Under the pieces are notes generated by a model that saw only the letters and a program-made list of their open reading frames with translations, did not search any database and was not told where the DNA came from. Below are positions 1-64,000 of a DNA stretch of 64,000 bases, one piece after another. The stretch spans positions 5,952,001-6,016,000 of the forward strand of contig CP087563.1 in assembly GCA_020974905.1 (NCBI GenBank). The letters are read 5' to 3'. This DNA comes from Planctomycetes bacterium syqfu. Lineage in GTDB: Bacteria > Planctomycetota > Phycisphaerae > Phycisphaerales > Phycisphaeraceae. A program made the position numbers and the translations under genes. Numbering within the stretch: the first letter of the stretch is position 1; each line of letters begins with the position of its first letter.

Positions 1-934
1 TGCCTGCATCACCCGCATACAGGTGATAAGCAATGATACCCGGGAGAACAAGATACAGCGGTCCAAGTAATTTCAAAGCGCCGCAAAGGATCACGCCTTT
101 CTGGCCTTCACGCAGATTACTCGCGCCGAATGTCCGTTGGATGATCTGCTGGTTGGTGGTCCAGTAGAACATGTTCAGCAGGAAAACACCAGTGAAAACC
201 GTGCTAAACGGCACTTCCTGTGTCGGGCCACCGATGGAGTTGAACCGATCAGGATTGGTTTTGATCACCGTTTGCAGACCATCAAGCATGCCGCCGGTGT
301 CGCTGACTTTGGTTAAGCCGAAGTAGACAATCAGCATGCCACCAGTGAGTAGCCCCACGCCGTTAAGTGTGTCGGAGACGGCAACGGATCGCAGGCCGCC
401 CCAGAGTGCATAAACCGATCCGACGATGCCAACGAATGCTGCCGTCAACGCGATGAGTACAAAGTCGTTGTTAATGCCGGTGAGTTTTTGCAGGTCAACC
501 ATCTCGCTAAGCCCACGTGCACCGGTGTACAAAATGATGGGCAGGAGAATCCCGGCATAGGCAAAGAGGAAGATGACCGTGGTGATGGTCTGTGTGCCAT
601 GGTCAAAGCGTTCTTCCAGGAGTTGCGGGACCGTGGTGATCCCACTCTTGAGATATCGTGGCAGGAAGAACAAAGCCATGAACACCAGCGCGACAACCGC
701 GACGACTTCCCATGCCATGACACTCAAGCCGTCTTTGTATGCGGAGCCGTTAAGTCCGACCATCTGTTCGGTGGAGAGATTGGTCAATAGCAATGAGCCG
801 GCAATGACGATGCCGCCCAGCGAGCGTCCGCCCAGGAAGTATCCGGCGGATGTTGCGTGATCATCTTTATGTGTGATCAGCCATGTGAGTATGCCAACAA
901 GCGCGGTGAAAAAGACAAATGAGATAATGACCAT
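1..934 (-). CDS. sodium/solute symporter (SSS family), 3' end outside window
   Basis: Inner-membrane secondary transporter that couples sodium entry to uptake of a small solute, probably a sugar. About 311 residues are visible; the gene runs off the left edge. The translation starts MVIISFVFFTALVGILTWLI, a first membrane helix, and holds SSS-family signatures such as NLSTEQMVGLNGSAY and, further on, FYWTTNQQIIQRTFGA. These resemble the vSGLT-like sugar branch. The ATG at 934 has GGGAAC eight bases upstream. The next gene upstream is an alkaline phosphatase on the same strand about 100 bases away. Family call is firm; substrate is inference. Confidence 0.88.
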   Translation of the reverse strand, partial: MVIISFVFFTALVGILTWLITHKDDHATSAGYFLGGRSLGGIVIAGSLLLTNLSTEQMVGLNGSAYKDGLSVMAWEVVAVVALVFMALFFLPRYLKSGITTVPQLLEERFDHGTQTITTVIFLFAYAGILLPIILYTGARGLSEMVDLQKLTGINNDFVLIALTAAFVGIVGSVYALWGGLRSVAVSDTLNGVGLLTGGMLIVYFGLTKVSDTGGMLDGLQTVIKTNPDRFNSIGGPTQEVPFSTVFTGVFLLNMFYWTTNQQIIQRTFGASNLREGQKGVILCGALKLLGPLYLVLPGIIAYHLYAGDAG

Positions 935-1037
935 GAGGTGTTCCCGTGCGAGCAATAGAAAGGGTGTGGACGTGCTCTTTGATTCTAACGCGCCGCATGG
1001 ATGGGATGAAGTTGTTTTTATTTTTCAGTGCGTTGTA

Positions 1038-2423
1038 TCACGGCATTTCTTTGCCGGTCATGATTTGATAAATCTTGCGGGGAACCTCGGTGTTATCGAA
1101 GTTGCCTTCGAAGTGTTGGGCACCGACACCGATGGCGGAGATCGGCACGTCGGCTGCGCTGTGACCATGCGTGGTGAATTGATAGCCGGCAGCATTGGCT
1201 GAGAGCTTGAGGAAGGCTTCGGTGAAATCGTTGTTCTTGCCGTGATTGTAGACGATAGGCTGACCGTCAAGCAGCGCCTGCCAGGCTTTTTGCAGGAATG
1301 TGACGTTTTTTTCCGGTTGCTCGCGGATACCAAAATGGATCTGCGCCATCTGGTATGCGGTATTGAAATCCGCCTTCATGGCAACGAGTTGTTTGAGTTT
1401 GGTTTTGAAATGATCGTAGCTGGTGGTTTGCGCTGCAAGGTAGGCGGGATTGGGTTGACCGTCATGCTGCATGCCACCGGTTTCGTGGTCAGCGGTGATG
1501 ACGATGAGCGTGTCATTGGGATGCTTGTTGTAAAAGTCCAATGCAGCGGAGATGGCATGGTCCAACGCGATGACTTCGTGCGCCATGGTGCGGACTGCAT
1601 TGCCATGACCTGCCCAGTCGATCTTGCCACTTTCGACCATCATGAAAAAGCCCTTGTCATTTTCAAGCAGTCGGATGGCATGTTCGGTGAATGTAGCCAG
1701 TGAGATGTCATTGCTCGCGCGATCCGCTTCCCAGGGAAGAGGACGTCTGTCACTGTCCATTCGTTCGTTAAATCCGATGACACGTTGACCGGGTTTGGCG
1801 TTGATGAGTGCCTCAAGCGAATGGGTGATGAGAAAACCGTTTTGTGATGCGACTTGGAGATTATCAATGCCGTTGGCGGACTTGCCGGACAAGCCACCAC
1901 CTGCAAAATATTCAAACGGACTTGCTGCCAATTCCTGTGAGATTTGGAAGACCATTTTGCGTGACGGTTGATGAGCGTAGAAGCAGGCAGGTGTCGCGTG
2001 GTCGAGGGTGACGGATGTGAGGATGCCGACTTTCGTACCCGCTTGGTGGACATGCTCCGCGAGGGTGGCGAGTTTGGCCTGTTTGTCCGGCGACATGCAG
2101 ATCACACCGTTATTGGTCTTGCTGCCACAAGCCAATGCCGTCCCCGCCGCCGCCGAGTCGGTGACGCTTGCGTTGGCTGAGTGTGTCTTGATCAACCCCT
2201 GCACCGGCAGCTTATCCATCTCCAACTTGGCCTGAGCGTCACCGGTGACACCGATGAGATACTGCTGCCCGACTTCGCGTTGCAATGGCCCCATGCCGTC
2301 ACCGATGAAATAGAACACATACTTGGCGCGGTCCTGAGCGTGGACTGCCTGCATACATAGGAACATCACAATCAGGCAGGTGATCCAACGGATTCTGGAA
2401 AGGGTCAAAGGTCTGGCGGGCAT
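1038..2423 (-). CDS. alkaline phosphatase, PhoA superfamily, exported
   Basis: Releases phosphate from phosphomonoesters outside the cytoplasm. From the chosen ATG the protein is 461 residues with a signal peptide ending near VHA-QD (about residue 29). Metal and active-site motifs appear in family order: FIGDGMG (Asp42), TDSAAAGTALACG with nucleophile Ser90, ESGKIDWAGHGNA, TADHETGG, and TTHGHSAADVP near the C-terminus. The frame stays open to a TTG at 2459, but a TACAAT box at 2461-2466 would place the transcript start downstream of that TTG, so ATG 2423 is preferred. It may share a transcript with the symporter downstream. Confidence 0.93.
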   Translation of the reverse strand: MPARPLTLSRIRWITCLIVMFLCMQAVHAQDRAKYVFYFIGDGMGPLQREVGQQYLIGVTGDAQAKLEMDKLPVQGLIKTHSANASVTDSAAAGTALACGSKTNNGVICMSPDKQAKLATLAEHVHQAGTKVGILTSVTLDHATPACFYAHQPSRKMVFQISQELAASPFEYFAGGGLSGKSANGIDNLQVASQNGFLITHSLEALINAKPGQRVIGFNERMDSDRRPLPWEADRASNDISLATFTEHAIRLLENDKGFFMMVESGKIDWAGHGNAVRTMAHEVIALDHAISAALDFYNKHPNDTLIVITADHETGGMQHDGQPNPAYLAAQTTSYDHFKTKLKQLVAMKADFNTAYQMAQIHFGIREQPEKNVTFLQKAWQALLDGQPIVYNHGKNNDFTEAFLKLSANAAGYQFTTHGHSAADVPISAIGVGAQHFEGNFDNTEVPRKIYQIMTGKEMP

Positions 2424-2531
2424 GTTGATCTCATCTTGTTTGACAAGTTTGTAAAGCAATATTGTACTTCACTCGTCCTGGCGGAACATGTTGGTGATGT
2501 GTGAAAAATTGAAATCTATCTATGGTTGATG

Positions 2532-3371
2532 TCACTGACTTAAAATCGGCAGACTCAATGAGCCATAGGGCGTGTCCGCATCGAGTTTGCCAGACAAGGT
2601 GTAGCTTGCGTTGCCACTCTTGATGATGTTCAGCGCACCGAGCCCAAGACTCATCGCGTTAAACGAGACTGGGATTTGCAGACGCTGTGCCTGCCCCTTG
2701 GTGAAACTCACCGGCTTGGTGATCTTGGAACTGACCACATTCTTGCCACCGACTGCAAAGGCATAGTCCAGTTGCTTCATCGTCAAACCAAAATCGTTGA
2801 GATTGGTGATATTCAAATCAATCGTCGCGGTGGTCTCCGACAGCGATACTTTGTCCCAGTTGACGTTGGCAATCGACACCTTGGGGACCATGGGGATCGG
2901 CAATTCGCCCTGTTTTTTCAGGGGTAAACTCACATTGCCAATACCTGGTACTTTCGTCGAAAACGTGGCGTTGACTTGATAGGGCACGACTTGGCCGGGC
3001 TTGATGCTTGATGCCAATTGCAATAGTGATGCATAGGTCACCTTGACGGGGACATGGATGGTCGAGGAACTGCCTGCGGGGATGGCTTTGTCGGATGTGA
3101 TCTTGCCGGAGACAAAATCGACTTGTTGTGTGGCAAGGGTGTAATCCAGATTCACATTGGGGATTGCAACCGAGTACGGATTGTTCACCTGCACCGCCAT
3201 GTCCACGGTCGCATCGCTGAGCGATAAATCCGCAATGGAGACGGATTGCAAGTGAGCGGTGGGTTTGGCCATGCCATCCAGGACTTTGCTAAGCGTCTCA
3301 CAGCCGGTTAAAGCGGTCATTGCCAGTGATAGAATCAAGACGGCGAAGCGGGATCGTGTAGCTGAGTGCAT
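2532..3371 (-). CDS. LEA14-like domain lipoprotein
   Basis: Probable periplasm-facing lipoprotein of 279 residues. It opens with a signal peptide and lipobox LTGC (Cys24). The rest looks like two tandem LEA14/WHy-type beta-sandwich domains: the pattern LSDATVDMAVQVNNPYSVAIP near residue 60 recurs as LSETTATIDLNITNLNDFGL near residue 185. LEA14 domains are linked to desiccation or envelope stress in other organisms; the role here is unknown. The ATG at 3371 has AGGA ten bases upstream, which rules against the longer open frame to 3452. It is divergent from the HEAT-repeat gene. Confidence 0.8.
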   Translation of the reverse strand: MHSATRSRFAVLILSLAMTALTGCETLSKVLDGMAKPTAHLQSVSIADLSLSDATVDMAVQVNNPYSVAIPNVNLDYTLATQQVDFVSGKITSDKAIPAGSSSTIHVPVKVTYASLLQLASSIKPGQVVPYQVNATFSTKVPGIGNVSLPLKKQGELPIPMVPKVSIANVNWDKVSLSETTATIDLNITNLNDFGLTMKQLDYAFAVGGKNVVSSKITKPVSFTKGQAQRLQIPVSFNAMSLGLGALNIIKSGNASYTLSGKLDADTPYGSLSLPILSQ

Positions 3372-3521
3372 GAAGAATTCCTGACGATGGGTAGGGGTGA
3401 TATTGCGAAGTTCAGATACCCTCATGGTACGACATTGCGTTTGAGATGCCATGTGCTTTTACGATTTGGCAAGGCGGTGTCTCTTGCGTATGGTGTTGGT
3501 TTGAGACCGGGAGTATGCACG

Positions 3522-4496
3522 ATGGCCAAACTGGAAGATGAACTTGCCAAACTCAACGAACTGGATTTGTCTGATCCCAATGAGGCGGATGCTGCCAGCC
3601 AGGTGCTCAGCCGGGCTTTGTCGGGTAAGAACAATCACCTGATCGCCCGTGCCGCGACTTTGATTGGTGAACACAAACTCGAAGCATTACTCCCCAAACT
3701 TGAGCAGGCTTTTGAGCGTTTACTGCCAACCGCATCACGGGCAGACAAAGGGGGCAGTGCCATGACCGCTTTGGCCAAGTCGATGACACTGCTTAACAGT
3801 CAGGCGTCGGGGCTCTTTGCTGCAGGCTCCCGGCATGTCCAGATGGAACCGGTCTACGGCGGGAAGGTTGATGTGGCCGACCACCTGCGTGGGTGGTGCG
3901 CCCAAGGGTTGGCTCAGACTGGCGATCCTGATGCATTAACGCATATTGCTGGCCTGTTGGCTGATCCTTGCCCACAAACCCGGTTGGCAGCGATCAAAGC
4001 TGTGGAAATCTCCGGCAGGGCGGATGTCGGCTTGCCCTTGTTGATGCTCAAAATCGCCCAGGGTGATCCCGAGCCACAGGTCTATGGCCAATGTGTCACC
4101 GCGATCCTGCATCTTGGCGACGCGTCGGGCGTTGAATTATTCAAGCCACTTCTGAATCACGACGACCCATCCGTGGTCGAGCAGGTGCTTTTAGCCATTG
4201 GTCAGTCACGGGATAATTCGCTAAGCGACTTGTTGATTGACTTTTATGAACGATCCCTTGAGCCGGAGATCCAGACGTCGACCATGCTTGCCATGGCCAT
4301 GCTCCGTTCTCAGAGCACATTGGCCTACCTGGAAGACCTGGTGGTTGATGGCAGCGAACGGGCGGCGGATCAGGCGATCGATGCGCTGGGCATCTATCAC
4401 TATGACAAGATGTTAAAGCAAAGATTGGTCGAATATTGCACGGATCGTGACGACCGTTTCCTGATCCAGAAAATCCAATCCATTTTCGATCAATGA
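3522..4496 (+). CDS. HEAT-repeat protein
   Basis: Cytoplasmic helical-repeat protein of 324 residues without signal peptide or membrane segment. Repeated helical pairs can be seen, such as DALTHIAGLLADPCPQTRLA, DVGLPLLMLKIAQGDPEPQV and GVELFKPLLNHDDPSVVEQV, each about 30 residues with the conserved Asp-Pro turn of HEAT/PBS-lyase repeats. Such proteins are protein-binding scaffolds; no partner can be named. The frame is open from 3366, but MAKLEDEL at 3522 has GGGAG upstream and avoids overlap with the divergent lipoprotein gene. Confidence 0.75.
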   Translation: MAKLEDELAKLNELDLSDPNEADAASQVLSRALSGKNNHLIARAATLIGEHKLEALLPKLEQAFERLLPTASRADKGGSAMTALAKSMTLLNSQASGLFAAGSRHVQMEPVYGGKVDVADHLRGWCAQGLAQTGDPDALTHIAGLLADPCPQTRLAAIKAVEISGRADVGLPLLMLKIAQGDPEPQVYGQCVTAILHLGDASGVELFKPLLNHDDPSVVEQVLLAIGQSRDNSLSDLLIDFYERSLEPEIQTSTMLAMAMLRSQSTLAYLEDLVVDGSERAADQAIDALGIYHYDKMLKQRLVEYCTDRDDRFLIQKIQSIFDQ

Positions 4497-4645
4497 CATT
4501 CAGTCCGTGCTGGTTTGAAAATTCTCAGCTCCATCCGAATCAGCCAAACACCTTGCAAAGTCAGTAAGTTCTTGCAAATTCGAGATTTTTACGTCCAAGT
4601 GGACTTATTATCTTGGATTTGAATCTGAAATTTTGTTTACTCTAG

Positions 4646-4675
4646 TTGACAGTCGAACAAAGCAGCGCCTATGCT
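4646..4675 (+). promoter_or_regulatory. sigma-70 type promoter of the LacI-family gene
   Basis: TTGACA at 4646-4651, an 18-base gap, then TATGCT at 4670-4675. A perfect palindrome begins two bases later, so a repressor bound there would cover the transcription start. Confidence 0.6.
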
Positions 4676-4676
4676 T

Positions 4677-4735
4677 AATGAAAGCTTTCATTGTTGAAAC
4701 TAAAGGTTTCATGGTCACGGGTTAAAGCTTTCATT
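4677..4735. promoter_or_regulatory. three clustered LacI-type operators
   Basis: AATGAAAGCTTTCATT at 4677-4692 is a perfect 16-base palindrome of the LacI/GalR/CcpA operator type. It is followed by TGAAAC-N5-GTTTCA at 4695-4711 and by TTAAAGCTTTCA at 4722-4733, a near-copy of the first. They lie between the promoter and the start codon of the LacI-family gene, which suggests auto-repression and control of the cassette downstream. Confidence 0.75.
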
Positions 4736-4757
4736 GTGAGAAATTGGATATTGACCC

Positions 4758-5858
4758 ATGGTAAGAACACGTAACAGGCCGACATTAAAGGACGTAGCCA
4801 AATTGAGCAATTGTTCGATCGCGGTGGTTTCGACCGTGGTCAACAATGCCAAGGGCAATACGTTGGTCAGTGACGAGATGCGTCAGCGTGTGAATCAGGC
4901 CGCTCAGCACTTGGGTTACCGTGCCCACTTTGCCAGTCGGACACTCAAAGAGAAGTGCTCTCGGACGCTGGGGGTTTACTTCCCGCCGGTGCCCTGGGCC
5001 GGCGCTGGCTATGGGTATGAAGGCGCCATGATCCGTGGCGTGGAAAAGGCTTGTCGTGAGTTCAATTATGACCTGCTGCTGGTGAACATGGCAGGGGACA
5101 ATGATGCCCAATCCTGCATGGACAAGTTTGCTGAAAGTCGCATTGACGGGCTGGTGCTCATGAACGTGGATGATCAGCATGACTGGCTGCCACGACTTTT
5201 GGATATCAGTTCCAACGTGGTGGCTGTGGACTACTCCGGTCGCGTGGATCAACTCCATGCGATGCTCTTTGACAATCGTGCTGCGGTGCGTCAGGCCGTT
5301 GAGCATTTGGCAGCGTTGGGGCATCGCCGCATCGGGTTTATCAGTTCATGTAAAGCTCGCGTTCACCAGGACACGTTCGAGCGCAAGCTGGCCTTCATCG
5401 ACACGGTCAAGCAGATGGGCCTGGATGACGATGACCAACTGATTTTCGACACCCGTTTTTTAGGGCGCGTTATCGAGCCTGATGAAGAATGCTGCATGGT
5501 CGAAGGTCAGCAGGCAGCCGATCACTTCCTGTCATTAGGTGATCAGCGACCCACCGCCATTCTGGCTTACAACGACTTATCTGCTGTGGCATGCATGCAT
5601 CGGATGATGGCCCAGGGGGTGCGTGTTCCCAACGATATCTGCATCATGGGCATTGACGATGCGGAACTGTGTCAGCGTGTGTATCCGACGTTAACGTCGA
5701 TTTCACATCCGTTGCCGGAGATGGGTTATGCCGCTGCGTCATTTTTAATCAAGCGTAGTGCACCGGAATTGCGTAAGACATCGCAGGGTAACCAGGTGGT
5801 TCGTCAGATTTTTGCACCAACGCTCATTCCCCGTCAATCGACGGCAGCGTTGCGTTGA
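4758..5858 (+). CDS. LacI-family transcriptional regulator (cassette 1)
   Basis: DNA-binding regulator of 366 residues. An N-terminal LacI helix-turn-helix (PTLKDVAKLSNCSIAVVSTV, residues 8-27) and hinge are followed by a periplasmic-binding-protein-like effector domain from about residue 70 (TLGVYFPP) to residue 360. Such domains usually bind a sugar or oligosaccharide. Three LacI-type palindromes precede the gene, so it probably represses itself. A pseudopilin and a GH16 glycanase follow on the same strand, making a glycan breakdown product the likely effector; that is inference. Confidence 0.93.
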   Translation: MVRTRNRPTLKDVAKLSNCSIAVVSTVVNNAKGNTLVSDEMRQRVNQAAQHLGYRAHFASRTLKEKCSRTLGVYFPPVPWAGAGYGYEGAMIRGVEKACREFNYDLLLVNMAGDNDAQSCMDKFAESRIDGLVLMNVDDQHDWLPRLLDISSNVVAVDYSGRVDQLHAMLFDNRAAVRQAVEHLAALGHRRIGFISSCKARVHQDTFERKLAFIDTVKQMGLDDDDQLIFDTRFLGRVIEPDEECCMVEGQQAADHFLSLGDQRPTAILAYNDLSAVACMHRMMAQGVRVPNDICIMGIDDAELCQRVYPTLTSISHPLPEMGYAAASFLIKRSAPELRKTSQGNQVVRQIFAPTLIPRQSTAALR

Positions 5859-5964
5859 GATGGTTTGTTATGCGTGATGTCCGATCGGGCATCCAGTGAA
5901 CAGGGAAGAAGAATTTATTCTGGTCTGAGGGTTCGCAGGCCTCCAGGTGAAAAGGAACTCAGTT

Positions 5965-6699
5965 ATGGCACGACAGACACACACATCAAGAAAAGACCGT
6001 GGTTTCACACTTATCGAACTGCTGGTTGTCATCTCCATTGTGGCGTTGTTGATCTCCATTCTCCTGCCGGCTTTGGCCAGTGCGCGAGAAGCGGCACAGA
6101 GCGTCAAATGCCTCAATAACCAACGTCAGATGATGCTCGGTTTTGCCATGTGGCTTCAGGATAATGACGAGTACTATCCCACCAGCTACAAGAAGTTCTC
6201 CGAGATTGATGGCAAGAAAGATGCCTGGGTTCCCTGGTACGGCAAAGCCTTCATCGGCCAATACATCAACAACAAGAATCAGTGTTCCACCGCCTTCCCA
6301 CCCGATAAGCAGATTCCCTCCAATGATCTGCCCTGGTGTCCAACAGTAGGCCCTGAACGTCGGACAAAATCACTTGCCATCGGCATCGGGTACAACAAGT
6401 ATGACGGTAACTGCCTGCATGGCTATATCAGTGACTGGCATAAATCACTGGGCCGCCACAAACTCCGTCACAGTGAAATCGCCAAGCCGTCCAACGTGTT
6501 TATCCTTGGTGATGCTGATCTCAAAAGCAAAAGCACCTACATCATCCGTAAACTCAGCGCCCATGCTTCAGAGCCTTACATGACCAAACGTCATAAAGAT
6601 GCAGCCAACATCGCCTTTGCCGATGGACACGCTCGGACGACCAACGATCCTGTGACCGAATATTATGGCAACCAGATTGAAACCTCTGCGTGGCAGTAA
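5965..6699 (+). CDS. pseudopilin with class III signal (cassette 1)
   Basis: Exported pilin-like protein of 244 residues. The prepilin-peptidase site DRGFTLIEL lies at residues 12-20, followed by a hydrophobic helix ending [10 protein letters not shown]. The C-terminal part has [18 protein letters not shown], an H-X9-DG motif. Proteins of this build are greatly expanded in planctomycetes and their role is not established; a part in a pilus or type II secretion pseudopilus is inferred from the N-terminus. The ATG at 5965 has AAGGAA ten bases upstream and is preferred to the GTG at 5947. It lies between the regulator and the GH16 gene. Confidence 0.88.
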
Positions 6700-6865
6700 C
6701 GGCAGACGGACATGCAGCCAACATCTCCCGATGTGAATCATGCATTTGAAGATCACCATGTGACAGTCAACGCCAAGAGAAAATAAACCCCCAACCCGCA
6801 ACCCCCACCCGACAACATGCCTTGCCACCAGTCGGTAATGCGCAACGTACAACCCAACACCAATC

Positions 6866-6891
6866 ACCCGCGCCAGGGAACTGACGCGGGT
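6866..6891 (+). terminator. GC-rich hairpin between pseudopilin and GH16 gene
   Basis: ACCCGCG pairs with CGCGGGT around a short loop. Only a weak T-tract follows (TCTTTC), so it may attenuate rather than end transcription, or protect the 5' end of the downstream mRNA. Confidence 0.4.
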
Positions 6892-6923
6892 CTTTCATCA
6901 ACTGTTTATTTGGAAAGTGAAGT

Positions 6924-9281
6924 ATGAATCCCAAATTACGAAATGCAATCTGTCTTGGCCTGGCTGTGATACTGACCAGTGTTTTGCCGGCGATGGCTCA
7001 GGATGTCTTGCTGACGTTTGAAGATCCGTTTGAAGTCTCATCCGTCCAAACCGACAACGCATCCGTCTCACGCGTGGACGTCGATGGCAAAGCTGCGCTT
7101 GAATTCGTCACCGAAAAGGCCAAGTATCCCGGCGTGACGTTGCGTCCGGCTTCGGGCAAGTGGGATGCTGGTGATGCGATCGGCATTGCTGTGGAACTCA
7201 AGAATAAGTCGGCTAACCGTGTCGATGTACATGGCCGCGTGGACAACCCTGGCCCGTGGAAGACCTCGGCACATAACTCCAACCGCAAAGCACTTGGCCC
7301 CGGCCAATCCGGCGTGCTCAAGGTTTACTTTGCCAAGAACTACGGCCAGGATGCCAAGTTGCCTGTTGATGGCACGAATATCAAACAGATGCTGCTTTTC
7401 GTCGCCAATGCCAAGGGTGACGAAGTCGTCCAGATTCTCTCGGTCAAAACCATCCCCGCATCCGAAGCGGCTTCAACCGCATCATCGTCTTCAAGTCAAT
7501 CGGACGTGCAAACCGATGCGTATCGCCCCGGTATCGAAGGTGTGCTCTTTGACTTCGACAAGCACAACCAGGAATCCCTGCTCTCGACCGAAGGTACGGA
7601 TTACCAACTCGTCGATGGCAAAGACGGTAAGGCCCTGAAGCTCAATATCCCTGCAAACAAGAGCTATCCCGGACTCCGATTTAATGCACACAAGGGGGCA
7701 TGGGACTTGTCGGACTTTGGTGGCATTCGTGCTGATGTCACCAATAACGGCGAGAAGGCCATCCGCGTCTTTTTGCGTGTTGACAACAAGAGCAAGAAAA
7801 GCAACCCGTGGAACACATCACATGTCTCCATCAAGCCCGGTGAAACCAAAGAAGTCGCGACCATGTTCGGCAAGAACGGCACCGCACCCGGATTCCCACT
7901 TAACAGTAAACGCGTCATCTGCTGCCTGGTCTTTACCGATAAACAGAAGCAGGACACCAGCATCACCATTGATAACGTCCGCGGCTTTGGATCGCCAGCA
8001 CCCAAGACCGCTGACGTCGTCGCACTCTCCGGTGAGATGATCGACTTTGCAGACTTCGATGCATCAAGTCGCGCCAAAGGTACCGGCGCTTCAGCAACTG
8101 TCTCCGGCGGTAAATTGCAGGTTAACTTTGACGGTTCACAGAAATGGCCCGGCCTTGGCATCATGCCCCGTGGTAAAGCATGGGACCTGTCCAACTTCGC
8201 TTCCGTGCAGGCGGACTTCACCAACACCGGTGACAGCAAAGCCCAGTTCGGTCTCCGCGTGGACAACCCCGGTGCCAATGGTCGTGAACATTGCAACTCG
8301 GAAAATCTCACCCTCAATCCCGGCCAAACCAAGACCATCACCGTCACCTTCGGCAAATCATGGGGCAACAAGGGCTTTGACATTGTTCCAGGTAACATCA
8401 CCCAACTCCTGATCGTCGGTCCCAGCAAACAGGCATCCGTTGCAGTCTCGAATGTCAAAGCCAACGTCAAGAAATACGCCCAGCTTCCCGATTGGTTGGG
8501 CAAGCGTCCGCCGGTGGAAGGCGACTGGAAGATAACATTGGATGAAGACTTCAACGATTCGACACTCAATAAGAATCTCTGGAACACCCGCATGCGTTAC
8601 GATGGCCCACTCAAGGGTGAACTCCAGGTTTACTCGGAGAAAAACCTGTCCATCAAGGATGGCAATCTGGTCTTCCTCTGCGAAAAGAAACATGGTCACC
8701 AATACGACGATCCCAAGCTTCCCACGCGTGATTACACCACCGCGGTCATCCAAAGCTATGACAAGTTCACCCAGAAGTACGGCTACTTTGAGTCTCGCTT
8801 CAAAGCGCCGACCGCCCGTGGTCTCTGGCCTGCTTTCTGGCTGATGCCTGACCGTGGACCCGAAGCCGGCAACATCTGGCAGCGTGGTGACACCAAGGGC
8901 GAAGGCATGGAGATCGATATCTACGAGTATCTCTGTGAGTGGGGCCCCGGTCGCTACAACGTGGCTGCACACTGGGACGGCTACGGTGCTGACCACAAGT
9001 CATGGGGCACCTCGCATCTCTATCACCTGCCCACCGAAGACGGCTATCACACCTTCGGCTGTCTCTGGGAACCCGGTCGCCTGGTGTTCTACGTTGACGG
9101 CAAGCAGATGGCAGAATTCAAAAACGAACGTGTCGGTTCAACGCCCATGTTCATGATCTTAAATGTCCAAACCGGTCGTTGGGCCACCAAGGACATCGAC
9201 GATTCAGCACTCCCTGACAAGTGGCTCGTCGACTACGTCCGCGTCTGGCAACTCAAGGACCGCCTTGCCCCCGGAAAGTAA
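6924..9281 (+). CDS. GH16 glycoside hydrolase with three N-terminal carbohydrate-binding-like modules (cassette 1)
   Basis: Secreted endo-acting glycanase of 785 residues. A signal peptide ends near MAQD (about residue 25). Three diverged copies of a module of about 150 residues follow (roughly 27-175, 207-355, 370-515), each with the pattern YPGL or WPGL, G-x-WD(L/A), then RVDNP or RVDNK. They look like beta-sandwich carbohydrate-binding modules. The catalytic domain spans about 530-780; its active-site strand is EIDIYE (Glu663 nucleophile, Asp665, Glu668 acid/base), the beta-bulge ExDxxE form found in laminarinases and agarases. WPAFWLMPD and GLWEPGRLVFYVDG-like strands also fit GH16. A marine beta-glucan or galactan substrate is inferred. 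Confidence 0.9.
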   Translation: MNPKLRNAICLGLAVILTSVLPAMAQDVLLTFEDPFEVSSVQTDNASVSRVDVDGKAALEFVTEKAKYPGVTLRPASGKWDAGDAIGIAVELKNKSANRVDVHGRVDNPGPWKTSAHNSNRKALGPGQSGVLKVYFAKNYGQDAKLPVDGTNIKQMLLFVANAKGDEVVQILSVKTIPASEAASTASSSSSQSDVQTDAYRPGIEGVLFDFDKHNQESLLSTEGTDYQLVDGKDGKALKLNIPANKSYPGLRFNAHKGAWDLSDFGGIRADVTNNGEKAIRVFLRVDNKSKKSNPWNTSHVSIKPGETKEVATMFGKNGTAPGFPLNSKRVICCLVFTDKQKQDTSITIDNVRGFGSPAPKTADVVALSGEMIDFADFDASSRAKGTGASATVSGGKLQVNFDGSQKWPGLGIMPRGKAWDLSNFASVQADFTNTGDSKAQFGLRVDNPGANGREHCNSENLTLNPGQTKTITVTFGKSWGNKGFDIVPGNITQLLIVGPSKQASVAVSNVKANVKKYAQLPDWLGKRPPVEGDWKITLDEDFNDSTLNKNLWNTRMRYDGPLKGELQVYSEKNLSIKDGNLVFLCEKKHGHQYDDPKLPTRDYTTAVIQSYDKFTQKYGYFESRFKAPTARGLWPAFWLMPDRGPEAGNIWQRGDTKGEGMEIDIYEYLCEWGPGRYNVAAHWDGYGADHKSWGTSHLYHLPTEDGYHTFGCLWEPGRLVFYVDGKQMAEFKNERVGSTPMFMILNVQTGRWATKDIDDSALPDKWLVDYVRVWQLKDRLAPGK

Positions 9282-9310
9282 ACACAAACAAAGTCCGCAG
9301 ACTCATTCCA

Positions 9311-9348
9311 AAACACCGTGGTCATCCCTGGCCACGGTGTTTATTTTT
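9311..9348 (+). terminator. rho-independent terminator after GH16 gene
   Basis: AAACACCGTGG (9311-9321) pairs perfectly with CCACGGTGTTT (9332-9342) and is followed by ATTTTT. It closes cassette 1. Confidence 0.88.
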
Positions 9349-9390
9349 GGGAGTAGGGAGTAGGGAGTAGGGAGTAGGGAGTAGGGAGTC
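9349..9390. repeat. heptad repeat array GGGAGTA, six copies
   Basis: Five exact GGGAGTA units and a sixth GGGAGTC, directly after the terminator. It belongs to a degenerate heptad family seen seven times in this window. G-runs spaced by four bases could form a G-quadruplex. Confidence 0.9.
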
Positions 9391-9412
9391 AAACCGCTTG
9401 CGGTTTAGCGCG
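9391..9412. repeat. AAACCGC-TT-GCGGTTT palindrome, copy 1
   Basis: A 7-2-7 inverted repeat followed by AGC. The same 19 bases occur at 26259-26277, again just after a heptad array, so the two parts may form one composite element. Confidence 0.75.
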
Positions 9413-9444
9413 ACTCGCATGTATGTGAATCGTGTAACTTTGAC

Positions 9445-9702
9445 TCAGCTCACTTTGGGGTTGATCAAGTCAACGACTTGCCCGACGGTCTTGATGTTTG
9501 CGGCCTGTTCGTCGGGTACATCAATGCTGTAGACTTCTTCAACCTGCATGATGAATTCGATCTGGTCAATACTGTCGAAATTCAAGTCCTCTTCAAAACG
9601 CGTTTCGCGATTGATTTGCGACACATCAGCAGAAACCGTGTCCGCTGCGATTTGAAAAATGCTTTGTTCCAGTTCAATGGTTGTGTTAGATGATGCGGTC
9701 AT
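9445..9702 (-). CDS. acyl carrier protein
   Basis: Small acidic carrier of 85 residues that holds acyl chains on a 4'-phosphopantetheine arm. The attachment site is DLNFDSIDQIEF with Ser44; the usual DSL is DSI here. Predicted four-helix ACP fold, length normal. It starts three bases after the stop of an XRE-type gene on the same strand, so the two are probably co-transcribed. No fatty acid synthesis genes are next to it, so it may be a specialised carrier rather than the housekeeping AcpP. Confidence 0.9.
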   Translation of the reverse strand: MTASSNTTIELEQSIFQIAADTVSADVSQINRETRFEEDLNFDSIDQIEFIMQVEEVYSIDVPDEQAANIKTVGQVVDLINPKVS

Positions 9703-9705
9703 GAT

Positions 9706-10041
9706 TTAGCTTTCTACATGTTGAGTGATGGCTGTAACCAGCTTGCGAATGGTTTTAAAGTCCGGGGTGGTCTTGCCTTTCTCGACTCGGTTGAGTGTTT
9801 CCACGCGGACATCAGCAAGTTCTGCGAGTTCTTTTTGGCTTAACCCGGCTTGAGTGCGACGTTCAATTAATCGCTGTGCCAGTCTTTGGTCACTGATGGT
9901 CATTTGATCCAGACTGTCCATCTTGCGTGTGTCTGAGCCATGCTCGAGAAGATGCAACAAGTCGGCTTCAGGGAGAATGGCAAACCATTTACCGTCCAAT
10001 TGCACACGTTGATACAGAGAAGATTGTTGATTGCTTTTCAT
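9706..10041 (-). CDS. XRE-family helix-turn-helix protein, antitoxin-like
   Basis: DNA-binding protein of 111 residues. The C-terminal half is a Cro/C1-type HTH (QAGLSQKELAELADVRVETL, about residues 64-83). The N-terminal part (WFAILPEADLLHLLEHG) resembles the short leader of XRE antitoxins from type II toxin-antitoxin loci, but no toxin-like gene adjoins. Instead an acyl carrier protein follows by three bases. Its promoter abuts the ATG, so the mRNA may be leaderless, and an inverted repeat overlaps the -35 box. Confidence 0.82.
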   Translation of the reverse strand: MKSNQQSSLYQRVQLDGKWFAILPEADLLHLLEHGSDTRKMDSLDQMTISDQRLAQRLIERRTQAGLSQKELAELADVRVETLNRVEKGKTTPDFKTIRKLVTAITQHVES

Positions 10042-10048
10042 GTCAAGG

Positions 10049-10076
10049 AGTATATGATAATTGATTTAGAAGTCAA
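10049..10076 (-). promoter_or_regulatory. promoter and operator of the XRE-ACP operon
   Basis: On the minus strand, TTGACT (10076-10071), a 16-base gap and TATACT (10054-10049). Only seven bases separate the -10 box from the ATG at 10041, which predicts a leaderless or nearly leaderless transcript. TTGATTTAGAAGTCAA at 10061-10076 is an imperfect palindrome over the -35 box and is a likely XRE operator. Confidence 0.65.
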
Positions 10077-10152
10077 TATTGATTTTTAGATAATCTTTGC
10101 CATGTGGAGCATTTTACTGAGTAGTTACGCGTTGGGTGAGTTACGCGCATGA

Positions 10153-10186
10153 AAAAACGCTGCCCGAGTTGAGCAGCGTTTTTATT
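10153..10186 (-). terminator. terminator after nuoH
   Basis: AAAAACGCTGC (10153-10163) pairs with GCAGCGTTTTT (10173-10183). The stem is flanked by A- and T-runs on both sides, so it can act in both directions; it ends the nuoH transcript. Confidence 0.85.
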
Positions 10187-10217
10187 TCGTGTTGTTGAAT
10201 GTCCAGGGGCCGAAGGT

Positions 10218-11447
10218 TTACGCTTCAGCGACCGGGGGGCAGAAGCGGGAGCCTTCCAGGGGGACGCGACGGTTGACGGCGGGACCCTTGGGCAGGTACG
10301 GCATCAGGACATACACAATGCCAACCACCAGGAAATTACCCGGGAGCAACCACCAGCGATTGAGTCCGAAGAAGACGACCATGCCGGTCATGATCAGCAT
10401 CATCAGGCTGATGGGGATCAGGCTCTGCCAGGCAAGACGCATGAGTTGGTCGAAGCGGAAACGCGGCAGGGACCAGCGAATGACCATGGCCAGGAAGATC
10501 AGGAATGTGATCTTGCCACAGAAAACGCCGATCTTCAGAAGCACAGCGATGATGCCCCACACAAGCGTGGTCTGCTCACCCATGGCAGGCAGGAGTTTGA
10601 CGAACGGGATGATGTCCCAGCCACCGAGGAACAGCAGGCTGAAAATCGCTGCACTGGTGATCATGTGGAAGTATTCACCCATGAAGAACAAGGCGAACTT
10701 CATCGAAGAGTATTCGGTGTGGAAGCCGCCGACGAGTTCCTGTTCACATTCTGCAAGGTCAAACGGTGCACGGTTACACTCAGCAAGCCCGCAGATGTAG
10801 AACATCATGGCAAGGACGGGTTGGTAGATAATGTTCCACACACCGCCTGCCTGAAACTCGATGAGATAGTCCGCACGCGCTGTGCCGTACATGAGGATGA
10901 TGGTGAGAATCGTCATGCCCAGGGGGATTTCGTAGCTGACCATTTGCGCGGTCGCACGCATACCACCGAGGAAGGAATACTTGTTGTTGGAAGCAAAACC
11001 GCCGAGGACGACGCCGTAGACTGCAAGAGAGCCGGTCGCCAGGACGAAGATAATTCCGATGTTCAGGGGGGCACCACCCATGAGCAGGTTTGTGCCGTTG
11101 AGATGCAGATATCCGCCGAAGGGGACGATGATCCAGCCGACTAGTGCGGGGATCAAAGCCAAGCCGGGAGCCAGGATAAAGAGGATGCGGTCCGCACCCG
11201 GCGCGATGAAGTCTTCCTTGAGGAAGTTCTTGATGGCGTCTGCGATGGGCTGTCCCAGTCCCCAGAGTGTTTTGGGAAGACCGGGGATAAAGGCACCGTA
11301 GGGCAGGCCGGTCCGGTTGGGGCCCAGCCGGTGTTGAATCCATGATGCGACTTTACGTTCGAGCAGGATCAGGTAGGAGATCGAGCCCAGGAACACGTGA
11401 AGCATCACGAGCATGATGATCAGACTGGCAATAAACTGTGCACTCAT
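10218..11447 (-). CDS. nuoH: NADH-quinone oxidoreductase subunit H
   Basis: Membrane subunit of complex I, forming part of the quinone site and the link between peripheral arm and proton channels. 409 residues with about eight or nine membrane helices. Family signatures include LERKVASWIQHRLGPNRTG (about residues 29-47), PFGGYLHLNG, and the acidic loop FDLAECEQELVGGFHTEYSS. A second start, TTG at 11459, exists; the ATG at 11447 is preferred. The gene is alone here: no other nuo gene is adjacent, although in most bacteria nuoH sits inside a 13-14 gene operon. Confidence 0.95.
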   Translation of the reverse strand: MSAQFIASLIIMLVMLHVFLGSISYLILLERKVASWIQHRLGPNRTGLPYGAFIPGLPKTLWGLGQPIADAIKNFLKEDFIAPGADRILFILAPGLALIPALVGWIIVPFGGYLHLNGTNLLMGGAPLNIGIIFVLATGSLAVYGVVLGGFASNNKYSFLGGMRATAQMVSYEIPLGMTILTIILMYGTARADYLIEFQAGGVWNIIYQPVLAMMFYICGLAECNRAPFDLAECEQELVGGFHTEYSSMKFALFFMGEYFHMITSAAIFSLLFLGGWDIIPFVKLLPAMGEQTTLVWGIIAVLLKIGVFCGKITFLIFLAMVIRWSLPRFRFDQLMRLAWQSLIPISLMMLIMTGMVVFFGLNRWWLLPGNFLVVGIVYVLMPYLPKGPAVNRRVPLEGSRFCPPVAEA

Positions 11448-11697
11448 GTCGGAGTCCAAATAGGTGTAAACAGCGGTTTGTAAGTGTACTTTTTAGCCGC
11501 AAATGACCCGCTTGGCAACCTCAGGCCGTCAAGGTCTGTACAATGTTTGGGTTGACTGGGAGACCGGCTGATAGCGGACGAATCGCACTGTTGATGGTTT
11601 GCTCGTTCTCTCAGTTGGACTTGGGACGGTTGACACGGAGATTTGCCCTCCTTGACATGGCAATGAGGTTCCACAGGCACGAGACTTTTTAAACCCC

Positions 11698-13434
11698 ATG
11701 AAGCACACCGCCACGAAAAAAGATGACAAGCCCTCCGAGTCGTTCAAGGAAACCTTCGAGTCGATTGTCATGGCTTTCATCCTCGCATTTGTCTTCCGTG
11801 CCTTTGTCGTGGAAGCGTTTGTCATTCCCACCGGCTCGATGGCTCCGACGCTGCTCGGACAGCATGCCGATGTCACCTGCCCGCAGTGTGGCTACCGGTT
11901 CAGTGCCGACCTTCAGCACTCCAGTGCCTCTGCGGTTGACCCGGCTTACAGTCAAAGCAATGTGACCATTACCTGCCCGATGTGTAGTTTCCCGGTCAAG
12001 TCCAACACCCGGACGCAGAACCACCCCGGTGATCGCATCCTCGTTCACAAGTTTATCTACAACATCACTGAACCCAAACGCTGGGACGTGGTCGTCTTCA
12101 AATATCCGGGGACGCCCACTGAGAACTTCATTAAACGCCTTGTTGGTTTACCCAACGAGAAACTCTTTATCATCGATGGCAATATTTTCACCCAACCCCT
12201 CGATGCCCAAGAGTCCGACTCCTGGCAGATTCAACGCAAGACCTCACGCGAGATTGTCCAACGGACGGTGTTCCAGCCGGTCTATCACAGCGCGTTTTAC
12301 CCATTGGATGACGGGCAGATCACAACTGACCGCCGCGCCATGTTCCAATGGAAGTTCCCCTGGCAAACGCGTCAGCAGGATACACTCACCCGAACCCATC
12401 GCACCTTCCTGGACTACGATGGCAGTAAGCCCATCGAACTGACTTTCAATTACCAACAGATGATCGATAGCCAGGTCGATTACCAGGGACGTTATGTCGG
12501 TTGGTATCCGTACGGCCAACTCAATGCGGAGCGTTCCAACCAGGTTGAACCCATCGAGGACATTCGCCTTGTCATGAGCCTTGCGCCTTCGCAGGTGACA
12601 CCGGGTGAAAACGGCCCGGTCGCGTTGACGTTTCAAACCACCGGTCGCATTGATGATGTTCGGCCGGTTCCGATTCGTGCGACGTTAGCCAGGGATGGCA
12701 CGATTCAGATTGCCACCGCCAACATGGCAGATCCCGAATCACAAATTTGGAAAGTACGTGCAAGTGACAGCATTACCCCGGTGAAGCTCAATAAGGCTTA
12801 TCGGTTTGAGTTCTGGTTTGTGGATCAGGAAGTCAGTCTCTGGATTGATGGTCGCAAGGCATTGACTTGGCAATTTGATGTGTCACTGGAAACGCTCATT
12901 GATCGTCCCAGTCCGCCGGTGTACCCGACGACATCCGTGCGGATTACTGGTTCGTCTGCCTTGATCACGCAACTGGATCTGGATCGGGATATTTACTACT
13001 CCACCAATCCCAACCGCGTGAAATATGCATTGGGTGGGATGTACAAAAGCGTCGGCTCACGTGAAGGTGATCCGGTCAAGCTTCAGACAGACCAGTTTTT
13101 CTGTCTCGGTGATAACAGTCCCTTCAGCCAGGACAGTCGCTATTGGGCGGATGTGAATCCCTGGATTGAAGACCGTTTTCTCAGCGACAAAAATCAAGTC
13201 ACCGGCGTGGTGCCACGCGAATTGATGATTGGCAAAGCCTTCTTCGTCTATTTCCCCGCACCGCATCGCATCAATGCCACCGACCGGGGATCATCCCCAA
13301 CTTCGGCGATGTCCGGTTTATTCACTGAGATGTCTGGCAGCGTGTTGCGTATTGAGAGATGCTGTGTCAGCGCTGGACGGGATCAGTCTTCCATGATGAT
13401 GCTGTTCACACCATTTGGATCACGAGACTTGTAA
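11698..13434 (+). CDS. lepB: signal peptidase I with zinc ribbon and large insert; 3' end apparently frameshifted
   Basis: Membrane-anchored serine protease that removes signal peptides. Anchor helix at about 21-42; catalytic Ser47 in [10 protein letters not shown]; catalytic Lys146 in NFIKRLVG. Between them lies a zinc ribbon, CPQC at 61-64 and CPMC at 93-96. A large insert with a LamG-like look ([20 protein letters not shown]) spans about 170-430, then the last conserved box [17 protein letters not shown]. At about 578 residues it is roughly twice the usual size. The last 49 codons look wrong: in the -1 frame from 13287 the sequence reads [13 protein letters not shown] then stop at 13328, a normal family ending. 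The annotated frame also overlaps the convergent pseudopilin gene by 52 bases. Confidence 0.9.
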
Positions 13435-14117
13435 AGATAATCGAATCGACGCAGCGCGACGGTGGCATGCCCATCAAAGAACACAACACTACCGCGACCA
13501 TCGTGCCAGGGACCGAAGTTGCCCTTGTCCACGCCAGCATGTAATGCATAGACACCGCTGCCGACATGCGCACAGCCATCAAAGAGCCACACTGAATCGC
13601 TGGGGCCTTCTTCGAGTTGTTCAGGATCGTAGCCGCCTGTGGCATTACCGTTGTTGGTGATATAGCCACCGAGTCGGAAGTTGGTGGCAATTTTGGTTGT
13701 GGTGTTCATCTTGTTGACACCGCGCATGGTGTAGCTGTTGAGAATGTCATTGAAGGTGCCGATGCGTGCTTTACTGGTCATGGCATCAGGACAGACCGTG
13801 CCGTAACCGTTGCCTTTTTCCGGGAAAAAGGGCAGGTAGTTGCCCATGCCAAGTGGTGCAGGCCAGTATCGGTCTGAAGATGTTCCCGGGAAAGGGTCCC
13901 AATCAGCGTTGAACATTTTCATGGTCCAACTGTTGTAGTCGTTGGAATAGATGGTGATCGCCAGGGCACTTGAGCGAATGTTCGAAAGGCACTGTGCCAT
14001 GCGCGCACTCTTTCGTGCCTTTGCCAAGGCAGGTAACAGGATGGCAACAAGGATGGAGATGATCGAAATAACCACCAGCAATTCGATGAGTGTAAAGGCG
14101 CTGCGTGAACGTGTCAT
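13383..14117 (-). CDS. pseudopilin with class III signal (cassette 2)
   Basis: Pilin-like protein of 244 residues. The cleavage site RSAFTLIEL is at residues 5-13, followed by a hydrophobic helix ending [10 protein letters not shown]. The C-terminal region has the H-X9-DG motif in [23 protein letters not shown] precedes the ATG by five bases. It lies about 100 bases downstream of the GntR-type regulator on the same strand, so both are probably one transcript, divergent from the GH28 gene. Its 3' end overlaps the annotated end of lepB, which supports the idea that lepB really ends earlier. Confidence 0.88.
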
Positions 14118-14216
14118 GGCCGATCTCCTGGCTGGAGGCTTGTCGTGATTGCGTCATGTCAGCTCTTGAGCGCAACATCAGGGACGCAATGTTCAGACGT
14201 CTAACAGACACCGCAC

Positions 14217-15275
14217 TTAATGGCCGGTGGATTCGCCGATAAATAAACTCGGGGCAGCCGGCTCCATGAGGATCGGCCCGTCCCAGGCCTGTGTTTTGAG
14301 CTTGATCCAGTTCAGACACTTTTGCAGGTACGCACTGGTATCACGCGATTCAAGACAGGTGATCGAGGGTTGGAGATAACGGTTGATTTCCTCGCCATTG
14401 ATCGCTGCAATCAGGACATCCTTACCAATCTTCAATCCCGCATCGGTCACCGCACGGCTGGCACCAATCGACGCATTGATTGAGCCACACAACAGGCCAT
14501 GTGGTCCATTCTCCGGTTTGATCGGGCAGGGGGTCTGCTTCAGATACTTGCGCATCAGTTCGTAGCCGTTGTGTGCGGTCATCGTGTATGGCTTGAGTTG
14601 ACTGGTGATCAATTCACCGGTCATGCCAGTATCGCGCTTAAATGCCCACCATTGACCGATACGACCTTCCATGGTTGGGCCGATCGGTTGGGCTGCCAGA
14701 AAGTCCACACGTGACAGATGTTTGGCTGAGAAGATATCCAGTAGCTGGCGGATGTGCTCCGGCGGAAAGCAGTGGATCGACAACAGATTCGCCCATGAAT
14801 AGTCCTGCCCAACCACGATGATGCGCGGGCATCGCTTAAGCCGATCAATCACCGGCTGCGGGAACGCTTCAGGACCGGGTAAAAGGAAAATGCCATCGAA
14901 ACTCTCAGCAGCCTGAATGATGACCGGGTCGTCAGGATGGACATAGTCAATCGGCCGAAGTTGGATTTCGAGCTTGGCAGCCGCCTGCTCCAGGGAATAA
15001 CGCCATGTGTGCATCTCCGAACTCGGCCACGCCGGTGTCAGAAAGGCCACGCGCGTGGTTTGCTGGACATGTTCTTCAGAGCAGAGCACGCGACCGTTCT
15101 CACCCCGCATCAACACGCCACGGTCAATCAGATGCATGATCGCCTTACGTGCGGTGGTCCGGGAAACGCCGATCTCCGAGGCCAGATTCATCTCGGTTGG
15201 CAACTCTTCGCTGACATAATCGCCATAGCGAATGCGCTTTTCCAGGAGTTGTGAGATTTGCTTGTATTTGACCAT
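14217..15275 (-). CDS. GntR-type regulator with sugar-binding domain (cassette 2)
   Basis: DNA-binding repressor or activator of 352 residues. An N-terminal GntR winged helix (ELPTEMNLASEIGVSRTTAR, residues 24-43) is fused to a LacI-like ligand domain from about residue 72 (TTRVAFLTPAWPSS), the architecture of B. subtilis AraR. The divergent GH28 gene and the downstream pseudopilin suggest a pectin or galacturonide-like effector. Two inverted repeats in the shared 321-base upstream gap are candidate operators. Confidence 0.87.
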   Translation of the reverse strand: MVKYKQISQLLEKRIRYGDYVSEELPTEMNLASEIGVSRTTARKAIMHLIDRGVLMRGENGRVLCSEEHVQQTTRVAFLTPAWPSSEMHTWRYSLEQAAAKLEIQLRPIDYVHPDDPVIIQAAESFDGIFLLPGPEAFPQPVIDRLKRCPRIIVVGQDYSWANLLSIHCFPPEHIRQLLDIFSAKHLSRVDFLAAQPIGPTMEGRIGQWWAFKRDTGMTGELITSQLKPYTMTAHNGYELMRKYLKQTPCPIKPENGPHGLLCGSINASIGASRAVTDAGLKIGKDVLIAAINGEEINRYLQPSITCLESRDTSAYLQKCLNWIKLKTQAWDGPILMEPAAPSLFIGESTGH

Positions 15276-15298
15276 GATATGTTGCGAGTTTAAAAAAG

Positions 15299-15313
15299 AT
15301 ACAAAACTTGTAT
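15299..15313. promoter_or_regulatory. candidate operator ATACAA-AAC-TTGTAT
   Basis: Perfect 6-3-6 inverted repeat 24 bases upstream of the GntR-type gene. AraR-like proteins bind sites built from similar ACAA/TTGT half-sites, so this fits auto-control. Confidence 0.6.
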
Positions 15314-15437
15314 TAAATTTTAGGCTGTCGTTTTGACGAGATCAAGCATCATCAGATAAATTTTATTCGGGGAGGATTTACTCTTGCTAGTCATTGAGGT
15401 TCAAAATGGACATTGTAAACAGTGTTTTATGACGGGT

Positions 15438-15452
15438 AATACATTGTGTATT
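15438..15452. promoter_or_regulatory. candidate operator AATACA-TTG-TGTATT
   Basis: Second perfect 6-3-6 inverted repeat in the same gap, on the GH28 side. It shares the ATACA/TGTAT half-sites with the first but with a 3-base instead of 5-base gap between them. Apart from these two sites I see little else in the 15276-15596 gap; no clear sigma-70 promoter could be fixed. Confidence 0.55.
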
Positions 15453-15596
15453 CGGTGTTTTTTAACATGAATTGATACTGGGCGACGATGAATGAGTGAT
15501 CTGATATTTGGAAAAATCGACTGCTGGGGTAGAAAAGAAACATTTTTTGTCTACACTTTCAGCAACAAGTCAGACTACATCTGCAAGGAATCTCTC

Positions 15597-17165
15597 ATGC
15601 ACAAGCACCTGTGTTGTCTTTCACTTTTTGTTCTCAGCCTGTTGGTGGTCAAGGTCTCCGCTGCCTTGGATCCGGTGATGCTCGAACCAATCAGTACGCG
15701 GTATTCGGTCACGGTTGATGACAAGCCGGTGAATGTTTACAGCTATGAAGACATGGATTACATCACTTTCCCGTGGCAAGGCAAAGCACAGATTCGCATC
15801 AACCGACTCGATGGCAAGACCACGCAGCAGGCGCGTATCCGACCCGTCCGACTGGGGATCACAGGCAAGATCACCCAGTCCCAACTCCACTTCCAGATGG
15901 ATGCGCCCAATCACCTGGTCATCAGCATGGACCTGATGCGCAAGCTCGTGATCGTCCCGCAACTGCCCGACCCGGACTTCCCTGATCTTAACAACAAGTC
16001 GGTCATCAATGTCAAAAATATTGGGGCAGACCCCACCGGCAAAATGGATAACACACAACTGCTTCAGCAAGCCATCGACGGTCTACCCACTGGCGGAACG
16101 CTCTATTTCCCCGCAGGTCACTACCGCACCGGTTCGCTGGAACTCAAAAGCGATATGACGCTTTACGTGGACCGCCATGCCATCATTAAAGGCTCGGACA
16201 ATTTCAAACTGCACAAGTTTCGTGGCAGCTATCTCTATTTTCTTCGTGCTGAAAATCAGCAGAACATCCGCATCCTCGGGCATGGCATGATTGATGCCAA
16301 CGGCGGTCCGATCCGACGTGCATGGGAAGTCGAGAAGGCCAAACGCAAAGTCGCAGGTCGATGTTTTCTCACCGTCAACGTCAAGAATCTCACCATCAAG
16401 AACACCACCTTCCGTGAGTCCTATTCGTGGAACATGCACTTTGTTGCAACGGATAATCTCCATCTGGATCGCGTGAAGGTTTTCAGTTCCATGACCAACT
16501 CCAACGGCGATGGTCTGGACATTGACGGCTGTCATGATGTCCTTGTTGAGAATTGTTTGATCATTGCTGAAGACGATGCGATCACCCCCAAAGGTGCCTG
16601 GCTTAAAGACCAGCGACGCGATGCGCGAAATTTTGTGATCCGCGATTGTGTCCTCTGGTCTCAGATGGCAACCGGTATCCGACTGGGCGCTGAGACGCAT
16701 AGTGCCGAGTTTACCAACATGACCTTTGAGAATATCGACTTTCTGCGTGCCAACACCATGATCCGAATCTACAACTATGACGGTGCGGACATTCATGACA
16801 TCGTCTTTAAAAATCTATGGATCGAAGAATACACACTCTACGTGCAGGATCTTGGCTTTGATGAGATTGAACGCGTTAATAAAAAACGCGATCAGGGACA
16901 GACCTATTTCTTCTATGTCTATTACCGTAAACGCACACCCGAATCTCAGGTTGGTCTGGTCCGCGATGTCCAGATCGAAAACATCCATGCTGACCGCGTG
17001 GTGAAATCCAAGCTCTTTGGCATGGATCGCCCCGACGGGAAAAAGTCCGTCAGTAACATCACCTTCAAAAACTATTACGTCAATGGCAAATGCATCTCCG
17101 ACCCCCAAACGCTGAAGATCTCCAGCGAAGGGAATGCCGAACTAGCGACAGTCATTTGTGAGTAA
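15597..17165 (+). CDS. GH28 polygalacturonase-like glycoside hydrolase (cassette 2)
   Basis: Exported right-handed beta-helix enzyme of 522 residues that probably cuts pectin-type or related uronide-containing glycans. The signal peptide is residues 1-20 (ending VSA-AL). A short N-terminal beta domain precedes the helix. GH28 active-site elements are recognisable: NGDGLDIDGC, AEDDAIT with the paired Asp, and TGIRLGAET. The entry motif TGGTLYFPAGHYRTGSL is typical of GH28. The ATG at 15597 has AAGGA eight bases upstream; the open frame to 15492 is dismissed because it lacks this and delays the signal peptide. Confidence 0.88.
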   Translation: MHKHLCCLSLFVLSLLVVKVSAALDPVMLEPISTRYSVTVDDKPVNVYSYEDMDYITFPWQGKAQIRINRLDGKTTQQARIRPVRLGITGKITQSQLHFQMDAPNHLVISMDLMRKLVIVPQLPDPDFPDLNNKSVINVKNIGADPTGKMDNTQLLQQAIDGLPTGGTLYFPAGHYRTGSLELKSDMTLYVDRHAIIKGSDNFKLHKFRGSYLYFLRAENQQNIRILGHGMIDANGGPIRRAWEVEKAKRKVAGRCFLTVNVKNLTIKNTTFRESYSWNMHFVATDNLHLDRVKVFSSMTNSNGDGLDIDGCHDVLVENCLIIAEDDAITPKGAWLKDQRRDARNFVIRDCVLWSQMATGIRLGAETHSAEFTNMTFENIDFLRANTMIRIYNYDGADIHDIVFKNLWIEEYTLYVQDLGFDEIERVNKKRDQGQTYFFYVYYRKRTPESQVGLVRDVQIENIHADRVVKSKLFGMDRPDGKKSVSNITFKNYYVNGKCISDPQTLKISSEGNAELATVICE

Positions 17166-17213
17166 CGTACCTCAGCAACGTTACACATCACCATTTGGTG
17201 TTCAGATGCACAT

Positions 17214-17351
17214 TAAAGCCCTGGGGCTTCAGTCCCAGGGACGTGACGCGCATAAGACACATTTGGCGCATATACCACCGTTGACGCGAAAAACACCATG
17301 CATAGCGCATCAAATACCAATCGCCCCTGGGGTTAAAATCCCAGGGCTTTA
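17214..17351. repeat. mosaic repeat with inverted 30-base ends (REP doublet type)
   Basis: Left unit 17214-17243 begins TAAAGCCCTGGG; right unit 17322-17351 is its inverted relative, ending CCCAGGGCTTTA. Each unit is itself a hairpin (CCCTGGG/CCCAGGG). About 78 bases lie between. The build is that of a bacterial interspersed mosaic element. A similar element, 18538-18626, sits on the other side of the mutarotase gene. Confidence 0.8.
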
Positions 17352-17388
17352 TTTCAACTGTCGGGTGATGATTGAGAAGTTGTGATGA

Positions 17389-18306
17389 TCAGTTGAGTTT
17401 CGTCACACTGATGATACTTGACATAGTGTGTTGCGTGCCGGGTTTGATGGTGACGATGTTATCGCCTGCATTGACAGTTTCTACGCAGAGCATGTTCGGC
17501 CATTCGTTGTCGGCCATGTCAGGCAGTTCCTTACTCTTGCGGATCCACGGGTTCCAGACCACGGTGGTGTCCGAGCCTTCCTTGGCAATGCTGATCTCGC
17601 GATTCTTGCGTTTGTCGACGATCATCACCGTCGCTTTGGTATCACAAAACACGCTGTCGAATTCGCCGGTGAAATGCAGCGGGTCATTGGGGGCAGCGGT
17701 GTCTTCGTTCGCCACCTTGTCAAAGTAGGGGCGACCTTCGAGGCCTGCAACATAGACTTCGTGAATGTCGGTGACACTGAAATAGGTGTGCAGCGCTTCG
17801 GTGATTTTCATGTCCTTCTCATCCGTGTTGGTGGTCTGGAGGGACATGGTCAGCGTCTTGCCAATGGTGATGATGTGGCGGAGTTCGAACTCGAAAGGCC
17901 AGAGGTCGTAGGTGTCATCGTTGGACTCGGTGAAGAGGGTGATGACGATGTTGCCTGCTGCGTCTTGCGAGACTGATTGGACATCCCATTGCGTTAAGCG
18001 GACAAAGCCATGCGCGGGTTTGGTGTCATCGACAAGATGCGGGCCGAACCACGGGAAGCAGACGGGCACGCCGCCACGGATGGGCTTGCCGTCTTCAAAC
18101 CAGCTTTTTGAGTTCATGAAAAGCACGGGCTCTTCGCCAACGGGTTGGAAGTGGGTGACATGTGCGCCATGCAGGTAGATGCATGCTGAAGCCAGTGGGC
18201 TGGTGACTTTGATGCAGGGGAGATTGTTTTTGCCTGTGGTGAACTTGACGACATCATCGATGCCGAATTGTTCGTTGAGTTTTTTGTTGAGTTCTTGGAC
18301 GCTCAT
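17389..18306 (-). CDS. D-hexose-6-phosphate mutarotase, YeaD family
   Basis: Cytosolic enzyme that interconverts the alpha and beta anomers of hexose 6-phosphates. 305 residues, normal for the family, with an aldose-1-epimerase-like beta-sandwich: YLHGAHVTHFQPVGEEPVLF, GGVPVCFPWFGPH, HGFVRLTQW and TEALHTYFSVTDI. The His in HGFVR and the Glu in CVETVN near the C-terminus fit the epimerase active site. GGGAAA precedes the ATG. The gene is single and lies between two mosaic repeats. Together with pgi nearby it serves early glycolysis. Confidence 0.9.
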   Translation of the reverse strand: MSVQELNKKLNEQFGIDDVVKFTTGKNNLPCIKVTSPLASACIYLHGAHVTHFQPVGEEPVLFMNSKSWFEDGKPIRGGVPVCFPWFGPHLVDDTKPAHGFVRLTQWDVQSVSQDAAGNIVITLFTESNDDTYDLWPFEFELRHIITIGKTLTMSLQTTNTDEKDMKITEALHTYFSVTDIHEVYVAGLEGRPYFDKVANEDTAAPNDPLHFTGEFDSVFCDTKATVMIVDKRKNREISIAKEGSDTTVVWNPWIRKSKELPDMADNEWPNMLCVETVNAGDNIVTIKPGTQHTMSSIISVTKLN

Positions 18307-18446
18307 GGTATTTCCCGTTGGAGTTTTGATTGGATAGCGGAGTTTGAGAGTATACGCGATGAGGTGGTTGGGGGGCGAATGGTGATGGGGACGTTAACGA
18401 GCTTTTACCATAGCGGTGTTGAGATACTGCGGCGTTTCAAGGCATT

Positions 18447-18487
18447 TTTACCACGGAGAACGCAGAGGACTCAGAGTAAAGAGAGGC
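18447..18487. repeat. degenerate ACCACGGAGA-type repeat
   Basis: ACCACGGAGAACGCAGAGGA followed by a similar CTCAGAGTAAAGAGAG stretch: a short-period, purine-rich array with no partner arm visible. It lies in the 456-base gap 18307-18762, which holds no gene; the rest of that gap is the mosaic repeat, one CCCCGGAAGTT unit and the rplT terminator. Confidence 0.6.
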
Positions 18488-18537
18488 AACCATTTTCAAT
18501 CGCATCATCAAGATGCAAAAGATGAGGCATTGATGTG

Positions 18538-18626
18538 AAAGCCGTGACTCTCCTGAGTCACGGGTTGTCTTGGGGGCCGTGGTGTTTATGACAAGGCAAC
18601 CCGTGCCGCGGGAACGACACGGCTTT
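18538..18626. repeat. mosaic repeat, second copy of REP-doublet type
   Basis: Left unit 18538-18569 begins AAAGCCGTGACTC and folds through GTGACTC/GAGTCAC. Right unit 18595-18626 is inverted and ends CACGGCTTT. The AAAGCC outer edge matches the element at 17214-17351 while the inner stems differ. Confidence 0.75.
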
Positions 18627-18705
18627 GGGGCAATGGTGTCGTCGAGTTATTGAGGGGAGTTTTCAGGGACGAATATTTCAGGGGACAACTTCCGGGGCGC
18701 AATAA

Positions 18706-18738
18706 AAAAACCGCTGACGAAACTCGCCAGCGGTTTTT
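18706..18738 (-). terminator. terminator after rplT
   Basis: AAAAACCGCTG (18706-18716) pairs with CAGCGGTTTTT (18728-18738). On the minus strand a U-run follows the stem, ending the rpmI-rplT transcript. Confidence 0.88.
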
Positions 18739-18762
18739 GATTTGATCGTGTTGATCGTCGCT

Positions 18763-19122
18763 TTATGCAGCGTTGGCAGCCTTGGCGGTTTCGACCAGGC
18801 TGTCGAATGCTGTCGGATCGGCGATGGCGATCTGGCTGAGCATCTTGCGGTTAAGCGTGATATTGGCTTTCTTCAGACCCGCGATGAAGCGGCTGTAGTT
18901 GAAGTCACGCATTTCGCATGCTGCGGAGATACGGGTGATCCACAGGCGACGGTAGTCACGCTTGAGAAGCTTACGGTCACGGGTCTGGTAAACACCAGAG
19001 CGGATGACCGTCTGCTTGACGGTACGCCAGGCGCGCTTACGCGAACCGCGGTTACCTTTGACCTGTTTGAACCAGCGAACTTTGGCTTGGCGACGTGCGG
19101 CGCCTTTTTGTGCACGGGGCAT
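18763..19122 (-). CDS. rplT: 50S ribosomal protein L20
   Basis: Binds 23S rRNA early in large-subunit assembly. 119 residues, starting MPRAQKGAARRQAKVRWFKQ and containing the family core RDYRRLWITRISAACE and the C-terminal LNRKMLSQIAIADPTAF. AGGAGAA lies just before the ATG. rpmI is upstream; the usual third partner infC is not next to them. L20 often controls its own operon through the leader; the 117-base gap between rpmI and rplT could hold such a site but I cannot show one. Confidence 0.97.
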   Translation of the reverse strand: MPRAQKGAARRQAKVRWFKQVKGNRGSRKRAWRTVKQTVIRSGVYQTRDRKLLKRDYRRLWITRISAACEMRDFNYSRFIAGLKKANITLNRKMLSQIAIADPTAFDSLVETAKAANAA

Positions 19123-19239
19123 GAGATTCTCCTCATAGTTTCACGCAACGGCGGGGGCCAGCCACTTTGCTGACGCTTGGGCCCGACTTGCAGTGCGATA
19201 CAGGGCAACACGCTGTCACCCGAATCATGGTTTTGGGAT

Positions 19240-19485
19240 TTAGTCTTCCGACTTTTCGACGGGCTGAGCTGTTGCATCGCCGCGCTTCAGCGGACGGTGA
19301 AGCATGGCAGACAGACGACCGAGGTCGGCCTTGGTTGCCAGGCTCTTGAGCTGCAAGTGACGGCACTTTTTGCCGGACTTGTGACTCATCAGGTGGCCGG
19401 AGAAAGCCTTTTTGAACTTGACTTTACCACTGGCGGTCACCTTGATGCGCTTGGTCAAACCTTTGTGAGACTTAAGCTTGGGCAT
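19240..19485 (-). CDS. rpmI: 50S ribosomal protein L35
   Basis: Small basic ribosomal protein, 81 residues, slightly longer than usual through an acidic tail ([12 protein letters not shown]). Core motif [20 protein letters not shown] and [23 protein letters not shown] precedes the ATG. The upstream membrane-protein frame overlaps its start by 14 bases. Confidence 0.96.
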
Positions 19486-19984
19486 GGAACACTTCCTTTA
19501 CGTGTGCAAATTCCCTTAAATCGAGCCGAGCATTGTAGCAAAGAGACCGGCGATTGCAAGCTTCGGTCGGGGCAGGATTGGGGAAATGTGGGGGATTAAG
19601 GATCTTCTGGCGAATGCGTTGTTTCGTCTTGAGGCAGGATGCCGGCGTCATTAGTGCTTTTGGGGGATCTTTGTCGAATTCCGACTCTACGCGTCGTCTT
19701 TCTTCCAAGATTGAAAGCCTTATTGCGGTTATCACCCAGATAATCACAAACCACTGAAAAGTGGCACCGCAAACTGTAAAAATGACTTGTGGTATGTCCG
19801 GAAGGTTCAAAGCGTCTGCAAGGAATAAAGCCGGAAGGTGGCTCAGGAGAGCGAATGTCCCCCATGCATCACTTGAGCCACATCGGCCAAAATGGTTCCC
19901 ATGTAACAAAGGCGAAACAGACAATAGTTCGAAGCCTACTGCTGCGATTGCTGTCCAAAGGATGCGTTTTTTGGTTTTCGTCAT
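19472..19984 (-). CDS. small membrane protein, function unknown
   Basis: Not recognised. 170 residues with three likely membrane segments: [16 protein letters not shown] near the start, [16 protein letters not shown] in the middle and [19 protein letters not shown] at about 73-91. The rest is polar. The last 40 residues are poorly structured and run over the rpmI leader and start codon, so the true end may be earlier or the gene may be decaying. The hydrophobic half looks like a real protein. Confidence 0.5.
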
Positions 19985-20008
19985 GTTCCCGGAATCTGTA
20001 TCAAGCTG

Positions 20009-20629
20009 TTACCGCGGGATGGTCAGCTTCATGCCGACGTAGATGCGGTTGGGGTCGGAGATGTTGTTGGCTTGGGCGATGTCGGTCCAACGTTTGCCGC
20101 TGCCGTAGTACTTCTTGGCGATGCGCCAGAGGGTTTCACCTTTGGAGACCACGTGGATGGCACTTGAGGGGGAAGCGGGCGTCGGGACAGGTTCAGAGAC
20201 AACCGGTTGGCTGGGCTGAACATACGTTGGCGTCGGGGTGGACTCCATCGGTTGCTCGCTGAAAGTGTAAGTTGATGGGGCGACACTGGTGGACGGATCT
20301 TGCGGGATAGGTTGCTCGATGGGTTCGACCATGTTGCCATTGGAGACCGAGACGGCAGGCAACTCGATATACGGGGACTCAGGGCTGGCGACGTAGCTGG
20401 TCTGATTCTGGACGCCCTGAACGGACATGGGTTCGGTGTTCATGGGCTGTGGGGCGACCGTACCACCGTTGCCGTTGGCACCATTGCTGCTGTAATCACC
20501 ATAGTTTGCGCTCGATGAGGAGCCGGGGGGCATGGGGACGGGTTGGACCTGACGGGCCGATTTGTTTTTACTGCAACCCACGCACAGACTCATGGCCATC
20601 ATCAATCCCAGCACAAGCATCTTTTGCAT
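20009..20629 (-). CDS. LysM-domain lipoprotein
   Basis: Envelope lipoprotein of 206 residues that probably binds peptidoglycan. Signal peptide with lipidation Cys19 (LCVGC). A long Pro/Ser/Thr/Asn-rich linker spans about 25-150. One LysM domain at the C-terminus reads HVVSKGETLWRIAKKYYG and ends IYVGMKLTIPR. GGAGA lies seven bases before the ATG at 20629; the longer open frame to 20668 lacks a good site. It is divergent from the DUF11 gene. Confidence 0.85.
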   Translation of the reverse strand: MQKMLVLGLMMAMSLCVGCSKNKSARQVQPVPMPPGSSSSANYGDYSSNGANGNGGTVAPQPMNTEPMSVQGVQNQTSYVASPESPYIELPAVSVSNGNMVEPIEQPIPQDPSTSVAPSTYTFSEQPMESTPTPTYVQPSQPVVSEPVPTPASPSSAIHVVSKGETLWRIAKKYYGSGKRWTDIAQANNISDPNRIYVGMKLTIPR

Positions 20630-20919
20630 CACAGACTCTCCCGTTACGCTTTCGTCATTCATGAACACGGTTTATCCCATTGGATGCCCCGATGATACGG
20701 ATTGTAACAACATCTACAACGAGCAAATAGCCAATCTGGAAAAAAACAGGCTTCAAAGGCAAGATATCGCAGGTTTTGCCTGTGAGGTGTCCACCTGATG
20801 GCTCCCAATCGTCCGTTTTGGCGAAACTTGGGTAAAATGACCGATAACAACCCCGTAGACCGCCTACCTCATGGAGAGACATCTCCAATATTGACAGAGA
20901 CCTGGGAATGGAGAACCAG

Positions 20920-22611
20920 ATGATGATCAAGCGATTGGTCCTATCGCTCAACGTTTTGGCCTTGTTGTGCGTCACCGCGATCGGGACGACAGCCAATGCT
21001 CAGCAAGACTCGCAGCAGCAGCCGCAACAACAGCAGACCTACCAACAGAACCAGCAAAGCTACCCCAACACCTATTCCCCCAATCAGGCGGGGCAGCAGC
21101 AGTACCAGACCCAGACCCCCGGGCAGGTGCAGCAACAAGCGCAATACCAGGCCCAGGCAGGTCAGCAACCCTACAACGGGATGCAGCCCGTCAACCAGTC
21201 TTCGCCACGCCAAACACTGGCAGTCGGTAAACGCGTTTACCCTCAGGGTTCCTCCGGCACGCTGATCATCGAAAAGCATGCTCCCGTGGAAGTCCGACCC
21301 AATCAGCCTTTCAGCTATGTCATCCGCGTGATCAACCCCACGCAGGAAGCGATGCGCAATGTCATCGTCAAGGAAACCCAACCTGCCACCTTCAAGCTCA
21401 TCAGTTCCATCCCCCAGGCATCCAATGCCAAGGACGGCAAGCAATGGGCGTTAGGTGATGTCGCCCCGGGAAGTACCCGTGAGATTCAAATCAACGGCCA
21501 GGTCGCTGACCCCAAGGCACAGCAGATCGTATCCTGTGTCACCGTGACCCACGACGTCACCGGCTGCTGGGCGATCCGTGTTGCAGAACCCAAACTTAAA
21601 CTCACCTCGACGATTCCGCCGGTGAATCTGATCTGTGATCCGTTGCCGTTGCAGTTGACGGTGTGTAACGAAGGCACCGGTACGGCACGTGGTGTTCGCG
21701 TCTTTGCCCAACTGCCCCAGGGCGTTACCACCATGGATGGCCAGACTGCCGTCGCTGCCAATGTCGGGGACATCCCCGCTGGCAAGTGTGCCCAGGTTCC
21801 CGTGCAGCTCAAAGCCGCATCGCCATCGGACTTTACTGTGACATCCACCGCACGGAGCACCGCCGGTCAGACCTCCGATGCCAGCAGCAAGTTCACCGTG
21901 CAGCAGCCGATCCTGGCCATCACCAAGAAGGTTAAGGAAAAACAACTCGTCGGTCGCAAGCTCAAGTACGATATCACCGTTACCAACAAATCCACCGTCC
22001 CAGCCAAGAATGTCCGCGTGGTCGATCGTGCACCGGCATCCGTCAAGGTCTCCGGCGCAAGCAGTGGTGGGCAACTCAATCAACAGACCAACGAAGTCCT
22101 CTGGGTGATCCCCGAAATCCCCGGCGGCGAATCGCGTCAACTCTCACTGGAAGTCATCCCCAACCAGATCGGCGAGTTGACCAACACCGCCACCGCCGTT
22201 GCCGATTGTGCCCCCAGTGTCAATGCTTCAGCCACCACACGCATCGAAGGCATCCCCGCCATCCTGCTTGAAGTCGTGGACATCGAAGACCCCATCGAAG
22301 TTGGTGAAAATGTCACCTACATGGTCACCGTCACCAATCAGGGGTCAGCGGAAGGTACGAATATTCGCATCGAATGTACCCTGGAAAACTCCATGCAATA
22401 CGTCTCCTCCGCCGGTGCCACCATGGCCACACCATTGGATAACAAGGTCGTCTTCGACGCACTGCCAAGTCTCAAACCCAAGGCCCGTGCGTCATGGAAG
22501 GTGGTCGTCCGTGCCGTCCAATCCGGCGACGTCCGCTTCATGATCAAGATGACCAGCGACCAGATTTCCCGCCACGTCGTCGAAACCGAAGCAACCAACT
22601 TCTACAACTGA
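20920..22611 (+). CDS. DUF11-repeat surface protein, OmcB-like
   Basis: Exported protein of about 563 residues. Signal peptide ends ANAQQ; then a Gln/Pro/Tyr-rich segment of roughly 70 residues. At least four DUF11/conserved-repeat domains follow, recognisable by PFSYVIRVINPTQEAMRNV, LKYDITVTNKSTVPAKNV and VTYMVTVTNQGSAEGTNI, each with a following EWxxxxxxPGxS-type strand. Scattered Cys (SCVTVTHDVTGCW, LICD, KCAQV) recall the chlamydial cysteine-rich envelope protein OmcB, from the same superphylum. A cell-wall role is inferred. GGAGA stands five bases before ATG 20920; ATG 20908 and 20923 are alternatives. Confidence 0.85.
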   Translation: MMIKRLVLSLNVLALLCVTAIGTTANAQQDSQQQPQQQQTYQQNQQSYPNTYSPNQAGQQQYQTQTPGQVQQQAQYQAQAGQQPYNGMQPVNQSSPRQTLAVGKRVYPQGSSGTLIIEKHAPVEVRPNQPFSYVIRVINPTQEAMRNVIVKETQPATFKLISSIPQASNAKDGKQWALGDVAPGSTREIQINGQVADPKAQQIVSCVTVTHDVTGCWAIRVAEPKLKLTSTIPPVNLICDPLPLQLTVCNEGTGTARGVRVFAQLPQGVTTMDGQTAVAANVGDIPAGKCAQVPVQLKAASPSDFTVTSTARSTAGQTSDASSKFTVQQPILAITKKVKEKQLVGRKLKYDITVTNKSTVPAKNVRVVDRAPASVKVSGASSGGQLNQQTNEVLWVIPEIPGGESRQLSLEVIPNQIGELTNTATAVADCAPSVNASATTRIEGIPAILLEVVDIEDPIEVGENVTYMVTVTNQGSAEGTNIRIECTLENSMQYVSSAGATMATPLDNKVVFDALPSLKPKARASWKVVVRAVQSGDVRFMIKMTSDQISRHVVETEATNFYN

Positions 22612-22636
22612 TTCGACAACACATCAAGATAAAAAC

Positions 22637-22672
22637 AAAACACCGTCTGCAAACCGCAGGCGGTGTTTTTTT
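22637..22672 (+). terminator. terminator after DUF11 gene
   Basis: AAAACACCGTCTGC pairs with GCAGGCGGTGTTTT (one G-U pair) and is followed by a T-run. Confidence 0.87.
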
Positions 22673-22707
22673 ATATCGATGGCCTGTCATCATGCGTTGC
22701 ATGATCA

Positions 22708-22788
22708 GCATCACGTGGTGATGCAGCTATTTTTATTATGAACACAATCCAAACTGCATGAGTCGATAGCTGCGACACCACGTGTCGC
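22708..22788. repeat. paired 7-3-7 palindromes in inverted orientation
   Basis: GCATCAC-GTG-GTGATGC followed by AGCTAT at 22708-22730, and ATAGCT followed by GCGACAC-CAC-GTGTCGC at 22766-22788. The two are inverted relatives: each has the 7-3-7 hairpin and the AGCTAT edge. Single copies of the second form occur before flgC and fliG. Confidence 0.82.
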
Positions 22789-22833
22789 CGACACTGCATC
22801 GCAGTGTTTTAACGCTTGCAATCTACCTGTGAT

Positions 22834-23868
22834 TCACAATGCTGCAACGCAATCCTGCGATTGTGATAAACCATAATGCGTCTCCAGCACGCCATGCCAA
22901 TCGTCCAAACATTTGACTTTGATGAAGGCATCTTTGACGTCCATGGGGGCGGGGTGATGGACGGAGAATTTGATGCCGAACTTGCGCATCATCAGGGAGG
23001 CCATGCGTTCGCCGTGGATGCGTTGGGAGAGTTCAAAGTGTTCTAGCAGGACCTGGCGTTGCTGATCGATGGTGGGGGCAAGTGATGTGGGGTCGGCATC
23101 GGGGTTGTCCATGAGCAAGCGCGCCTGCTGGAAGATCCACGGGTTACCGATGCAGCCTCGGGCGACGGAGACGAGTTTGACGCCGGTGTGGGCGATCATG
23201 CGGAAAATGTCGTGAGCATCCCAGATGTCGCCGGACCCGCCGATGTTGAAGTTGGGGGTTTGGCCGTACTCGTCGACCAGTGATTTGAGAAAACTCCACC
23301 GAGATGGGCCGATGTACTTTTGGGTTACCGAGCGACCATGTACGACTGCGCCGGCAAAGCCCTGATCGATCACCGCCCCGAAAAGCTTGTGAAAATTGGA
23401 TGTTGCCACCGCCGAATCGTCTGTCCCGCGACGCAATTTCACGGTCAGCGGCACGTCATCGCCGACAGCCTGTTTGACGGCTTTGAGGATGTCAATCGCG
23501 GTGTCCGGCTCGGAAAGCAGGTGTCCGCCACGCGCTTTTTTGCGGATTTTTTTCACCGGGCAGGCCAGGTTGATGTCCACGATGTCATAGCCGAGTTTGA
23601 CCAGAATCTTGCAGCCTTTGGCAATATCCTCGGGGTTTGAGCCCATCAATTGCCCGACGATGGGGTGGTCATCCGGGTCGATTTCCGCTTGTACCAAGGC
23701 TTTTCCGCCGTTGATCAGGAACTGATCCAGCAGGGCTTCGGTGACGCAGAGGGGGCACCCATGCTTGCGGGCGACGAGTCGCATGGCAGTGTCAGAATAC
23801 CCCGCCAGTCCGGCCTGGAAGAAGGGTGCATCGATTGTCAGCTTGCCGATTTGTGTCATGCAAGGCAT
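22834..23868 (-). CDS. tRNA-dihydrouridine synthase
   Basis: Flavoenzyme that reduces uridines in the tRNA D-loop. 344 residues with a TIM-barrel N-terminal domain: PFFQAGLAGYSDTAMR, DINLACPVKK with the catalytic Cys, then NFNIGGSGDIWDA and SVARGCIGNPWIF for FMN phosphate binding. The helical C-terminal domain follows. A TATAAT box at 23867-23872 lies seven bases before a second ATG at 23859, so translation may really start there on a leaderless mRNA, giving three residues fewer. I cannot say whether it is DusA, B or C type. Confidence 0.92.
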   Translation of the reverse strand: MPCMTQIGKLTIDAPFFQAGLAGYSDTAMRLVARKHGCPLCVTEALLDQFLINGGKALVQAEIDPDDHPIVGQLMGSNPEDIAKGCKILVKLGYDIVDINLACPVKKIRKKARGGHLLSEPDTAIDILKAVKQAVGDDVPLTVKLRRGTDDSAVATSNFHKLFGAVIDQGFAGAVVHGRSVTQKYIGPSRWSFLKSLVDEYGQTPNFNIGGSGDIWDAHDIFRMIAHTGVKLVSVARGCIGNPWIFQQARLLMDNPDADPTSLAPTIDQQRQVLLEHFELSQRIHGERMASLMMRKFGIKFSVHHPAPMDVKDAFIKVKCLDDWHGVLETHYGLSQSQDCVAAL

Positions 23869-23872
23869 TATA
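23867..23872 (-). promoter_or_regulatory. -10 box of dus, seven bases from ATG 23859
   Basis: TATAAT on the minus strand with only GCCTTGC between it and ATG at 23859. No convincing -35 box is seen. Geometry equals that of the XRE gene promoter. Confidence 0.5.
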
Positions 23873-23922
23873 GTGTCATTCCCAGGTCGATTTTGACTTC
23901 AAGATAGAAGGATGACGGGTAC

Positions 23923-24594
23923 ATGAATTATCTTGCGCAAAGACTGCTATGCCTTTTGCTGCTCGTGGGTCTAACCGTGTTCACCGGTTGTAAGTCCTCC
24001 GCACCTGCTGCCGAGGTTACGGGGGATCCGGGGAATCCGGGGGATCAAAGTACACAGACCACCGCCATCCCGACGCCTGAGCCTGAAACTGCCGCGGTGA
24101 TGGACACCAACCCCCAGCCGCCCGTGGAGGGCAATGCTGTGGTTGCGTTGCCACCTGCGGATGTCGCTGCGACACCTGTGCCTGAAGATATTCCCGCTGC
24201 CGACGTCGAAGCCAAGGTTGTGGAACCGGTCGGTGCACCGCCATTATGGTCACTGAAATATCCCGATGCCAAGGAACAGTTTGCTGGCGATCTGGACATG
24301 ACGGTCATTCAGGATCGCAAGTCGATCAAGATCACCAATCGCACAGTCAAGTCGTTCAACAACGTGCAGGTCTGGGTCAATCAGCGTTATGTCACGCGCG
24401 TGGATTCGATCCCCGCTGGCAAGACGACTTCGGTTGCCCTTAAATCACTGATGAATCAATACGGCGAAAAGTATCCTGTTCCCGGACTCTTTCGCCCGGA
24501 TCGTTCTTTCCCGGCGTTGCTTGTTGAGCTTTATGAGCCTGACACCAATCAACGCCACCGTCTGATTGTCCAGAAAACACACAGTCAGTTCTAA
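23923..24594 (+). CDS. lipoprotein with proline-rich linker and C-terminal beta domain
   Basis: Not recognised by family. 223 residues; signal peptide with lipobox FTGC (Cys23). Residues 30-105 are low complexity (Pro, Ala, Glu, Val). The C-terminal domain ([20 protein letters not shown], then ALLVELYEP) looks like a small beta-sandwich. The linker segment [10 protein letters not shown] is encoded by three GC-rich repeat units (24021-24046) of a family dispersed in the window. It lies 34 bases upstream of the pgi start on the same strand. Confidence 0.72.
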
Positions 24595-24628
24595 AATTTC
24601 TTCACCTCAAACACTCAGGAGGTATGCC

Positions 24629-26209
24629 ATGGATTCGTTGGAATTGTGGCGTCGTTATCGCAAGTATCTCTGTGAATGCTCATCCGTGGGCATGAAGCTT
24701 GATATTTCACGTGTTGATTTCCCCAACAAGTTCTTCATCGACCATGAAGACAAAATGCAGGAAGCCTACAAGGCGATGCGCGGTCTGGAAGCTGGCGATA
24801 TTGCCAACCCCGACGAAGGTCGCATGGTCGGACACTATTGGCTGCGCACCCCGCATTTGGCACCCAATGACGAAATCGCTCACGAAATCGAGCAGACCGT
24901 CCTGCGCATCAAGCAGTTTGCAGCCAAGGTGCATGACCGTGAAATCACACCGCCCAAGAGTTCCCGCTTCACCGACCTGGTGATCGTGGGGATCGGTGGC
25001 TCGGCTTTGGGGCCGCAACTCGTGGCCGATTGCCTGGGTTCCAAGCGTGACAAGATGGCGCTTCACTTCTTTGACAACACCGACCCCGATGGCTTTGACC
25101 GCGTGGTCGCCAACCTCGGTGCACGCCTCAAGAGCACCATGGTCGTCGTCATCTCCAAGTCCGGTGGCACGAAGGAAACCCGCAACGGCATGCTCGAAAT
25201 CCAGCACGCCTTTGCATCCAAGGATCTGGAATTCGCCAAGCAGGCCGTCGCCGTGACATCCGATGGTTCACAGCTTTTCAATGTTGCCAAGGAAGAAGGC
25301 TGGATCGACATTTTCCCGATGTGGGATTGGGTCGGCGGTCGGACTTCCGTGCTCTCAGCAGTCGGTCTTCTGCCTGCAGCACTGCAAGGCATTGACATTG
25401 ATCAACTGCTCCAGGGTGCTGCGGAAATGGATAAAGTCACCCGCTTGGATGACACCAAGAAAAACCCGGCTGCCCGTCTTGCACTGATGTGGCTTCACTG
25501 CACCGATGGTATTGGTGCCAAGGACATGGTCATCCTGCCGTACAAGGATCGCCTGCTTCTGATGAGTCGGTATCTCCAGCAGTTGGTTATGGAATCACTG
25601 GGTAAAGAGTTCGACCTTGAAGGTAACGAAGTCAACCAGGGCATCGCTGTCTATGGCAACAAGGGTTCAACCGACCAGCACGCATTCGTCCAGCAGCTCC
25701 GCGAAGGTGTCAACAACTTCTTTGCCACCTTCATCGTTGTGCTTCAGGACCGTGCACCCAATATCGCAAAGACTGCACCTGATGTCGAAGAGGGCGTTAC
25801 TTCCGGTGATTACCTCAACGGTTTCTGGCAGGGCACCCGTACCGCACTCTCCGAAAAGGGCCGTGACTCCATCACCATCACGCTCAAGAAACTCGACGCA
25901 CCGGCACTGGGCAGCTTGATTGCGCTCTACGAACGTGCTGTTGGTTTCTATGCCACCTTGGTGAACATCAACGCCTACCACCAGCCCGGCGTCGAAGCTG
26001 GCAAAAAGGCGGCGACCACCGTTCTCGAACTGCAAGGCAAGGTTGTTAACTGGCTCAAGGAAACAGGTGAAAATCTCACCGTCGAACAGATCGCCGACAA
26101 GATGGGCCTACCCCACGAAGTCGAAACCCTGTTCCACATCCTCGAACACATGGCAGCCAACAAACGCGGCATCGTCAAGAGTCGTGGCCGCTTCCGTTAT
26201 AAAGCGTAA
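24629..26209 (+). CDS. pgi: glucose-6-phosphate isomerase
   Basis: Interconverts glucose 6-phosphate and fructose 6-phosphate in glycolysis. 526 residues. Sugar-phosphate isomerase signatures: [36 protein letters not shown] and [18 protein letters not shown], the last with the catalytic His region. AGGAGGT lies five bases before the ATG at 24629, which rejects the longer frame from 24566. The form is the longer bacterial type rather than the compact B. subtilis type. Confidence 0.96.
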
Positions 26210-26213
26210 GTCA

Positions 26214-26243
26214 GTGATTAGGGAGTCGGCAATAGGGATTAGG
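26214..26243. repeat. degenerate heptad repeat (GGGANTA family)
   Basis: GTGATTAGGGAGTCGGCAAT followed by AGGGATTAGG, five bases after the pgi stop. Same family as 9349-9390 and the flagellar copies. Confidence 0.75.
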
Positions 26244-26258
26244 TTCCCATTCCCATGT

Positions 26259-26277
26259 AAACCGCTTGCGGTTTAGC
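26259..26277. repeat. AAACCGC-TT-GCGGTTT palindrome, copy 2
   Basis: Identical over 19 bases to 9391-9409, again 10-20 bases after a heptad array. Confidence 0.75.
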
Positions 26278-26317
26278 CGCCTTGATCATGACTTACTGAC
26301 AACTGAATATAAAAACG

Positions 26318-26357
26318 AAAACCGCGTCACGTATCCAACATGTGACGCGGTTTTTTT
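26318..26357 (+). terminator. terminator after pgi
   Basis: AAAACCGCGTCAC pairs perfectly with GTGACGCGGTTTT and is followed by TTT. Confidence 0.9.
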
Positions 26358-26409
26358 AAATTGACATCGTTATTCTCACGCGAGAAACTCAAGCAAACGG
26401 GGAATCGAT

Positions 26410-26637
26410 TTGAAACATTTCTTGACAAAACGTTGTTCGACCTGCGGCAAGGATGTTGCACCGGATCAAGGTAGAACCAGCAAGGGCTGGGGGCCGATCA
26501 GTACTCACATGTCTGCGAGGTTTATTTGCAATCAATGTCGCCGGACGGAGACCGAACGAACACTTCTGTTATTGGGTCTGATGCTCATTCTTGGTGGGAT
26601 ACTGGCGTGGTGGATGGATTGGCCGTTTACAAGCTGA
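26410..26637 (+). CDS. small zinc-ribbon membrane protein
   Basis: 75 residues, unknown function. Two CxxC pairs (CSTCGK near residue 9 and CNQCRR near residue 41) suggest one zinc ribbon. A single membrane helix follows (TLLLLGLMLILGGILAWWM). Start is TTG with GGGGAA upstream. Short but with two independent protein-like features, so probably real. Confidence 0.5.
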   Translation: MKHFLTKRCSTCGKDVAPDQGRTSKGWGPISTHMSARFICNQCRRTETERTLLLLGLMLILGGILAWWMDWPFTS

Positions 26638-26763
26638 CCTTCGGTCAGACCGGATCGACACGATCCGGCTCGCTGTACAAATGCATAACATGTCGTTGTA
26701 TGTTTGATTCAATAGCCGCAAGCAGACTTGCTTGCGCGTGTCTTGATGCAGATTCAACATATA

Positions 26764-26808
26764 CAAAAAAACACAGGCCCAGCGCGTCTCTCGCCACTGG
26801 GCCTGTGT
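26764..26808 (-). terminator. terminator after PEP-CTERM gene
   Basis: AACACAGGCCCAG pairs with CTGGGCCTGTGTT; on the minus strand a seven-base U-run follows. Confidence 0.88.
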
Positions 26809-26860
26809 TGCACAAGGGGTTGAATTCAATACCCCTTGGGTGTGATGATTTTAGTTGCTA

Positions 26861-27628
26861 TCAGGCGATACGCTGACGGCGTCCGCGGCCCAGAAGCATC
26901 AGGCCACCGACCACTGCCAAGGCCATGCTTGAGGGTTCGGGAACCGTGGTGATGAAGTCTTGTGAGCAGTCATCCTTGAGGACGAACAGTTCAACGGTGT
27001 CGGTCCAGATGCCGTTGTTGATGTTGTCGATCCATTCATTAGCCAGAGCGTAGACATCTTTGGTGAAGCCGTTGGTGCGGTAGAGGTCGAAGTTGTCATC
27101 GTCCAGGTCGATCGTGCTGTCATAGACGGTTTCCCAGATCAACGATTGGAAAGCTGCAGCTTGGACATCGCCGGTTTTGGAGATGTCAAAGGCGTTGGCC
27201 CAGAGTTTACCCAGGAAGGTCAGGTCCGAGCTGCTGATGCCTGCGTAGCCTGCGAGACTGGAGGTCTGATAGGTCCAGCCGTAGGTGTCCGTGGGATTGG
27301 TGCCGAACTTGACCGGTTGTGTTTTTTCAAGGCAGTAAGCCTGAAAGTTGTACCAGCTGGCAGGATTCGAACCGGAGTTGGTCTTTTCACGAATGTCCAG
27401 ATTCAACGTGCCGGTGGTGATGTTGTAGTAACCACCATATTGCTTTTGGATTTGCAGATCGTTGTCCTTGGTCCCGCTAAGGTAGTAACTCGAAGAGGTA
27501 TCCGAGTCACGTACAACGACGTTGCCATCGTACTTGCAGTTGTCGTAGGTGTAGGTGGCTTTGGCGAAGTTGCTCAGACCCACAAGGATCAGGCAGCTAA
27601 ACATGGTGGTGATGAGGTGTTTGTTCAT
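26861..27628 (-). CDS. PEP-CTERM protein with thioester-domain-like motifs
   Basis: Exported surface protein of 255 residues. Signal peptide ends KATYTY. The C-terminus is a PEP-CTERM sorting signal: VPEPSSMALAVVGGLMLL then the basic tail GRGRRQRIA, which an exosortase would process. The body has YCLE at Cys99 and AFQSLIWE at Gln161, which match the Cys and Gln motifs of thioester domains (YC[VIL] and Q-x-A-[IV]-W type) only loosely. If real, it could bind covalently to surface amines. ATG 27628 is chosen; an ATG at 27658 is possible. Divergent from the LacI gene of cassette 3. Confidence 0.82.
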   Translation of the reverse strand: MNKHLITTMFSCLILVGLSNFAKATYTYDNCKYDGNVVVRDSDTSSSYYLSGTKDNDLQIQKQYGGYYNITTGTLNLDIREKTNSGSNPASWYNFQAYCLEKTQPVKFGTNPTDTYGWTYQTSSLAGYAGISSSDLTFLGKLWANAFDISKTGDVQAAAFQSLIWETVYDSTIDLDDDNFDLYRTNGFTKDVYALANEWIDNINNGIWTDTVELFVLKDDCSQDFITTVPEPSSMALAVVGGLMLLGRGRRQRIA

Positions 27629-27947
27629 TTCTTCAACTCGCTTGTGCTTGCGTGTCATCTTTTTTTCCGCAGACCCCGTTGGTTGCGATGCTGGGCGTAA
27701 CAGACATCCAAACTTGAGCCAGGCAAGCACAGAAAGCTCAAATTTTTTCTCAGCTGAGCTTGATGGCAGGCGCAGTAGTCAGAACTGGCGCAGACGGATA
27801 TGGGCGACAGGCAAAGTGATAAAATTTCCCGATTTTCTTTTGCATCACCCCGAATTTGTGCGGGGGTGGGGTGTCGTTCTGGATGACATAATGACTTTTG
27901 CTTCAAGTCAGGACGATTTGAGATACAAAAAAAACTGCATTGAAATG

Positions 27948-27975
27948 TTGAAAAAACAGCTAGGTCACATATGAT
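27948..27975 (+). promoter_or_regulatory. promoter candidate for the cassette 3 LacI gene
   Basis: TTGAAA (27948-27953), 16 bases, TATGAT (27970-27975). The 378-base gap 27629-28006 otherwise shows only a C/G-rich imperfect hairpin around 27844-27877; no LacI-type palindrome was seen. Confidence 0.45.
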
Positions 27976-28006
27976 ACTTAGTAGTCCGTGACACAGGAGC
28001 CACACC

Positions 28007-29020
28007 TTGATCTCGATTCAGGAACTTGCCAACCAAGCCGGAGTTTCGCGCACTGCCGTCAGTCACGTGCTCAATGGTCGTGAGCATAAAGTCGGTCCCC
28101 AGAAGCGTGAGAAGATCATGCAATTGGTCAGGAAGTACGACTTTCAGCCCAACGCGCTGGTCCAGTCACTGCGCACCAAGCAGACGCATGTGTTGGGCGT
28201 GGTGATCCCGTCGGTGACCTATTCGTTCTACCCGCAGATTCTCAATGCCATCGAAACTCAGGCGGCGAAGTTGGGCTATCAAGTTCTGATTTGCCAGTTT
28301 CATTCCGATGCCAAATTGCTTGATCAGCAGATCACCATGCTCCGTCAGCGCCGTGTGGATGGGTTGATCATCACCGCATGGTGGCCTGACCATCAATCGT
28401 TGATCAAGCGGCTGCACAAAGCCAAGGTCAACATGATCCTGCTGGACGGTCAGCCTGAAGAGATGGCGATTCCCTTTGTCGATGTCGATGACGTGAAGAT
28501 CGGCCGGATGGCAACGGAGCATCTGATTGCACAAGGCCATCAACACATCGCGCATCTCTATTCGCCGACGATTGGCAATATGAGTCGCAAACGACATGAA
28601 GGCTATCTCCAGGCCATGAATGAGGCCCGACTCAAACCGTTGGCTGTCGAGGTGGAAAATGACTTTGGACTGACCGAAGCTCAGGAAGGTGTCAAACAAC
28701 TGCTGGCAAGCAAACAGACGTTCTCTGCGGTGTTTGCTTCCACCGATATGGCTGCCATCGGCACGATTGAAACACTCATGGATGCCGGTCTGCGCGTTCC
28801 CGAAGATGTCGCGGTCATCGGTGTCGGTGATCTGAAAGAAGGTCAATACATCCGACCGCGTTTGAGCACCGTCAGTCAACAGGCTGATCAGATCGGTCAG
28901 CAGGCAGCACAACTGCTCATCGACAAACTCATGCAGCCGGAGAAAGTCACCCAACCCAATGTCTGGGTCCAACCCCAGTTGATCATCCGCCAGTCGTGTG
29001 GCGGGAAGGTATCCGTTTAA
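28007..29020 (+). CDS. LacI-family transcriptional regulator (cassette 3)
   Basis: 337 residues. The LacI HTH starts at the very N-terminus (SIQELANQAGVSRTAVSHVL, residues 3-22), hinge RKYDFQPNALVQSLR, then the sugar-binding-type effector domain (LGVVIPSVTYSFYPQIL to about 330). Start codon is TTG with AGGAG seven bases upstream. It is 36 bases from the next gene, a pseudopilin, so one operon of regulator, pseudopilin and secreted protein is likely. Confidence 0.93.
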   Translation: MISIQELANQAGVSRTAVSHVLNGREHKVGPQKREKIMQLVRKYDFQPNALVQSLRTKQTHVLGVVIPSVTYSFYPQILNAIETQAAKLGYQVLICQFHSDAKLLDQQITMLRQRRVDGLIITAWWPDHQSLIKRLHKAKVNMILLDGQPEEMAIPFVDVDDVKIGRMATEHLIAQGHQHIAHLYSPTIGNMSRKRHEGYLQAMNEARLKPLAVEVENDFGLTEAQEGVKQLLASKQTFSAVFASTDMAAIGTIETLMDAGLRVPEDVAVIGVGDLKEGQYIRPRLSTVSQQADQIGQQAAQLLIDKLMQPEKVTQPNVWVQPQLIIRQSCGGKVSV

Positions 29021-29056
29021 GCCTTGAAAACAAGCTAAAAACCACAGGAGTTTCCC

Positions 29057-29758
29057 ATGACAAGGAAGCACGCTTTCACATTGATTGAATTACTCGTGGT
29101 CATCAGCATCATCAGTCTGCTCATTGCGATTCTCTTGCCTGCGCTGAGTAGTGCACGTAAAGCAGCACGCAGTGTGATCTGTCTGAATCAACAACGCCAA
29201 CTCTATCTGGCGAACGTGATGTACATCGATGAGAACATCGATTACCTGCCCCATGGTTATAGCAACACCAATCCCACCAGCGGGAATCAGTATGCAACCA
29301 AAGCATCGATGAATCGTCTTGCTCGGTATGTCGGCAATAAGTCAAGCATGCCCAACCCAAACGAACCGGGCAGTGAGATTTTCAACTGTCCTTCCAAACC
29401 CCAAGGCAATACTTCCAATTCGCCTTCGTATCTTGTCAGCACCGGACTTGGTAGCAAAGCAGGGGGCGAAGCACCGATCTGGCCGGCTCATCGGATGCGC
29501 GATTATCTGTACACCAAGGGCAAGGTCTTTACGGTTGACTCGGACAAAGGTGTGCGTCTAGCGATCAATGCCGATGGCCAATTCTCACTGGCGCCCGACG
29601 GTACGCTGGCAACACGACACAGCGACAACGCCGTGAACATGAGCTTTCTCGATGGTCAGGTGATTGCCGTCTCAGCCAGTGTTTTACCGCTTGTACACGC
29701 CTATACGCCTGGCAAGTATTGGTTGAACCATGACCAACCCTCGCCGCCGAACTTTTAA
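29057..29758 (+). CDS. pseudopilin with class III signal (cassette 3)
   Basis: Pilin-like protein of 233 residues. Prepilin site KHAFTLIEL at residues 4-12, hydrophobic helix ending [10 protein letters not shown], and a C-terminal [16 protein letters not shown] in which His and Asp-Gly are ten residues apart instead of nine. AGGAG precedes the ATG. It lies between a LacI regulator and a secreted protein gene with gaps of 36 and 57 bases. Confidence 0.88.
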
Positions 29759-29815
29759 ATTCGTTTCAACCTTCTCAACAATACAATCAGTTTCCCAATG
29801 CAATAAGGATTTCGC

Positions 29816-31699
29816 ATGTCACTTCATCAAGCGATTACGGTCGTGCTTCTTCTTAGTTTGAGTTTTACTGGTTTTGCCTTTGCGGACGCCGGCAGTTTTC
29901 GTGGCGGATCTGACTGGTGTGGTAATCCCGATGCGATTCAATCTGCGGATAATCCCTATGTGAAACTGGCGCACGCCAATGTCCAGCGTGCGCGCTCCCA
30001 ACGTCCCAGTGCATTCTGGTTGACGTGGGGCGCGACCGCACCGGAGAGTAAATTTCGCAACGATGCCAAACTCCGCGAGCAGGCGATTGAACTGTTTGAC
30101 AAGGAAGTTGCCAAAGCCGTTGAGAAGCAGGAAACCTTCTGGAGTTTGACGGGGAATCTGGAATGTCTGCGACTTTGGGAACGTGCGGAGAATCCGCCAG
30201 CGGAGAAGCTTGTCAAGTGGAAAGCAGACATCCTGCCTTTGGCAGAGAAGAACTATCAACTCAATGTTGCCAAGGACAGTTGGACATCCGTTGCGCCCAA
30301 CACCTTGCATCAATCTGCCACCATCTTGCAGTTGGCAAGTCTGATTTACGATCAACCCAAGTACGCCGAGTGTGCCAGGCAACTTGTGGAGACTGCTGCG
30401 AAGTTGCAGAACGAAGACGGTGCGTTTAACTACATCCGCCAATCCGGACCGTCGCAGGTTTACTACGGTTTTGATGCGACGTTTCTGGGGCGGTACTACC
30501 AGTTATCGCGTGATGAAGATGCTAAGAACAGGTTGATCAAGTTGGCAGGTTATTCACATGACGTGCTTGCCAACGGCTTGATGGAAGCGTCATCCGCACC
30601 GTGGTGGAAGCATCACTGGGGGCAGGGCGGTCCGATGCATGGCGTTGAGATTGCTGCGGGGCTGTCACGTGATCCGTTGACCCGAAGCATTGCTCGCTAT
30701 CGCATCGAGCATGGCGGTCAGCCGTACATGTTCGGCTATTACGCGATGTACTTCTGGGACCCGACGATCAAGAGTGATGTCCCCATGGGGGCGGATCTCT
30801 TGCGATACAACGCCAACATCGGCGGTCCGCAACTGCGCAAAAATGCTTGGCAGGTGGTCATGCCCGGTAAGGCGTATGCGGACACCAACATTGGTGTGAG
30901 TGTCGTGACGGGGGAAGAGCGATTTGGTTACCAGGGGTATTTGAGTGTTGCCGCGTTACCGGTGTTGTGCAATGGTGCAACGTCACCGCATGACCGTCCC
31001 AAGTCACTGATCACCGCTGGCACCGACGCCATGGCTCAGCGACGTTGCGTGGTGGGGGAGAACTGGATCGCCAGTGCGTGGACTTTCAAACCCCGTCAAC
31101 CTTTCTTTGCTAACTTCCCCGAACCTGAGCCCGGTGATTGGCAACTTGCCCAACTCTGGTTTGCCGATGAGCAGGGGGCAGCCGGTTGGATACGTGTGAT
31201 GGCGGACAAGGATACGGACAAGGCGTTGCCGCGTGGGTATGTTGCCATGGGACATGATGTGGTTCTGGATTCAGCCAGTGATCGATTGGTCCAAAGCGGC
31301 GCCTTGCAGGTACAGGTTTTGGGGCAGCAGGTGACAAAGATCGAGCCGTTCACCGTCAAGGAAAAGACGCGGTCGTTCTGGATTGATGTGACGGACAAAC
31401 AAACACATCAGGCTGGGGACAGCTACGGCTACGGGTTGTCCGTCTCGCAGGTGGGGCAGGTTGGTCACAAGGTTTCGCTTGAGACATTGGCAGAAGGTGT
31501 CCTGGCGATCAAGGTTCAACGAGCGGGTCAGTCGGATGTGACATTGGCTTTTAATCCGACGGACAGCACCATCCAAATCGCACGCATCTCCAAAGTCGCA
31601 TGGCAGTCCAGTACACCTGAAGTGGGCAAGGCTTTGCCAACAGATCAGGTCGGGCAGATGCTCCAACTGGCGCCCGGTGCGTTGATCGTGATGCCTTGA
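29816..31699 (+). CDS. secreted protein, possibly polysaccharide-lyase-like (cassette 3)
   Basis: 627 residues with a signal peptide ending AFADA. Residues about 50-400 are helical with Trp, Tyr and His-rich loops (SSAPWWKHHWGQGGPMHGVE, FGYYAMYFWDP), the look of an alpha/alpha toroid. About 400-620 look like beta-sandwich (TRSFWIDVTDKQTH, DVTLAFNP). Toroid plus sandwich is the plan of several uronide lyases (heparinase II/III, alginate lyase types), but I do not recognise a specific family and name no catalytic residue. The operon with a LacI regulator and pseudopilin supports a glycan role. Confidence 0.7.
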   Translation: MSLHQAITVVLLLSLSFTGFAFADAGSFRGGSDWCGNPDAIQSADNPYVKLAHANVQRARSQRPSAFWLTWGATAPESKFRNDAKLREQAIELFDKEVAKAVEKQETFWSLTGNLECLRLWERAENPPAEKLVKWKADILPLAEKNYQLNVAKDSWTSVAPNTLHQSATILQLASLIYDQPKYAECARQLVETAAKLQNEDGAFNYIRQSGPSQVYYGFDATFLGRYYQLSRDEDAKNRLIKLAGYSHDVLANGLMEASSAPWWKHHWGQGGPMHGVEIAAGLSRDPLTRSIARYRIEHGGQPYMFGYYAMYFWDPTIKSDVPMGADLLRYNANIGGPQLRKNAWQVVMPGKAYADTNIGVSVVTGEERFGYQGYLSVAALPVLCNGATSPHDRPKSLITAGTDAMAQRRCVVGENWIASAWTFKPRQPFFANFPEPEPGDWQLAQLWFADEQGAAGWIRVMADKDTDKALPRGYVAMGHDVVLDSASDRLVQSGALQVQVLGQQVTKIEPFTVKEKTRSFWIDVTDKQTHQAGDSYGYGLSVSQVGQVGHKVSLETLAEGVLAIKVQRAGQSDVTLAFNPTDSTIQIARISKVAWQSSTPEVGKALPTDQVGQMLQLAPGALIVMP

Positions 31700-32185
31700 T
31701 CGTGTGCATCTGTGTCCATTATGATTGACAATTGCCGCCGATGGTTCTGTTGCCATTGGCGGTTCTTTTTGTACTCCGAAAGACGTGATCGCTGTTCACG
31801 AGGTTTGATGACAAGAAACCTGCTGTAAAAATCTTTTCCCACAAGTTATCAACAATTCATGGTTAAGCACTCTCTGACGCACTTTGGCCCTGTATCGGGC
31901 CGACTCTGTCAGCAACGCGTTAAACTCTTATTGGACCGCAATTTTTGCGCTCGCCAGTCATTCCTGCGCAGTTATCGGATGAACCCTCAACACCATTTTC
32001 TGGGCTAAGCATCAGAAAATTAAGGAACTTGGGGCAATTTGTCGATATGTCAAAACGTCAAAGCGTAAAAGTGTCAAAGGCCCTATCGGACTTTCGTCAA
32101 CGTCCGGATAACGCAACACGGCTTTGAGGAATGCACAAAAGCCTTCCTCAGCCCAATGACACCAGGCAGGAAAGGTTTTGAGTAG
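31700..32185. other. 486-base gap without a gene
   Basis: No convincing coding frame. It holds one near-consensus DnaA box (TTATCAACA, 31846-31854) after TTTTCCCACA, a short hairpin (GGCCC/GGGCC near 31890) and a degenerate array TGTCAAAACGTCAAAGCGTA running on to GTGTCAAAGG (32047-32079). It separates cassette 3 from the MerR-type and flagellar genes. Confidence 0.6.
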
Positions 32186-32539
32186 ATGTCCACCGGAAGC
32201 CCACCATTTGTGATCCGCACAACCAAGCCCCAAATGGCAGGCACCCCGACTGCATCATCCAGGACCACCCCGGAAGTTACCCCGGAAGCAACCCCGGAAG
32301 TCACCTTGCATGTTCCCCCCAAGCGGTATCGCATCGGTGAGTTGGCTGAATTCTCCGGACTCAGCCGCCAGACCCTGCACAACTACACCCGCTGGGGATT
32401 GATCCATGAAGCCGAATGGACAGCAGGGGGACACCGGGTTTATGGCGAGGAAACCTTCGCCCGACTGCGAAAAATTATCGAACTTAAGCGAACCTGTTCC
32501 ATGGAAGAAATTCGCAATGAGCTCCAGGAAATTGTCTAG
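32186..32539 (+). CDS. MerR-type helix-turn-helix protein
   Basis: 117 residues. The C-terminal 70 form a MerR-like winged helix: YRIGELAEFSGLSRQTLHNY, then RWGLIHEAEWTAGGHRVY. No effector domain follows. The N-terminal 45 residues are low complexity and include TPEVTPEATPEVT, encoded by three CCCCGGAAG units of a dispersed repeat. It lies 58 bases before a TPR gene and the flagellar cluster on the same strand; whether it controls them is unknown. Confidence 0.78.
   Translation: MSTGSPPFVIRTTKPQMAGTPTASSRTTPEVTPEATPEVTLHVPPKRYRIGELAEFSGLSRQTLHNYTRWGLIHEAEWTAGGHRVYGEETFARLRKIIELKRTCSMEEIRNELQEIV
32267..32304. repeat. CCCCGGAAG units inside the MerR-type gene
   Basis: Three units with a 12-base period, in frame, encoding Pro-Glu-Val/Ala-Thr repeats. 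Confidence 0.75.
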
Positions 32540-32597
32540 TTCAATGGATGCTTGATCGTGGTTTGATCCCACACGCTCGACAGGATTTTATAAACGT

Positions 32598-35102
32598 ATG
32601 GCCGATGCCCCCGAACAACCTCAGGATGAAGTCGACGAAACCGAATCACTCGGTGAAATGTCCGGCTACGAATCCGAAACGCCCCACTGGTCAGCCAACT
32701 GGCAGACGCCGACGCTGATCCTCGGGACCATCCTCATGATCATGGGATTGGTTATCGCATGGCCCAGCGAAAAGCCCCGCAACTTCGACAAGGCGCTCGA
32801 CTCCGTACAGGCCTATATCCGGGCGAACGACCTGGAAAGTGCTCACGAAAAGCTTGCCCACGATCAACAGTTCATTGATGTCGAAACCACCGAGCCCCGC
32901 ATCCGCGGTCGCTTCTGGCAACTCTGGGGTGACATGGTCTACAAACAGATCATCGAGCAGGACATCCCCAGCACGGAGAACTACAACAAGATCGTCGCCT
33001 GCTACCTGCGTGCCGATGGTCATGAGTATCCCTTTGACGGTGAACATCTGGCCCGTTGGGCTTCCACGCTCGTGAGTCTGGATCGTGTCGACGAAGCGTT
33101 GGACAAGATCGACGAAGTGAAGTTGGCGGATCGTAATTTCAAATGGCAACTCATTCAGCAGATCATCAACAAGCAGATCGCTCGTCGTCGCGATACGGCT
33201 GATGATCTGCTTAAATGGTATGACGCCTTTTTTGCTGAGTTGCAATACGAAACCGATGCCGACCGTAAACGTGAAGCCGAGGTCTGGGGTGTTGCTCAAT
33301 ATGCCCGGTTGCTCATGCAGACCAATGATGTGAGTCGCGTGGTCGATTACCTGCATTTGCGCTACATCCGTTTGCGTGATGATGGCGGTGAAGATGATCT
33401 GGGTTCGGTGAAACTCCGACTGGCCCAGGCGTACCAGATGGCAGGACAGTACGAACTTGCCATGCAGTGGTATCAGTCTGCTCAGAAGAGTCTCAAACCC
33501 GAGGATACGCTTAACGCGCAGGTTCTCGTGGGCATGGCTCAGATCACGCTGGCACTCTCGGGTGACGTGCGTAAGGCACATGAGATTTATTCGACCGCTG
33601 CCATGAAGTTTGGTTCGACTGACGAGTTTGTCGATGCCACCATCGGTCAGGCCGACTGCGAATCACGTTTGGGGGTCCACGCCCAGGCCGTCAAGCATTT
33701 GCTTCTTGCAGCCAAGACGATTCTGGATCACCCGCATCCGTTGCAGCGTCATAAAGACCTGATGGTCAAGGTGGCCCATGACAACTTTGAATTGCAGTTT
33801 GGGCAGGATCAGTTCGGACAGGCGTTAAGTTATCTCTCCACGCTCAAGCCACTTTACGGTGAGGAACTGCCCCCGCGAATTTTAGCGGACTTTGCCATTA
33901 CACATGAAAAACTCGGCGATGCGTACACTGCAGAAGCCAACAAGCTCCAGAACACCGCGCCGGTGGACGCATTTGCCTCCGAAGAAAATCACAAGGCCTT
34001 TCAGTTGGCCAACCAGGAAGCAGCTTTGCAGTACGGTCGCAGCGGTGATTATTTTTATGATCATGCCCTGGCCGTCACCATTGCAGACGACCATGCGCAT
34101 GGCAACAGTCTCTGGAACGCTGGTCAGAACTATGACAAAGCGCAGATGTGGGACAAAGCCATCGACGCCTATCGCGAATTTGCCCGTGTGCGTTCCAATG
34201 ATCCGCGTTTCGTCCTTGCCATCAATCACCTGGGTTTGGCCTATCAGGCAGATGGTCAGTACAAGGTTGCCTACAAACTTTTTGAAGAACTCATCGAGAA
34301 ACATCCCAAGTCCGAAGCTGCCATCGCATCACTGGTCCCCATGGCACAGTGCATGATCGAGATGGGTGAACCCGAACAAGCTGAACGCACACTCCAGTAT
34401 GTTCTCACCGACAACCAGGCGGTGACCCCCGAAGGTGATGCGTATCGCGAAGCATTAATCGAGTTGGGTAAGTTGTACTTCTCAACCGGTGAATATCTCA
34501 AAGCGATTACCAAGCTCGAAGAAGCCATCGACGAAAAACGCTATGGCAATGCCGAGCAATCACCGTTGCTTCGCTACCGTCTTGCTGAAAGCTATCGTCT
34601 CTCCGTTGGTGATATCAATAAGACCTTGGCTGACCCCATGCCCCAGGCCAAGCGAATGGAATTGCAGAAACTCCGCGTGAGTAATCTTGAACGTGCAGGC
34701 GTGCTTTATTCTCAGGCGATCAATCAGTTTGAAGCCCGTAATCCCAAGACGCTTAACAAACTGGAAATGACATATTTCCGCAATGCGTATTTTTTCCGTG
34801 GGGATTGTTCCTACGATCTTGGGCGCTGGGACGATGCCATCACGCTATACGATCTGGCTGCACGCAAATGGGAAAACCATCCCGCGTCGCTGGTGGCATT
34901 GGTTCAGATTGTCAACGCGTATTGTGAACAGGGTGCCATGCAGGAAGCACGGGCAGCCAACGACCGGGCGCGATACCAACTCAAACGGATTCCTGATGAA
35001 GCCTTCAAGGATCCGTCGATGCCCATGGGCCGTAAACACTGGGAGGATTGGCTGCGATGGTCCAATGAACTGGATCTCTTTGCCAGCACCAAGACACCGT
35101 AA
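32598..35102 (+). CDS. membrane-anchored TPR protein
   Basis: 834 residues. An acidic N-terminal stretch of about 40 residues precedes one membrane helix (TPTLILGTILMIMGLVIAWP). The remainder is helical with many TPR-like pairs, e.g. GQYELAMQWYQSAQKSLKPE, AQMWDKAIDAYREFARVRSN and STGEYLKAITKLEEAIDEKR. Probably an envelope-facing scaffold or assembly protein. It stands just upstream of the flagellar cluster (90 bases to the flgN-like gene) but no link to motility is proven. Confidence 0.8.
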   Translation: MADAPEQPQDEVDETESLGEMSGYESETPHWSANWQTPTLILGTILMIMGLVIAWPSEKPRNFDKALDSVQAYIRANDLESAHEKLAHDQQFIDVETTEPRIRGRFWQLWGDMVYKQIIEQDIPSTENYNKIVACYLRADGHEYPFDGEHLARWASTLVSLDRVDEALDKIDEVKLADRNFKWQLIQQIINKQIARRRDTADDLLKWYDAFFAELQYETDADRKREAEVWGVAQYARLLMQTNDVSRVVDYLHLRYIRLRDDGGEDDLGSVKLRLAQAYQMAGQYELAMQWYQSAQKSLKPEDTLNAQVLVGMAQITLALSGDVRKAHEIYSTAAMKFGSTDEFVDATIGQADCESRLGVHAQAVKHLLLAAKTILDHPHPLQRHKDLMVKVAHDNFELQFGQDQFGQALSYLSTLKPLYGEELPPRILADFAITHEKLGDAYTAEANKLQNTAPVDAFASEENHKAFQLANQEAALQYGRSGDYFYDHALAVTIADDHAHGNSLWNAGQNYDKAQMWDKAIDAYREFARVRSNDPRFVLAINHLGLAYQADGQYKVAYKLFEELIEKHPKSEAAIASLVPMAQCMIEMGEPEQAERTLQYVLTDNQAVTPEGDAYREALIELGKLYFSTGEYLKAITKLEEAIDEKRYGNAEQSPLLRYRLAESYRLSVGDINKTLADPMPQAKRMELQKLRVSNLERAGVLYSQAINQFEARNPKTLNKLEMTYFRNAYFFRGDCSYDLGRWDDAITLYDLAARKWENHPASLVALVQIVNAYCEQGAMQEARAANDRARYQLKRIPDEAFKDPSMPMGRKHWEDWLRWSNELDLFASTKTP

Positions 35103-35192
35103 TGTGTCAACTCGAATTTAAACCGTCAGTCTCAATCGCTGGCGGGTCACCCAAAACCCCTGGCAAGGATTGCCGGGCAGAAAGGTCAAGGA

Positions 35193-35648
35193 ATGACCAG
35201 CACATCTCAAGCATTTGTCGAATTGCTCATTCAGCAGAAAGAGCTTTATTTAAAGCTCAAAATGCTCAGTGACAAGCAACGCGAACTGGTGCAGCAGCAG
35301 GACGCTGTTCAGCTTCTTGGTGTACTCGGTGCCCGGAAAATTCTCGTTGAACAACTCACGCAACTGGGCCAGCAAATCGCACCCATCCGCGAGCAGTGGC
35401 AGTCACTCAAAGACGACATGCAATCCGAACAGCGTCAGCAAATCAACCAACTCATCGACGAAACACAGGAACTGCTCTCAGGCATCATTGCAGCTGACGA
35501 ACAGGACCGCCAGGACATGGCCGCAGCACGTGATGAGAAGGGGGCTGAACTCAAACAGTTCACTCAAAATGCTTCAGCTCGCAATGCCTACACCGCATCG
35601 GCCAATGCCGGCAACAACTATGCTCGCTTTGCCTACAAACAAGGATAA
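35193..35648 (+). CDS. FlgN-like flagellar export chaperone
   Basis: 151 residues, almost entirely helical and Gln-rich, with heptad patterning (LIQQKELYLKLKMLSDKQRE and later LIDETQELLSGIIAADEQDR). Length and profile fit FlgN, the chaperone for hook-filament junction proteins. AAGGTCAAGG precedes the ATG. The kinase gene starts two bases after the stop. The call rests on fold and place rather than on strong motifs. Confidence 0.68.
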   Translation: MTSTSQAFVELLIQQKELYLKLKMLSDKQRELVQQQDAVQLLGVLGARKILVEQLTQLGQQIAPIREQWQSLKDDMQSEQRQQINQLIDETQELLSGIIAADEQDRQDMAAARDEKGAELKQFTQNASARNAYTASANAGNNYARFAYKQG

Positions 35649-35650
35649 AC

Positions 35651-36547
35651 GTGACCACGCAACCGCCGTCCAACATGCCCACCAGTGAAGACCTGGCTCA
35701 AATCATCCAGGCTTACAACACCGTTACCGAGAGACTGCAAAAGACCCATGAGCAGCTTTCCTCGGAAGTGGTGCGCCTGCGCAAGGAACTGGCATCAACC
35801 AATGCTCAACTTCAACGCTCCAAGCGATTGGCAGCACTCGGTGAAATGGCAGCAGGTATCGCCCATGAAATCCGCAATCCGTTAGCAGCGATCCATCTCT
35901 ATGCCGGCATGCTCCAGGATGATCTCAAACGCATGAAGCCGCAACAGGACATCGCCACCAAGATCGCCTCGGCCGTTCGCGGCCTTGAAGGCATCGTCAC
36001 CGATGTACTCACCTTCTCCCGTGAGATGCAGCCGGACATGCGTCCATGCAATGTGCTTGAACTCGTCGCCCGTGCGGTGGACATGCAAAAACCCGCTATT
36101 TTACAGCATGATATCCTTGTCGACGATGAAGCCATCGACGATGAGCTTTGTCTGCATGTCGATCCTGAGCTCATGCACCGTGCACTGACCAATGTCATCC
36201 GTAATGCCGTCGAAGCGATGGCCGGTGTCGAAGATGCAACCCTGACCATTTCCGCCAGGCGTGATGATGATGAACAGGTGATCATCCTGAGCATCCGCGA
36301 CAACGGAGCAGGCATTGACGGCGATGATATTGATCGCATCTTCAATCCCTTTTTTACCACCCGTAACACCGGCACCGGACTTGGCCTGGCCATCGTCCAT
36401 CGCATTGTCGATGCTCATGCCGGTTCAATTCTCGTACACAATGACAACGGCGCGGTCTTTGATTTTGTCCTGCCCATCAAGGCTCAAACATCAAGTGACC
36501 GCCAACCCGATTCAGAGGCAGCAGTTTCCCAGGGAGTTCTTTCATGA
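35651..36547 (+). CDS. sensor histidine kinase, FlrB/FleS type
   Basis: Soluble kinase of 298 residues without membrane segment. A coiled region (residues 15-58) leads into the H-box MAAGIAHEIRNPLAAI with phospho-acceptor His72. The N box is NVIRNAVEAM, G1 is DNGAGI, and G2 is TGLGLAIVHRI. Start is GTG, two bases after the flgN-like stop. Its stop overlaps the start of the response regulator by four bases (ATGA), so they are a pair. Its position in a flagellar operon matches FlrB/FleS, which phosphorylate the sigma-54 activator of class III genes. Confidence 0.93.
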   Translation: MTTQPPSNMPTSEDLAQIIQAYNTVTERLQKTHEQLSSEVVRLRKELASTNAQLQRSKRLAALGEMAAGIAHEIRNPLAAIHLYAGMLQDDLKRMKPQQDIATKIASAVRGLEGIVTDVLTFSREMQPDMRPCNVLELVARAVDMQKPAILQHDILVDDEAIDDELCLHVDPELMHRALTNVIRNAVEAMAGVEDATLTISARRDDDEQVIILSIRDNGAGIDGDDIDRIFNPFFTTRNTGTGLGLAIVHRIVDAHAGSILVHNDNGAVFDFVLPIKAQTSSDRQPDSEAAVSQGVLS

Positions 36548-37950
36548 ATGGCAAAGTACTCGTCGTCGATGACAAACAAATCATGCGCGACAGCGTCGGC
36601 GCAACCCTTCAACGTGCAGGCATGCAGATCGTCTCGGCCTCCGATGGTCAGGCGGCACTCACCGCCATCGCCCGCCATCGCCCCGATGCGGTGATCTCCG
36701 ACTTGAAGATGCCCGAACTCGATGGCCTGGGTTTACTCATGAAACTCAAGGAAGTCGATGACCAATTGCCCCTGGTGTTGATGACCGCCTATGGCACGGT
36801 GGATGTCGCGGTTGCCGCTATGAAACAAGGCGCTTTTGACTTTGTGCAAAAGCCCTTTGAAGGTGACCAACTGGTGCTGACCATGAAACGCGCCATCGAA
36901 CACCGCCGATTGATTCAGGAAAATGCCGCACTCAAATCCGGCGTCTCGCCCAGCGATGTCATGCCCATGCTTATCGGTCAGTCCCAGGTCATGCGTAAGC
37001 TCGCAACGCAGATCAAGCAGATCGCTGCCTCCAACGGCACGGTACTCGTCCACGGTGAATCGGGTGTCGGTAAGGAAGTCATGGCACGCACCATTCATGC
37101 CTGCTCGCAACGCCGCGACAAGGTCATGCTTTGCGTCAACTGTGCAGCACTGTCTTCAAGCCTGCTCGAATCTGAACTCTTCGGTCACGAAAAGGGCTCG
37201 TTCACCGGCGCTGAACAAATGCGTAAAGGTCGCTTTGAACTCTCCGACGGTGGCACGCTGCTTCTGGACGAAATCTCCGAAATCAGTCCGCAACTCCAGG
37301 CCAAGTTGCTTCGCGTGTTGCAGGAAAACCAGTTTGAACGTGTCGGCTCGTCATTGACCATGCAGGTGGACTCGCGCGTGATCGCAACGACCAACCGTGA
37401 TCTGACGGACTGTGTTGCGGATGGTTCTTTCCGCCAGGACCTTTACTATCGACTGAATGTTCTGCCGATCCATGTCCCGCCGCTACGTGATCGTTTGGAT
37501 GACGTGCCGGACTTGTCGAATCACTTTTTGACGACGCTGGCCATGCGTGAAGGTCGCGACCAGAAGCACTTTGACGATCATGCGATGGAACTGCTGATGC
37601 AGTATCAGTGGCCGGGCAATGTTCGTGAGCTTCAGAACATCTGCGAACGCGCGGTGGTCCTCTCGCGTGGTCTGACGATCACCGCCAACGTGATCCGCCC
37701 GTGGTTGACCGATTCGCATGAACAGCAGGCGATGTCGCAGGCTACCCAACCCCAGCAGGCAACCGCCAAGCCCCAGGCCTATGCTCCCAAGACACTTGAA
37801 GAGATCGAACGCGAAGAGATTCTCAAAGCGCTGGAACACAACCGTGGCAATCGGCAACGCACTGCCCGGAGTCTGGGCATCGGTGTTCGCACGCTGGGTC
37901 TGAAACTCAAGAAGTGGAAGGAAAGCAATCTCGTGGCACAGACGGTCTGA
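36544..37950 (+). CDS. sigma-54-dependent response regulator, FlrC/FleR type
   Basis: 468 residues in three domains. Receiver 1-115 with phospho-Asp53 (VISDLKMPELDG). AAA+ domain about 140-370 with Walker A GESGVGKE, the sigma-54 contact loop GSFTGA (usual form GAFTGA) and Walker B GGTLLLDEI. A Fis-type HTH at the C-terminus (EREEILKALEHNRGNRQRTA). A strong -24/-12 promoter and two inverted repeats directly follow the gene, in front of flgB, so it very probably activates the rod-basal body operon. Confidence 0.95.
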   Translation: MNGKVLVVDDKQIMRDSVGATLQRAGMQIVSASDGQAALTAIARHRPDAVISDLKMPELDGLGLLMKLKEVDDQLPLVLMTAYGTVDVAVAAMKQGAFDFVQKPFEGDQLVLTMKRAIEHRRLIQENAALKSGVSPSDVMPMLIGQSQVMRKLATQIKQIAASNGTVLVHGESGVGKEVMARTIHACSQRRDKVMLCVNCAALSSSLLESELFGHEKGSFTGAEQMRKGRFELSDGGTLLLDEISEISPQLQAKLLRVLQENQFERVGSSLTMQVDSRVIATTNRDLTDCVADGSFRQDLYYRLNVLPIHVPPLRDRLDDVPDLSNHFLTTLAMREGRDQKHFDDHAMELLMQYQWPGNVRELQNICERAVVLSRGLTITANVIRPWLTDSHEQQAMSQATQPQQATAKPQAYAPKTLEEIEREEILKALEHNRGNRQRTARSLGIGVRTLGLKLKKWKESNLVAQTV

Positions 37951-37969
37951 AACCCTGGTTTGGCATGAG

Positions 37970-38008
37970 GCGCATTTTTTGCGCGATACCCAAGCGCACA
38001 TCTTGCGC
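37970..38008. promoter_or_regulatory. two enhancer-like inverted repeats GCGCA-N5-TGCGC
   Basis: Perfect copies at 37970-37984 and 37994-38008, centres 24 bases apart, plus a half-site TGCGC at 38011-38015. They lie 63-101 bases before the -24 element, the usual range for activator sites of sigma-54 promoters, and directly after the activator gene. Confidence 0.75.
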
Positions 38009-38070
38009 GGTGCGCTAAAAACAGTGTTCAACCAACCGCGATTTTGTACCTGAAACACGGGAAAACACAT

Positions 38071-38086
38071 TGGCACGCGACTTGCT
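38071..38086 (+). promoter_or_regulatory. sigma-54 promoter of flgB operon
   Basis: TGGCACG-CGAC-TTGCT: the -24 GG (38072-38073) and -12 GC (38084-38085) have the required ten bases between them, and the flanks match the consensus. The flgB ATG is 35 bases downstream. Confidence 0.9.
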
Positions 38087-38120
38087 AATGTCTGGTGAGA
38101 CGAAAAACGGAATTTGAGAT

Positions 38121-38573
38121 ATGGCAAGCTCAGGAACTTTTATCAAAGGCATGTTGGACGGCGGGGCACTCCCAGTGCTCGAACGCTTCACCCAATTTAC
38201 TGCCGAACGACATAAAGTTCTCACGCACAACATTGCCAACTTCTCAACCCCGTTTTACAAGCCGCGTGATTTGTCGGTTGAAAGTTTTCAGGACACCCTG
38301 GCCGATGCCGTGCAAAAGCGACGTCGCCAGGTCAATCCTACCGGCGGACCCCTGCGACCGGGTAATACTCAGCAGGTGACCTTCGGCAAGGACGGCATGA
38401 TGGTGCAGGCCGACCCGACGCATGAGAACATCCTGTTTCACGATCAAAACAATCGTGACCTGGAACGCACCATGCAGAAACTCGCGGAGAACACGCTGTC
38501 GCATAACATGGGCATTGAACTGCTTAAAAACCAGTTTGATCTGCTCCGAACCGCGATTCGCGAACAACCGTAA
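38121..38573 (+). CDS. flgB: flagellar basal-body rod protein FlgB
   Basis: Proximal rod subunit exported by the flagellar type III system. 150 residues. The N-terminal rod motif ERHKVLTHNIANFSTPFYKP (about 30-49) and the C-terminal heptad helix SHNMGIELLKNQFDLLRTAI are typical. First gene after the sigma-54 promoter, so first in the flgB-fliE run. Confidence 0.93.
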   Translation: MASSGTFIKGMLDGGALPVLERFTQFTAERHKVLTHNIANFSTPFYKPRDLSVESFQDTLADAVQKRRRQVNPTGGPLRPGNTQQVTFGKDGMMVQADPTHENILFHDQNNRDLERTMQKLAENTLSHNMGIELLKNQFDLLRTAIREQP

Positions 38574-38594
38574 GGTTTGTAAGGCAAGTTGAAA

Positions 38595-38617
38595 ATAGCT
38601 GCGACACCACGTGTCGC
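38595..38617. repeat. ATAGCT + 7-3-7 palindrome before flgC
   Basis: GCGACAC-CAC-GTGTCGC with the ATAGCT edge, identical to the right unit at 22766-22788. It ends 15 bases before the flgC start, so the hairpin lies in the mRNA leader. Confidence 0.82.
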
Positions 38618-38631
38618 TGAAGGAACAAAAC

Positions 38632-39036
38632 ATGTTTGGATCACTGAACATCTCGACATCCGGACTTGTCGCCCAGCGGACGCGCATGGAAACCATTGCT
38701 GCGAACCTGGCCAACAAGAACACCGTCGAAGATGCCAACGGCAATTATGCACCGTTTCGTCGGCGCATTCCGATCTTTGCCACCGGTGATCCGCATAGCG
38801 GTTCTGCCAATGGTGTTCATGTCGATGAGATCATGCTCGACCCCGCACCGTTTCGCAAAGTGTTGGACCCGACGCACCCGTTTGCAGATAAAGACGGTTA
38901 CGTGCAGATGCCCAACATTGACACCACGACGGAAATGATCAACGCGATCGAAGCCACCCGTGCTTACGAAGCCAACATCACTGCCGCCGAGGCCACCAAG
39001 TCCATGATTCAATCCAGCCTGAGATTGCTGGCTTGA
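38632..39036 (+). CDS. flgC: flagellar basal-body rod protein FlgC
   Basis: Proximal rod subunit, 134 residues from the ATG at 38632, which has AAGGAAC seven bases upstream. N-terminal MFGSLNISTSGLVAQRTRME and ETIAANLANKNTVEDANG; C-terminal EMINAIEATRAYEANITAAE, the classic FlgC ending. The open frame begins earlier at 38611 but that part lies in the repeat. Confidence 0.95.
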   Translation: MFGSLNISTSGLVAQRTRMETIAANLANKNTVEDANGNYAPFRRRIPIFATGDPHSGSANGVHVDEIMLDPAPFRKVLDPTHPFADKDGYVQMPNIDTTTEMINAIEATRAYEANITAAEATKSMIQSSLRLLA

Positions 39037-39060
39037 TCTTGATAGAAGGAAGGTGTCACC

Positions 39061-39378
39061 ATGAGTGATCCCTTAGGGTTAATTGGAAACAGCAGCGTCG
39101 GCGGAGCCGGCGGGCTGCCGTCAACACCCAAGCTTCCGGGGGCTGGGCAACAGGATGGGCCCAGTTTTAAAGATGTGCTGATGCAGAACATCGAGCAGGT
39201 CAATCGTCTCCAGCAGGATGCGGAGATGGCCATTGAAGACCTTGTCACAGGACGTCGGGATGACGTGGACCAGGTCATGATGGCCAAGCAGAAGTCTGAC
39301 CTTGCTTTCCAGATGCTGCTGCAGGTGCGCAACAAAATGGTCGACGCGTATGAGGAAATCAAGCAGATGCGCGTGTGA
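39061..39378 (+). CDS. fliE: flagellar hook-basal body complex protein FliE
   Basis: Links the MS ring to the rod. 105 residues. The C-terminal two thirds (SFKDVLMQNIEQVNRLQQDA, VMMAKQKSDLAFQMLLQVRN and KMVDAYEEIKQMRV) are typical. The N-terminal Gly/Pro linker contains LPGAGQ, encoded by a copy of the CCCCGGAAGT-type repeat in reverse (39131-39147). Confidence 0.94.
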   Translation: MSDPLGLIGNSSVGGAGGLPSTPKLPGAGQQDGPSFKDVLMQNIEQVNRLQQDAEMAIEDLVTGRRDDVDQVMMAKQKSDLAFQMLLQVRNKMVDAYEEIKQMRV

Positions 39379-39386
39379 TGAGGAAA

Positions 39387-39496
39387 GGGACTAGCGACTA
39401 GCCACTAGGGACTAGGGAAAAGACATCGAAATACAACGGTTTTTCATGCCTTTTCTGCCTTGCCCCTAGTCCCTAGTCGCTCGTCCCTAGTCCCTG
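39387..39496. repeat. inverted pair of degenerate heptad arrays between fliE and fliF
   Basis: Left arm 39387-39417 (units GGGACTA, GCGACTA, GCCACTA), right arm 39463-39496 its inverse (CCCTAGT, CGCTCGT). The 45-base spacer carries ordinary sequence. The arms can pair to a long imperfect hairpin. Confidence 0.82.
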
Positions 39497-39607
39497 ATTC
39501 AGAAAATTGGAGATTTTCTGATCCCACGACCGATAACACAGTATCGCAGGAGGCGATAACCGGAATCACGGTTGGAGATGTGATCCCACACGGCATGGAG
39601 GCCGACA

Positions 39608-41245
39608 ATGGAATTCCTCAGACGGCACTGGCTGCAGGCCCGCGCATTGTTCGATCAACTGACCCCCAGTCAGAAGTGGTTGATGCTTGCGCTGATTGTC
39701 TGCCTCGGGTTGTCGGGGCTGCTTATTCTGGCTTATGTCCCGAGCACGGACCTGATTCCCATCACCTCATTCGCAGGCAAGAATCAGGCCGAAGTTGTCG
39801 CGCGCCTCGAAGCGGAGAATATCGACGTCACCGCCAAGGCAGGACAAATCTATGTCCCAGCCAACAAGCGTTTTGAAGCCATCTCCATTCTCCAATCCTC
39901 CGAATTGCTCACCGAAGATACCTCTGTTGCCTTTGATGATCTGATCAAGAATCACTCGCCCTGGATGAGTGACGAACAGAACAAACAGGCTTACATGCTC
40001 GCGCTGCGTAAGACACTGTCGATGATCGCATCCAAGATGAAAGGCGTTGAACACGCTGATGTTTTCATTGCCAAGCCTGACGATATTGGTTTTGGCACCA
40101 CCTACGTCAAACCCACCGCATCGGTCAACGTGAAAATGGCGCGCCGCAAGCCGTTGGATAAACACATGGCCCAGGCGATTGCGGGTCTCGTTGCCGGTGC
40201 CATTGCCGAACTTGAACCGGCTGATGTCACTGTCATCGACTCCAGCTACGGTCGCCAATTCTCCGGTATTGATGATGGCGTCGTCGCTCCGTCGGAAACA
40301 TTTGAATTTCTCAAAGCCCAGGAAGAACATTACCGAACCAAGATCATCGATGCCCTAGGTTACATCCCTGGCGTGCGTGTTGCGGTCAACGTCAAGAACG
40401 ACCCCATGCTTGCCAAGGACACCGAGACCTATGCTTATGAAAAGTCCGAACGCCTCACCAGTCAGGAATCTGAAGACATCGAACGCAAGAGTGTTTCGGA
40501 TCGTGGTGAACCGGGTGTCCGTCCCAACACCGGCTTGAGCATTGCCGGGGCACGTCAGCAGGGGACTCAGGAAACCATCGCCAAGGCACGCAGCGAATTC
40601 GGTGGCCCGGTCATGGTCGAACGTTCCAAATCACACACGGTGGGCAACACCGTCATGCAGGTCTCCGTCACCGTCAACATCCCACGGACCTACTTCGTCG
40701 GACGCATCAAAATGCGTGGCGGCGCTGCCGGTGATGCCGAACCATCCGAAGAAGATATCCAGGCAGAGGTGGCCACGGAACTACCGCGCATTGAAGAGCA
40801 GGTCGCGCCGCTAATTTCGGCTGCGGATAAAGGTGTCGTCAAGGCACACATGATCCCCGATCCCGAAGCCTTGCTTGCCTTCCGCGAAAGCTCCAAGGAA
40901 CTCTCAGGTTTTGCAGCCATGATCAAGCAACCCTGGTTCCAGCCAGCGGTACTCAGTGGTCTGACCTTCCTGGCCATCATGCTCATGTTCGGCATGGTCC
41001 GCAAGGCACTGCGTCAGCCCAAACTCCCGACTGTCGAGGAACTGGCTGGTGTCCCGCCATCGCTACCCTCTGAGGATGACCTGCTCGGTGAAGTCGAAGA
41101 AGCTGAGACCGGCATGGAAGGTGTCGAGGTCGACGAAGACGAAATCCAGATGCGCAAGCTCGCTGAACAGATCAGTGAAATGGTTCGTGCCAATCCGTCC
41201 GAAGCCGCTGCCTTGTTCAACCGCTGGGTGGAGTCAGATGATTAA
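39608..41245 (+). CDS. fliF: flagellar MS-ring protein FliF
   Basis: Membrane ring on which the motor is built. 545 residues. N-terminal membrane helix LMLALIVCLGLSGLLILAYV (about 25-44), ring-building motifs (YMLALRKTLSMIASKMKGVE, VNVKMARRKPLDKHMAQAIA), a periplasmic collar, a second membrane helix (FQPAVLSGLTFLAIMLMFGM, about 445-464) and an acidic C-terminus for FliG binding (MRKLAEQISEMVRANPSEAA). GGAGG six bases before the ATG. Confidence 0.96.
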   Translation: MEFLRRHWLQARALFDQLTPSQKWLMLALIVCLGLSGLLILAYVPSTDLIPITSFAGKNQAEVVARLEAENIDVTAKAGQIYVPANKRFEAISILQSSELLTEDTSVAFDDLIKNHSPWMSDEQNKQAYMLALRKTLSMIASKMKGVEHADVFIAKPDDIGFGTTYVKPTASVNVKMARRKPLDKHMAQAIAGLVAGAIAELEPADVTVIDSSYGRQFSGIDDGVVAPSETFEFLKAQEEHYRTKIIDALGYIPGVRVAVNVKNDPMLAKDTETYAYEKSERLTSQESEDIERKSVSDRGEPGVRPNTGLSIAGARQQGTQETIAKARSEFGGPVMVERSKSHTVGNTVMQVSVTVNIPRTYFVGRIKMRGGAAGDAEPSEEDIQAEVATELPRIEEQVAPLISAADKGVVKAHMIPDPEALLAFRESSKELSGFAAMIKQPWFQPAVLSGLTFLAIMLMFGMVRKALRQPKLPTVEELAGVPPSLPSEDDLLGEVEEAETGMEGVEVDEDEIQMRKLAEQISEMVRANPSEAAALFNRWVESDD

Positions 41246-41292
41246 CCCCCGGAATCCCCGGCCCCCCGGAATTCCTGGACCCCCGGAAGTTT
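41246..41292. repeat. CCCCCGGAA array directly after fliF stop
   Basis: Four units of the CCCCCGGAANT type begin at the base after the fliF TAA. Same family as the units in fliH, the MerR-type gene and the lipoprotein gene. Confidence 0.8.
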
Positions 41293-41336
41293 CAATGGCA
41301 TGGGAATCGATGTCTGGTATTCGAAGGATCGGTCCA

Positions 41337-41359
41337 ATAGCTGCGACACCACGTGTTGC
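41337..41359. repeat. ATAGCT + 7-3-7 palindrome before fliG
   Basis: GCGACAC-CAC-GTGTTGC, one mismatch from the copies at 22766 and 38595. It lies 22 bases before the fliG ATG. Confidence 0.78.
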
Positions 41360-41380
41360 TGAGATTTAGAGAGATAAGCC

Positions 41381-42415
41381 ATGGGAAAAAACGGCATAGA
41401 CGCTGGGCCATACGAAGAGCTCTCCGGCCTGAAAAAGGCGGCCATCCTGCTATTGGCGTTGGATGAAGATGCTGCCACCATGCTTCTGAAGCAAATGGAA
41501 CCCCGTTCCGTCGAAAACGTTACCCGTGAAGTGGCAGGAATGGGCAACATCGGCCAGGACACGCGCGATAAAGTCATCTCTGAGTTCTATGACATGGCTT
41601 TGGCGCAGCGCTGGGCTTCCGAAGGTGGTCTGGACTATGCCAAGATTCTGCTGATGCAAAGTATGAATCCCGGTGACGCTGACAAGATTCTCCAACAAAT
41701 CTCCACACAGGTCCGTAAGACGCCGTTCTCCTTCCTGCAAAAAGCAGAGTCCACCAACCTTCTGACTTTCATTCAGGATGAACACCCTCAGACCATCGCG
41801 CTGATCATCTCACATTTGCCCTTCCATAAAGCATCGGAAATTCTCGCTGGGTTGGCCGGACCCAAGCAGTTGGAAGTGGTCAAGCGTGTTGCCAACATGG
41901 ACCAGACCAACCCCGAAGTTATCCACGAAGTCGAAGCCGGCCTCGAAGCGCGTCTGTCGAACATGCTCGGTCAGACCTTCGAGCAGATCGGTGGCGTGGA
42001 AACCGTTGCTGAAATGCTCAACCTGGTCGATCGCAGCACTGAAAAATCCATCATGGAAGGTCTCGAATCCGACGACCCGGATTTGGTCGAACAGATTCGC
42101 CGCCTGATGTTCGTCTTCGAAGACATCATGCTCGTGGACGACAAAGGCATTCAGTCGGTACTCAAAGAAGTCGACAACGAAGAGTTGGCTTTGGCCCTCA
42201 AGACTGCCAGCGAAGAACTCAAGGACAAGATTTTCACCAACATGTCCGAACGTGCTGCGACACTCATTCAGGAAGACATGGAATACATGGGCCCGGTGCG
42301 TGTCTCGGACGTCGAAGGCGCTCAGCAGCGTATCGTCGATATTGTCCGTCGTCTGGAAGACTCCGGCGACATCATTATCTCCGGCCGTGGCGGTGCAGCC
42401 GACGCCGTGGTTTAA
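41381..42415 (+). CDS. fliG: flagellar motor switch protein FliG
   Basis: Rotor protein that touches the MotA stator. 344 residues, all three domains: N-terminal (LSGLKKAAILLLALDEDAAT), middle with EHPQTIALIISHLP, and C-terminal torque helix region (MFVFEDIMLVDDKGIQSVLK, then ALKTASEELKDKIFTNMSER). Complete and standard in length. Confidence 0.97.
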   Translation: MGKNGIDAGPYEELSGLKKAAILLLALDEDAATMLLKQMEPRSVENVTREVAGMGNIGQDTRDKVISEFYDMALAQRWASEGGLDYAKILLMQSMNPGDADKILQQISTQVRKTPFSFLQKAESTNLLTFIQDEHPQTIALIISHLPFHKASEILAGLAGPKQLEVVKRVANMDQTNPEVIHEVEAGLEARLSNMLGQTFEQIGGVETVAEMLNLVDRSTEKSIMEGLESDDPDLVEQIRRLMFVFEDIMLVDDKGIQSVLKEVDNEELALALKTASEELKDKIFTNMSERAATLIQEDMEYMGPVRVSDVEGAQQRIVDIVRRLEDSGDIIISGRGGAADAVV

Positions 42416-42427
42416 TCGCGGCTTGAT

Positions 42428-42503
42428 GTCGAATTTCGAATTGAGTCAGCATCAGACCGTGACGTGTTCATTGTGAAGTAAATCCGAAATCCGAAATTTG
42501 AAA
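42428..42503. repeat. inverted pair of TTCGAAAT-type repeats before fliH
   Basis: Left arm around GTCGAATTTCGAATTGAG (42428-42445), right arm AAATCCGAAATCCGAAATTT (42480-42499) and onward; they are approximate inverses. They take up nearly the whole fliG-fliH gap. Confidence 0.6.
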
Positions 42504-42514
42504 ATAAAAATTTT

Positions 42515-43594
42515 ATGCCCCTGATCAAAGCCGACCAATCTGTTTCGATGTTCAAAGATGCGATCGTGCTGAACATGAACGACGTGACCGAACAGGCTGC
42601 GCAGATCAAGGCCTCGGCACAGCAGACCGCCGAAAAACTCATCGCTGACGCCCGCGCCAAAGCACAGAAAGTCACCGACGATCATGCCGAAGAAGGCTAT
42701 GAGAAAGGTTACGCCGAAGGCTTTGCCAAGGGACAGTCCGAAGGCTACGAGAAAGGGCATGCTGAAGGTTTTACCAACGGTCACGCTGAGGCGATCGCTG
42801 ATGCCAAGACGCAGTTTGATCCGTTGGTGGTTGCATGGGATGAAGCCGGTCGTGCCTGGGATGCGTATCACAGTCAACTGGATATGGATGCCCGCGATAG
42901 TGTGATTGAATTAGCCTTGCGATTGGCTGAAAAAATCATTCACCGCCAGTTGCAGGTCGATCCAACGGTCATTGTGGATCAGGTGACTGCTGCTCTGAAA
43001 AACATGACCGGCGCAACGAGTCTGAGTATTCACGTGAATCCTGATGACCGGGCGGTGATGCTCGAAGTCATGCCGCAACTCATTGAGTCTTTTGGTCAGT
43101 TCAAGAGCATGCGTGTTGTTGATGATCCGAACATCGGTCGTGGCGGCTGCATTCTCATTCATGAACACGGGCGACTGAACGCGACGTTGGAAACACAGTT
43201 GCGTCGTGCAGTCGAACTGCTCTTACCCGGTGATTATGAAATGGACCCGCTGCCACAGGAAGCTGCGGATAAGCTGGAAGTCTCCGAGCAGCAAGACGCA
43301 GAACAGGTTGATCAGCTTGTCGAACCCAATGTCGATCAACAGGTCGTCACCGAAGACCAGGCGGATACGGATATCGACCAGGTCATTGAGCAGAACACGG
43401 CTCAGATTGATGCCCTGTTAAATGATCAACCCCCGGAAGTTCAACTCCCGGAAGTCCAGCCCCCGGAAGCTCAACCACCGAAAGAAGTCAGCGAAACTCT
43501 GGACGGTTCCGTTGAATCAAGTACGCAATCGCCTGAAGAACCACAAGCACAAGACGATTCTGAAACACCCAAGCCGGACACTGATGCAGCATGA
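42515..43594 (+). CDS. fliH: flagellar assembly protein FliH with extended acidic tail
   Basis: Regulator of the export ATPase FliI. 359 residues, longer than the usual 230-250. A helical part carries the family's glycine repeats EGYEKGYAEGFAKGQSEGYE (about 60-79). The C-terminal conserved domain is at about 125-245 (DSVIELALRLAEKIIHRQLQ, RGGCILIHEHGRLNATLETQ). Beyond 250 there is an acidic, Gln-rich tail; within it PEVQLPEVQPPEAQPP is encoded by four GGAAG units (43430-43482). No good Shine-Dalgarno precedes the ATG. The stop overlaps fliI (ATGA). Confidence 0.92.
   Translation: MPLIKADQSVSMFKDAIVLNMNDVTEQAAQIKASAQQTAEKLIADARAKAQKVTDDHAEEGYEKGYAEGFAKGQSEGYEKGHAEGFTNGHAEAIADAKTQFDPLVVAWDEAGRAWDAYHSQLDMDARDSVIELALRLAEKIIHRQLQVDPTVIVDQVTAALKNMTGATSLSIHVNPDDRAVMLEVMPQLIESFGQFKSMRVVDDPNIGRGGCILIHEHGRLNATLETQLRRAVELLLPGDYEMDPLPQEAADKLEVSEQQDAEQVDQLVEPNVDQQVVTEDQADTDIDQVIEQNTAQIDALLNDQPPEVQLPEVQPPEAQPPKEVSETLDGSVESSTQSPEEPQAQDDSETPKPDTDAA
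43430..43482. repeat. CCCGGAAG units inside fliH
   Basis: Four in-frame units with periods of 15-18 bases, coding PPEVQ / LPEVQ / PPEAQ / PPK. Confidence 0.78.
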
Positions 43595-44982
43595 CCCGCA
43601 TTGCTGAGCAACTTGATATTCTCGAACAAACCCCGCTCATCGAGATGCAGGGGCAGGTTCTTGAGGTACGTGGTCTGGCCTGTCGTGTGGGGGGGATCAG
43701 CGTGCCTGTCGGTGCGATGGTACGGATCGAAACGCGTGATCCGCTACTGGGCGAAGTGGTTGGCTTTGATAAAGACGAAGTACTCGTCATGCCGTTCGGC
43801 GCGACCGGCGGGATTAAACGCGGCGATGTCGTGACATTGATCCAACTCGCCCAGACCGTTCCCGTCGGAGACAACATGCTCGGGCGCGTGGTCAACGCGC
43901 TGGGGCAACCCATTGATGAGAAGGGACCGATCAATGGCGTGGGGCCGCGATCCCTGTATCCCAAGGTGGTTGATCCGATGGATCGCCCGTTGATTGATGA
44001 GCCTTTGGGAACTGGCGTTCGCGTGGTCGATGCGATGACGACACTGGGTTGTGGTCAGCGTATCGGTGTCTTTGCACCTCCGGGTGTCGGCAAGAGTACG
44101 ATTTTAGGCATGATGGCACGCGGGACATCCGCGGATGTCATCGTGGTGGGTTTGGTGGGTGAACGTGGGCGTGAAGTTCAGGACTTCGTGCAGAAGCAGC
44201 TAGGGGAAGAGGGACTGAAGCGGGCAGTGGTCGTGGTGGCCACGGGTGATGAATCACCATTGCTGCGCATTCGTGCTGCCCAGGCTGCCACGACCGTTGC
44301 CGAGTTTTTCAGAGATCAGGGCAAGAACGTGCTCTTGATCATGGACTCACTGACCCGTTTCTGCCAGGCTCAACGCCAGGTCGGTTTAGCCACCGGTGAG
44401 CCGCCTGCGACCAAGGGGTTTACGCCCAGTGTGTTTTCCATGCTGCCGATTTTGCTTGAGCGATCCGGTCGAACCAGTAAAGGTGCGATCACTGGTTTGT
44501 ACGCGGTACTCGTGGAAGGTGACGTGGATGACGATCCGATTTCCGAAGCGGCACGTGGTGTTCTGGATGGTCACATTCTGCTCTCGCGTGCGTTGTCGCA
44601 TCGCAATTACTGGCCCGCGGTGGACGTGCTCGGTTCGATCAGTCGTGTTGCCGATGATGTGATTAACGCGCAACATTCGACAGCTGCTGCGCAAGTTCGG
44701 CGCTTGTTGGCTGCGTATAAGGATGTCGAAGATTTGCTGAACATCGGTGCCTACGCGGATGGGAGCAATGATGAATTCGATTTGGCAATCGCCTGCAAAC
44801 CTGCCATCGATCAGCTTCTGATGCAGGGGCGCAGCGAGATGCCACCCAAGGGTAAACTGGATGTTTTCACGCATACTTCCAAGCAATTGATCGCGTTGAG
44901 TCACATCATTGAGCAGAACAAAGCCAAGCTTACCCAACAGAACCAACGGATGCGCCAAGCCCAGATGCAGCGTCGCCGTTGA
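43591..44982 (+). CDS. fliI: flagellum-specific ATP synthase FliI
   Basis: ATPase of the export gate, 463 residues. Walker A GVFAPPGVGKSTI, Walker B VLLIMDSLTRFCQAQRQVGL, and the type III ATPase signature SVFSMLPILLERSGRTSKG. ATGA overlap with fliH shows translational coupling. Confidence 0.97.
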   Translation: MTRIAEQLDILEQTPLIEMQGQVLEVRGLACRVGGISVPVGAMVRIETRDPLLGEVVGFDKDEVLVMPFGATGGIKRGDVVTLIQLAQTVPVGDNMLGRVVNALGQPIDEKGPINGVGPRSLYPKVVDPMDRPLIDEPLGTGVRVVDAMTTLGCGQRIGVFAPPGVGKSTILGMMARGTSADVIVVGLVGERGREVQDFVQKQLGEEGLKRAVVVVATGDESPLLRIRAAQAATTVAEFFRDQGKNVLLIMDSLTRFCQAQRQVGLATGEPPATKGFTPSVFSMLPILLERSGRTSKGAITGLYAVLVEGDVDDDPISEAARGVLDGHILLSRALSHRNYWPAVDVLGSISRVADDVINAQHSTAAAQVRRLLAAYKDVEDLLNIGAYADGSNDEFDLAIACKPAIDQLLMQGRSEMPPKGKLDVFTHTSKQLIALSHIIEQNKAKLTQQNQRMRQAQMQRRR

Positions 44983-45017
44983 CCCCAGCCCGATAACACC
45001 TCATAAAGTGACAAGCC

Positions 45018-45482
45018 ATGGCCAAATTCGCATTTAAACTTGAACCGGTTCTCCGTCAACGCAAGATGATCGAGGATCAGAAGCAACGCGAATTGGCCAA
45101 ACTCATCCGACATCGCATGATTTTTCACAATCAACTGCGTGGGATTCAGTCGGAGTTATCAGACTCAAAACGCCAACTCTCCGACGGTCTAGTCGGCGAA
45201 GTGGATATGACCCGTGTTTCACAATTTGCACGTTTTTCGGGGCAATCCCAGGTGCGTGCACAAACCATCGTCCGTGAACTTGCCGGCCTCGAGTCGCGCA
45301 TTGCCGAAGCTCAAAAGCAGCTTGTTGAAGCAATGCGTCAACGCAAGGCATTGGATTTGCTACGTGAGAAGCAGTACGAGCAATTCAAACGGACCCAGCA
45401 ACGTCGCGAAGCGGCGCGGTTGGATGATCTGGCGACGCAAGCGTATACGCGCCGGACCATGATGGAAGTTGAAACGACGTGA
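45018..45482 (+). CDS. fliJ: flagellar export protein FliJ
   Basis: Coiled-coil stalk of the export ATPase, 154 residues. Starts FAFKLEPVLRQRKMIEDQKQ, the typical FliJ beginning, and is one long helical hairpin. Position after fliI confirms it. The next gene starts with GTG overlapping its TGA. Confidence 0.9.
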   Translation: MAKFAFKLEPVLRQRKMIEDQKQRELAKLIRHRMIFHNQLRGIQSELSDSKRQLSDGLVGEVDMTRVSQFARFSGQSQVRAQTIVRELAGLESRIAEAQKQLVEAMRQRKALDLLREKQYEQFKRTQQRREAARLDDLATQAYTRRTMMEVETT

Positions 45483-46204
45483 AAACAATCGGCGCAGTCA
45501 TCCTCACGATCATTCTCATTCACCTGCTGGCAGCAGCGGGCGGTGTTGCCTGGCTTGGCTTGACCAATCGCTTGAGCACCGAACGTCTGCACAAGGTTAA
45601 AGACATCTTCGCGCTGACCATTGAAGATCAAAAAGTCAAAGACGAAGAACAGGCCAAACTCGACGCTGAACATCTGGCATTGCAGAAGGAAAAGGATCGC
45701 ATGGCCGAAGTGGCAGACGGTCCGACATCGGTGACGGACCGTTTGCAGGAAGACCAGATGAAACGGGATATCGTGCTTGCCAAGGTGCAGCGTCTGCAGC
45801 GTGAGATGGAAGATATGAACCGTAATCTCGAGTTCGCCAAGGCTCAGCTTGCCAAGGAGAAGAAGCAGCTTGATGCCGACCGGTTAGCGTTTGAGAAGGC
45901 CAAGGAAGACATGGAAACCCAGCGACTGGATGCCGACTTTGAACGCGTCGTCGAGTCTTATTCCAGTATCAAGCCGCGTCTGGCCAAGCAGGCCTTTATG
46001 GAACTGATCAAGCAGGGCAAGCAGGATGAAGTGGTCGAATACCTTGCAGCCATGCAGCTTCGTAAGTCCGCTGCCATCCTCGATCAGTTCAAGGCGGATG
46101 AAGAAGTGCCCGTGGCAGCCCAGTTGCTCGAAGCCTTGCGTACACGTGGGATCACCCCCGAAGGCGAACTTCCTGAAGGTGTGATGCCCATGGCATCAAA
46201 GTGA
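45479..46204 (+). CDS. MotE-like flagellar chaperone/scaffold
   Basis: 241 residues. An N-terminal membrane helix (AVILTIILIHLLAAAGGVAW), a coiled coil at about 45-150 and a C-terminal MgtE-N-like domain (AKQAFMELIKQGKQDEVVEY then LRKSAAILDQFKADEEVPVA). This is the architecture of MotE, which in other bacteria partners MotC or supports basal-body assembly, and it sits in the same place between fliJ and fliK. GTG start overlaps the fliJ stop. Confidence 0.82.
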   Translation: MKTIGAVILTIILIHLLAAAGGVAWLGLTNRLSTERLHKVKDIFALTIEDQKVKDEEQAKLDAEHLALQKEKDRMAEVADGPTSVTDRLQEDQMKRDIVLAKVQRLQREMEDMNRNLEFAKAQLAKEKKQLDADRLAFEKAKEDMETQRLDADFERVVESYSSIKPRLAKQAFMELIKQGKQDEVVEYLAAMQLRKSAAILDQFKADEEVPVAAQLLEALRTRGITPEGELPEGVMPMASK

Positions 46205-46223
46205 TTTTTTAGTTGGTGGTGCA

Positions 46224-47336
46224 ATGACAGCAGTCGCATCCAATCTGGTATCCAATGCTCAATTCAGCGACACTGCGCGCTCGGCGTCGCGGTCACGCTC
46301 TGCTTCGTCGGACACCACCGGTCGGTTTGATCAGGTGCTGGAAAAGTCCGCCCGGTCTCGGGAGCAAACCCAGACTGAACCTGAAAAAAACACTGAAAAA
46401 ACAGACAAAAACGAGCAGGATCAGACCGTTGGTCAAGTCGACGATCAGGCTCAGCAAACCGATGAACAGCAGGATGTTCAAGTTGAAATTGATCAGGACA
46501 ACGACGAACTGAACACCGATGAACAGGAAGCTGCCCAAGGCGGTGTGGTGGGGGAATCTCAGACACAGGTGATCACACAGGACATTAACACGTCGAATCA
46601 ACCGCAGACTACGACCGCCAATCAGACTGGCACGACCGCAACGGATAACCCGTTGCTCGATGCATCTCAACAGCAGAACCCACAGCAGGGCGACTCCTCT
46701 CAAAAGCATGCCAAGGACGTGGCTGACGCCATGTTGCGCATGCTCGGGATCGCCAATGGTCAGGGGACCGGTCAATCGCATCAGGCAACCTTCACACTCA
46801 CCGACACGATCTCACCGATGCTGCAAACCAACAGCACTTCGGATCAGCAAAACAATCAGCCACTGCAATTGCCCAACACGCAAACGTCCCAGGAGTCGGA
46901 CGCTGCCAACGTGTCGCGCGTCTCGCGAGCCTTGGCCAACGCGGTGAATCAGAAGGGCGGCACCATCACCATTCGCATGATGCCTCCGGAGTTGGGGCAG
47001 GTGAAGGTGGACATTCAGATGCATGGGGGCAAGGTCTCTGCCAGCTTCCAGACCGAGCATCAGTCCGTACAAACATTGATGAGTCGCGAGCTTTCCCAAC
47101 TCCGCCAGGCCCTTGAAAGACAGGGTTTGACCGTTGAGCGTTTGGAAGTCACGCATCGTCCTGCCAACAGTTCCAATGCCAATGCATCGGGGCAGGATCA
47201 ACAACAACAGTCTCCGTCGGATGGCCGCAGTCGTGGGCAGTACGCTCGCCAGGACTCAGCCAATCAGGATTCGTCGGAGTCAACCAACAACAGTGAATCG
47301 CAGAATTTTGCAACACAACTCGACGCACAACTTTGA
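46224..47336 (+). CDS. fliK: flagellar hook-length control protein FliK
   Basis: Molecular ruler of 370 residues. Residues 1-240 are a Gln/Asp/Thr-rich disordered ruler. The C-terminal Flg_hook domain (about 245-310) has TITIRMMPPELGQVKVDIQM and LRQALERQGLTVERLEV. A Ser/Asn/Gln tail follows. Order before flgD and flgE supports the call. Confidence 0.9.
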   Translation: MTAVASNLVSNAQFSDTARSASRSRSASSDTTGRFDQVLEKSARSREQTQTEPEKNTEKTDKNEQDQTVGQVDDQAQQTDEQQDVQVEIDQDNDELNTDEQEAAQGGVVGESQTQVITQDINTSNQPQTTTANQTGTTATDNPLLDASQQQNPQQGDSSQKHAKDVADAMLRMLGIANGQGTGQSHQATFTLTDTISPMLQTNSTSDQQNNQPLQLPNTQTSQESDAANVSRVSRALANAVNQKGGTITIRMMPPELGQVKVDIQMHGGKVSASFQTEHQSVQTLMSRELSQLRQALERQGLTVERLEVTHRPANSSNANASGQDQQQQSPSDGRSRGQYARQDSANQDSSESTNNSESQNFATQLDAQL

Positions 47337-47363
47337 GTCGATTTGGAATAGAAGGAGTCACAC

Positions 47364-47777
47364 ATGTCCTCAGCCGTCAGTGGCATCAGCAGTTCAACTG
47401 CAACCTCACCTTCCGGTGCATTCGGATCGATGAGCAGCGAGGATTTTATCAAGATTCTCACAGAGCAGTTGAGCAATCAGGATCCGTTTGAGCCCCAGGA
47501 TTCATCCGCATTGCTCGAACAGCTTTCGACATTGCGCACGGTGGAATCGCAGATGTCCTTAAGCAGCAGCATTGCTGAACTGGTGCTGCAAAATCAGGTG
47601 GCTACCGCAGGCGGACTCATCGGTAAAGCCGTTGAAGGTCGTACTGCTGATTTTGATGCAGTTGATGGTCTGGTGACTGCGGTGACCGTACAGGATGGTG
47701 CTGCGTATCTGGAACTGGATAACGGCAAGAAACTGCCGATGGCCAATGTGACGCGCATTGTTGAGAACGCTGCTTAA
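47364..47777 (+). CDS. flgD: flagellar hook-capping protein FlgD
   Basis: Scaffold for hook growth. 137 residues, a short form: it has the N-terminal region SSEDFIKILTEQLSNQDPFE (about 29-48) and TLRTVESQMSLSSSIAELV, plus a small C-terminal beta segment, but lacks the FlgD Ig and tudor-like domains of longer homologues. Confidence 0.9.
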   Translation: MSSAVSGISSSTATSPSGAFGSMSSEDFIKILTEQLSNQDPFEPQDSSALLEQLSTLRTVESQMSLSSSIAELVLQNQVATAGGLIGKAVEGRTADFDAVDGLVTAVTVQDGAAYLELDNGKKLPMANVTRIVENAA

Positions 47778-47793
47778 GCACGGATATTGACTC

Positions 47794-48126
47794 ATGGGTG
47801 AGACTTCCTCCAGCTCACAATTGTTGTTGCAGATGCTCATGCCGATCGTTCGGCCTGATGGTGTCGCACCAGCAAGCAGGTCTCAGAACCTGCCCTTGGA
47901 GGATCAGTCCTTTGAGCAAATGCTCGCAGGTTTACAGAATCAGAGGACCGTTGCGAATCCGTCGGACATGGCCATGGACGATGTTGATTTGCCGGAAGAA
48001 GTAAGCATTCAACCATCGCAGATGCTCAGCCAACTCGGTGGATTGGATCGAATTGAAAATGCCGCGTTACGTGACATGTTGACCCGCAACAGCGAAGGTT
48101 CAACCATCGAGATGACGCGTGATTAA
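47794..48126 (+). CDS. small unknown protein between flgD and flgE
   Basis: Not recognised. 110 residues, no signal or membrane segment. Two helical parts (SSQLLLQMLMPIV; QSFEQMLAGLQNQR) and a C-terminal QLGGLDRIENAALRDMLTRN. Firmicute flagellar operons keep a small conserved protein in this slot, but its motifs are not found here. Tight spacing to both neighbours makes a flagellar role likely. Confidence 0.68.
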   Translation: MGETSSSSQLLLQMLMPIVRPDGVAPASRSQNLPLEDQSFEQMLAGLQNQRTVANPSDMAMDDVDLPEEVSIQPSQMLSQLGGLDRIENAALRDMLTRNSEGSTIEMTRD

Positions 48127-48140
48127 GAAGGAGGAATCGG

Positions 48141-49844
48141 ATGGGTTTAACCACTGCACTATACACCGCGATGACTGGGCTTAACGCCAACTCGAGCGTG
48201 ATCAATGTTGCGGGTAACAACATTGCCAACACCAACACCACGGGCTTCAAGTCTTCCCGTGCCGACTTTGAAACTCAGATTTTCCGCAATCTGTCCAACG
48301 GTACCTCACCGACCGCTGAGAGTGGGGGTACCAATCCCACGCAGATTGGTTTGGGTGTGAAATTCTCAGGTACCACGCATAATTTCTCAGACGGAACCCC
48401 CACCCTCACCGGCAGAAATTCCGATGTGGCCATCGAAGGCAAAGGCTTTTTCGTCTCCGACTACGGCGGCAATCACAAGTACACCCGTGCAGGCGACTTC
48501 AGCCTGGACACCGAACAGAATCTCGTGGATGCCAATGGGGGTCGCATCCAGGGATACAGTGTCGATGATGACTACAACATCGTGGCAGGTGTCGTGGGCA
48601 ATCTCAATATTCCCATCGGTTCATTGACCATTGCAGAGGCAACTTCCAACATCAATTTCGGTGGTACGCTCAACAGTGGTGGTGATGTGGCAACCAACGG
48701 CACGATCGTGCAGTCCAACGTGCTCTATGCCGATGCCAACCAGGTCACACTTGCAGATGAAACCACACCCCTGGAAAGTCTCTACGATGCCGATGGCAAT
48801 CAACTCTTTGCAAACGGTGATGTGTTGACGATTGAAAACGTCACGCGCGGCGGTGCTGCTTTACCATCCAAAGACTTTGAAATCGGTCTGGCCAACACCA
48901 CCGGGTCTGACGACTTTGGTGCAACCATGCAGGACTTGCTGGACTTCTACGAAGACATCTTCGGTATTGATCCGAGTATCAGCGGTGGGGCGACCATTGC
49001 CAACGGTCAGATCAACATCGAAGGACACACCGGCACCGTCAGCGAACTGGAAATCACCGGCGATAACATGGTCGTCAACAAGTCAACCAATCCGACCTTG
49101 CCTTTCACGTTTGATGAAATCCAGGAAGCCGATGGTGAATCCGTTCGCACTTCCTTTATCGCATATGACAGCCTCGGGCAGGAAATCATTTTGGATCTGA
49201 ACATCGTCCTGGAAGAAAAATCCAATGCTGGCACGACCTGGCGATTCTATGTCCAAAGTGAAGATGACAGCGACCTGTCCCGCATCCTCGGTGACGGCAC
49301 GCTCAAGTTCGACACCAATGGCCGATTCCTGCTGGCAACAGATACCGAGATCACGTTGGACTTAAATAACACCGGTGCACTCAACCCCCAGACCATTACG
49401 CTCAACTTTGAGGACGAAGATGCACTCTCGGCATTGGCTGCACCACAGAGCACCATCGCTGCGCAATCGCAGGACGGCTCACCCATCGGGACCCTTGAGT
49501 CCTTCTACTTTTCCGAAGATGGCGTGATTCACGGCGTCTTTTCCAACAGTCTCGAACGTGATCTGGGACAATTGGTCCTGGCCAACTTCGTTAACCCCGA
49601 TGGTCTGATCGAACAGGCGGGTAACATGTATGACGTGACCGCATCCAGTGGTGACCCGATTCTCGGGGCACCGGGAACCAACGGCACAGGCCGCACGCTC
49701 GGTCAGGCTCAGGAACTGAGTAACGTCGATCTGTCCAACGAATTTATCACCCTTATCAACGCTACCACCGGATACTCCGCCAACTCCCGCGTGTTTTCGA
49801 CATCCGACCAGTTGATTCAGGAACTGCTGGCAACGTTGGGGTAA
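48141..49844 (+). CDS. flgE: flagellar hook protein FlgE
   Basis: Subunit of the universal joint, 567 residues. N-terminal NNIANTNTTGFKSSRADFET (about 29-48), NSDVAIEGKGFFVSDYGGN, and a C-terminal NEFITLINATTGYSANSRVF followed by heptads. A long variable middle makes it larger than the enteric form of about 400. AAGGAGGAA precedes the ATG. Confidence 0.95.
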   Translation: MGLTTALYTAMTGLNANSSVINVAGNNIANTNTTGFKSSRADFETQIFRNLSNGTSPTAESGGTNPTQIGLGVKFSGTTHNFSDGTPTLTGRNSDVAIEGKGFFVSDYGGNHKYTRAGDFSLDTEQNLVDANGGRIQGYSVDDDYNIVAGVVGNLNIPIGSLTIAEATSNINFGGTLNSGGDVATNGTIVQSNVLYADANQVTLADETTPLESLYDADGNQLFANGDVLTIENVTRGGAALPSKDFEIGLANTTGSDDFGATMQDLLDFYEDIFGIDPSISGGATIANGQINIEGHTGTVSELEITGDNMVVNKSTNPTLPFTFDEIQEADGESVRTSFIAYDSLGQEIILDLNIVLEEKSNAGTTWRFYVQSEDDSDLSRILGDGTLKFDTNGRFLLATDTEITLDLNNTGALNPQTITLNFEDEDALSALAAPQSTIAAQSQDGSPIGTLESFYFSEDGVIHGVFSNSLERDLGQLVLANFVNPDGLIEQAGNMYDVTASSGDPILGAPGTNGTGRTLGQAQELSNVDLSNEFITLINATTGYSANSRVFSTSDQLIQELLATLG

Positions 49845-49849
49845 GGAAA

Positions 49850-49982
49850 GGGATTCGTGATTAGGTAAGGCAATCAAGACAGGGGAATCTAAAAAATGGT
49901 TCAAATATTGTTCTTGATTCAAGAAACCTTAGCGGAACAATTTTTAAACCCCTAGTTCCTAGTGGCTAGTCCCAAGTCCCTG
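49850..49982. repeat. inverted pair of degenerate heptad arrays between flgE and flbD
   Basis: Left arm GGGATTCGTGATTAGG (49850-49865), right arm 49949-49982 (units CCCTAGT, TCCTAGT, GGCTAGT, CCCAAGT). The arms are diverged but in inverse orientation. They occupy most of the 155-base gap. Confidence 0.7.
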
Positions 49983-49999
49983 TCCGAAGGACAAACGAG

Positions 50000-50197
50000 A
50001 TGATCACACTCACCCGACTTAACGGGAAAAAATTTGTGCTCAATGCCGAGTTGATTCGGACCGTCGAGTCCAGTCCCGACACCATGGTGACGTTGGTGAA
50101 CGGCGATCATTTTGTCGTCAAGGAAGAGATGCAGGAAGTGATTGACGCGGCGATTCGCTACGGTCAGACACTTCGCGGCTTGTTGCCACCGAGTTAG
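50000..50197 (+). CDS. flagellar protein FlbD/SwrD family
   Basis: 65 residues, starting MITLTRLNGKKFVLNAELIR and containing TVESSPDTMVTLVNGDHFVV, the complete family pattern. In B. subtilis the homologue SwrD raises flagellar power; genes lie before motA/fliL as here. Confidence 0.92.
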   Translation: MITLTRLNGKKFVLNAELIRTVESSPDTMVTLVNGDHFVVKEEMQEVIDAAIRYGQTLRGLLPPS

Positions 50198-50378
50198 CCA
50201 TGTGAATGTTATGAGACTTGGCTTGCCTGCGGTGGGTTTGAAATGTTGAATAAGGTGTTCCTCATTTAAAATTTGGGGTTTTCACCTTGTCCGTTGAGGG
50301 GCATGGTTCAAGGAACCGGCGCCAAACGACCGATAAACACGATACAAAGCGTTCAATTCACCGCGCTAGAGGTACGTT

Positions 50379-51155
50379 ATGGACATTGGATCACTATTTG
50401 GATTGTTGGGAACCTGGGCACTGGTCTTCTGGGCCATGATGTCGGGTGGCCAGCTCGATATTTTCATCGACATCCCCTCGGTGATCATGGTGATCGGGGG
50501 GACAAGTACCATTCTCTTTGTGTGTTTCCCCGTTGGAACCGTCAAGGAAATGATCAAGATTGTCAAACGCTGCTTCTTCAACGAAGACAAGAGCGTGCAG
50601 AAGCTCATCGAAGACATGGTCAGCTTTGCCGAAATCGCCCGTCGTGACGGGATTCTGTCACTGGAAGGCGTGACCAAGGATATCGACGATCCCTTCATTG
50701 TCAGTGGTATCCAAATGGCCGTCGACGGCACGGACCCTGAACTCATCGAACAGATCATGCAGACCGAGTTGGACAACGTGGCGGATCGTCACGCGTCAGG
50801 TAAAGCCACACTTGACGCCATCGGCAAGTACGGCCCGGCCTTCGGGATGATTGGTACCCTCGTGGGTCTGGTCATCATGCTTCAGAACATGGGTGACCCC
50901 TCCAAGCTCGGTCCTGGTATGGCTGTTGCTTTGATCACCACGTTTTACGGTGCCTTGATGGCCAACGCGTTCGCGCTGCCGCTCTCGGACCGTCTTGCGT
51001 TGCGATCATCTGAAGAAATTTTGTACAAGACGATCATCATCAAGGGTGTCATGGCCATTCAAAGTGGTGACAACCCCCGTATTGTGGAACAGAAACTCAA
51101 GACCTATCTCCCGCCGACACAGGCTGCTGCGATGAACGCAGACCAGGCGGCATAA
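50379..51155 (+). CDS. motA: flagellar motor stator protein MotA
   Basis: Proton or sodium channel subunit of 258 residues with four membrane helices. Signatures: IDIPSVIMVIGGTSTILFVC, GPAFGMIGTLVGLVIMLQNM and MAVALITTFYGALMANAFAL. motB follows by 31 bases. AGAGGT precedes the ATG. Confidence 0.96.
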   Translation: MDIGSLFGLLGTWALVFWAMMSGGQLDIFIDIPSVIMVIGGTSTILFVCFPVGTVKEMIKIVKRCFFNEDKSVQKLIEDMVSFAEIARRDGILSLEGVTKDIDDPFIVSGIQMAVDGTDPELIEQIMQTELDNVADRHASGKATLDAIGKYGPAFGMIGTLVGLVIMLQNMGDPSKLGPGMAVALITTFYGALMANAFALPLSDRLALRSSEEILYKTIIIKGVMAIQSGDNPRIVEQKLKTYLPPTQAAAMNADQAA

Positions 51156-51186
51156 GGTCCGTGACGATTGTTCGTGAGTAAGCATC

Positions 51187-51927
51187 ATGGCGAAAGACGA
51201 CTGCAATTGCCCACCAGAAGGTGCACCGGAATGGCTTGTGACCTACGGTGACATGATGACGCTGCTGCTGTGTTTCTTCGTGATTTTGGTCTCCCTTTCG
51301 GAGATCAAAAAAGAAGACCAGTACCGCGCGGTGGTTGAAGCGGTGCAAAAGGCGTTCGGGATGAAGGGTGGTGGCGGTGCCATGCCCACGCAGGACAACC
51401 CGGAAATGAGTCTGATCCCGCGTCTTGACGAAGTGCAGCTTCAGCGCAAGAAAGAAAAAGAACACTCCAATGCCGACGACCCCGGCATTGAGGGACGCGA
51501 ACGGGAAGTAACCAAAGTCCGCGAAGGCCAGAAATTTGCCGTCGGCGGACGCATCACGTTTGAACCAGGCAGCAGCGATTTAACGCCCTTGGCAAAAAGG
51601 GGTTTAAAAGTCGTCGCCAAAGAGATCAAAGGCAATAACACCAAGATCGAACTCACCGGCCATGCCGCCCGCCGTGAGATTTCGGTCAATTCGCCTTACA
51701 GCGATCTCTGGGCGTTGAGTTTCGCCCGCGCCAAGGCCGTGATGGACTTTCTGACCAGTGAAGAAATCGGCATTCGCCCCGAGCGGATTCGCCTGGTTGC
51801 CAACGCCGAAAATGAGCCAGTGAAACAGAAGGTTTACGGCTGGGCTCAGTTGCAACCCAATCGGCGTGTGGAAATATATGTGATCGAAGCACTGGTGTCG
51901 GACTTTGATCGTGCCGAAACAGAGTAA
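51187..51927 (+). CDS. motB: flagellar motor stator protein MotB (OmpA-like)
   Basis: Anchors the stator to peptidoglycan. 246 residues. A short Cys-containing N-terminus, one membrane helix with the ion-binding Asp22 (TYGDMMTLLLCFFVILVSL), then a linker and an OmpA-like domain (about 110-240) with FEPGSSDLTPLAKRGL and LTGHAARR. Follows motA. Confidence 0.94.
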   Translation: MAKDDCNCPPEGAPEWLVTYGDMMTLLLCFFVILVSLSEIKKEDQYRAVVEAVQKAFGMKGGGGAMPTQDNPEMSLIPRLDEVQLQRKKEKEHSNADDPGIEGREREVTKVREGQKFAVGGRITFEPGSSDLTPLAKRGLKVVAKEIKGNNTKIELTGHAARREISVNSPYSDLWALSFARAKAVMDFLTSEEIGIRPERIRLVANAENEPVKQKVYGWAQLQPNRRVEIYVIEALVSDFDRAETE

Positions 51928-51934
51928 TGAGACA

Positions 51935-52005
51935 GGGATTAGTGATTAGGGATTAGATAAAGGCAGATGAAGTCAATGATTGAGGTTCTGGAACCCTAAT
52001 CCCTA
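51935..52005. repeat. inverted heptad pair between motB and fliL
   Basis: Left arm GGGATTAGTGATTAGGGATT (51935-51954) plus AG; right arm CCCTAATCCCTA (51994-52005). Confidence 0.8.
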
Positions 52006-52030
52006 CGAAATCTCACGAAGGTAAGAGAAA

Positions 52031-52555
52031 ATGGCAGAGGCTCAACAATCTGAAGGTGAAGAGAAGAAAAGCAAGATCCCGATGAAGGCGATCATCATCG
52101 TGGCTTCGATTCTGATCCTCGAAGGGATCGGCATCACCACCGCGTTCATGATTGCCGGCAAGCCCTCGCCCGTTCAGGCCGACCCGGCAGCACTCGATGC
52201 CGAAGCCCTGGCCAACCAACAGGTCGAGGAACTGGTGGTCTCCGACAAGTTCCCCAACTCCAAAATGGGGCGCACCTATCTCTATGACACCGAAGTCTAC
52301 ATCCTCCTGCGTCGCAAGCATCGTGACCGGGTGATGAACGACATGCAGAACATGAACGTCCGCGTCTCCTCGGAAATTGCAACCATCTTCCGCAGCATAG
52401 ACCCGCTGTTACTCGAAGAGCCGACCCTCGCGACACTCCGTCGTCAGATCAAGGCCAAGATGGATGAAATGTTCGGCAAGGACGAGCAGACCGGCCAACC
52501 TCTCGTCGAAGAGGTACTAATTCGAAAATGTACACGTTTCAGGGCGGATTATTGA
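52031..52555 (+). CDS. fliL: flagellar basal body-associated protein FliL
   Basis: Single-pass membrane protein that supports the stator. 174 residues: cytoplasmic Lys-rich start, helix AIIIVASILILEGIGITTAF, and a periplasmic domain (YLYDTEVYILLRRKHRDRVM, SSEIATIFRSIDPLLLEEPT). The usual fliM does not follow; fliN starts 48 bases on. Confidence 0.87.
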   Translation: MAEAQQSEGEEKKSKIPMKAIIIVASILILEGIGITTAFMIAGKPSPVQADPAALDAEALANQQVEELVVSDKFPNSKMGRTYLYDTEVYILLRRKHRDRVMNDMQNMNVRVSSEIATIFRSIDPLLLEEPTLATLRRQIKAKMDEMFGKDEQTGQPLVEEVLIRKCTRFRADY

Positions 52556-52603
52556 GTTTATCCCAAGACAATTGCGCCCAGTCATGGTAACCTAGGTACT
52601 ACA

Positions 52604-53056
52604 ATGGCCCAAGATCCACAACAATCTGATCCCAACGACGATAGCTCACGGCAGGAGGCCGCGAAAATCGTTCAGGGGGCCTTGGATGACGCCAGCAAGT
52701 CCGTCTCCGCGATGCAGGATGCAGCCAGTGAAGCGCTCGGTGATGGTGACATCCCCGGATCGCTCATGGACTCGCCCAATGCACCCGAAGGCATCGACAT
52801 GCTGCGCGATGTGGATCTGCATGTGGCCATTGAACTGGGTCGCACGAACATGCTCGTTGAGGATGTTCTGAAAATCACCGACGGCTCAGTCATCGAACTG
52901 GACAAGCTTGCCGGTGACCCGGTGGATGTGTATGTAAATGATCGACTGGTGGCACGTGGCGAAGTGCTGGTGCTCAATGACAACTTCTGTATTCGCGTCA
53001 GTGAAATTGTCGCGAATCTGGAAGACGAGGCCAACCAAGCCGCCAAGGCCGGTTGA
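52604..53056 (+). CDS. fliN: flagellar motor switch protein FliN
   Basis: C-ring protein of 150 residues. The SpoA domain is at about 65-140: [40 protein letters not shown] and [20 protein letters not shown]. The N-terminal 60 residues are an acidic helical extension. No fliM precedes it. Confidence 0.95.
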
Positions 53057-53131
53057 TCGACAATTTGACGTGACGGCGGAGCCGTTGCCATTGCGGATGC
53101 GGAGCATCTGCGGAAAGGCCAGGGATTGGCC

Positions 53132-54193
53132 ATGCCGAGGAGTCGGTTGAATCTGGTGCGCTCACTTGCGTTGCTGTGGTGTCTCATAGCGACAGCGGGT
53201 GTCACATGGGCGCAAACCAACTCCAACACCTCATCTTCGTCTCATTCCCAAACACAACATGCAACGCAAAACATTGCGAAATCCACTTCCAACTGGACCC
53301 TGCTGGCGCAGGCGTCGGATACCGAATCGCGCCCGTTGGGTCCGACGGTCCCCAAACAGCCCAGCAATCCCACATCACCGACCGCACCGACCGCACCGTC
53401 CAACACAACAACCAAGTCCAATGCCGACCCCTTGATGGAGTTGGCGCAGCGGATGCGTGATGAAGCTGCTCGTAATGAACAGGAACGCAACGCTCAGCGT
53501 CAGGCCAATCAGTCCGCCAGCAATGAATCCAAGCCTTTGCCGGTGTACAAACCCGCTGACGCCCAGCCGACGGAAAACGAAGTCCGCAGCCGTGAGTTAC
53601 TCATAGCCAATCCCAACGAACGCAAACCGCTTGGCGAACCGGGGCAGGGGGTGGTCCCTGATTCAAATCCAAACGAAGACGAACCGCTGGGGAGCTTTTC
53701 GGAAACCGGTTCATGGATACTCAACACGGTGACCGCGTTGGGCGTGGTGATCGGTTTGATCTTTGCCATGCGCATGGGCATGAACAAGCTCTCAGGTCGC
53801 CCGGTCATGGGGGGGCGAAGTGGTATTGTCGAAGTGCTCAGCCGAACCTCGCTTTCACCGCGGAATCAAGTCATGCTCCTGCGTCTTGGTCAGCGGATCA
53901 TCGTCGTCAGTGAAGGACCTGCTGGTGTTCGCACCTTGGCCAATGTCGATGACCCCGATGAAGTCGCCGGTTTACTCACCACCATCTCCGCCTCCAAGCC
54001 TGGCAGTATCAGCCAGAGTTTCAACCAACTGCTTAACCGTGCTGACACCGAGATGGACAACCCCTCGGGATTTGCCCGTGAGCATGGCGGTGATGATGAC
54101 GAACACATGATCGACAAGACCCGCAATGAGCTTTCGAGTTTGCTTTCGCGTATCCGTGCCATGAGTGGCGGGAAGGGGGGACGCGATGAGTAA
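53132..54193 (+). CDS. fliO: flagellar biosynthesis protein FliO
   Basis: Helps assemble the FliPQR gate. 353 residues, much longer than the usual 100-140. Signal peptide (LALLWCLIATAGVTWA), a Ser/Thr/Pro/Asn-rich periplasmic part of about 150 residues, one membrane helix (ILNTVTALGVVIGLIFAMRM) and the conserved FliO domain (IVEVLSRTSLSPRNQVMLLR, GQRIIVVSEGPAGV). ATG 53132 has AGGG upstream; TTG 53126 is the alternative. Overlaps fliP by 8 bases. Confidence 0.87.
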   Translation: MPRSRLNLVRSLALLWCLIATAGVTWAQTNSNTSSSSHSQTQHATQNIAKSTSNWTLLAQASDTESRPLGPTVPKQPSNPTSPTAPTAPSNTTTKSNADPLMELAQRMRDEAARNEQERNAQRQANQSASNESKPLPVYKPADAQPTENEVRSRELLIANPNERKPLGEPGQGVVPDSNPNEDEPLGSFSETGSWILNTVTALGVVIGLIFAMRMGMNKLSGRPVMGGRSGIVEVLSRTSLSPRNQVMLLRLGQRIIVVSEGPAGVRTLANVDDPDEVAGLLTTISASKPGSISQSFNQLLNRADTEMDNPSGFAREHGGDDDEHMIDKTRNELSSLLSRIRAMSGGKGGRDE

Positions 54194-55181
54194 GCTGTTG
54201 AATTGGGTCCCATCTCCGATGTTCTTCACAAGCCGCTTGCTGCGTGATGCCGAGCCGACATGTTCGCTGCAACGCGTTGACACTCCGATAGAATCCACCC
54301 AATCGACGGGGAATTGGCGTTGGCTTTGTTTGATTCTGCTGATGTTTGTTCCATTGTGCATGACGTCGGATGTGTCCGCCCAGTCATCACAGGAAAACAA
54401 CAATCGCGTGGAAGTCGACAACCTCGATCCAGCAAATCCGATCTCCGTGCTTGAGCGCGTGGGGCGGGCGATTCCACTTCAACCTCAGGATGGTACGGAA
54501 GTCGACAGCCTGGGCTTGTCCAGTTCGCTGTCGATCATCGTGCTCTTGACGGTGCTTTCGATTGCGCCTGCGATCATCATCATGACCACGAGTTTCACGC
54601 GTATTGTCGTGGTCTTTGCACTGCTGCGTCAGGCGATGGGGACACAGTCACTGCCACCCTCTCAGGTGATTGTGGGTCTGTCGGTGTTCCTGACGTTGCT
54701 TGTGATGGCACCGACTTTTGATCGGATTCACAAGGAATGCATCATCCCGATGCAGAACAACGAACTGGATCAGTTGACCGCCTGGAGTCGTGCCAAGCAG
54801 CCGCTTCGGGATTTCATGTTCGATCAGATCGAGTATACCGGCAATTGGGGCGATGTGTACATGCTGCTCAAATACCGCGGCGTGGACATCAGTCAACCGG
54901 AGAATCTTCGTCGTGCGGATGTGGACATGGTGACGTTGATTCCCGCATTCATGCTCGGCGAACTGAAGACCGCGTTTCTGATTGGTTTCAGACTGTACTT
55001 GCCGTTCATGATTATCGACATGGTGGTGGCCAGTATTTTGATCAGCGTGGGCATGATGATGCTCCCGCCAGTGATGGTGTCCCTGCCGTTCAAATTGCTG
55101 CTGTTCGTGTTGGTTGATGGTTGGCAACTCGTCACCGGCAACATCCTCAGCAGCTTCGCAGTTCCCGGCGTGACGACGTAG
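54186..55181 (+). CDS. fliP: flagellar export gate protein FliP
   Basis: Core of the export gate. 331 residues with a long N-terminal extension and signal peptide (LCLILLMFVPLCMTSDVSAQ). Family motifs: PAIIIMTTSFTRIVVVFALL, MGTQSLPPSQVIVGLSVFLT, LIPAFMLGELKTAFLIGFRL and SVGMMMLPPVMVSLPFKLLL. GGGGGGA precedes the ATG at 54186. Confidence 0.96.
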   Translation: MSKLLNWVPSPMFFTSRLLRDAEPTCSLQRVDTPIESTQSTGNWRWLCLILLMFVPLCMTSDVSAQSSQENNNRVEVDNLDPANPISVLERVGRAIPLQPQDGTEVDSLGLSSSLSIIVLLTVLSIAPAIIIMTTSFTRIVVVFALLRQAMGTQSLPPSQVIVGLSVFLTLLVMAPTFDRIHKECIIPMQNNELDQLTAWSRAKQPLRDFMFDQIEYTGNWGDVYMLLKYRGVDISQPENLRRADVDMVTLIPAFMLGELKTAFLIGFRLYLPFMIIDMVVASILISVGMMMLPPVMVSLPFKLLLFVLVDGWQLVTGNILSSFAVPGVTT

Positions 55182-55194
55182 CTGGGGTCAAATT

Positions 55195-55353
55195 AAAACC
55201 GCCAAGACGCCAAGCCCCCGGAAACGCCAAGTTAAGAGAGCTAAGAGATAAGTGATGTTGTTTGAAACCAAAAAGAAACCAAGCATGAACCGAGCGAAAA
55301 GGGGAATGATATTTTCTCTTTCCGACCTTGGCGTTCTTGGCGTCCTGGCGGTT
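55195..55353. repeat. inverted CGCCAAGA arrays between fliP and fliQ
   Basis: Left arm 55195-55231 (AACCGCCAAGACGCCAAG, then a CCCCCGGAAA unit, then CGCCAAG). Right arm 55326-55353 is its inverse, ending CTTGGCGTCCTGGCGGTT-like. The 94-base middle is purine-rich. Confidence 0.82.
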
Positions 55354-55372
55354 CAAAAAAGGGATTTGAATC

Positions 55373-55627
55373 ATGTCCGTTGATCAGGCCGTCGACATTG
55401 TGCGTGAAGCATTGACGTTGATGCTGCTGCTGAGTCTGCCGATTCTCGGGGCGGCATTGGTCATCGGCATGGGTGTGAGTATTTTCCAGGCCATGACACA
55501 GATTCAGGAACAGACGCTGAGTTTCGTTCCCAAGATCATTGGCATGGTGATCGTGACCATCTTGGTGACCCCGTGGATCGCGACCATGATCCTGGACTTT
55601 GCAAGGAAAATGTTCTCCGGCGGATGA
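55373..55627 (+). CDS. fliQ: flagellar export gate protein FliQ
   Basis: 84-residue gate subunit with two membrane helices. LPILGAALVIGMGVSIFQAM and TQIQEQTLSFVPKIIGMVIV are the family core. Complete. Confidence 0.96.
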   Translation: MSVDQAVDIVREALTLMLLLSLPILGAALVIGMGVSIFQAMTQIQEQTLSFVPKIIGMVIVTILVTPWIATMILDFARKMFSGG

Positions 55628-55668
55628 CGGATTTTTGCAGGATGTTTTCACACAACGTTTCAAGACAA

Positions 55669-55870
55669 TTAACCACAGATACACACAGATACACACAGAT
55701 GAACACAGATAAAGGCAACATGATGATTCGTCACTCCCGCGCAGGCGGGAGTCCAGTGGTATGCAGTAAACGCCTGCACATATCACTGGATTCCCGCCTG
55801 CGCGGGAATGACTCAGAAGCAGATGTATTGATCGGTGTTGATCTGTGTGAACTTCCGGGGGCTGTGGTTA
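55669..55870. repeat. composite element between fliQ and fliR: CACAGATA arms around a MITE-like core
   Basis: Left arm 55669-55716 begins TTAACCACAGATACACACAG. Right arm 55821-55870 is its inverse and contains a CCCCCGGAAGTT unit in place of one period. Between them lies a separate element with its own terminal inverted repeats (55730-55812). Confidence 0.82.
55730..55812. mobile_element. MITE-like element with 29-base terminal inverted repeats
   Basis: 83 bases. Ends 55730-55758 and 55784-55812 match at 27 of 29 positions; each contains the palindrome CCCGCGCAGGCGGG or its inverse. Similar CCCGCGNAGGCGGGAATCC sequences are dispersed in many bacterial genomes. No transposase lies in the window. 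Confidence 0.78.
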
Positions 55871-55885
55871 CAGACCTTGTTTGAG

Positions 55886-56719
55886 ATGAACCAACGAAAG
55901 GACCCAAATAGCGTGCCCATTGGCTTTGAACCCATGTTAAATCACGTGCCTGCCTGGCTGTTGGTGCTCTTCCGCATCGCCGGGATCTTTTTCATGGCAC
56001 CGGTGTTTGGTTCAACGACCATTCCTGTTCGTTATCGCATGCTGCTTTCCGTTGCCGTCGCCTGTTGTGTTTACCCGATGCTCATTGAGCCCGGACGCCA
56101 GGCATTACCCAATGTCATGCCGATCGTGACCAACGGGATGTTCTTCTGGACGATGGGTGCAGCCGTGGCCATGGAGATGCTCATCGGTATCCTTATCGGC
56201 TTTGGTGCCACGCTTCCGATCTTCGGCATGCAGGTCGGCGGACGCATCATCGACCAGCAGATGGGGCTGGGCATCGCAGGTGTGTACAACCCTGAAGTCG
56301 GCGAAGAGGTCGGCATTATCAGTGAATTTTTCTTCATGCTTGCGCTGGCGATCTTCGTGATCATCGGCGGACATCGCGTCGTATTGACCACGCTGGTCGG
56401 CAGTTTCAACCACATCCCGCTTGGGCAGTTTGTGGTTGGTGGTAATGTCATCGACCTGATCGTCGGACTCTGTCATGCCATGTTTGAACTTGGCTTGCGA
56501 GTGTCTGCACCACTGCTTTGCCTGTTTTTCATGCTCACGGTGTCGATGGGTTTCATCGCTCGCACCGTGCCGCAACTCAATATTCTGAGTATTGGTTTTA
56601 CCGTCCGAATCGTCTGTGGCGCTTTGATTGTCATCGGTGCCCTGGGCGTGATGTTTAACGTGTATGGCACGGAACTTCATGTTTTACTTAGGAGGATCAG
56701 TCTGTTCTTTGCACCCTGA
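55886..56719 (+). CDS. fliR: flagellar export gate protein FliR
   Basis: Gate subunit with six membrane helices, 277 residues from ATG 55886. Motifs: LFRIAGIFFMAPVFGSTTIP, GGRIIDQQMGLGIAGVYNPE and a C-terminal LSIGFTVRIVCGALIVIGAL. The start is uncertain: GTG 55913 has AAGGA about ten bases upstream and ATG 55934 would give the most usual FliR N-terminus. The composite repeat ends just before the gene, so it supplies the leader. Confidence 0.92.
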   Translation: MNQRKDPNSVPIGFEPMLNHVPAWLLVLFRIAGIFFMAPVFGSTTIPVRYRMLLSVAVACCVYPMLIEPGRQALPNVMPIVTNGMFFWTMGAAVAMEMLIGILIGFGATLPIFGMQVGGRIIDQQMGLGIAGVYNPEVGEEVGIISEFFFMLALAIFVIIGGHRVVLTTLVGSFNHIPLGQFVVGGNVIDLIVGLCHAMFELGLRVSAPLLCLFFMLTVSMGFIARTVPQLNILSIGFTVRIVCGALIVIGALGVMFNVYGTELHVLLRRISLFFAP

Positions 56720-56746
56720 CCCCGGATGTTTTTATTAGCGTTTTTA

Positions 56747-56780
56747 TGACTAACCCCTAATCCCGAATCACAAATCCCTG
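56747..56780. repeat. single degenerate heptad array before flhB
   Basis: TGACTAACCCCTAATCCCGA then ATCACAAATCCCTG; ends two bases before the flhB ATG, so it occupies the ribosome-binding region. Confidence 0.65.
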
Positions 56781-56782
56781 AC

Positions 56783-57862
56783 ATGGCCGAAACTGATGCA
56801 GAAAAATCCGAAGCCCCAACGCCCCGGCGTCTTCAAGAGGCACGCGACGATGGGAACATTCCCAAGAGCACGGATCTGACAGCCGCGTTGTCGCTGATTG
56901 CTGCCGTGTTTTTGCTGTACATCTTCGGCGGGCGCTTGCTCGGTGGGATGAAAGTGATTCTTGCAGCGATGCTCAGCAACACGCACACAGGTAATCCAAC
57001 ACGCGCCTTGGACGTGGTGAACCTGCCGGTCTTCACCGGGACGGTTCTGTTGCAGGGCTTGGTGCCGTTGACATTGGGGGTGGCATTGGTGGCCCTGGTG
57101 GTGACGATTTTCCAGGTCGGTTTTGTGGTGACCACCAAGCCGTTGGAAATTGATTTGACCAAACTCTCACCGCTTAAGGGTCTGAAAAATATGGTGAGTA
57201 TGCGCGGCTGGACGCGCCTGGGCATGAGTCTGGGCAAGGTGGGCATCATCGGTGCGGTGGCATCACTGTACATTTACATGCATCGCCTGGAGATCATCAA
57301 GCTTGCTGAGTTACAGATGATGGCAGGGATGATGGCAGCATGGGAACTGGTGTTCATGATGGCGTTGTGGATCGGTGCCGTGCTGCTGATTTTGGCCATT
57401 GCTGACTATGCCTATCAACGTTGGCAGCATCACACTGATCTGAAAATGACCAAGCAGGAAGTCAAGGAAGAACTCAAACGCATGGACGGTGATCCGATGA
57501 TCAAGCAGCGTCGAGCGCGGGTGGCCAGGCAATTGGCCATGCAGCGCACCGCCGCATCCGTCCCGAAGGCCGATGTGATCGTCACCAACCCGACGCACTT
57601 TGCCATCGCACTCAAATATGACTCAGCCACGATGAGAAGCCCCAAGCTCATTGCCAAGGGTGCCGACATCATGGCGTTCCGCATCCGCCAGATTGCCATG
57701 CAATACGAAATTCCCATCGTCGAACGTAAGGAGTTGGCCCGCGGACTGTATCGCAATGTGGAAGTCGGCCAGGAAGTCCCGCCGGAGTATTACGCAGCGG
57801 TGGCTGAGATTTTGGCCTACGTGTATCGGCTGAATCGACGTGAGGAGATGGCGGGAGTGTGA
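56783..57862 (+). CDS. flhB: flagellar export switch protein FlhB
   Basis: Switches export from hook to filament proteins. 359 residues: four membrane helices and a cytoplasmic domain with the self-cleavage site NPTH at 269-272 (VIVTNPTHFAIALKYD). N-terminal KSEAPTPRRLQEARDDGNIP is typical. The leader holds a heptad repeat instead of a clear Shine-Dalgarno. Confidence 0.96.
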   Translation: MAETDAEKSEAPTPRRLQEARDDGNIPKSTDLTAALSLIAAVFLLYIFGGRLLGGMKVILAAMLSNTHTGNPTRALDVVNLPVFTGTVLLQGLVPLTLGVALVALVVTIFQVGFVVTTKPLEIDLTKLSPLKGLKNMVSMRGWTRLGMSLGKVGIIGAVASLYIYMHRLEIIKLAELQMMAGMMAAWELVFMMALWIGAVLLILAIADYAYQRWQHHTDLKMTKQEVKEELKRMDGDPMIKQRRARVARQLAMQRTAASVPKADVIVTNPTHFAIALKYDSATMRSPKLIAKGADIMAFRIRQIAMQYEIPIVERKELARGLYRNVEVGQEVPPEYYAAVAEILAYVYRLNRREEMAGV

Positions 57863-57868
57863 AAAGCA

Positions 57869-57967
57869 GGGAGTAGGGAGTAGTGAATAGGGAGTAGGAC
57901 AAGACATGAAAACATGGGAATGAAACGAAATTTAATTCTACTCCCTACTCACTAATCACTATTCCCT
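57869..57967. repeat. inverted pair of heptad arrays between flhB and flhA
   Basis: Left arm 57869-57898 (GGGAGTA, GGGAGTA, GTGAATA, GGGAGTA), right arm 57938-57967 its inverse (CTACTCCCTACTCACTAATC onward). Confidence 0.85.
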
Positions 57968-58046
57968 CAACAAGCCTTGGACAAACGAATACCGCAACGA
58001 ACCAACACAAACAAGGAACCGACTACAACCGGAACGCAAACAACCA

Positions 58047-60257
58047 ATGGCACAACTGGCATCACAACTCAACATTCCTGGCTGGATCAACAAGATCGGG
58101 CGCTATCAGCAGCTGTTCGTGCCGATCGCGTTTGTCTGTCTGTTGGGTGTGATTGTCGTCCCGTTGTGGCCGGTGGTGATGGACATGCTCGTTGCCACCA
58201 ACATCGCCCTGGCAGCGTTGATTCTCTTGACCACCATTTACGTTGCCTCCCCGTTGGAGTTCTCGGTATTCCCGTCACTATTGCTTGCAACCACCTTGTT
58301 CCGGCTGGTGCTTAACATCGCATCGACCCGTTTGATTCTCGCTGCCAACACGACATCACCTGAAGAAGCGACCGCGGTGGCAGGCAAAGTCATTGAGAGT
58401 TTTGCATCGTTTGTGACCGGGGGTTCGCTGATTGTCGGTTTGATCCTGTTTGTGATTCTGATCATCGTGCAGTTCGTGGTCATCACCAAAGGTGCAACGC
58501 GTATCTCCGAAGTGGCTGCGCGTTTCACGTTGGACGCCATGCCCGGTAAACAGATGGCCATTGATGCGGACCTAAACGCCGGCTTGATTGATGAGAAGTC
58601 CGCCCGTAAACGACGTGAGGACATTGCCCAGGAAGCCGACTTTTATGGTGCGATGGACGGTGCTGCCAAGTTTGTGCGTGGTGACGCCATTGCAGGCATT
58701 ATCATCACGATCATCAACATCCTCGGCGGCTTTGCCATCGGTGTGTTTGAAAAGCAGTGGGGCTTTGAAACTTCGCTGGAAGTCTTCACCAAGTTGACCA
58801 TCGGTGACGGCCTGGTTTCACAGTTGCCTTCGTTTGTCATCTCCATCGCGGCAGGTCTGATCGTCACGCGATCCAGTGGCAAGTATGACCTGGGGACTGA
58901 ACTCACCCGCCAACTCACCGGGCGCTGGATGGCCATGGCGATCACCTCGGCTTTCCTTGCGATGATGGCCTTCACCGGTTTGCCTGCCACACCGTTGCTC
59001 GTGTTGGCAGCACTCTTGGGTGTCGGGGCCTGGGTGGTGCGTGGCAATGAGATCAAAGCTCAGCAACAAGTCGTCAAACAGGAAAAAGCCAAGGCCGAAA
59101 AACAGACCACCGAAGTCCCCGTCGAACAGGTGCTCGCAGTCGACCTTTTGGAACTGGAAGTCGGTTATGGACTCGTGCGATTGGTCGACACCGGGCAGGG
59201 CGGTACGCTGCTGGATCGCATCAGTGGTATCCGCCGCCAACTTGCTGGCGACATGGGCCTGGTCATGCCCCCCGTGCGCATCCGCGATAACATCCAACTT
59301 GCACCCACCGATTACCACATCAAAATCCGTGGCAACTCCGTCGCTTCGGGTTCGGCGCATCCCAACCTGTTCATGGCTATGGACAGCGGTCTTGCAAGCC
59401 AACCTCTGGAAGGTGGCATTAAGACCCGCGAGCCGGCTTTCGGACTTGATGCGGTCTGGATTGAACCGGGGCAGAAGGATCAGGCTGAAGCATTGAACTA
59501 CACCGTGGTCGATGCCACCAGCGTCGTCGCAACACATCTGACCGAAGTGGTCAAGAACCATGCTTCGGAACTGCTTAACCGCGAAGAGACCAACAACCTC
59601 ATCACCCAACTCCGCGAAAAGGCACCCAAGCTTTGTGCGGAAGTTCTCGGTGAAGGTGAAAAGGCAGGCTTGATTAAGCCCGGTGAGTTGCAGAAGGTAC
59701 TCCAGAATCTCCTGCGTGAACGTGTTCCGATTCGTGATTTGGAAACCATCATTGAAACCCTCGGCGATTGGGCACCGCGCACCAAGGACATGGACGTGCT
59801 CACCGAGTATGTCCGTAACGGTCTGCGTCGGACCATCTGCAATCAGTACGTGCAGTACGTCCCCGATGATGCCAACAACATGGGTGCAGATGTGCAGAGT
59901 ACGGTCCCCAAACTCTTCTGCGTGAGTCTGGACCCGGCGTTGGAAGATCAGATCAATGGCTTTATTGATCGCAGTGCTGAAGGGTCGACCGTGTCGATCC
60001 CGCCGGCTGTGGCAACACGCATTGTCACTGCAATTTTACAGGAATTACAGCAGCTCATTCAGGCTGGACACCCGCCCGTGGTCCTGGCATCACCGCCTGT
60101 GCGAGCCGCTGTGCGAAGTTTATTGGAACCGCATCTGGCGATGTCGGCTGTTCTGGGATATAACGAAGTCAGCAAAGGAGTCCAGGTGCAAAGTGTGGGA
60201 ATGGTTCAATTGGAATCGGTTAATCAGCAGCAGCAGGCACAAGGGGTAGGTCGTTGA
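58047..60257 (+). CDS. flhA: flagellar export gate protein FlhA
   Basis: Largest export-gate subunit, 736 residues. N-terminal half with eight membrane helices and the FHIPEP region: LASTRLILAANTTSPEEATA, ARFTLDAMPGKQMAIDADLN, AREEDIAQEADFYGAMDGA-like segment RREDIAQEADFYGAMDGAAK, and FVRGDAIAGIIITIINILGG. The cytoplasmic domain from about 350 binds chaperone-substrate complexes. flhF starts within its stop (TTGA). Confidence 0.97.
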   Translation: MAQLASQLNIPGWINKIGRYQQLFVPIAFVCLLGVIVVPLWPVVMDMLVATNIALAALILLTTIYVASPLEFSVFPSLLLATTLFRLVLNIASTRLILAANTTSPEEATAVAGKVIESFASFVTGGSLIVGLILFVILIIVQFVVITKGATRISEVAARFTLDAMPGKQMAIDADLNAGLIDEKSARKRREDIAQEADFYGAMDGAAKFVRGDAIAGIIITIINILGGFAIGVFEKQWGFETSLEVFTKLTIGDGLVSQLPSFVISIAAGLIVTRSSGKYDLGTELTRQLTGRWMAMAITSAFLAMMAFTGLPATPLLVLAALLGVGAWVVRGNEIKAQQQVVKQEKAKAEKQTTEVPVEQVLAVDLLELEVGYGLVRLVDTGQGGTLLDRISGIRRQLAGDMGLVMPPVRIRDNIQLAPTDYHIKIRGNSVASGSAHPNLFMAMDSGLASQPLEGGIKTREPAFGLDAVWIEPGQKDQAEALNYTVVDATSVVATHLTEVVKNHASELLNREETNNLITQLREKAPKLCAEVLGEGEKAGLIKPGELQKVLQNLLRERVPIRDLETIIETLGDWAPRTKDMDVLTEYVRNGLRRTICNQYVQYVPDDANNMGADVQSTVPKLFCVSLDPALEDQINGFIDRSAEGSTVSIPPAVATRIVTAILQELQQLIQAGHPPVVLASPPVRAAVRSLLEPHLAMSAVLGYNEVSKGVQVQSVGMVQLESVNQQQQAQGVGR

Positions 60258-61696
60258 ATAACATCAAGACATTCACCGCTTCAAACATGGCCCAAGCCAT
60301 GGCCATGGTCAAGGCACACATGGGTGACGATGCCATGATTCTGCACACACGCTCCTTCAAGCAGGGCGGATTTTTTGGCTTTGGCGCTCAAACGGTCATT
60401 GAGGTGACCGCCACCACACCCGACGAAAAACCGCGCCGGAGAAAATCCGCACGCCGCGAGCGTCCGCCACTGAACACGCAATCCCGCCCGCCATTGGTCG
60501 GACATTCCGGGGCGTCCGGGGGTTCCGGGGGGGGCAACATGATGCCCACTGCAGGGGACCTGATCCGTCGGACCTATGCCGCAGCACTCAGTGAGCAGCA
60601 GCAAAACGCGCCGTCACAAAATCCCCAGTCATATAACGCCCAGTCCACCTACAACAATCCGCACCAGCCGTTGAACCCGCAGCAGAATGTCATCACGCCA
60701 CCGCCGGTGCATCCCGCTTCGCATCGTCCCAATCCGGCTCAGCCGCAGTATCTCCCGGCATCCAACAAGGCTTCAAATAACACGGAGTCTGCCAAGCAGT
60801 TGGCTGAGGAAATGCAGGCCGTCAAACGCATGGTCGAACGACTTATGCAGCAGCAGGCTTCGCGTGGTGATAACAAACCCTCGGACTTGCCCGACCAGTT
60901 GTTTGATCAGTACATGAATCTGATCAAGCAGGAAGTCGCCCAGGAAATCGCCCAGGACATTGTCACGCAGGTCTCCGAACGCCTGACCGAAAAAGAACTG
61001 GAAAATCCAACCAAAGTCCGCAAGGCCATCCGCGATTGCATCTGCGATTTCATCCCCGCACACCACGAACAATGGGACCTGGAAAAAACCGAAGACGGTC
61101 GCCCACGCACCATTGCCCTCATCGGCCCCACCGGTGTCGGCAAGACCACCACGGTTGCCAAACTCGCTGCAACCTTCAAACTCAAACAGGCCAAGCATGT
61201 CGGCTTGATCACACTCGATACCTACCGTATCGCAGCAGTCGATCAACTACGCACCTACGCAGACATCATCGGCATCCCGCTGCATGTCTGTAACACCGCT
61301 GCTGAACTTGATGCAGCTGTCGGTAAATGTGCAGGCTGTGATGTCGTGCTCATCGACACCGCCGGCCGATCCCAACGCGATGATCCCAAGCTTGATCAAC
61401 TCAAGAAATTCATCGACACCGCCAACCCGCACGAAGTCCACCTCGTACTCTCTTCAACCTGCACGCAGAAGGTGATGCTCGAAGCCGCCAAACGCTTCTC
61501 TGAAGTCCGCACCGATCGCATCATCTTCACCAAACTCGATGAAGCCGTCTCCTACGGCGTGTTGCTGAATGTCAGCAAACAGGTCGGCAAGGAACTGAGC
61601 TACCTCACCACCGGGCAGGAAGTCCCGCACCAGATCGAACCCACCGCGTCGCTGCGACTGGCGGATCTGGTCATTGATGGGGAGTTGGCTTCATGA
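60254..61696 (+). CDS. flhF: flagellar placement GTPase FlhF
   Basis: SRP-like GTPase that sets where flagella form. 480 residues. N-terminal B domain (KTFTASNMAQAMAMVKAHMG, HTRSFKQGGFFGFG), a long Gln/Pro/Asn-rich linker (about 75-175), then the NG domain: GPTGVGKTTTVAKLA, DTYRIAAVDQLRTYADI, DTAGRSQRDDPKLDQL and FTKLDEAVSYG. The linker segment SGASGGSGGG is coded by CCGGGG units (60505-60535). Start is TTG overlapping the flhA stop. Confidence 0.95.
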   Translation: MNNIKTFTASNMAQAMAMVKAHMGDDAMILHTRSFKQGGFFGFGAQTVIEVTATTPDEKPRRRKSARRERPPLNTQSRPPLVGHSGASGGSGGGNMMPTAGDLIRRTYAAALSEQQQNAPSQNPQSYNAQSTYNNPHQPLNPQQNVITPPPVHPASHRPNPAQPQYLPASNKASNNTESAKQLAEEMQAVKRMVERLMQQQASRGDNKPSDLPDQLFDQYMNLIKQEVAQEIAQDIVTQVSERLTEKELENPTKVRKAIRDCICDFIPAHHEQWDLEKTEDGRPRTIALIGPTGVGKTTTVAKLAATFKLKQAKHVGLITLDTYRIAAVDQLRTYADIIGIPLHVCNTAAELDAAVGKCAGCDVVLIDTAGRSQRDDPKLDQLKKFIDTANPHEVHLVLSSTCTQKVMLEAAKRFSEVRTDRIIFTKLDEAVSYGVLLNVSKQVGKELSYLTTGQEVPHQIEPTASLRLADLVIDGELAS

Positions 61697-62595
61697 TGAC
61701 TGACCAGGCCCAGGCATTACGACAATTGGTGGCACAAAACCAGCAAGTCACCCAACCCGCATCGCAGCAGCAACCCGTTGCGGCTAAGCGCCAGCGTCAC
61801 GCGCGCATCGTCGCTGTCACCAGTGGCAAAGGCGGCGTCGGTAAATCCAACGTCTCCGTCAACCTTGCCATCCAACTCACGCAGGCCGGCCGTCGTGTTG
61901 CACTACTCGATGCTGACCTGGGCACCGCCAATGCCGACGTGCTCTGCAATGTGCCCGTTGGTTCAACGCTCGCCCAAGTCGTCAACGGCCAGTACACCCT
62001 CAAGGAAGTCATGGTCAAAACACCCGGCGGATTCTATCTCGTCCCCGGCGCTTCAGGCTTGGCCAATATCGCGGACATGTCAGCTGATGCGCGCAAGCGA
62101 CTCGTTGATCAGATCTACGAACTTGAAGCCATGGTCGATGTCATCATCATCGACACCGGTGCAGGTGTTTCGTCGAACGTGCTTGGCTTTGCGTTAAGTG
62201 CGGATCAGATTCTTGTGGTGACCACGCCCGAGCCCACTGCCATGACCGACGCCTATGCTGTGATCAAATCACTGGTTTCCGAGCGTCAGGATTTGGACGT
62301 ACGCCTGCTGGTGAACATGGCCAGCGATGTCACCGAAGGTCGTGAGATTTACCATCGACTCAACGCAGTCTGTCGGCAGTTTCTCTCGATCAACATCCTC
62401 TATGCCGGTCACGTGATTTTCGACCCCGCGGTGCGAAAAGCTGTTCGCGCACAGGAACCGTTTTTACTGGCATCCCCCAAGTCCCAGGCCACGCAATGCA
62501 TTCGCAGCCTAGCTACCCGCGTGGACCGACTCGCGCAGATTCCCAGTGGTCCAGGCCTCATGGGTCGCATGACCCAATGGTTCAAACGCAAGTAA
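61693..62595 (+). CDS. flhG: flagellar number regulator FlhG (MinD-like ATPase)
   Basis: Limits flagellar number with FlhF. 300 residues. An N-terminal Gln-rich stretch (possible FlhF-activating motif), then the deviant Walker A VTSGKGGVGKSNVSVNLA, DADLGTANADVLCNV, and a C-terminal amphipathic end (GLMGRMTQWFKRK) that fits membrane binding. ATGA overlap with flhF. Confidence 0.94.
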   Translation: MMTDQAQALRQLVAQNQQVTQPASQQQPVAAKRQRHARIVAVTSGKGGVGKSNVSVNLAIQLTQAGRRVALLDADLGTANADVLCNVPVGSTLAQVVNGQYTLKEVMVKTPGGFYLVPGASGLANIADMSADARKRLVDQIYELEAMVDVIIIDTGAGVSSNVLGFALSADQILVVTTPEPTAMTDAYAVIKSLVSERQDLDVRLLVNMASDVTEGREIYHRLNAVCRQFLSINILYAGHVIFDPAVRKAVRAQEPFLLASPKSQATQCIRSLATRVDRLAQIPSGPGLMGRMTQWFKRK

Positions 62596-62738
62596 ACTCA
62601 GGCGAGCCGCGTCGTGTCGACGCGGGATTGAGCGCAGCTCAACACGACATTCACAACCATCTTCGAAATAAATCCAATCCCCTCGCGGTTATCTCGTATT
62701 ATACGCTCATCACGAACGATCACGATTGGACACACCGC

Positions 62739-63173
62739 ATGAACTTCACCTGGATCAACACACAGGACAACCTCGATTGGCAGGAACTCTCCGACCTCTA
62801 CCGCATCGCGCCGTTAGGCAACAAATCCCCGGACTTCCTGCGGACGGTCTTTACCAACAGTCTTTTTAAATGGTTCGTCTATCACGAAGGTAAACTCGTG
62901 GCAGTCGGTCGCGCACTGGCAGACGGTGCGGACTGCTCCTACATCGGTGATGTTGCGGTACATCCAGAGTATCAAGGCATGAAACTCGGCAAGCAGATCA
63001 TCGAAAAACTCATCGAAGATTCCAAAGACCATCGCAAAGTCATCCTCTATGCCAACGTGGGTAAAGAAGGTTTTTACACCAAACTCGGCTTCCATCCGAT
63101 GAACACCGCGATGGCTATTTTCAAAGATCAGCAATGGGCCTTGGATGCTGGCGTGACGCGCCTGCCTGACTGA
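62739..63173 (+). CDS. GNAT-family N-acetyltransferase
   Basis: 144 residues. Acetyl-CoA site: IGDVAVHPEYQGMKLGKQII (motif A, Q-x-x-G-x-G/L form) followed by LYANVGKEGFYTKLGFHP. Substrate unknown. The open frame begins at 62496 inside flhG; ATG 62739 gives the normal family length and lies after the flhG end. Probably the first gene beyond the flagellar cluster. Confidence 0.87.
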   Translation: MNFTWINTQDNLDWQELSDLYRIAPLGNKSPDFLRTVFTNSLFKWFVYHEGKLVAVGRALADGADCSYIGDVAVHPEYQGMKLGKQIIEKLIEDSKDHRKVILYANVGKEGFYTKLGFHPMNTAMAIFKDQQWALDAGVTRLPD

Positions 63174-63346
63174 TGAGTCGTCACGTTCTAGATTTATGTT
63201 TGACAGTATCAAGGACCCGCAGGAATCTTTCGGCTTCCAGCGGCTTTACTGTGTATATTGCGACATGATTCCGGTGTCACCCCAAAGTTGCAGGAAGTGA
63301 CGAAGTCAATTCCTGCGGGTGTCTTGATGGTTCCAACTTCACACAC

Positions 63347-63402
63347 AAAAAAACACGGTCGCAAATGAAATGACTCATTGACGACCGCGTTGATTTTTTG
63401 TC
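63347..63402. terminator. bidirectional terminator between GNAT gene and symporter
   Basis: CACGGTCG pairs with CGACCGCG across about 20 bases; A-run before and T-run after. It can end both the acetyltransferase and the minus-strand symporter transcripts. 63174-63346 shows nothing else. Confidence 0.65.
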
Positions 63403-63426
63403 AGGAATTTTGAGCGTGTTTTGAAG

Positions 63427-64000
63427 TTACGCGGTTTGTTCCGGGTTCTTTTTCTGGGTCATCAATGAAACGACAATGAGCGTGATAAAGCTCAATGGGA
63501 TCGACACAATGCCCGGACTCTTGAGGGGGATGGGGGCCGTAGCTGCATCCAGACCGTAAAGCTGGTACATCACCGGCGAGAAGATGATTAAGCCGACCGC
63601 TGAGGCAATGCCGATGATGATTGATGCCACGATGCCGTGTGCCGTGGTCTTTTTCCAGAACAGCAGCATCAGAATCGAAGGCAAGTTGGCGCTGGCTGCC
63701 ACGGCAAAGGCAAGACCGACAAGGAAGGTTACGTTCACTCCTTTGAATGTGATCCCAAGGATGATGGCGACCAGCCCCACCGCGATGGCAGCGAGTTTGC
63801 CCACGCCGACTTTCTGTTTTTCGGTCATGTTCATGCCACAGTACCGGTCGAGTAAGTCATGGGCGACGGCACCGGATGAGGCGACGATCAAACCGCTGAC
63901 GGTACCGAGTACGGTGGCAAAGGCGACGGCGGAGATGATCGCAAAGATCACCGTACCGAAGCTGCGAGCCAGTAGCGGGGCGGACATGTTGCTTGATTCG
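63427..64000 (-). CDS. sodium/solute symporter, ActP (cation/acetate) type, 5' end outside window
   Basis: C-terminal 190 residues of an SSS-family transporter; the frame stays open to the right edge. FAIISAVAFATVLGTVSGLI and ASSGAVAHDLLDRY match the ActP branch, followed by helices GVNVTFLVGLAFAVAASANL and GIVASIIIGIASAVGLIIFS. It probably takes up acetate or a similar monocarboxylate with a cation. The symporter at the other end of the window belongs to a different branch. Confidence 0.9.
   Translation of the reverse strand, partial: ESSNMSAPLLARSFGTVIFAIISAVAFATVLGTVSGLIVASSGAVAHDLLDRYCGMNMTEKQKVGVGKLAAIAVGLVAIILGITFKGVNVTFLVGLAFAVAASANLPSILMLLFWKKTTAHGIVASIIIGIASAVGLIIFSPVMYQLYGLDAATAPIPLKSPGIVSIPLSFITLIVVSLMTQKKNPEQTA

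Follow-up and report, generated by a model that had tools for sequence, protein, structure and literature searches.

A predicted kinase, activator and sigma-54 switch at flagellar genes of the Phycisphaeraceae

In the planctomycete DNA discussed here, the gap between the gene of an NtrC-type activator and the rod gene flgB holds two exact GCGCA-N5-TGCGC palindromes and one canonical -24/-12 box. Judged from sequence, it is highly probable that kinase, activator, palindromes and sigma-54 promoters form a circuit, which would drive the flgB cluster, the flgF-flgL genes and the fliW-csrA-flagellin genes. The sequences supply the parts of this circuit, their conservation, the frozen codons of a promoter box inside flgL and the twin spacing of the palindromes. 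Since the switch is common to most relatives in the family Phycisphaeraceae and recurs at two more flagellar groups, it looks like a control point of flagellum building. For this planctomycete class, a site, a set of promoters and a regulator of flagellar control can be predicted.

The region upstream of flgB and its regulators

The first-pass annotation of the window (the whole 64-kb stretch of DNA analysed) had described two perfect repeats 24 bases apart and a sigma-54 promoter with exact spacing, located after the activator gene and before flgB. All of this is confirmed. The activator gene ends with its stop at 37950, and flgB starts with an ATG at 38121. The predicted enhancer sites, found by pattern search and conservation and given without strand, are GCGCATTTTTTGCGC (37970-37984) and GCGCACATCTTGCGC (37994-38008), with 24 bp from start to start and 9 bp separating them. 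The predicted promoter, TGGCACGCGACTTGCT, lies at 38071-38086 on the plus strand, and was identified by pattern match and conservation. The consensus of sigma-54 promoters is TGGCAC-N5-TTGC, in which 10 bp separate the GG at -24 from the GC at -12. In TGGCACGCGACTTGCT, the GG is found at 38072-38073 and the GC at 38084-38085, with the same 10 bp distance and conservation in relatives. Measured from the -12 element, the centres of the two palindromes lie 107 and 83 bp further upstream.

Within the window, the two palindromes are the only exact ones (mean of 0.20 in dinucleotide shuffles, of which 2 in 100 reached two), and TGGCACGCGACTTGCT is the sole sigma-54 box with zero mismatches. Looser boxes are no commoner than chance, since 10 with at most two mismatches were observed and 7.4 expected. 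Abundance in the genome was rejected as evidence. The 7.38-Mb genome, a single contig, has 6 copies of the palindrome versus 7 of a reversed-pattern control, so that abundance alone proves nothing, and such counts are mixed across 31 genomes (this one and 30 relatives). Sigma-54 boxes across the genome were likewise rejected as stand-alone evidence, with seven TGGCAC-N5-TTGCT matches, some of them intragenic. The flgB sites are significant because of their position and conservation.

Two further palindrome-like sites deserve mention. A possible weaker site, CCGCAATTTTTGCGC (31936-31950, no strand given), matches at 9 of 10 positions, has another TGCGC half 19 bp further, and lies upstream of a block of MerR-like, TPR, FlgN-like, kinase and activator genes; no sigma-54 box was listed near it. 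The identical 15 bases occur in two of the 16 relatives scanned (L015 and L016) and are absent from the other 14. From its position, the site could serve autoregulation of the kinase and activator block. Elsewhere in the genome (4916617; L002, 1501-1515), the near-ideal palindrome GCGCAAGAATTGCGC is flanked on one side by a polysaccharide export gene (Poly_export, SLBB) and on the other by an ORF that by eye looks dehydrogenase-like, and the gap that holds it has no sigma-54 box of 9 bits or more.

The kinase, the activator and flgB are carried by one strand. The sensor histidine kinase (35651-36547, plus strand) has HisKA and HATPase_c domains according to Pfam, which found no sensor domain in it. 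It starts directly after a FlgN-like ORF (35193-35648), so named by eye and with no Pfam match. The activator (36544-37950, plus strand) combines a receiver, a sigma-54 AAA+ domain and a Fis-type HTH. By eye, it has the Walker A motif GESGVGKE, the GAFTGA-type loop GSFTGA and the HTH helix GIGVRTLGLKLKKWK, and is in all these respects an NtrC-type enhancer-binding protein. With a kinase and an NtrC-type regulator adjacent to each other and beside flagellar genes, and with boxes before rod operons, the locus has the layout of a flagellar two-component system.

The activator had been called FlrC-type. This description suits its apparent way of working, but orthology to FlrC does not follow from the matches. 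In NCBIfam, AtoC, NtrC and ZraR score best, all below cut-off, and no family is over its cut-off among the best 25 of 118 matched. The FlbD model scores 361 of 750 bits and the FlgR model 294 of 750. FlrC AAA+ structures are among 25 structure matches, but are not top-ranked. As no listed NCBIfam family reaches its cut-off, filing the protein as a FlrC orthologue is not supported. Phycisphaeraceae and Phycisphaerales MAGs are the closest named relatives; the activator of one of them (L015) has 100% identity over 468 residues. Family activators are mostly 60-78% identical to that of the window.

Conservation in the family at flgB, flgF and fliW

The first-pass annotation had made its proposal depend on an rpoN gene and on conservation of the sites before related flgB genes, and both are found. 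The genome has one complete rpoN gene, with activator-interacting, core-binding and DNA-binding domains all present. Among the 31 family genomes (30 and the own one), rpoN was detected in 28, in 27 of them over cut-off, and was not found in G007, G013 and G035, which are 88, 90 and 51% complete. G007 has a good sigma-54 box at flgB even though its rpoN was not found.

Conservation of the palindrome was assessed in two sets, which share species and hence are not independent. In a scan of genome contigs, 80 relatives of the activator were fetched, and in 18 cases flgB could be detected after the activator gene. All of these (18/18) carry one or more exact palindromes between the two genes; these loci have 25 exact palindromes, 24 in or touching the gap and one elsewhere. 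In the second set, the 31 family genomes, the activator was found at E 1e-100 or better in 29, and the gap was readable in 28. An exact palindrome is present in the gap of 26 of these 28 genomes, for a total of 37 in 5,254 bp, versus 0.014 expected from 500 shuffles. The exceptions are G008, which has the flgF site, and G006, where the palindrome is absent at both flgB and flgF, yet the HTH is nearly unchanged.

Promoter boxes are conserved as well. The strict pattern TGGYAY-N5-TTGC occurs in 11/28 flgB gaps (0.02 expected from shuffles), and a relaxed pattern, chosen after the sites had been seen, in 25/28 (0.5 in shuffles). The distance from palindrome centre to -12 element has a median of 85 bp (n=24, range 63-152). 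In the box scan, the palindrome itself came out as the top-scoring "box" in L024, L027, L029 and L045. For L024, the other box entered the matrix of 13 boxes, from which L027, L028, L029, L030 and L045 were omitted. In three loci from Phycisphaerales or Phycisphaerae (L028, L030, L045), the flgB box reads TGGCAC-N5-TTGAT, with TTTGAT as its end, rather than TTGCT. It is possible, from these sequences, that TTGAT is a lineage variant of the -12 element.

Palindromes that often lie within tens of bases behind a stop codon, be it that of the activator or of flgL, might be RNA hairpins or intrinsic terminators that end these genes, rather than protein binding sites. They could indeed fold into a 5-bp GC stem closed by a 5-nt loop. 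However, the 10 nt that follow a site contain no T run longer than 2 in 60/63 flgB and flgF sites, and none longer than 4 in any of them, and a terminator scan found none between activator and flgB. Second sites with one or two mismatches have 0 changes at paired positions, against 29 unpaired ones. What is fixed is the letters of the stem and the length of the spacer, not the pairing, and the sites come in phased pairs. The hairpin explanation fails because of the T runs and the lack of compensation, and we consider it very improbable.

Binding sites for a protein, which we prefer, would fit with the pairing. A second copy about two helical turns from the first is usual in the family. In 17/26 flgF loci, the exact palindrome is accompanied, at a distance of precisely 20 bp, by another site that matches at 8 or more of 10 positions; given a background of 0.0012 per position, chance would yield about 0.03 for any single offset. 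For flgB, the best partner by the same threshold is 18-24 bp off in 17/26 (about 1 expected, background 0.0028) and 31-34 bp off in 3/26, while six loci have none. The twin-site counts exclude the row of G006, where the palindrome is inside the activator gene. The spacing of 24 bp in the window is at the edge of the flgB range, and the spacing in relatives makes the duplication seen there the rule. We infer that the spacings, about two and three helical turns, fit dimers that sit side by side on the same face of the helix.

The search for sites elsewhere, recommended in the first-pass annotation, succeeded in part. It turned up sites at flgF/flgG and a further node at flgL/fliW, but, at the thresholds of the scan, none just upstream of the four flagellin genes outside the flgF-to-flagellin cluster. 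One of the six palindromes of the genome, at 6231236, lies upstream of an 85-aa ORF, followed by flgF-flgG-flgA-flgH and, further on, flgK-flgL (flgI to flgL named by eye). The sigma-54 box TGGTACAGCACTTGCC lies between this palindrome and the 85-aa ORF with the flgF genes. No Pfam or NCBIfam family matches the ORF itself (L134, 3475-3732), which is placed between the promoter of the flgF operon and flgF; by position, it is possibly FlgM or a chaperone.

FlgG proper was found in 28/31 family genomes (two others have only weaker paralogues, one has nothing), and 2.5-2.7 kb upstream of each of the 28 genes were scanned. An exact palindrome is present 426-657 bp upstream of flgF in 26/28, and none elsewhere in the stretches scanned. 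It is absent in G045 and G006, both of which keep the sigma-54 box. The strict TGGYAY-N5-TTGC pattern occurs at most 700 bp upstream of flgF in 25/28, versus 0.06 in shuffles. The palindrome centre is a median of 175 bp from the -12 element (n=25, range 26-337).

Boxes and palindromes as chance or inherited background of a GC-rich lineage would be in line with the count of 6 versus 7 in the single genome. This explanation is already refuted by the conservation tests, and retains hardly any probability: the sites are enriched by position (26/28 and 26/28 promoters, with shuffle expectations below 0.1), and they are conserved despite activators of mostly 60-78% identity.

The most unusual part of the circuit is the frozen sigma-54 box inside flgL with its predicted downstream enhancer. 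FliW was found in 29/31 family genomes, and the end of flgL is present in 28 (the contig of G044 is cut). An intragenic sigma-54 box in flgL is found in 28/28 of these genomes. In 27 of them it reads TGGCAT-N5-TTGCT and lies 90 codons before the stop; G035 has GGGCATCATATTTGCA. When 188 aligned flgL codons are ranked by how little their third base varies, the first five are exactly the box codons outside the spacer, with T in 27/28, C in 28, C in 27, a free spacer codon, then T in 28 and T in 27, in segments with a GC3 of 0.47-0.91. The box was located by a pattern that fixes three of these five bases and limits a fourth, and no readable locus was lost by it. Two of these five codons differ between genomes in the encoded amino acid (R, S, L, F in one and L, F, V, I in the other), yet their third base is kept.

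Right behind the flgL stop, the palindrome is exact in 24/28. For 21 of these 24, the distance from the -12 element down to the palindrome centre is 269-271 bp. Of the two top-scoring boxes of each locus in the 500 bp before fliW, none above 8.2 bits lies between palindrome and fliW. The own genome has two sites there, each with only 8/10 matches, CGGCAGAAATTGCGC and GCGCAAAATTTGCAG; as read in this genome, flgL is followed by fliW, an 89-aa ORF that by eye is CsrA-like, and a flagellin gene. The simplest reading of these sequences is that the flgL box is a hidden promoter of fliW-csrA-flagellin, with the enhancer downstream of it.

Further palindromes were inspected in two genomes. G012 has 11, two of which are the flgB and flgF sites. 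Four more were inspected: one before fliW (conserved), one inside an flhG-like ORF, one inside another ORF and one between ORFs. Apart from the fliW site, these extras have no listed box of 13 bits or more. In G016, a negative genome with no FlgG, FliW or activator match, 4 of 23 palindromes were inspected, two inside ORFs and two between ORFs, and none has a box of 13 bits or more.

Activators and sites across the phylum

Outside the family, the layout of the genes is more stable than the sites. FlgC was found in 78 of 149 sampled Planctomycetota genomes. Of these, 76 do not belong to the family, and the loci of 60 were fetched. In 39 of the 60 loci, three of them on cut contigs, an activator-like protein is encoded no further than 2.6 kb upstream of flgC, and two more have weaker matches; flgB itself was detected in 31 of the 39. 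An exact palindrome was found in 1/60 (G023), together with the helix RTLGLKLRKWK. Related sites, picked by eye and without shuffle control, accompany RTLR or RTLI helices, namely CGGCAGAAAGTGCCG (G171), CGGCAGAAAATGCCT (G096) and AGGCAAATGTTGCCT (G118, G135). G100, with the helix RTLGM, has CGGCA-N5-TGCGC and CGGCA-N5-TGCCT. In the majority of the 39 loci, no GCA-N5-TGC site can be recognised in the gap. In three genomes of the same order (G019, G024, G028; loci L261, L266, L267), the kinase-activator-flgB layout is kept, with the box TGGCCCGGCGTTTGCG or TGGCCCGGTGTTTGCG. Here, an RTLG activator stands beside flgB, the gaps are very short, and they contain no palindrome.

The helix is RTLG in the GCGCA genomes for which the recognition helix was read; the count leaves out L021, L022, L023, L025 and L026, where the pattern caught another stretch. 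We hypothesize, from few independent changes, that the residue after RTL is linked to the outer letters of the half site. The contrast of RTLG with RTLR or RTLI would point to a candidate specificity position in the HTH, and the data suggest that across the phylum the gene layout is often kept while the letters of the site change.

These observations also bear on the notion that the sigma-54 promoters are real, but that the palindromes are used by another enhancer-binding protein or a repressor, with kinase and activator as mere neighbours. Adjacency is no proof of binding, and stretches related to the activator are numerous, with 18-96 first-look candidates per genome, not all of which are activators. 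On the other hand, an activator resembling this one is found upstream of flgB/flgC in 39/60 loci outside the family. The letters of the site differ along with the HTH helix where a site is readable, RTLG going with GCGCA, and two 5-bp halves with a 5-bp spacer are the architecture bound by NtrC-type dimers. Use of the palindromes by a different protein is therefore improbable, and the adjacent activator is our preferred candidate.

The proposed circuit and known systems

As to phosphorylation, the binding of the activator, looping, the lengths of the operons and the signal, we infer the following. A signal would reach the kinase, which would phosphorylate the NtrC-type activator. Activator dimers would bind the GCGCA-N5-TGCGC palindromes, normally paired about two helical turns apart. 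The AAA+ ring would then assemble and loop onto the sigma-54 RNA polymerase at the TGGCAC-N5-TTGC promoter, and the polymerase would start transcription of the flgB cluster. In this family, the same activator would switch on two or more additional units. For flgF-flgG-flgA-flgH-flgI-...-flgL, the site would act on a promoter that lies about 175 bp further downstream; for fliW-csrA-flagellin, the promoter would be the one in flgL, with the enhancer about 270 bp downstream of it.

The flgB cluster is on the plus strand throughout. It begins with flgB (38121-38573; TIGR01396 over cut-off), flgC (38635-39036; Flg_bb_rod and Flg_bbr_C), fliE (39061-39378; TIGR00205 over cut-off) and fliF for the MS ring (39608-41245; TIGR00206 at E 2.8e-15, below cut-off). 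The remaining genes occupy 41381-62595. Over cut-off are fliG, fliI/yscN, a member of the flgE/F/G subfamily (flgE), fliP, flhB, flhA and flhF; fliH, fliJ, fliK, flgD, motA, motB, fliL, fliN, fliO and fliR were named by eye, and FlhG (61693-62595) matches MinD-type models only, below cut-off. The genes for MS ring, rotor and export are part of this single cluster and lie after flgB on its strand. A simple scan of 37900-39700, which takes in the 229-bp gap before fliF, detected no sigma-70-type promoter match. This gap, and one of 534 bp before motA (in which ORFs below 130 aa were not listed), could hide promoters.

Five Flagellin_N genes are present in the genome, one of them in the flgF-to-flagellin cluster. 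The four outlying ones (two in L135, one each in L136 and L137) have no site or box just upstream at the thresholds of the scan. The genome also encodes two FliA/WhiG-type sigma factors over cut-off, one at 6224524-6225192, about 6 kb from the flgF promoter, and one at 1179937-1180608; a simple pattern detected no sigma-28 promoters in the five flagellin upstream stretches.

A bolder proposal is that a single kinase-activator-sigma-54 switch fires nearly the whole flagellum in the Phycisphaeraceae, through the flgB unit with its genes for MS ring, C ring and export apparatus, the flgF-flgL unit and the fliW-csrA-flagellin unit. We put it forward tentatively, and think it somewhat more apt to be wrong than right. 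If true, it would mean a flagellar hierarchy without the usual separately controlled early tier, and an enhancer conserved downstream of its promoter at a nearly fixed distance. The circuit also raises the question of how a checkpoint kinase could work if the parts of the structure that it would sense came from a promoter under its own control.

Sigma-54 activators in Pirellula were reportedly the subject of an in-silico study in 2004. The statement in the first-pass annotation that such control is little described in planctomycetes is now partly overtaken, as a genome-wide prediction of sigma-54 regulons places motility genes under this control in the class Planctomycetia (PMC12316311, available text). 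The main text of that paper, as available, contains neither "flgB" nor "FlrC", and names Phycisphaerae once, for chaperones. In the open literature on planctomycetes and Phycisphaerae, a scope that most subscription papers fall outside, no paper on such a circuit was found; PMC2754498 and PMC10945688, in their available parts, do not treat it.

The predicted enhancer resembles that of NtrC in its two inverted 5-bp half sites, the 5-bp spacer, the pairing and the predicted activation from a distance. The NtrC enhancer is of the type TGCACC-N5-GGTGCA, whereas here the half site is GCGCA and the targets are flagellar. The flgL box can be compared with the conserved intragenic sigma-54 promoters of Escherichia coli (PMC4591121, in the text available), with which it shares the location in a coding sequence, the sense orientation, the long leader and the conservation across species. 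In contrast to those promoters, the flgL case is flagellar, has its predicted enhancer downstream at a near-fixed distance, and has third codon positions that are frozen in 28 genomes belonging to a single family.

Among flagellar systems, the closest parallels are FlrBC of Vibrio cholerae, FleSR of Pseudomonas and FlgSR of Campylobacter, which also pair a kinase with an NtrC-type regulator (PMC7064773, available sections). Shared features are the sigma-54 promoters before rod operons and the presence of FlhF and, by position, FlhG. Vibrio FlrC sites are typically downstream of the transcription start and still act as enhancers (PMC6504787, available sections), as is predicted here at flgL/fliW. 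According to the available sections of both papers (PMC7064773, PMC6504787), the FlrBC, FleSR and FlgSR programs make the MS-ring, rotor and export genes first (in Vibrio, part of export), and their two-component systems need these before the rod genes fire. In contrast, fliF, fliG, fliP, flhB and flhA are here located behind the predicted sigma-54 promoter of flgB, and flhF follows as well. With early genes behind the flgB promoter, either internal promoters exist, or the signal differs from that of the known systems.
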